Of a stretch of DNA of 21,593 bases, positions 1 through 21,593 are shown piece by piece (positions within the stretch are counted from its first letter, which is position 1; every line of letters begins with the position of its first letter). Position numbers and translations under genes: made by a program. Origin of the DNA: a virus; IMG/VR virus record IMGVR_UViG_3300028742_000091, positions 1-21,593 of that record, one strand, 5' to 3'. Below the pieces are notes generated by a model that worked only from the letters and a program-made list of their open reading frames with translations, had not been told where the DNA came from and made no database searches.

Positions 1-1
1 C

Positions 2-1960
2 ATGAATGAGACAGCGAAAAATGTGTTGCTCTGGGTGATCATCGCGGTGGTCCTGTTCACCGTATTCCAGAGCTTCAATCCCCGCGGCACGTCCTCTTCG
101 GACCTCGCCTACAGCGCGTTTGTGCAGAGTGTGGACAACGGCAACGTGTCCACCGCCACGATCAGTGCAGACCAGCCAGCCACCATCAGCGGCAAATTGA
201 AGGATGGCAGTGTGTTCCACACGGTGGCGCCGATGCTCGGCTTCTCGACCAATGCCGTGGTCAAGCAGATGCAGGACAAGGGTGTCGAGGTCCGTCAGGA
301 TCCATCCGAAGGATTCTCGCTGGTTGGCTTGTTGATCAGCTGGCTGCCGGTGCTGTTGATCGTGGGCGTGTTCATCTGGTTCATGCGTCAGATGCAGTCT
401 GGCGGTGGTAGCCGCGGCGCGATGAGTTTCGGCCGTTCGCGCGCCAAGCTGCAGGGCGAAGATCAGATCAAGGTCAATTTCAGCGACGTCGCCGGTTGCG
501 ACGAAGCCAAAGAGGAAGTCGGCGAGCTGGTCGAGTTCCTGCGCGATCCGGGCCGGTTCCAGAAGCTCGGTGGCAAGATTCCGCGTGGCGTGCTGATGGT
601 TGGCCCGCCCGGTACCGGCAAGACGCTGCTGGCGAAGGCCATTGCCGGTGAGGCCAAGGTGCCGTTTTTCGCGATCTCCGGTTCCGACTTCGTCGAGATG
701 TTTGTCGGCGTGGGCGCCAGTCGCGTGCGTGACATGTTCGAGCAGGCCAAGAAGCACGCGCCATGCATCATCTTCATCGACGAGATCGATGCCGTCGGCC
801 GCCATCGCGGCGCCGGTCTGGGTGGTGGTCATGACGAGCGCGAGCAGACGCTGAACCAGTTGCTGGTCGAAATGGATGGCTTCGAAGGTACCGAAGGCAT
901 CATCGTGATCGCCGCGACCAACCGTCCTGACGTGCTGGACCCGGCGTTGCTGCGTCCGGGCCGCTTCGACCGTCAGGTCGTGGTGGGCTTGCCCGACGTG
1001 CGTGGTCGCGAGCAGATCCTCAAGGTGCACATGCGCAAGGTGCCCACCGCCAGCGACGTCAATGCCATGACCATCGCACGCGGCACGCCGGGTTTCTCCG
1101 GAGCCGATCTGGCTAATCTGGTCAATGAAGCTGCGCTGTTTGCCGCGCGTGAGAATGCGCGCGAAGTGCGCATGGTTCATCTGGACAAGGCACGCGACAA
1201 GATTCTGATGGGCACCGAACGTCGCTCGATGGCGATGAGCGAGGACGAGAAGAAACTCACCGCTTATCACGAGGCTGGTCACGCTATCGTCGGCCGTCTG
1301 GTGCCCGAGCACGATCCCGTCTACAAGGTGACCATCATCCCGCGTGGGCGCGCGCTCGGCGTCACCATGTATCTGCCCGAAGGCGACAAGTACAGCATCA
1401 ACCGCGTCGCGATCCAGTCGCAGCTCTGCTCCCTGTACGGTGGCCGTGTCGCTGAAGAACTGATCTTCGGTGCCGACAAGGTTACTACCGGTGCCTCCAA
1501 CGACATTGAGCGCGCCACCAAGATGGCACGCAACATGGCGACCAAGTGGGGCTTGTCCGACGAGCTGGGTCCAATCACCTATGGTGAGGACGAGGACGAA
1601 GTCTTCCTCGGCCGTTCGGTGACCCAGCACAAGAGCATCTCCAACGAGACCGCCAGCAAGATCGACGAAGTCGTACGCGGCATTCTTGATCGCGCCTACG
1701 CGCGTAGCAGGGAACTACTGACAGCAAATCTCGACAAACTGCACACCATGGCCGAGTTGCTGCTGCAGTACGAAACGATCGACGCACACCAGATCGACGA
1801 CATCATGGCGGGGCGCGAGCCTGGTCCGCCGGCGGATTGGACCAAGAACGCGTCAACCGGAACGCCACCACCGCCACCGCCGCCGAAAGGTGATGCGGGC
1901 TTGCCAGTGGGCAAGGTCGGCGATCCGGCTACGCAGAATCGCTCGGGGCTGGAAAGCTGA
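2..1960 (+). CDS. ftsH: ATP-dependent zinc metalloprotease FtsH
   Basis: Membrane-anchored AAA+ protease that extracts and degrades membrane proteins and unstable cytosolic regulators; family members act as hexamers in the inner membrane. The 652 aa chain is full length for the family. It has an N-terminal membrane helix (about 8-23), a periplasmic domain, a second helix (about 108-128), a Walker A GPPGTGKT at 201-208, a Walker B IIFIDEID near 256, the second-region-of-homology arginines ([18 protein letters not shown]), the zinc site HEAGH at 423-427 and the third zinc ligand Asp501 in SNDIERAT. The C-terminus is a variable linker with seven prolines. The ATG at base 2 gives the normal family start; its RBS is outside the window. 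A hairpin and then tRNA genes follow rather than folP, which often follows ftsH in related bacteria. Host chromosomal gene. Confidence 0.98.
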
Positions 1961-1986
1961 GCCTTTATTTGGACGTCTAAAGCATG

Positions 1987-2017
1987 CGGCAGCGCTTGCA
2001 ACCTCAGAGCGCTGCCG
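1987..2017 (+). terminator. Hairpin downstream of ftsH, possible terminator
   Basis: A perfect 10-bp inverted repeat (CGGCAGCGCT / AGCGCTGCCG, 11-nt loop) starts 27 nt after the ftsH stop. No T-tract follows, so intrinsic termination is uncertain; it may instead stabilise the 3' end of the mRNA. Confidence 0.45.
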
Positions 2018-2150
2018 ATGACGTTGATTCGCCATGTCGTGCGCTTGCGCTGGTCGCCCCATGTTCCGGATGTGTCGCTCGCGGAGTCATCTGCCGGGCC
2101 ATATTCATGCCACAAGGCAACCGGCCATGAAATCTTTTTGACGAAAAGTG

Positions 2151-2179
2151 TTGACGCACGAGGGCGGAGTCTGAATAAT
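2151..2179 (+). promoter_or_regulatory. Sigma-70 promoter for tRNA-Arg(ACG)
   Basis: TTGACG and AATAAT separated by 17 nt, 64 nt upstream of the tRNA-Arg gene. A second TTGACG box lies 13 nt upstream but has no matching -10. Assigned by consensus only. Confidence 0.5.
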
Positions 2180-2242
2180 TCCGCTTCTCGCTTCACCGCC
2201 TTGATGCCCCAACATCCCGGCGGCGAGGTGAAACACTTCAGT

Positions 2243-2319
2243 GCGCCCGTAGCTCAGTTGGATAGAGTACCTGGCTACGAACTAGGTGGTCGGGAGTTCG
2301 AATCTCTCCGGGCGCACCA
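2243..2319 (+). tRNA. tRNA-Arg (anticodon ACG)
   Basis: A 77-nt cloverleaf. Acceptor GCGCCCG pairs with CGGGCGC and CCA is encoded. Anticodon loop CTACGAA gives ACG (Arg CGU/CGC/CGA through inosine). T-arm loop is TTCGAAT. It is followed directly by its own terminator, so it is a separate transcript from the next four tRNAs. Confidence 0.97.
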
Positions 2320-2333
2320 TTTTATTCGCGAGG

Positions 2334-2360
2334 CGGGGTGCTTGCACCCCGTTTTGTTTT
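2334..2360 (+). terminator. Rho-independent terminator after tRNA-Arg
   Basis: Perfect 8-bp stem CGGGGTGC / GCACCCCG with a TT apex, followed by TTTTGTTTT. A classic intrinsic terminator 15 nt after the tRNA CCA end. Confidence 0.92.
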
Positions 2361-2428
2361 CACGGAGAAGGGCGCTTCTTCTTCCATGAAAACAGTGTTC
2401 CAAGATCTACGGTGTGCTTTGATACGGA

Positions 2429-2457
2429 TTGACTGAGCGAGGCGTCACCCGTAACAT
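2429..2457 (+). promoter_or_regulatory. Sigma-70 promoter for the Pro-Arg-His-Lys tRNA cluster
   Basis: TTGACT, 17-nt spacer, TAACAT, placed 39 nt upstream of tRNA-Pro and after the terminator of the preceding tRNA. The strong match and its location make it the likely promoter of the four-tRNA unit. Confidence 0.65.
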
Positions 2458-2495
2458 TTGAGGGCTTCGATGAGTTGAAGTGTTTCGATGATTCG

Positions 2496-2572
2496 CGGGG
2501 TATAGCTCAGTCTGGTAGAGCGTTGCGTTTGGGACGCAAAAGTCGGGGGTTCGAATCCCTCTGCCCCGACCA
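2496..2572 (+). tRNA. tRNA-Pro (anticodon TGG)
   Basis: 77 nt. Acceptor CGGGGTA / TGCCCCG, discriminator A, CCA encoded. Anticodon stem TTGCG / CGCAA with loop TTTGGGA gives TGG (Pro CCA). First gene of the four-tRNA unit. Confidence 0.97.
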
Positions 2573-2606
2573 TCTCGGCCAGCAACATGTTCTACTGGCA
2601 GTGCTT

Positions 2607-2683
2607 GCGCCTGTAGCTCAACCGGATAGAGCATCGGCCTTCTAAGCCGACGGTTGCAGGTTCGAGTCCTGTCGGGCGCACCA
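2607..2683 (+). tRNA. tRNA-Arg (anticodon TCT)
   Basis: 77 nt. Acceptor GCGCCTG / CGGGCGC (one T-G pair), anticodon stem TCGGC / GCCGA, loop CTTCTAA gives TCT (Arg AGA). CCA encoded. It lies 34 nt after tRNA-Pro. Confidence 0.97.
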
Positions 2684-2697
2684 GTTTCAAGATTTAT

Positions 2698-2775
2698 GGT
2701 GGGTGTAGCTCAGCTGGTTAGAGTCCCGGATTGTGATTCCGGTTGTCGTGGGTTCGAATCCCATCATCCACCCCA
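2698..2775 (+). tRNA. tRNA-His (anticodon GTG)
   Basis: Counted from the extra G(-1) that pairs with discriminator C73, the hallmark of tRNA-His. Acceptor GTGGGTG / CATCCAC, anticodon stem CCGGA / TCCGG, loop TTGTGAT gives GTG. CCA encoded. Confidence 0.97.
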
Positions 2776-2798
2776 GTTTCAGTGACAAACAAGTTCCG

Positions 2799-2874
<76 letters not shown>

Positions 2875-2881
2875 ATCAAGC

Positions 2882-2918
2882 CAAGACGCCGATCGCTTGC
2901 GATCGGCGTCTTGCTTTG
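2882..2918 (+). terminator. Terminator closing the tRNA-Pro-Arg-His-Lys unit
   Basis: An almost uninterrupted palindrome, 2882-2896 with 2899-2913, forms a 14-15 bp stem with a minimal apex, followed by a weak T-run (CTTTG). It starts 8 nt after the tRNA-Lys CCA. Confidence 0.8.
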
Positions 2919-3012
2919 TGCCTTCGGGATGGAGCTTGCCGCTAGGGTTGCAGGTGCATCCGGGGCGTTACGGGCAGGGTATTGGTGATTGCGACCGGCA
3001 TTGTCAGCGCGC

Positions 3013-3042
3013 TTGTGCTGCGGGGCCGTGCAACCTTAAAAT
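3013..3042 (+). promoter_or_regulatory. Possible promoter for tRNA-Leu
   Basis: TTGTGC, 18-nt spacer, TAAAAT, in the 260-nt stretch between the tRNA-Lys terminator and tRNA-Leu. It would give a long leader (about 130 nt). I saw no other convincing feature in 2919-3179. Confidence 0.4.
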
Positions 3043-3179
3043 GATACGCTTTCGTGTAAGGGAATCATTGACTTAGACGGACGTGGCGGTGCGGGTCGAA
3101 ACGGTAAGCCCGGCTGAGGTTGGCTGGAGATATTTAGTTTCAGATTCCAGTAGTTACGCGGGTCTGACAAGGGTGACAG

Positions 3180-3264
3180 GCGAGAGTGGCGGAATTGGTA
3201 GACGCACCAGATTTAGGTTCTGACATCGAAAGATGTGCGGGTTCGAGTCCCGCCTCTCGCACCA
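3180..3264 (+). tRNA. tRNA-Leu (anticodon TAG), prophage integration target
   Basis: 85-nt class II tRNA. Acceptor GCGAGAG / CTCTCGC, variable arm CATC-GAAA-GATG, T-arm GCGGG / CCCGC, CCA encoded. Anticodon loop TTTAGGT gives TAG (Leu CUA). The outer anticodon-stem pair is a C-A mismatch. The gene is intact although a prophage begins just downstream: the integrase stop lies 85 nt past its CCA and points toward it, the usual arrangement for tRNA-targeted tyrosine integrases whose att core rebuilds the tRNA 3' end. Confidence 0.96.
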
Positions 3265-3348
3265 ACCACTTGTTATTAGAATCAGTCACTTAGGCGTTGT
3301 TGAGTCAACAAGCATCTTATCTGTTTGATGTTCTCTGTCTCCCCACGA
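3220..3348. other. Probable attL, host-prophage junction
   Basis: The left attachment site must lie between the 3' half of tRNA-Leu and the integrase stop codon. Tyrosine integrases commonly use the anticodon or T-arm through to the 3' end of a tRNA as the core. The exact core cannot be set because attR lies right of the window; a copy of the tRNA-Leu 3' end is expected there. Position inferred. Confidence 0.6.
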
Positions 3349-4566
3349 TCAAATCGAAGCATCGGAAGCCTCAGCAGCAGCGGCGTTCCGTAGCTGGGTC
3401 AGATTCATTGCGGCACTGGTGAGACTGCTGGTAGCCAAGTGCAGGTAGCCCTGGGTCGTGACGATGGTCGAATGACCGAGCCACTCCTTCACCACCATCA
3501 TGTCCACGCCGGCCCGCAGCAGGCGGCTCGCGCAGGTGTGACGCAGGGAGTGGATGACGCAATCCCCGTGGGTGACCCCGGCCACCTTCTTGGCCCGCTT
3601 CCAGATGTGCTGTGCCCGACAGGCGTTGAGGTCGGCAAACGGGCCTTTGGCGATCCCCTTGCACCCGTCGAGTACCTCCCGGCACTTCTCGGTCATGGGC
3701 ACGCTGCGCGGCTTGCCGGTCTTTAGCTCCGTCTTCGTGTGCAGCTTAATCATCCCCACGGTGGACGAGCGGGGCATCTCCAGTTGCTCCCAGCGCAGCT
3801 TCAGGGCCTCACTGAGCCGCAGGCCCGACTCGACCAGTACCAGGAACAGCGCGTGGTAGCGGTAGGCGTTGAGGTGGCGCGGAGGGCCTCCCTGGGGGCC
3901 GGGGCGTTCCTCGTCCAGCCCAAGGACCGCCGAGAAGATCGCGGCCTCGTGCTCGGGGGACATGAAGTATTCCCGTGCGCCCCTCTCCTTGAGCTGCTTC
4001 ACCTTCGGGAAGGTCAGAGGGGCGCCAACCCAGCTCGTCGGGTCTTCCTCGCGTTGCTCCACGATGACGTTGAACATGCGGCGTAGGACGGCGAGGTGTC
4101 GGTTCACGGTTGCCCCGGACAGCCGGCGTTCCTCAGACAGCACCTTCACGACTCGCTTCACCGCCCGCCCGTCGATCATGGCCAGGGGCGTGTCGGCCCC
4201 TAGAATTTCCTCCAGCGTCCGCGCGAGACGTCCGTACTCCAGAGACGCCTTTATGCGGCCCCACACGGTCAGGTCGCGCAAGCAGCGGTCAAGGGCCACC
4301 TTGAGCGTGAGCCCGCCCTCAGCGCGCAGAGCGGAAGCGTGAGACACACTCCCTTCACCACGCACGAGTGCAACGATGTCCGCCTGGGTCATGAGGGGGT
4401 TCTGGCGTACCGCCTCGGCCACCTCTGCCTCCTTGCGTATCGCCAAGTCCTTCTTTCGGGTGTTGGAGCTGACGACGATGCGCCGGCCGTTCACTTGCAA
4501 GCGGATCATGTAGTACCGGGTGTCAGCTTGGCCCGGTTTGATGGTTCCCTTCAGTTCTAAAGGCAT
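3349..4566 (-). CDS. int: Tyrosine-family phage integrase
   Basis: Site-specific recombinase that inserts and excises the prophage at tRNA-Leu. The 405 aa protein has an N-terminal arm-binding/SAM-like core (about 85-190) and a C-terminal catalytic domain with Arg250 (ESGLRLSEAL), a lysine in the TKTELKTGK turn (278-285), His339 and Arg342 (HSLRHT), His365 (WLGH) and the nucleophile Tyr374 (TQGYLHL). All catalytic positions are present, so it looks functional. The ATG has a good Shine-Dalgarno (AGGAG) just upstream. Its stop is 85 nt from the tRNA-Leu end. A terminator separates it from the upstream winged-helix gene, so the two are at least partly transcribed apart. Confidence 0.96.
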   Translation of the reverse strand: MPLELKGTIKPGQADTRYYMIRLQVNGRRIVVSSNTRKKDLAIRKEAEVAEAVRQNPLMTQADIVALVRGEGSVSHASALRAEGGLTLKVALDRCLRDLTVWGRIKASLEYGRLARTLEEILGADTPLAMIDGRAVKRVVKVLSEERRLSGATVNRHLAVLRRMFNVIVEQREEDPTSWVGAPLTFPKVKQLKERGAREYFMSPEHEAAIFSAVLGLDEERPGPQGGPPRHLNAYRYHALFLVLVESGLRLSEALKLRWEQLEMPRSSTVGMIKLHTKTELKTGKPRSVPMTEKCREVLDGCKGIAKGPFADLNACRAQHIWKRAKKVAGVTHGDCVIHSLRHTCASRLLRAGVDMMVVKEWLGHSTIVTTQGYLHLATSSLTSAAMNLTQLRNAAAAEASDASI

Positions 4567-4587
4567 TTCGATCTCCTGAAACGAAGA

Positions 4588-4609
4588 AACCCGCCTCGGT
4601 GGGCGGGTT
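4588..4609 (-). terminator. Terminator between winged-helix gene and integrase
   Basis: On the minus strand AACCCGCC pairs with GGCGGGTT (8 bp, 6-nt loop) and is followed by a T-rich run. It lies 30 nt past the stop of the upstream gene and 21 nt before the integrase start, so it would limit read-through into int. Confidence 0.75.
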
Positions 4610-4638
4610 CGTCGGGTGTTGCGCGTGAATGAGGGCGG

Positions 4639-5040
4639 CTAGGCGGTCTTAGCCTCTGCTTTCGCCAGCAGTTTGTTGAACAGCTTGGTCAAGTCGTTGA
4701 TGAACTTCTCGCCCTCGGTGGTCACCACCACTGTGTTGACACGGTTGTCGGACTCCAGTGGCTCCAGGTGGATCACGGGGCGCAGCGGGGACTGGACAAC
4801 GCCCTGACGCTTGCCCCGCAGGTAGCGGAGCTGACGGGACAGGGTGGCGCCGTCTTTCGTGGGGTGCATGTTGAGAGCCGCAGCGACTTCAGGCTGCGTG
4901 ACGTTCGGATGCTCGACTGCGACCAGCAGGGGCAGCAGGTTCGAGATGGTGAACTGGGGGTTCGCCTCCAGTTCCTTCAGCGAGTGCTGAAGCAGTAGCC
5001 GCAAGATGTGTGCTGTCTGCTTCGATGTCAGGGAGTTCAT
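4639..5040 (-). CDS. MarR-like winged-helix DNA-binding protein
   Basis: A 133 aa protein with the layout of a MarR-type winged helix. An N-terminal helix is followed by a helix-turn-helix (about 48-72, VTQPEVAAALNM ... SRQLRYL), a beta wing (about 86-107, ending NTVVVTTEGEKF) and a C-terminal helix. The ATG at 5040 is chosen over a non-ATG start 57 nt further upstream because AAGGA lies 6-7 nt before it. It sits directly upstream of int with its own candidate promoter, and no other repressor-like gene is visible, so it may regulate lysogeny or integration; that role is inferred. Confidence 0.8.
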   Translation of the reverse strand: MNSLTSKQTAHILRLLLQHSLKELEANPQFTISNLLPLLVAVEHPNVTQPEVAAALNMHPTKDGATLSRQLRYLRGKRQGVVQSPLRPVIHLEPLESDNRVNTVVVTTEGEKFINDLTKLFNKLLAKAEAKTA

Positions 5041-5227
5041 CGGAAGTCCTTGCGAGCGGGGGCGTACCCCATGATAGGTAAAGCATGATGAGTCCACAAG
5101 CGACTAACGCGCTTGATGTTCCAGTCCGATAGAGCCAGAACTCTCCTCTCCTAAAGTCTTCGATGAGACCGAAAGACATGCGGAAGTGGTGCAGCAGCGC
5201 GATGTGGGCTAGTAGAGCGTGGATCAC
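4889..5227 (-). CDS. Possible small membrane protein overlapping the winged-helix gene
   Basis: A GTG start at 5227 has an excellent AAGGAG with 6-nt spacing. It opens a 112-codon frame whose N-terminal half reads like a real protein, with one hydrophobic helix (SSALVACGLIMLYLSWG, about 49-65). The C-terminal third overlaps the 5' end of the winged-helix gene by about 150 nt in another frame and looks like shadow sequence. It could be a real short phage gene with a long overlap or a decayed one; no family recognised. Confidence 0.35.
   Translation of the reverse strand: MIHALLAHIALLHHFRMSFGLIEDFRRGEFWLYRTGTSSALVACGLIMLYLSWGTPPLARTSDELPDIEADSTHLAATASALAEGTGGEPPVHHLEPAAPAGRSRASERHAA
5071..5099 (-). 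promoter_or_regulatory. Sigma-70 promoter for the winged-helix gene
   Basis: On the minus strand: TTGTGG, 17-nt spacer, TATCAT, about 30 nt upstream of the ATG at 5040. It gives a short leader that includes the AAGGA ribosome site. Confidence 0.55.
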
Positions 5228-5310
5228 TGAGAACTCCTTGTGGCCGTGGGGGATTACGGCGGGGCACATTTAAGACAGGGGACGGTGTGTCGTGCAAGAC
5301 GCTGCTTGCG

Positions 5311-5436
5311 TCACATTTCGTCGTCAGGCGTCAGCGTATGGACGAAGGCCCTTGCTACAGCTTCGTCGAGGGTGACACCTGTAATTTCATCCAGTGTGTC
5401 ATTCAGTCGCACCACTTCACTGTATGGGTACAGCAT
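5311..5436 (-). CDS. Small phage protein, 41 aa, unknown
   Basis: An acidic 41 aa protein starting MLYPYSEVVRL and ending TPDDEM. The ATG is preceded by a strong GGGAGG with ideal spacing and overlaps the stop of the upstream 58-codon membrane gene by one base (TGATG), which indicates translational coupling. No family recognised. Its position beyond the early genes and before int fits the many small accessory genes of T7-like phages. Confidence 0.65.
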   Translation of the reverse strand: MLYPYSEVVRLNDTLDEITGVTLDEAVARAFVHTLTPDDEM

Positions 5437-5612
5437 CAGCACCTCCCACTGCGGTAGGACATGACGCCCCACGCGATCAGCACGGCCAAGTAGACCACGC
5501 AGTAGACCGCAGCGAGCTTGCCGGAACCGATGGATGCGACGGCGAACCCCAGGAGCGCCAGGGCCACCATGAGGACGCGGAGGACAAGTGGATAGCGTGA
5601 GATTTTGCGCAT
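5436..5612 (-). CDS. Small two-helix membrane protein, 58 aa
   Basis: Starts MRKISRYPLVLR, then two hydrophobic segments (about 9-28 and 33-51) separated by a short Gly/Ser/Lys turn; ends in RSGRC. That predicts a helical hairpin in the inner membrane with basic ends inside. The ribosome site is weak (TTGGAAA). Its stop overlaps the next gene's start by one base, and the pair is oriented like the early phage genes. Function unknown; a role in superinfection exclusion or as a membrane inhibitor would be speculation. Confidence 0.6.
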   Translation of the reverse strand: MRKISRYPLVLRVLMVALALLGFAVASIGSGKLAAVYCVVYLAVLIAWGVMSYRSGRC

Positions 5613-5732
5613 GGAGTTTCCAAGGTAATTGACGATTTGAACTGAGTCCGGCCGCAGGTAACGACGCCGCTTTCACCGGCGTTGGAGTCTGTTTGTGGAA
5701 GTCGCGCACCGTCGCGTCGCGGAGAGGTACAA

Positions 5733-6158
5733 GTGAACAAAAAGCCAGTGATCCTCGTTGTGGACGACGAACACTTAGTTTTGGAAACTGTCGTCGCACT
5801 ACTTGAGAACATCAGGGGCTACAACGTCATCGGTGCGCACTCATTTGATAGCGCGGCAGGCCATCTGGCTGATCGCGACTCTGTGGCGATCCTTATCAGT
5901 GATTACAGGCTCTGGAAGCGGAGGTCAGGGCTAGAACTCTGCGAGATTGCTGTGGCTCTCAACGCCGGCATCGCTATCGTTCTGATGTCTGCGGAGTCCG
6001 AGTACGACATGAGCGTGCGACCGCAGCGGGCGGTCTACTTGCAGAAGCCCTTTGGACGCTACGATCTGCTTAACGCGATCAAAGCCGCGAAGTTAAAAGT
6101 TAAAGAGGTGAACAGGGATGCCGGAGGAAGTGAGAGCAGCGCTCTTGCCGGTGTGTAA
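5733..6158 (+). CDS. Single-domain (CheY-like) response regulator, prophage cargo
   Basis: A 141 aa receiver domain with no recognisable output domain. The acidic pair Asp11-Asp12 (VVDDEH), phosphoacceptor Asp57 (LISDYRL), Ser86 (VLMSAES) and Lys105-Pro106 (LQKPFG) match the CheY active site, so it should accept phosphate from a histidine kinase. The GTG at 5733 is preferred because GAGAGG lies 5 nt upstream and the receiver fold starts immediately after. No kinase is encoded nearby, so a host kinase would have to supply the phosphate. It runs opposite to the phage genes and overlaps the next gene by 41 nt. Cargo rather than phage core is inferred from orientation. Confidence 0.85.
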   Translation: MNKKPVILVVDDEHLVLETVVALLENIRGYNVIGAHSFDSAAGHLADRDSVAILISDYRLWKRRSGLELCEIAVALNAGIAIVLMSAESEYDMSVRPQRAVYLQKPFGRYDLLNAIKAAKLKVKEVNRDAGGSESSALAGV

Positions 6159-6585
6159 GGCCCTCGCGAAGCTCGCGATGCGTTTGCACAACCAGCAGCA
6201 CAGTCAGCGGCGTAACGCTGACGGTTTCATCGAGAGCCGCTCGCACTGGACGGTCGCTGATATCAATCCCCCATCCATGTGGCTTGCCGGCTACCCGGGG
6301 AACAACGCGCTAGGCGGGGCCACTGCGGCCGTACTTAGGGTGCAGTGCAGGTTCCTTACTGCAATGGCTAGCGACGATGAAATAGATCCATTGTGGGTCT
6401 GTCGCGTGCTCCAGCATCTTGGCGACGAGTGCGCGCAGGAGTATTCCCCAGCGGTCACGAGGCTCGCGGCGCGCTTCTCTTTTGAGCTTCCACGAACGCC
6501 GCGAGACCTGACGAATTGCACCACGTTACGAGACGAGTTCGCCGAGGGAGAGTGGCTGCCCAGGACGCCACTTCCGAAGAAGTAG
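6118..6585 (+). CDS. Unknown 155 aa protein, partner of the response regulator
   Basis: Mostly helical, soluble, no signal peptide or membrane segment. The N-terminus is a basic helix (ALLPVCKALAKLAMRLH) and the C-terminus is rich in Pro and Arg. The ATG lies inside the end of the response regulator gene (41-nt overlap) with AGAGG upstream, so the two are probably co-translated and may act together. I recognise no family. An adaptor or output partner for the receiver domain is a guess from context. Confidence 0.65.
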   Translation: MPEEVRAALLPVCKALAKLAMRLHNQQHSQRRNADGFIESRSHWTVADINPPSMWLAGYPGNNALGGATAAVLRVQCRFLTAMASDDEIDPLWVCRVLQHLGDECAQEYSPAVTRLAARFSFELPRTPRDLTNCTTLRDEFAEGEWLPRTPLPKK

Positions 6586-6901
6586 CTGTAGGGTTTTTCC
6601 TACAAGGAACGGGGCTTCATGCCCTCAATGGTCTGGTGTATTGTCCACCTCTGATGCACGAGCTAGAGCCTGGAAAACGGGCCAGTATGCGGAGGGGCAC
6701 CCTCTAGAGGGAAAACATGGAACTTGTTCGCTGCCTGCAGCAAGCGCCGTGCATCAGTCGTTCGTTTGGTGATGGGTCGTTGTTAGCCTTCGCTCCGTTT
6801 TTGCGAGCGAGGCCGGTAGCGCCAGTACATCACCTTCCGCCGTCACTGCCCTCAGTGACAGCTTCTATCCTCTCAAAGCACGGATATAAGGATATTCAGC
6901 T
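6586..6901 (+). other. Gap with no confident gene
   Basis: 316 nt between cargo genes. It begins with a 6-bp inverted repeat (TGTAGG / CCTACA, 6587-6604). An open frame 6717-6905 has an AGAGGG before its ATG and its stop overlaps the next gene's ATG by 4 bases (ATGA). Its 62-residue product looks compositionally random, so I treat it as a possible leader rather than a gene. Promoter(s) for the secreted-protein gene probably lie here, but no convincing -35/-10 pair was seen. Confidence 0.5.
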
Positions 6902-7837
6902 ATGAAGATTACTTGGTTTGCGATTGCCATTCTCGGCCTGCTGATGTTGTCGCCGAGCGTCTTTGCTCAAACTGCGGGAGACTATGCATACCTTTGCAAC
7001 GACTGCACACCGGCCCAAACGCTTGCGGACGCCCAATACGGCGGAGATGGCGATTACTTCATCTACGATTTCGTTCAAAGCAAACTGACGCACTACAGCG
7101 TCACGGGTAGCGACACGAATGTCGTCGGAGCGCCCAATAACAACGCACCGAACGTCAACCAGCCTCGCAAGGTGACGTTGGTAGCGAACACGGCTGCAAG
7201 CCTCTCGGTTTTCAGCAATGCGCAGACTTTGTATAACCAGAATGGCGGAAGCGCGAGTGTCTACGGAAGCGCCAGTGTCAATATTGCTTCGCCGGCTCTA
7301 ACCACGGCTATATCGATGGGGCCACACCCCTTGGTCGATCCAAACGGGCGCGCAAATGCATTCGACATGGTTCAGTCGCCCAGCTGGCAGCCAACCCTTA
7401 TAAATTCGGCCATTGGCAACATCGCCTGGCCTGCGACCGTCAGAACTGATATCGCAACAATTCTGAATGTGTTCTTTAACAATGGCTTGATAAAGACACC
7501 GATCCAGTGCTTCGTCACAATAACATTTCCGGATGGAAGCACTTCGATCATCCAATTCAACACCACCACGCAGGCCTGGACCTACGTCGCAAATTCGTCA
7601 AAGGACGCGTACGGCAATCCGATCCCGGAAACTTCAGTCGAGGCAGCAGGCGGCCTCAATTCAGCGAGGAACTACACCTTCCCCGGCAACGCCAACGGTA
7701 ACTTTGTGGGCAACCAGCAAATTCACAACATGAACGCACTTGGCATCAGCGTCGATGTAGTGAACTATAATGATATATGGGTACTGGCTTGCACCAACTC
7801 TGCGGGCCAGACTCACTGTGTGACCATACTTGAGTAG
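6902..7837 (+). CDS. Secreted protein of unknown function, 311 aa, prophage cargo
   Basis: A clear signal peptide (MKITWFAIAILGLLMLSPS, likely cut after VFA at about 22) is followed by a mature domain rich in Asn, Ser, Thr and Gly. Cysteines occur in a YLCNDC motif near the new N-terminus and again near the end (LACTN, THCVT), suggesting disulfides. It is exported and periplasmic or extracellular; no membrane anchor or enzymatic motif seen. AAGGA lies about 9 nt upstream of the ATG. The region looks more AT-rich than the phage core and is on the opposite strand, both consistent with acquired cargo. No family recognised. Confidence 0.8.
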   Translation: MKITWFAIAILGLLMLSPSVFAQTAGDYAYLCNDCTPAQTLADAQYGGDGDYFIYDFVQSKLTHYSVTGSDTNVVGAPNNNAPNVNQPRKVTLVANTAASLSVFSNAQTLYNQNGGSASVYGSASVNIASPALTTAISMGPHPLVDPNGRANAFDMVQSPSWQPTLINSAIGNIAWPATVRTDIATILNVFFNNGLIKTPIQCFVTITFPDGSTSIIQFNTTTQAWTYVANSSKDAYGNPIPETSVEAAGGLNSARNYTFPGNANGNFVGNQQIHNMNALGISVDVVNYNDIWVLACTNSAGQTHCVTILE

Positions 7838-7852
7838 GCTGGGGTAACTGCC

Positions 7853-8137
7853 ATGAATTTTGTGAGAGCACTGATCTTGCTGCTGTTTTCGTACGCTTCA
7901 CTAGACGGTGCCATTCGACAAAATATGGCACTCATTGAGCCCTCAACGGCGCTGGTGATGTTTGGCTTCTCGGGCGTGGTAGGCCTGGCTTCGATGTTGT
8001 TGTACAAGAGCCTGAAGGCGCGCTACGGCTACGATGGTCGATCCACTTTCGTCAGCACTGCACTGGTAGCAGCCATGGTGATGTCCGGACTATGTTTCAT
8101 AGTCCCGCTCGTGAAGGTTGCGTCCACTGTCGTTTAA
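7853..8137 (+). CDS. Small membrane protein, 94 aa, three predicted helices
   Basis: Hydrophobic stretches at about 1-20, 32-51 and 67-90 with a charged loop (KSLKARYGYDGR) between the second and third. It follows the secreted protein by only 15 nt and is probably co-transcribed with it. Its TAA overlaps the stop codon of the convergent early phage gene, so the cargo block ends exactly against phage DNA. Function unknown; an immunity or export partner for the secreted protein is possible but unproven. Confidence 0.7.
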   Translation: MNFVRALILLLFSYASLDGAIRQNMALIEPSTALVMFGFSGVVGLASMLLYKSLKARYGYDGRSTFVSTALVAAMVMSGLCFIVPLVKVASTVV

Positions 8138-8640
8138 ATCGCGAGACCGGCTACGTCAGGATAATGGGCAACCTGTGCTTCGTTCCTGGCGTAGCCATTT
8201 ACCGTGCGGCTAGCGAGTCCCAGCGCCAAGTCATAGGCGCACTTCTTGGCGTAGTCGCCGTCATCGTCAACGCCCCACAAGGCATCGCTTTCGTCCGTAG
8301 GATTCCCTTCGACATCCAGCAGGGTCACGACGACGCCTATGTACTGCCATCGGTCGTTGCACCACGCCTGCAGGTAGGCGAACTCCTTGTCAGCGGCGTC
8401 CGCCGCATCCGGCCCTTTCAAGCCCTCGCTGCGGGCTTTGGCGACCGCCCTGGCGTAGTCATAGAAGCGACCACCGCTGCGACCGAGGAGCAACACACGC
8501 TCTCCCGGTGCCTTGTCTCGCCGCACCCAGTCCGAAACGGTTCCCAAGGTGTCCATGTTGTCCCAAGGGAAACCCGCGTCCGTATCGGGTTCGAGAGTGA
8601 CCCCGAAGGTGAGGCCGTCAATTTCGATGGTGTCACGCAT
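8134..8640 (-). CDS. Early-region phage protein, 168 aa, unknown
   Basis: A soluble, acidic protein (MRDTIEIDGLTFGV...) with Asp/Trp-rich segments and no membrane segment. GGGAG lies 8 nt before the ATG and the start overlaps the preceding 69-codon gene by 8 nt. It is the last gene of the early block transcribed from the 10.3-10.5 kb promoters. The general look matches small conserved podovirus proteins of unknown function, but I cannot name a family. Confidence 0.75.
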   Translation of the reverse strand: MRDTIEIDGLTFGVTLEPDTDAGFPWDNMDTLGTVSDWVRRDKAPGERVLLLGRSGGRFYDYARAVAKARSEGLKGPDAADAADKEFAYLQAWCNDRWQYIGVVVTLLDVEGNPTDESDALWGVDDDGDYAKKCAYDLALGLASRTVNGYARNEAQVAHYPDVAGLAI

Positions 8641-8842
8641 GCTTGCTACTCCCGATGGTGCGGATGCTCACGGCTAGCCGAAGGTCGCGCGCGAGGTCTC
8701 GCACGTCGTCGGCACTGTGGTGCTCCAGAGTGATGCGATACCAACCACCACCCAGCGAGCGCGATGTCCAGTTGCTGAGGCAGTCAGTCAGGGCGAGCGC
8801 TGCGTGCTCCCCGCGCACCTTCACGATGGTTCGGATGCTCAT
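8633..8842 (-). CDS. Early-region phage protein, 69 aa, unknown
   Basis: A basic, probably alpha/beta protein. The motif SIRTI appears at both ends (residues 2-6 and near 60), an oddity of unknown meaning. It overlaps the next gene by 8 nt, supporting co-translation. The ribosome site is poor. It sits downstream of ardA after a short hairpin. No family recognised. Confidence 0.6.
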   Translation of the reverse strand: MSIRTIVKVRGEHAALALTDCLSNWTSRSLGGGWYRITLEHHSADDVRDLARDLRLAVSIRTIGSSKHA

Positions 8843-8869
8843 GTCGTTGTCTGCCGTCAGAAACCAGTG

Positions 8870-8895
8870 AGGCCCTCTCAGGATCGAAAGGGCCT
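8870..8895 (-). other. Intergenic hairpin between ardA and the 69 aa gene
   Basis: AGGCCCT / AGGGCCT stem with a 12-nt loop and no T-run on the minus strand. The right-hand arm (in transcript order) merges with a 14-nt element that recurs in the hairpin at 9775-9800. Possibly an RNA processing site, as RNase III cuts between T7 early genes; inferred. Confidence 0.4.
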
Positions 8896-8914
8896 AGCTT
8901 GTGTCTGTAGGTTC

Positions 8915-9526
8915 TCAGTGGTTCCAGAACGCGTAGACCGTCCCGTTGACACTCTCGAAGCTGACGTCCCCGCCTAGCTTCAGGTCACGCAGGTAGCTTT
9001 CGGTGCTGAAGTAAGCCCGCAGGTTTTCCGGCATGGCATCCAGCGTCCCCATGTCGTCAAGGAATTGCTCGCACCACGCCAGCTCGCTATCGGCTTCCCC
9101 GGCGCGGGCATCTTCAAAGCCCGATTCGGTGGCGTACTGGCTCCCCACGCTCTCCACGTAGGCGACCCACGCGTCCCCGTGGTCTTCAATGAGCCTCACT
9201 TGCTCCAGCAAGTCATCCAGCGACGGGTTCTCGCCCATGTTCGGGCAGTCGTCGTAGTCGTGAATCGACCACTCTTCAGCGGACGGAACTTCCCCGGTGC
9301 CGTTGCAGACCGTGCAAGGGCCTTCCTCGCTCCCGTTCTGTTCGTAGAACGTCCCGTTGCACTGTGGGCATTCAACGGTCACGTTCGGCTGCTTGGAGTG
9401 ACGCAGCATTGCGGCAATCTCCACCATCACATCGTCGGCATCCTTGCCGGGATCAAGGTCGATCCATTGGCCCAACAAAAGCCCCGCGTTGTAGTCGCTC
9501 AGCGAAGCCACATAGATACGTGCCAT
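8915..9526 (-). CDS. ardA: ArdA-type antirestriction protein with a CxxC zinc-finger-like insertion
   Basis: ArdA proteins are acidic DNA mimics that block type I restriction enzymes on DNA entry. The N-terminus ARIYVASLSDYNAGLLLGQW and the later GEADSELAWCEQF (143-155), Leu-rich and YFSTESYLRDL segments are typical of the family. Length 203 aa exceeds the usual roughly 165-180. The excess is a 30-residue block at 53-80 with two CxxC pairs (C53/C56, C71/C74) and DnaJ-like CxxCxGxG spacing. The ATG at 9526 is chosen over an upstream TTG because AGGGA precedes it. It sits among the early genes, where T7 has the analogous Ocr (0.3). Confidence 0.85.
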   Translation of the reverse strand: MARIYVASLSDYNAGLLLGQWIDLDPGKDADDVMVEIAAMLRHSKQPNVTVECPQCNGTFYEQNGSEEGPCTVCNGTGEVPSAEEWSIHDYDDCPNMGENPSLDDLLEQVRLIEDHGDAWVAYVESVGSQYATESGFEDARAGEADSELAWCEQFLDDMGTLDAMPENLRAYFSTESYLRDLKLGGDVSFESVNGTVYAFWNH

Positions 9527-9554
9527 GTCGTCATCCCTAAAATCCAATCAAGTA

Positions 9555-9743
9555 TTAGTGCGCAATGAAGCCCACGAAGGTCACCGCAACCAGACTCACT
9601 GCAACGCAGTAGCCAACAAGGTTCGCCAGTACACGCCCGTTGCTGCGGCGGCGGCGCATGGGTGCCGGCTTGTACCCCATGGACACTGCGGGGCGCTGCG
9701 GCTGGCGATTGTGGAACGGGTACGGGTTACGGTCGGCACGCAT
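9555..9743 (-). CDS. Small membrane protein, 62 aa, early region
   Basis: Starts MRADRNPYPFHNRQ, a proline- and arginine-rich cytoplasmic stretch (MRRRRSNGR about 29-37), followed by one C-terminal membrane helix (LVGYCVAVSLVAVTFVGFI). AAGGAG lies 7 nt before the ATG. It is in line with the early genes, 28 nt before ardA. Basic-then-hydrophobic topology predicts an N-inside tail anchor. Function unknown. Confidence 0.65.
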   Translation of the reverse strand: MRADRNPYPFHNRQPQRPAVSMGYKPAPMRRRRSNGRVLANLVGYCVAVSLVAVTFVGFIAH

Positions 9744-9774
9744 GGTGCGCTCCTTGTGTTGGGTAGGAACCAGT

Positions 9775-9800
9775 GAAGCCCACTCGCCGGAATGGACTTC
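9775..9800 (-). other. Intergenic hairpin in the early operon
   Basis: GAAGCCCA / TGGACTTC (7 of 8 pairs, 10-nt loop) lies between two early genes. The element AACCAGTGA(G/A)GCCC overlaps one arm here (9768-9781) and also the hairpin at 8870 (8862-8875), one mismatch in 14. Possible RNA processing or regulatory element; inferred. Confidence 0.4.
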
Positions 9801-9808
9801 GCTTGTGC

Positions 9809-10081
9809 CTAGTACGTGAAGCCAGCAAACAAGATCGTTCCCGTCTTCACATAGATGCAGCGGTTCATGTCTTCCGTGTTGGTCAGCTCCCACCGCTTGG
9901 TCACGCGGTCATAGCTCTCCACCCTGTAGACGGTTCGCGCTGACTCCTTGCGCTTGACGTACTCCCCCTTCAAGTCCTGAACGGGTTTGCAGCACTCTTG
10001 ATCCACCATTAGGTTCCCCTTCGTTGTCCGTGCGTCGTGGCGTTGTCTTCTGCGGCCTTTGAAGCGTGTTTCGCTATCCAT
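9809..10081 (-). CDS. First early-region protein, 90 aa, unknown
   Basis: Two in-frame starts are each preceded by a good ribosome site. ATG 10081 has AGGAG at 7 nt. A second ATG 24 codons later (MVDQECCKPVQDL) has AAGGGG at 6 nt, so 90 and 66 aa forms are both possible. The C-terminal part looks like a small SH3/beta-barrel (KGEYVKRKES...YRVESYDRVTKRWELTN) as in many small phage proteins. First gene after the tandem early promoters. No family recognised. Confidence 0.65.
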   Translation of the reverse strand: MDSETRFKGRRRQRHDARTTKGNLMVDQECCKPVQDLKGEYVKRKESARTVYRVESYDRVTKRWELTNTEDMNRCIYVKTGTILFAGFTY

Positions 10082-10260
10082 GTCCCACTCCTAGTTGCGC
10101 ACCCCTTGAATGCTTCCAGTCATGCCGTCCGGTGCGTAGGCGGCATGAGTCGAGTCACTCAGTGCATCTGTGGCATCGTCATCAGGCACGCCGTGCGGCG
10201 CCGCTGGATCGTGAATAGCCGTTTCAGGTGTCGGTCGGTGTTGCGTTGACCGTGTCGCAT
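10082..10260 (-). other. Leader of the early transcript
   Basis: About 170 nt between the downstream early promoter and the first early ATG. It contains a 10-bp GC palindrome (GCGGCGCCGC) and only very short frames without ribosome sites. I see no gene here. Confidence 0.45.
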
Positions 10261-10288
10261 ACTATACAGCGTGTTTGATCATTGTCAA
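10261..10288 (-). promoter_or_regulatory. Early promoter (downstream copy), with candidate operator
   Basis: Perfect TTGACA, 16-nt spacer, TATAGT, directed into the early genes. The 26 nt at 10263-10288 match 10508-10533 at 24 positions, spacer included, which points to a shared protein-binding site as well as promoter boxes. Likely read by host RNA polymerase. Confidence 0.75.
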
Positions 10289-10295
10289 GTTCGCA

Positions 10296-10325
10296 AGTAT
10301 AAATCCATGGTGCAGTGCCTAGCAA
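10296..10325 (-). promoter_or_regulatory. Possible third early promoter
   Basis: TTGCTA, 18-nt spacer, TATACT on the minus strand, immediately upstream of the stronger promoter at 10261-10288. With the copy at 10506-10533 it would make three host-type promoters, like A1-A3 of T7. Weaker -35. Confidence 0.4.
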
Positions 10326-10505
10326 GGCGAGCGGCAGGGCCGTCATTCGCGGTTCGAGTTCTTCGGGGGCCATTCGGCTAGTCCCTTGGTTCCCTTGCCG
10401 CTCCGCGCTATCCCTAGGGAAGCTCGCGGTGCCTTGTGATCCTTCACTGCGCTGGCCGGTGAGCTGGCGAGCTGGTCGGTGGCGTCGTGCCGTGACTTGG
10501 ATGCA

Positions 10506-10533
10506 AATATACAGCATGTTTGATCGTTGTCAA
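10506..10533 (-). promoter_or_regulatory. Early promoter (upstream copy), with candidate operator
   Basis: Perfect TTGACA, 16-nt spacer, TATATT on the minus strand. Near-identical to the promoter at 10261-10288, 245 nt downstream in the direction of transcription. The sequence between the two holds no gene. Confidence 0.75.
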
Positions 10534-11042
10534 CACCTCAAGCATCTGGAAGGCGGAAAACGATAGATAGCCCATCAGGCGCCGTGCGTGGCCTTGTGGG
10601 GCCGTGGATGATTGCGTGGGGCCGTGGGTTGCCTAGGAGATCGCGTGGGGCGTGTGGGGCAGCGCATGAGGCCGGCGAGGGCACGGCAGGGCATCGGCGA
10701 AAACTACAGATGAGGACAGACAAGCACACGCGCATTGCGGCCCGCTTGGGGCCTTGCTTGGCTCATTCGGGGCCGTTGCGGGCTGCATCGGGGCTGCTAG
10801 GGCATAGCGCAGCAGATATACAGGCTGGCGCGGATGGCTCAGTGGTGCGGGCTAGGGCCATCAAGTGCCGCCACAGGTGCCGCGAGGGCATCGGGATAAG
10901 GCAGCGCGCGCGCGTTTCTTCACGTCACGACGCGAGGCGCGCGATCATTGACGCGGGCACGGGGGGATGCGCGCGGTTCAGAATCTATGGATACCCCAAC
11001 GAAAATCTCTGCTGAACATTTCAGGGGCCTGGGATGACCCCT
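10534..11042. other. Gene-free G-rich stretch, candidate phage genome terminus
   Basis: About 500 nt between the last late gene and the first early promoter with strong G-over-C bias on the plus strand. The 12-mer GTGGGGCCGTGG occurs twice exactly, 20 nt apart (10596-10607, 10616-10627), and GGGGCC recurs near 10748 and 10769. Open frames here read like random sequence. In T7-like phages the terminal repeats and packaging signals lie exactly between the last late gene and the early promoters, so this is the expected place for the virion genome ends. Inferred from map order. Confidence 0.5.
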
Positions 11043-11573
11043 TCAGGACACCGAAGGACACAGCTTGGCGTCGATAGTGCCGTGTAGCTCCGCGTGGGTC
11101 ACCGTGCCGGTAGCAGGATCGACCGTCAGCTCCAGGCTGCACGAGACGGGAGACGTGCTGTAGCCGGTGACCGTCGAGGTGTAGCCGCTGAAGAACTGGC
11201 CGTTCACGGAACCGGAGAAGCTCCCCGAGGACACCTGCGGGTTCGTTTGGACACCTGTCTGCTCCCAGCGATAAAGCTTCTCACCCGTGCCGGGATCAAC
11301 CACGATCCACTTTCGCGGCCCGCCGTTCACCATGCACATGGGGCTGGTGTAGGGCTTGCCGTTTGGAGCGATGTCGGTACAGGAGGATGGGTCTTTAACC
11401 TCCTTCCGTACCTCGCCCTTGTTGTCGATGCGGGACGGCTTGCCGAGTTGGGCCACGGCCACAGCTACAGGCTGACCTTGCCAGCGGGAGGCCACGGACT
11501 GGAGGTGCTTCGGGGAGGAGGCGCAGCCCGTGAGGGCCAGGAGGGCGGTCACCGCAAGAGTCCGTCGCAGCAT
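11043..11573 (-). CDS. Lipoprotein of unknown function, 176 aa
   Basis: The short signal sequence MLRRTLAVTALLALTGC has a lipobox (L-T-G-C, lipidated Cys17, Ala at +2), so it should be anchored in an envelope membrane, probably the outer. The mature part starts with SRWQGQPVAVAVAQLGKPSRID, a pattern seen in many small proteobacterial lipoproteins, then a middle region with three cysteines and a Ser/Gly-rich end. AAGGA lies upstream of the ATG. It is the last late gene, downstream of the lysis group. It could contribute to outer-membrane disruption or be a lysogenic-conversion protein; neither is shown. Confidence 0.8.
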   Translation of the reverse strand: MLRRTLAVTALLALTGCASSPKHLQSVASRWQGQPVAVAVAQLGKPSRIDNKGEVRKEVKDPSSCTDIAPNGKPYTSPMCMVNGGPRKWIVVDPGTGEKLYRWEQTGVQTNPQVSSGSFSGSVNGQFFSGYTSTVTGYSTSPVSCSLELTVDPATGTVTHAELHGTIDAKLCPSVS

Positions 11574-11654
11574 CTTTCAAGTCCTTGTACGTGTTGAGGA
11601 AATGATATAACCGGGAACATAGGAGCAAGGGAAGGAGCAAGAGAACCTAATGAT

Positions 11655-11686
11655 CTCTTTAGGTGTCATGTAGAGCACCTCAAGAG
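11655..11686 (-). other. Hairpin between the peptidase and lipoprotein genes
   Basis: Stem of 11 positions with one mismatch and a 10-nt loop in the 217-nt gap 11574-11790. No T-tract follows on the minus strand, so attenuation or RNA processing is as likely as termination. A direct repeat GGAGCAAG occurs twice at about 11620-11642. No convincing promoter seen. Confidence 0.4.
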
Positions 11687-11790
11687 TCATCAGGAGGAGA
11701 GCGGGTGATCTCCTTCCTCATCCCCTCACGCAGCCCAGGGAAGGGGGTAGGGAGGGATCACCGAGGTGACCACTCCCACTGTTCCCCTGC

Positions 11791-12207
11791 TCACACCTTC
11801 AGGGCCTTGATGGTCTCCACAGGCAACCCGGAGTTCGGGTCAAGCTCACAGGCGATCTTCACGGCCACTGCTGCGGACTTGCCGGCGTGCATGGCGCCGA
11901 GGGCGAAGTCAGCTCCGCTACCGATGGCATAGCGAGTCCCTGTGATGTCCATTGCGAGACCATCGCCACTGTAGTGAACAACACGCCCGTCTAGGTGCAT
12001 GACCAGGGTGTCGTACTCCCCTTCGGGGATGGTCGCTGGGTCGCCGAAGAAACTGCGGAAGAAGCGGTGGATGTCCGCAACGATCCCCGCACCGGCCCCT
12101 CGGGAGCCATCAGGGAGCTGCTGGACTTTCGAGCTGGTGTGCATGAAGCCCCCAGCGATGCGAGTGTCCACCGCGATGTTCTTGCCGTCGTAGGCGACAG
12201 TGGTCAC
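11791..12207 (-). CDS. HslV/proteasome beta-like Ntn-hydrolase
   Basis: 138 aa. After the initiator Met the chain begins TTVAYDG, giving an N-terminal Thr nucleophile as in HslV and proteasome beta subunits. Asp14 (AVDTR), Lys27 (SSKVQQL) and the AIGSGADFALGAM segment near 114-126 correspond to the conserved Asp, Lys and GSG region. It is shorter than HslV (about 175 aa). No HslU-like ATPase is in the window. The GTG start overlaps the preceding membrane-protein stop by 4 bases (GTGA), so it is translationally coupled to the lysozyme group. It could process virion or lysis proteins or assemble with the host HslU; both are inference. Confidence 0.85.
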   Translation of the reverse strand: MTTVAYDGKNIAVDTRIAGGFMHTSSKVQQLPDGSRGAGAGIVADIHRFFRSFFGDPATIPEGEYDTLVMHLDGRVVHYSGDGLAMDITGTRYAIGSGADFALGAMHAGKSAAVAVKIACELDPNSGLPVETIKALKV

Positions 12208-12407
12208 TTGGTCTCGGTCAGAGCCTTGAGCATCGAATCGAACTCAGCGACCTCGGCACGATAGTCGGCGATGAACTCCGGGATGTGCTTGGCGACGTGG
12301 ACGATGGCGACGATGGCAGCGGAGGCAGGCAGCAACGTGTAGCGAAGGAAAGGCCACACACGCGGGAACCGGGTGAGGAAGCGGCCGAAGGAATTGAGGT
12401 TGCTCAT
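12204..12407 (-). CDS. Small membrane protein in the lysis operon, 67 aa
   Basis: An N-terminal basic/aromatic stretch, one membrane helix (about 24-42, YTLLPASAAIVAIVHVA) and an acidic helical tail. Start overlaps the lysozyme stop by 4 bases (ATGA) and its own stop overlaps the peptidase start (GTGA). The location suggests a lysis accessory (pinholin, antiholin or spanin-like), but a better holin candidate lies at 15713-15994. No family recognised. Confidence 0.7.
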   Translation of the reverse strand: MSNLNSFGRFLTRFPRVWPFLRYTLLPASAAIVAIVHVAKHIPEFIADYRAEVAEFDSMLKALTETK

Positions 12408-12817
12408 TTGCTACTCCAGAGTTTGATCTCGGCACCACGACGATTCGTGAGGCCGTCATTGATTCGGAGAACGCCATTGACGGTCTCCTTGTTCCACCGC
12501 GCGAGCTGCACGGGGACGGACGCGTAGTCGCCTGCATTGAGCAAGCGAAGCAGCGTGGAAGTCAGGAACTTGGTCTCGCCCTCGTTGAACACAAAGGACA
12601 CGAGAGCGATCCACTGCGGCTCCGTAAGAGCGACGTGGACATTCTTGGATACGCAGTTGGTGGCCCACGCGAGATCGCGTAGGAGGAGCGCACGCGAGGT
12701 CTCAGGGGTGATGCGGAGACCAGGGGTAACGTCGAGGCCGGTGTGGCCCACGCCGATGGTCAGGGTGCCGTTGGTGTCACGATATGCGACAAGCCTTTCC
12801 CCCTCGACTTTGACCAT
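12404..12817 (-). CDS. Phage lysozyme, GH24 endolysin
   Basis: Muramidase that cuts peptidoglycan at the end of infection. The T4/P22-type triad is present: Glu5 (VEGERL), Asp14 (YRD) and Thr20 (LTIGVGHTG) with canonical 9 and 6 spacing, followed by the conserved WIALVSFVFNEG region. 137 aa from the first ATG leaves the N-terminal helix cut short and there is no ribosome site before that ATG. A GGAG with good spacing sits before an in-frame ATA at 12853, which would add 12 residues (ITYQITTRLLDF) and restore the family start. No signal sequence, so release needs a holin. Confidence 0.92.
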   Translation of the reverse strand: MVKVEGERLVAYRDTNGTLTIGVGHTGLDVTPGLRITPETSRALLLRDLAWATNCVSKNVHVALTEPQWIALVSFVFNEGETKFLTSTLLRLLNAGDYASVPVQLARWNKETVNGVLRINDGLTNRRGAEIKLWSSK

Positions 12818-12880
12818 GAAGTCGAGGAGGCGGGTGGTGATCTGATAGGTTATGGGTACTCCAGGGGGAAGGAATGACTT

Positions 12881-13216
12881 ATGCGCTTTCGACTGTTCGC
12901 TGTTGCTGCTGTGTGCGCTTTATGTGCGCCGGGAATCGTGTCGGCGCGCGGCTACACTGTTTACGGGGCCGGAGCCGCAAGCTGTGGCACCTGGACAACT
13001 GACCGAGCGCACCATCTCGACGCAGATCTCCTGGGATGGGTCGCCGGTTTCGTCACGGCTTCCGGTTACTACGATGTGGATGGCGCGCTCAAGCAGGAAG
13101 ACACCAACGCGCTAGACGCCTATGTAGACGCGTACTGCGCGGCTCACCCGCTTGATCGGGTCGAAATAGCTACGCAGCACCTCGTTGACGATCTTATGGA
13201 CAAACCAACTCAGTAG
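12881..13216 (+). CDS. Small secreted protein, 111 aa, prophage cargo
   Basis: Signal peptide MRFRLFAVAAVCALCAPGI with likely cleavage after VSA (about 22), then a compact mature domain with a YGAGAASCGTWT motif, an aromatic-Gly segment (WVAGFVTASGYYD) and YCAAHPLDRV. This pattern (two cysteines, xCGxW, YCxxxPL) recalls small periplasmic Rap1a-like proteins of proteobacteria, held loosely. AAGGA lies 7 nt before the ATG. It runs opposite to the late genes, diverging from the lysozyme with only about 28 nt between them. Its last two codons lie inside a copy of the terminase 3' end. Confidence 0.75.
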   Translation: MRFRLFAVAAVCALCAPGIVSARGYTVYGAGAASCGTWTTDRAHHLDADLLGWVAGFVTASGYYDVDGALKQEDTNALDAYVDAYCAAHPLDRVEIATQHLVDDLMDKPTQ

Positions 13217-13249
13217 TTGTCGCAGAAGTTTGGCCCGGAGGGTCGATGA
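13209..13249. repeat. Direct repeat copy A: vestige of a terminase 3' end
   Basis: Matches 13828-13868 at 34 of 41 positions. Read on the minus strand in the terminase frame it encodes HRPSGPNFCDNY-stop against HRPAAPNFFDNY-stop in the real gene. The two copies bracket the tail-anchored cargo gene. Confidence 0.85.
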
Positions 13250-13259
13250 GGGTAAGCGA

Positions 13260-13811
13260 ATGCAGAACAACGATCTAAACAACACGGCACGGGATACGAT
13301 AGAGAAGTTCCGTCGCGACCTGCACGGGGTCGTGTTCCGTGGAGAGCCTGTGGCAGCAAATATAGGCGGGGTAGTCGGCCAGAACAGCAGCGCTGTGAGT
13401 GTCCTAATCGAGCAACACAGAGACGTGCTAGACCAGCTCGCTGCGAAGTGCGTAGAGCAATATCGCTGGGTCAATCAATACGCTCTCATTCCGAGCTGGA
13501 TACATACAAGAGAGTGGGAGCTGTATACGAAGTCACAGCTCCAAGCGCTGCTTCAGTTCTGCGATCAAAGGCTGCATGCTCTGCTGCCTGCTTACGAGTC
13601 CAACGGGCTTAAGCACGACGGCTATCTGGACATTCTGCGGAGGCACCATGAGGACGTCGAGACGAACGTGGTTCTTATGCTAAGAACGGCGCGCGCAGAA
13701 CAGAAACGTGCGACAGCGAGGATGGGCCTCAGCTTGTTGGAGAGGGTCTTTTGGCTCGCGGTGGGCGCGGTGATTAGTGCGGTTGTTCTATCTATTCGCC
13801 CACCGCATTAG
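13260..13811 (+). CDS. Tail-anchored helical protein, 183 aa, prophage cargo
   Basis: Starts MQNNDLNNTARDTIEKF; almost entirely helical with many charged residues and a coiled-coil-like central part. It ends in one membrane helix (LLERVFWLAVGAVISAVVLSI) and a short tail, predicting a C-terminal inner-membrane anchor with the bulk in the cytoplasm. GAGGG precedes the ATG at 13260, so I prefer it to starts further upstream. It converges on the terminase gene with 17 nt between stops and is bracketed by two terminase-end repeats. No family recognised; a lysogenic-conversion or superinfection role is a guess. Confidence 0.7.
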   Translation: MQNNDLNNTARDTIEKFRRDLHGVVFRGEPVAANIGGVVGQNSSAVSVLIEQHRDVLDQLAAKCVEQYRWVNQYALIPSWIHTREWELYTKSQLQALLQFCDQRLHALLPAYESNGLKHDGYLDILRRHHEDVETNVVLMLRTARAEQKRATARMGLSLLERVFWLAVGAVISAVVLSIRPPH

Positions 13812-13827
13812 CTATCCTTTGCGGCCG

Positions 13828-13868
13828 CTCAGTAGTTGTCGAAGAAGTTCGGCGCTGCCGGCCGATGA
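13828..13868. repeat. Direct repeat copy B: 3' end of the large terminase gene
   Basis: Covers the last 13 codons and stop of the terminase gene. Direct repeat of 13209-13249, 34 of 41 positions identical, 619 nt apart. Confidence 0.85.
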
Positions 13869-15487
13869 CCGAAGACGCTCTCCGCGAACTTCGCGTACTC
13901 GATCTCCATCAGCTCCTCCATCCGCTTGTCTTCCTCGCGGGAGATGTCGCGGTTGAGGTACTCGCTCCAGTACGCGACGGCCATTGCGAGCGCATCGAGT
14001 CTGTCGTCGTGCCGTAGGGCGCCACGGTCGCGGGTGATCCGCGTGAGCTGGTGGAACAGTTGGAACTTCGGTTCGCACTTCTGATCCGCACGCATGAGCG
14101 CGGCATCCACGATCAGTCGGTGCTGGTTGAGCACAGGCTCCAGCGTGTCGATGATGCGGCGTTCCTTCTGACCGACACTGCGAGTCTCCTCGACAGCGCA
14201 CGGGTAGATGCGGCGGAGCACAGGCTCCAGCAGCTTGATGAACATGCCGTCGCCGAAGTTCGACTCGACCAGGATCATCTTGACCTTCTCGGCACGGGCT
14301 ACGTGCGCGATCTGCTCAAGAGCCTCGTCGTCATAGCCGCCCTTCAAGCCCCCTGCACGACGCAGGAAGACCATGCCGCGCAGCAGCTTGGTCACGGTGT
14401 AGCCCGTCTCGTCACCGCCGCGTCCCGAGGGATCGACGGACATGACGGAGCCGGTGTACTCCTCGACTTCCTTGGCGAGATACATCGGTCGGTGCAGGCG
14501 GTCACCAGTGAATCCCACAGCGGGGATGTCGTCGATCACCTGCTCTTTGCCAGAGGCCCACATGATTCGGATGGGTGCCGCTTCGCGGTCTACGTCCATC
14601 ACGATCAGGTCGGATAGCTTCAGCGGATACCGCTCAGCATCGGACAGCGTGGTGTCGAGCATGAATTGCAGCAGGAACCCGCCGCGACCATAGGACGCCT
14701 CACGGCGAAGAAGGTCATCCTCATGGAACCGGGAAGGCTCCACGGGTTGCCATGCAGACCCAGGGTTGGCCTCGAAGTGATCCGCGATGAACGGAGCGAG
14801 CCGACCGCTGTACTGGTTGAAGTGCTTGCGATCCTTCGGATACCGCGCGGGCCAGATGCGAATCTCATAGCCACGCGAGGGGAGCTGGTTGTAAATGGAC
14901 TCCTCGGTCTGAGGTGTGCCCAGGTAGACGATCTCTGCGTGAGCCAGTGGCTTCAGGATCGCGTCGAACTCTTTGATGAGTTCACCCAGCTTCTCGCGTT
15001 GAGCGACAGTGGCCGAGTTCTTCACCACTTCCACGTCATCCGCGATGATCGTGTCGGCGCGTGAGCCGGTGAGCTGGCCGGTGATACCGACAGACTTCAC
15101 GGAAGGGGACTGGTCGGGTTTCGCAGGGCCGACATCGAACGCGAGGTTCGAGTTGCGCTGGTCGCCCTTGGGCTTCAGATGAGCCAGTTCGGGAATGGTC
15201 TCGATCAATCGCTTGGTGAAGATCGAGAAGGCGTCAGCGCGATCTTTGGATGCGGAGACGACGAGTACCTTGTGTTGCGCGTCTTTCCACAGGAGCCAGC
15301 AGACATACGCTGCGGTGATCCAGGATTTCCCGATGCCTCGGAAGGCTTCGATGACGCGGCGGCGAGGGCCGTATTGCAGGTAGGCAGCGATGTCGTACTG
15401 AACAGCAGTCGGCGGGGGAAGGCCGAGCTGCTGCCAGATGTGATAGACAAAGTTACGGAAGTCCTCGAACGGATGTGGCTCGCTCAA
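13829..15487 (-). CDS. Terminase large subunit, T7 gp19-like
   Basis: DNA-packaging motor ATPase and nuclease. 552 aa, close to T7 gp19 (587). Walker A-like FRGIGKS at 49-55, Walker B IIADD at 147-151, and a C-terminal RNase H-like nuclease with Asp352 (VDPSGRGGDE), Glu408 (VESNFGDG) and Asp495/Asp498 (DDRLDAL). The TTG start overlaps the small-terminase stop (TTGA), with GGAG 5 nt upstream, showing coupling. The 3' end is duplicated at 13209-13249. Order small then large terminase after the holin matches T7 17.5-18-19. Confidence 0.96.
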   Translation of the reverse strand: MSEPHPFEDFRNFVYHIWQQLGLPPPTAVQYDIAAYLQYGPRRRVIEAFRGIGKSWITAAYVCWLLWKDAQHKVLVVSASKDRADAFSIFTKRLIETIPELAHLKPKGDQRNSNLAFDVGPAKPDQSPSVKSVGITGQLTGSRADTIIADDVEVVKNSATVAQREKLGELIKEFDAILKPLAHAEIVYLGTPQTEESIYNQLPSRGYEIRIWPARYPKDRKHFNQYSGRLAPFIADHFEANPGSAWQPVEPSRFHEDDLLRREASYGRGGFLLQFMLDTTLSDAERYPLKLSDLIVMDVDREAAPIRIMWASGKEQVIDDIPAVGFTGDRLHRPMYLAKEVEEYTGSVMSVDPSGRGGDETGYTVTKLLRGMVFLRRAGGLKGGYDDEALEQIAHVARAEKVKMILVESNFGDGMFIKLLEPVLRRIYPCAVEETRSVGQKERRIIDTLEPVLNQHRLIVDAALMRADQKCEPKFQLFHQLTRITRDRGALRHDDRLDALAMAVAYWSEYLNRDISREEDKRMEELMEIEYAKFAESVFGHRPAAPNFFDNY

Positions 15488-15723
15488 TGGCTCCGGTCAG
15501 AGCTTGCGTCGAAGGGGAACTCCTTGAGCTTGTCCGCCAGCTTGCCAGCGGGACTGCCGGGGACGATGACGGCTTCGATTCCGTTGTCCTTCACGAATTG
15601 TCGGGCGACGTTGAGGATTGCAGCGAGACCTTTGGTATCCGCTTCCATGCTCTCGATTGCATCGGTGAGCTTGTTGGCAATAGCGGAGTGCAGGGTTTCG
15701 AGAGCTTCCTTACTAGCTGCCAC
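15484..15723 (-). CDS. Terminase small subunit, T7 gp18-like
   Basis: 79 aa helical protein (VAASKEALETLHSAIANKL...), near the 89 aa of T7 gp18, which recognises phage DNA and recruits gp19. GTG at 15723 is the best start: it overlaps the holin stop by 11 nt, and starts further upstream give an Arg/Trp-rich shadow of the holin. No strong ribosome site. Assignment rests on size, helix content and position immediately before the large subunit. Confidence 0.75.
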   Translation of the reverse strand: MAASKEALETLHSAIANKLTDAIESMEADTKGLAAILNVARQFVKDNGIEAVIVPGSPAGKLADKLKEFPFDASSDRSH

Positions 15724-15994
15724 CGGAGCCGCCCAGGAAGCGCGCGAATAGGCGCTCCAGCGCAGACGTACCCAGCGAAGCCAGAGCCGCCGCGAGACCC
15801 ACATGGGCCGTGAAGGACAACGTGGGGAAGATGACGACAGCCAGCGCGGCACTCATGCTGAGGCCCGCAGTGGTGATGCAGCGTGCGAGTGCGATCTTCC
15901 AGTTGGAAGGGCCGCTCGAAGCAAGGGTCTTACCGAGGCCGATGATGGCCCCGGTGACGCCCAAGGTGGCGAGTAGTTTCGTATCGTTGTCCAT
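15713..15994 (-). CDS. Holin
   Basis: 93 aa with three hydrophobic segments (about 8-25, 39-60, 65-80) and a basic end (ERLFARFLGG). It would form the inner-membrane lesion that releases the lysozyme. The third segment (GLAAALASLGTSALERLF) resembles lambda-type holin C-termini. Position between the fibre genes and the small terminase equals T7 17.5. Its start is 4 nt past the previous stop, and the 3' end overlaps the small terminase by 11 nt. Confidence 0.8.
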   Translation of the reverse strand: MDNDTKLLATLGVTGAIIGLGKTLASSGPSNWKIALARCITTAGLSMSAALAVVIFPTLSFTAHVGLAAALASLGTSALERLFARFLGGSGGS

Positions 15995-15998
15995 GGGG

Positions 15999-16463
15999 TT
16001 ACTTGAGGGTGGAGTAGGAGAGGGTGTAGTTCACATACACGACGTAGGACGAGCGACCATCCGAAATGGTGCAAGCCAATACGCCGGTGACGGCGCCGAC
16101 TGCGGCAGTCACGACACGGGAGATGGTTGTGGACTGTCCGTATGGGCTGGTAATAACCGGGGCAGGTCCGTTGCTTACGGAGACGATTGACCAGGTGTAG
16201 CTGTAGGCGCCTGCGCCATATGCACCGTAAGCCGCCGTAGCGTTCGTGGTGACGTTGCCGGATGCTGCTTGACCTTGTGCGCCGCCTGCGATGCTCGTGG
16301 GAGCGACAGAGCCACTGACAGGTGTGTAGTTGACCCACACGTTGACCCAACCACCGCCAGAGCGGCGGTAGATGTTCTGTGCCTGGTGCCACGCGCCTCC
16401 TGAACGCCACGCAGGCACACCAGCAAAGTCGCGCCATGCGCCGCCGCTTCTGATCTTAATCAT
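15999..16463 (-). CDS. Small tail-fibre-associated protein, 154 aa
   Basis: The N-terminus carries three related short repeats (RSGGAWRDFAG, RSGGAWHQAQN, RSGGGWVNVWV), a motif common in phage tail-tip and fibre-associated proteins. The rest is a Ser/Thr/Gly/Ala-rich beta protein with an Ig-like look (AYSYTWSIVSVSNG ... TGVLACTISDGRSSYVVYVNYT). It directly follows the second fibre gene (3 nt after its stop). Probably an adhesin or cap on the fibre; inferred. Confidence 0.75.
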   Translation of the reverse strand: MIKIRSGGAWRDFAGVPAWRSGGAWHQAQNIYRRSGGGWVNVWVNYTPVSGSVAPTSIAGGAQGQAASGNVTTNATAAYGAYGAGAYSYTWSIVSVSNGPAPVITSPYGQSTTISRVVTAAVGAVTGVLACTISDGRSSYVVYVNYTLSYSTLK

Positions 16464-16466
16464 GGG

Positions 16467-18032
16467 TCACCAAATCCACAGGTCACCCTCGCCAGCAGCG
16501 GCGCCCGGGTCACTGCCCTGGACAAAGATGCGCACGGTGTTCAACCAGCCACCACCATTCGCGTAGAGCCTATTAAGCTGACTAGCGAAGTACGCAGGGC
16601 CGTTGTGCTGGATACCGCTGCCATTCCCGGAGAGGTAAGCACCACCGTTACTTTGGGTGGTCAGGCTGTTTGCAGCCATCTGACCGGGACAGTTCCAGTT
16701 GGTGACGCCTTCGTGGATCACCCGGTACGCATTGGTGCCATAAGACCAACCACCGATCTTGAACTGGTTGTCGGTATCCAGACCGAAGAAGGCACCGAAT
16801 GCCCCATCGCGGAGGAAGCCCATCGCCGCCGACGCATACGTGTTGTTCGCATTCGCGATGGTCAGAGCAACGCTTTGGTTGTTGACGATTGACGCGATGT
16901 TCCCAGGGGAACCGCTGGCGAACACTGTGTTAGTCGTCACGGTGCGTGCAGCGATGAGAGGGAAGGCGGCGACGGCCCAGGTCTCAGTTGCGATATTGCC
17001 GATGTCGGTGATGTCTACGGTGAGCTTCAGCTTCGCGGTAGACGCACTCCAGCCGATCTTGACCAGATTGCTGCTTTGGCCTACACCCGTGCCCTGCTGG
17101 ACCGCAGTGAACCCTAAGAGACCCTGCTTGCCATCGAGAGCGGTCTGTAAGCCCGCGAGGTCCGAGATACCGATGACTACGTTGCCGGTGCGACCAGCAA
17201 CACTCGTGACAACCTGCTGGTTGTCGATGCGGTCCCAAGTGTCACCGTCGTATACGAGCATGTCGCCGACGCCGTACTTCACGGTGCTGACGGTGCCTGC
17301 GACGGAGACGATGTAGAAGTCCCCTGTCTTCGGGTTGGTAGGCAATGCAGCGGAAGCCGCCGACCACTTGCCTCGGTAGATGAGCGCGCCGACAGCGGTA
17401 AGGCGTGCCTGCTCTGCCCAATGGAATGCCGAGTAGTTTCCAGGCGTGACCTGGAAGTTCACCGGAGCATTCGCGTATTGCAGCGCGAGGCCTTGTGAGG
17501 CCGCCGCAGCGGTCTTGCTGGAATCAGCCGCCGCCGCGGAGAACCCTGCGTTGTCGGAGTACGTCTTGACAGTGCTCAGGCTTCCAGCAGCGGCCACGGC
17601 AGAGGCGTCAGCAGCAGTGGCTTTCGCACCCGCCGTGATCGCGCTTGCAGCCGCTTCACCGGCCTTAGTGATTGAGGTGGTAGCCGAGGTGTCCGCAGAG
17701 ACAGCAGAGGCAGCAGCGGCGTCCTGTGATGCGAGAGCGGCATCTCGCGCGTCGGCGGAGTCAGCAGCAGAATTGCGCGATGCAGATGCGAACGCTGAAG
17801 CCTGCGATGAGGAAGCAGCGGCAGCAGCGGCAGCACCCGTCAGGTCGTCCGTGATGGCAGCTACGGACTTCTGAAGGGCCGGGAAGGTCGGTAGGGTCAC
17901 GATGGCACCCGTGCCGTCCTCCATGTCCACTGTGCCGGTCTGCTTGGTGAGCATGTCGCGCAGTGCGTTCTTGTAACCGTTCCACTTGTCGATCAGTGCA
18001 GAGATGCGAGCGGCTAGTGTCGAGTTGGACAC
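16467..18032 (-). CDS. Second tail fibre, Ala/Ser-rich stalk
   Basis: 521 aa from the GTG at 18032. N-terminal helix (STLAARISALIDKWNGYKNALRDML), then a long Ala/Ser stalk (about 60-190) typical of trimeric phage fibre shafts, a VAGRTGNVV segment near 280 as in other fibres, and a C-terminal receptor-type domain ending GDLWIW. The real start may be further upstream: GAGG ends 5 nt before an in-frame ATC at 18059, which would prepend ISDNDNPGY. The downstream 154 aa gene may be its partner. Host-range determinant by analogy. Confidence 0.85.
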   Translation of the reverse strand: MSNSTLAARISALIDKWNGYKNALRDMLTKQTGTVDMEDGTGAIVTLPTFPALQKSVAAITDDLTGAAAAAAASSSQASAFASASRNSAADSADARDAALASQDAAAASAVSADTSATTSITKAGEAAASAITAGAKATAADASAVAAAGSLSTVKTYSDNAGFSAAAADSSKTAAAASQGLALQYANAPVNFQVTPGNYSAFHWAEQARLTAVGALIYRGKWSAASAALPTNPKTGDFYIVSVAGTVSTVKYGVGDMLVYDGDTWDRIDNQQVVTSVAGRTGNVVIGISDLAGLQTALDGKQGLLGFTAVQQGTGVGQSSNLVKIGWSASTAKLKLTVDITDIGNIATETWAVAAFPLIAARTVTTNTVFASGSPGNIASIVNNQSVALTIANANNTYASAAMGFLRDGAFGAFFGLDTDNQFKIGGWSYGTNAYRVIHEGVTNWNCPGQMAANSLTTQSNGGAYLSGNGSGIQHNGPAYFASQLNRLYANGGGWLNTVRIFVQGSDPGAAAGEGDLWIW

Positions 18033-18061
18033 ATAGCCGGGGTTGTCGTTGTCGGAGATAG

Positions 18062-19999
18062 TTACCTCAGCCCGAGGGCGTAAATTGAGATGGACGTGAC
18101 GTGGAAGTAGTCAGGGCGAATCTGCCCGGTGCCGTCGATGCGGACGCGATAGCTCACGCCGCTGGTTGCTGCACTGTCCAGGGCCATCATTGAGTCGTAG
18201 GCAGTGGACGAGACGTTCATGTAGTAGGCGTGCTGCTTCATCACTACCCACGTTGAACCGACCAGCTTCTCCAGAATGATGAGGCCAGTGCAGGGGTTCG
18301 AGCCGGGGTTGTGGATCTCACACTCGACGTGCAGCACAGGCACCTGGTATTCCCCAAGGAGCACAGGGGTTGTCAGGGTGATCTGCGGGCCGACACCACC
18401 GATGTTCGCTTGGATGTCGCCGTTCCATGTCGTGTACGTGGACTTCTGGAGATTGCCGATCATGTTCTGAGCGGTGATCTGTCCGGCGAACTTGGCGTTG
18501 CCCGAACGATCGACAGAGAACACGGCGTTGTTCCAGTTCTTCACCCCGGCGCCGATCCACATGGGATAGGCGTCCCCAGGGTTGTTGGTCATCTCGCACC
18601 GGAACTCCATTGGGTTGATGATCGCGCCGTTGCCGTCGAGCTGGAACGTGCGGAACGTGCCGCCATTCACTTCGCCCAGGTTGGCCGTGATGGCCGACAG
18701 GGAGTTCGCTCTGATCTTATTGGCCGTGATCGAGCCATCGACTACGAGCTGTCCTTCGATGCCCACGGTGCTCACCCCGCCGACTGTGCCGACGACGAAG
18801 GGATACTTGAGCTGCTGCACACCGCCGTTGGAGGTGTACGTCGGAGAGACCATCGCGAAGCGATCAGCCATGACCGTGAAGGTTGAGCCAGTCTTGCTGT
18901 CGATGCCTAGGCCGATGCCGGCGATCACAGGGATGCCGTCGATCTTCCCACCATTCATCTTGACCGACCAGTTCGCTTGCCACTCGGGGTTCGCGCCGGG
19001 ATCGGGAGAGCCAACCACCAGGGCCTCGAAGCGTTGCTGAAGGTTCGCGAAGGAACCCTTGGAGAACGCCTCGACCTGAGTGGTCGCCACGGCCTGCGCA
19101 TAGTCCTTCGTTGCGTAGGAGGTCTGCATGGTCTGCGAGAGCGCCTGGTCACCTGCAGCGAAGTCCGCAGCGACCTTCGTGATCGCGGTGGCGCGTGCCT
19201 CTGTCTCGGTGGCAATCGTCTGCTTCACGTCAGTGATCTGAGCGAGGCTGTCCTTGATGGCCGCGCTGAGCTGCGTGGCGGACGTGGTGCGCGCCTCGGT
19301 CTCCGTAGCGATGGCCTGATTGACCTGGATGAACTGCGAAGCTGAGTCGTCGAACTTGGCGAACAGCTCAGTGATCTGCGTGGCGACGGACTGCTTGTCG
19401 TCCACCAGCGCGGTCAGGCTGGTCTCTGCGGTAGCGATGCGTCCTTCGAGCTTCCGGCGTTCATCGAACGTCTGATCGCTGCGGAGGAGTTCTTCCAGCA
19501 TGGTCTCGGCAGTGTTGTCGATGTCGTCGAGCTTGGTCACCAGGATGCCCATGATGGGCGACTGCATGATCGCGTCGATGATCTGCTGGATCGGTAGGGA
19601 AGGCTGATCGCCTTGACCGGGCCAGCCGGAACCACCACCAGGGAGACCGCCAGCACCATAGGTGCCGAAGTCGAGCTGCTCCTGGATGATGTAGAGGAGC
19701 TGGGTGCTATTGAGGTTCAAGTCGCGGGCAGGTAGCTGCGTGCCGTCTTCGACGACGACAAGGTTCCTGTCGCGCGGAGTGAACCTGCGAATGGTCACGA
19801 GGATTCCCGTGGGAACCTCATCAGCCAGTTGAATTGTGGTGGGGCCAGTCCAGGTGAAGGACTGCTCCACAGCATCCCCCACATCCCCTGCGAACACCCG
19901 GATGTCCTCGGTGTGCAAGTAGGGGAAGGGGATGGTGTACGTGACCGCTGACTCCGCGAGGTACATCACGAAGGAGTAGCCACGAGCCAGTGGGTTCAT
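18062..19999 (-). CDS. Tail fibre, T7 gp17-like N-terminal domain
   Basis: 645 aa. The first 140 residues (SAVTYTIPFPYLHTEDIRVF ... FTPRDRNLVVVEDGTQLPARDLN) match the gp17 virion-attachment domain. A long coiled-coil with repeated QITxLxxxxxTETEARxT units (about 190-290) forms the shaft, and a variable C-terminal domain follows. ATG 19999 is preferred over one 54 nt upstream because GGAG lies 6 nt before it and it does not overlap the previous gene. It binds the virion at its N-terminus and the receptor at its C-terminus. Confidence 0.93.
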   Translation of the reverse strand: MNPLARGYSFVMYLAESAVTYTIPFPYLHTEDIRVFAGDVGDAVEQSFTWTGPTTIQLADEVPTGILVTIRRFTPRDRNLVVVEDGTQLPARDLNLNSTQLLYIIQEQLDFGTYGAGGLPGGGSGWPGQGDQPSLPIQQIIDAIMQSPIMGILVTKLDDIDNTAETMLEELLRSDQTFDERRKLEGRIATAETSLTALVDDKQSVATQITELFAKFDDSASQFIQVNQAIATETEARTTSATQLSAAIKDSLAQITDVKQTIATETEARATAITKVAADFAAGDQALSQTMQTSYATKDYAQAVATTQVEAFSKGSFANLQQRFEALVVGSPDPGANPEWQANWSVKMNGGKIDGIPVIAGIGLGIDSKTGSTFTVMADRFAMVSPTYTSNGGVQQLKYPFVVGTVGGVSTVGIEGQLVVDGSITANKIRANSLSAITANLGEVNGGTFRTFQLDGNGAIINPMEFRCEMTNNPGDAYPMWIGAGVKNWNNAVFSVDRSGNAKFAGQITAQNMIGNLQKSTYTTWNGDIQANIGGVGPQITLTTPVLLGEYQVPVLHVECEIHNPGSNPCTGLIILEKLVGSTWVVMKQHAYYMNVSSTAYDSMMALDSAATSGVSYRVRIDGTGQIRPDYFHVTSISIYALGLR

Positions 20000-20013
20000 G
20001 TGTCTCCAGAGAG

Positions 20014-21593
20014 TTAGGGATTGTCGCCCTTCGGGAGCTGAGAAGCTGCCCACGAGAGACCGTTACGAACGCCAGTGACGTTCTGGAACCACAGGAGCGA
20101 CATCGCATCCTTGGCTTGCTTCTGAGTGACGTTTGCGTGCGGATCGAGTGCGGTCACCGCGAGCTTCGGAAGGCCCCACAGGGCACGTCCAGTTGCCAAC
20201 GAGGGGATGCCCTGCACACCGGAGTCCAGGCCCGTGGAGCGGCCATAGGCGAACACAGGAGTGTCATCGCCACCGAGGGCCTTCTTCAGACCCATGTCGT
20301 GTGCAACGGTGTCCACCATGAAAGGTAGGATCGAGGAGTAGCTCGACTGCTGGAACGCCTGCTTGCCAATCGTATCCATCGTCATCAGCATCTCCCGCTT
20401 CTCAGGATCACCGATGGTGTTGACGTAGTTACGAGCGGCCATGCCGATACCAGCGAACAGCGTGGAACCCATCCACATCTGCGCCGTCTGCCAGTCACGC
20501 ATGTGCAGCCCGTGCAAGAGCACCGAGGTGTACGAGTTGGTCTGGAAGGTACGGAACTGAGTGAAGATGCGGCCGGTCGCTGAGTGCATGAGCTGGATGG
20601 TGTCGCCGACTCCGCCTTCACCGAGGTAACGCCGCGCGTTGCGGTGTACGAACAGTGCGAGGAGACGCTTGTCATCCGGCGACCACTTGTCCCAGGACTT
20701 AGCGATGTCCTTGACGCCCTTCATTCCCTTGAGGTTCCCAAAGAGACGAGCTTGGTCAGCAGCGTCCAGGCCACCAGCGCGTAGGCGATTCACCACGCTC
20801 TCGGAGATCGACGCGCGATTGGCTAGGTCGATCATATAGCTGGTGATGCCGGTGCCGGCGAGGCCCTGGTTGAACTGCACCATCGGTGCAATACCGGAGA
20901 CCACAGACATCGCGCGTTGGGCGTACTGCTCACCCTGGTCGAGCTTGTTGAGGGCTTTGCCCACAGCCTTCTCGTTGTTCCATACAGACTCGCCCACGGA
21001 GTCCAGGCGCAGGTGCGGCTGGTTGCGGATGAAGTCAGTGCCGAACCCGGACAGCTCCGAGATGAAGCGAGCTTCGTCGGTTGAGAACTTGCCGGTACGC
21101 ATGTTGCGCACCATATCCACCGCTGCCGGTGCGGCCTTCAGTGCGTTGCGGAAACCCACAGCGCCCAGCGTGCCACCCACACTCTCCAGCATCGTGAAGC
21201 CCACTTGGCCCATTGAGGTCAGGAAGTTCCACCCGCGAGCCAAGCGGGAACCGCGAGTCCATGCGGAGTGAGGTGCGTCTGTCGTGGACTTGCCCAGGAT
21301 CGAGTTGAACGTGATGTCGAGTGCACGGGACATATCGCTGTCGCCGGCTTGCTTGCTCTGCTGCAAAAGGAACGCCTTGTACTTATCCAGCTCCGCTTGG
21401 GTGACGATGTTGGCGTGCTTCTTCAGCGCGGCCCAGCCGGACATCTCGCGGATGTATTCGGGCACCAGCTTGTCCACGTTGTTCTCCAGGAGATCAGCGA
21501 GGTTCACCTTGTGCTCGTTGCCGAGATCATCCTTCAGCGTTGCGCCGAAGGACTCGTCCATGTCGATGCGCGACTTCGCGCGTGAGTGCATGG
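20014..21593 (-). CDS. Internal virion protein D, gp16-like, 5' end beyond window
   Basis: Open to the window edge, so the N-terminal part (probably the larger half; T7 gp16 is 1318 aa) is missing. At least 525 residues of C-terminus are present with several amphipathic or weakly hydrophobic helices, for example FRTFQTNSYTSVLLHGLHMR and AQMWMGSTLFAGIGMAARNYV, matching the C-terminal region of gp16-type proteins that form the ejection channel. Immediate downstream neighbour is the gp17-like fibre, as in T7. The lytic transglycosylase domain, if present, would be in the missing part. Confidence 0.8.
   Translation of the reverse strand, partial: MHSRAKSRIDMDESFGATLKDDLGNEHKVNLADLLENNVDKLVPEYIREMSGWAALKKHANIVTQAELDKYKAFLLQQSKQAGDSDMSRALDITFNSILGKSTTDAPHSAWTRGSRLARGWNFLTSMGQVGFTMLESVGGTLGAVGFRNALKAAPAAVDMVRNMRTGKFSTDEARFISELSGFGTDFIRNQPHLRLDSVGESVWNNEKAVGKALNKLDQGEQYAQRAMSVVSGIAPMVQFNQGLAGTGITSYMIDLANRASISESVVNRLRAGGLDAADQARLFGNLKGMKGVKDIAKSWDKWSPDDKRLLALFVHRNARRYLGEGGVGDTIQLMHSATGRIFTQFRTFQTNSYTSVLLHGLHMRDWQTAQMWMGSTLFAGIGMAARNYVNTIGDPEKREMLMTMDTIGKQAFQQSSYSSILPFMVDTVAHDMGLKKALGGDDTPVFAYGRSTGLDSGVQGIPSLATGRALWGLPKLAVTALDPHANVTQKQAKDAMSLLWFQNVTGVRNGLSWAASQLPKGDNP

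Follow-up and report, generated by a model that had tools for sequence, protein, structure and literature searches.

It is an open question why ArdA proteins differ in the restriction systems that they inhibit. As a mimic of DNA, ArdA acts against type I enzymes (PMC3906837, PMC10149784). The viral record IMGVR_UViG_3300028742_000091, whose positions 1 to 21,593 are called the window here, encodes an ArdA-like protein with two CxxC motifs inside it. We asked what this internal block is, how it is distributed among ArdA proteins, and whether it may bear on the enzyme that is inhibited. A first-pass annotation, made from the DNA letters, had suggested that the insertion could contact a different restriction or modification partner.

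The window encodes a full-length ArdA protein

Performing profile searches, we find that the translation of 8915-9526 (minus strand; N-terminus MARIYVASL) matches PF07275 (ArdA) at E 2.9e-26 and 93.4 bits, with a curated cut-off of 27; the match spans 187 protein residues over 148 profile positions. The protein also hits phrog_2059 (anti-restriction protein; E 5.9e-28), so the ArdA-like assignment of the first-pass annotation holds. The start codon agrees with the homologues in the alignment. Two further IMG/VR contigs (L002 and L003) encode the identical protein, which excludes a sequencing error in the window contig. Its net charge of -31 over 203 residues keeps the acidic, DNA-mimicking character that had been assumed; the net charges reported for ArdA are -22 to -29 (PMC3906837). 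A small ArdA (sArdN/sArdC) was rejected, because those proteins have about one third of the ArdA length (PMC12548430) and the window protein is full length.

An AlphaFold2 model, for which 28 block-bearing sequences were aligned as input, has a pLDDT of 95. In the comparison with the ArdA fold proposed at the outset, this model resembles the crystal structure of Tn916 ArdA (Orf18, 2w82, PF07275), with a Foldseek E of 3.9e-6 and a VIA Z of 8.8 (rmsd 3.3, 157/162 residues aligned). This was the sole convincing PDB match; the other VIA-align rows had Z <= 4 and were left out of the comparison. The two proteins have in common the whole fold, the acidity, and the EE.xIHDY and RD motifs. The window protein is an ArdA by sequence and by predicted fold, and it presumably has antirestriction activity.

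Table 1. Coordinates of the features of the window.
Feature	Position	Strand	Details
ardA	8915..9526	minus	203 aa; ATG at 9526, stop 8915-8917; Pfam, phrog and fold match
Block-carrying hairpin	9281..9382	minus	predicted strands at residues 49-52 and 79-82 (AlphaFold2)
Double CxxC (zinc-knuckle) block	9293..9370	minus	residues 53-78, CPQCNGTF...CTVCNGTG
tRNA-Leu, last of six tRNA genes	3180-3264		
Tyrosine integrase	3349-4566		PF00589 E 5.3e-25; then phage genes

The ardA gene lies in a putative T7-like prophage

The left end of the window holds a gene that we take to be bacterial ftsH, together with six tRNA genes. The tRNA-Leu gene stands directly beside the tyrosine integrase and probably marks the attachment site, and the second end of the prophage falls beyond the window. 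The genes for the virion appear T7-like, namely a terminase (phrog_38), an internal virion protein and DNA_Packaging_2 (PF11123). The closest relative of the protein in a named genome, from Rhodanobacter sp. A1T4 (75% identity), has a similar setting, with endolysin-like and integrase-like frames within a few kilobases. From this setting, the window is probably a T7-like phage integrated in a Rhodanobacter-like host.

Several neighbours deserve mention. A response-regulator receiver domain protein (5682-6158, plus strand; PF00072, E 2.4e-11) is encoded between the integrase and the virion genes, an unexpected cargo for a T7-like phage. On the strand opposite the virion genes, 6902-7837 (plus) encodes 311 aa with a signal-peptide-like start, and this protein has no Pfam match. 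Close downstream of ardA, 8134-8640 (minus) matches phrog_11104, of unknown function (E 8.1e-37). Elsewhere in the window, 11791-12207 (minus) is a frame resembling the HslV peptidase family (phrog_1040, E 6.5e-29).

A DnaJ-like double CxxC block replaces a hairpin turn in domain 1

The double CxxC block noticed at first is real: CPQC (53-56, within CPQCNGTF, 53-60) and CTVC (71-74, within CTVCNGTG, 71-78) are present in the translation and recur at the same site in homologues. Its extent had been put at residues 53-80; the second motif ends at 78. The block cysteines are C53, C56, C71 and C74. In the 28-member alignment, C56, C71 and C74 are invariant, while C53 is conserved in at least 90% and, in L018 and L024, is displaced by a few alignment columns. 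All four cysteines were present in each of 18 aligned blocks (18/18), and the glycines of the CxxCxGxG pattern were often missing; only the cysteines and some glycines are conserved. The linker between the CxxC pairs varies from 4 to 31 residues among bearers that retain the four cysteines, and the whole insert from 21 to 49 residues. A chance pair of CxxC motifs is ruled out by conservation in 32 distinct homologous frames.

Searching the PDB with a profile of the 18 blocks, we obtained the E. coli DnaJ cysteine-rich domain (1exk, E 1.1e-6), in line with the DnaJ likeness claimed for the block, and anti-TRAP (3lcz, E 0.0024; 2bx9, E 0.007). PF00684 (DnaJ) and PF15777 (anti-TRAP) each matched 14/18 block sequences (E up to 0.1), and the CxxCxGxG-type motif pair is common to both families and the block. 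With the window protein itself, both families scored below the Pfam curated cut-offs (PF00684, 16.3 of 32.7 bits; PF15777, 17.8 of 32 bits); we therefore call the block DnaJ-like and do not call the protein a DnaJ-domain protein. Among viral models, Foldseek matched the DnaJ-like phage protein A0A0K2CZZ6 (BFVD) with an rmsd of 0.9 over 27 columns of unspecified aligned range; further DnaJ-like phage proteins gave short alignments. The DnaJ cysteine-rich domain has four motifs and two zinc sites. Unlike DnaJ, the window ArdA has a single motif pair, mounted on an ArdA hairpin. In anti-TRAP, a paired motif of the same type binds zinc (PMC2896485). Judged by these likenesses, the block very likely binds zinc, most likely one ion.

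Mapped onto Orf18, the block falls between residues 26 and 43. Domain 1 of Orf18 comprises residues 1-61 (PMC3906837), and the insertion is thus in the N-terminal domain, as first described. Orf18 has no block; its residues 26-43 span the site where the window protein has an extra ribbon. Besides the strands that carry the block, two extra strands (61-64 and 67-70) are predicted between the CxxC pairs, and the block forms an additional four-strand ribbon in the model. In comparison, the predicted structure of L045, a relative with the turn HPETGE and without the block cysteines, shows a plain hairpin (46-49/56-59) at the same site (pLDDT 91 overall, 76-78 around the hairpin). This indicates that the block takes the place of a hairpin turn in domain 1. 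Since the dimer interface of Orf18 is in domain 3 (PMC3906837), the elongated ArdA dimer would carry one knob towards each outer end. The charge per residue is -0.08 in the block and -0.16 in the remainder of the protein, so the block does not lengthen the charge mimicry.

The block recurs in many phages and comes and goes

We collected 128 distinct ArdA frames, for which IMG/VR was the main source beside phage and plasmid records, and 82 from prokaryote genome contigs. Both samples were ranked by similarity to the query, and the counts are not prevalences (true shares are likely lower): in the 128-frame set, 32 had the block, 9 had a short turn between the same flanking sequences, and in 87 neither form was present, while the block was present in 5/82 frames from genome contigs. 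In the bearers of both samples, it occupied the same position and had all four cysteines, in two CxxC pairs. The survey that the first-pass annotation called for thus finds the block in many ArdA and not in all, and the block is no peculiarity of the window protein, as near relatives and scattered others share it, including that of a T7-like Pseudomonas phage. The genome-contig bearers were Rhodanobacter, Stenotrophomonas sepilia, Pseudomonas parasichuanensis, Pseudorhodobacter and a Rhizobiaceae bacterium; those in phage records were two T7-like Pseudomonas phages (three records). A block unique to the window phage is ruled out by these bearers in phage, IMG/VR and genome records. The plasmid records gave no match covering the block; the whole-protein matches there (best 40 of 4896 records) were about 440-520 bases long, too short for an entire ArdA.

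One of the T7-like Pseudomonas phages, vB_PsyP_3MF5, has an ArdA-like protein (QLI47555.1) with 38% identity and the double CxxC block at the same site. Its inter-CxxC linker has 20 residues, as against 14 in the window protein, and the sequence is unlike. The gene is an early gene of this T7-like phage, in the interval from the terminal repeat to the RNA polymerase gene, and unlike the window it has no integrase-bearing prophage setting.

The nine short-turn relatives (L036, L038, L041, L045, L050, L053, L055, L057 and L059) keep the flanks PNVTV...VPSAEE around a mostly HPETGE-like turn, and are natural controls for the role of the zinc block.

We inferred a tree from ArdA with the block excised, a quick reconstruction with about 180 columns and long branches. 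The block label needs 13 changes on this tree, an unsure count in which gain and loss look alike, and at least 4 of them are forced by well-supported branches. With the block left out of the protein, an AU test rejected a single clade of block bearers (p-AU 3e-14). L027, with the block, and L055, with the turn, form a sister pair (support 82), which suggests that the two forms can interchange. The block is thus an existing variant in many phages, which seems to come, go and be exchanged between otherwise similar ArdA proteins.

The block is hypervariable and may be exchanged as a unit

Across 51 pairs with >50% and <97% identity outside the block (non-independent, as sequences overlap between pairs), mean identity was 31% inside the block, with the shared cysteines uncounted, and 65% outside it. 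In the pair L060/L064, DNA identity was 86-90% on both flanks and 40% in the block, with breakpoints just past the first Cys codon and just ahead of the last one; the amino acid identity was 35% in the block and 81% in the least conserved 26-aa flank window. In L002/L161, DNA identity was 78-80% on either side and 36% inside, and the corresponding amino acid values were 31% and 65%. L014 and L161 showed the opposite, with 77% amino acid identity in the block and 61% in the right flank. These comparisons suggest that the block was replaced as a whole in about two independent cases, with rapid divergence accompanied by indels as a possible alternative. Among phage records, the search for a donor gene of the L064 block returned only ArdA of three Pseudomonas phage records (E 0.003); the remaining matches were at chance level.

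Discussion

We propose that the prophage ArdA would imitate B-form DNA and occupy the DNA groove of type I restriction-modification enzymes, while the four-cysteine motif of DnaJ/anti-TRAP type in the domain-1 hairpin would bind one zinc and hold up a small knob. The residues between the cysteines change fast and appear to be swapped as a cassette around fixed cysteines, and the knob would be a variable surface for contact, adapted to whichever enzyme a given phage encounters. Candidate partners are host HsdR or HsdM, or another DNA-binding defence protein. We lean slightly towards this picture, in which an antirestriction protein that mimics DNA has a knob that is stapled by metal, can be exchanged and contacts a variable partner. 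The hypervariability, the cassette-like exchange and the hairpin-only relatives fit a knob-partner contact and are no proof of it. More tentative, and on the unlikely side, is the further idea of the zinc block as a specificity cassette, with phages swapping the knob, on a DNA mimic that is conserved in other respects, to follow host restriction or defence enzymes. Type I enzymes are plausible partners: hsdR was above cut-off in the Rhodanobacter, Stenotrophomonas and Pseudomonas genomes bearing a block ArdA. It was also above cut-off in 5/14 control genomes, so hsdR in the hosts is weak evidence.

ArdA without the block is active, as in Orf18, and the core function therefore does not need the block. 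A loop that evolves fast and keeps its cysteines can be a tolerated extension without any partner, which counts against the contact reading. The main rival is accordingly an inert stabiliser, a purely structural or neutral zinc staple closing a long hairpin. Its gain, loss and lengthening would have little effect on which enzyme is inhibited, and its variability would reflect relaxed constraint. The variable insert length with only Cys and some Gly kept speaks for such a staple, as do the short-turn relatives with the same flanks, which presumably work. However, the block divergence in L060/L064 and L002/L161 is sharper than that of other loops of the same proteins, and the block of L014/L161, more alike than its right flank, suggests whole-block exchange. 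We regard the inert staple as unlikely, if still a serious rival.

The block could instead give ArdA a target outside restriction, such as a transcription factor, BREX or another DNA-binding defence protein. Some ArdA alter gene expression in E. coli (PMC13300388), and ArdA and Ocr, both DNA mimics, do not inhibit the same systems (PMC10149784); however, the ArdA of these two studies are not shown to bear the block. Direct support is lacking in the window and its relatives, and we consider a non-restriction target improbable. In DnaJ and related zinc fingers, CxxC pairs can serve as redox centres. The block as a redox or zinc switch, adjusting ArdA activity or dimerisation to the state of the cell, is least probable of all, since, although zinc is required for anti-TRAP assembly (PMC2896485), the Orf18 dimer interface is domain 3 and not domain 1 (PMC3906837), and hypervariable residues between the cysteines are unexpected for a plain switch.

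Among known systems, Ocr (gene 0.3 of T7) works like ArdA as an early, DNA-imitating phage protein that blocks type I enzymes. To our knowledge, its fold is unrelated to that of ArdA, and we know of no zinc motif in Ocr. N- or C-terminal extensions of ArdA are mentioned in PMC3906837, and an internal zinc motif is not mentioned there. The ArdA of B. bifidum is said in PMC12548430 to have an additional domain, which may or may not be related; in the literature searched, we found no description of a zinc motif in ArdA.

The ordinary part of the finding is that the protein is an ArdA whose block has company in relatives. Unusual are the internal zinc motif, undescribed in the literature searched, and the variability of the block, which offers a direct test of ArdA specificity. 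ArdA proteins that are nearly identical apart from an exchangeable finger, together with the short-turn relatives, form a clean natural comparison by which the source of ArdA specificity becomes directly testable. If the block were a specificity cassette, a swappable finger would direct a general imitation of DNA at particular enzymes.
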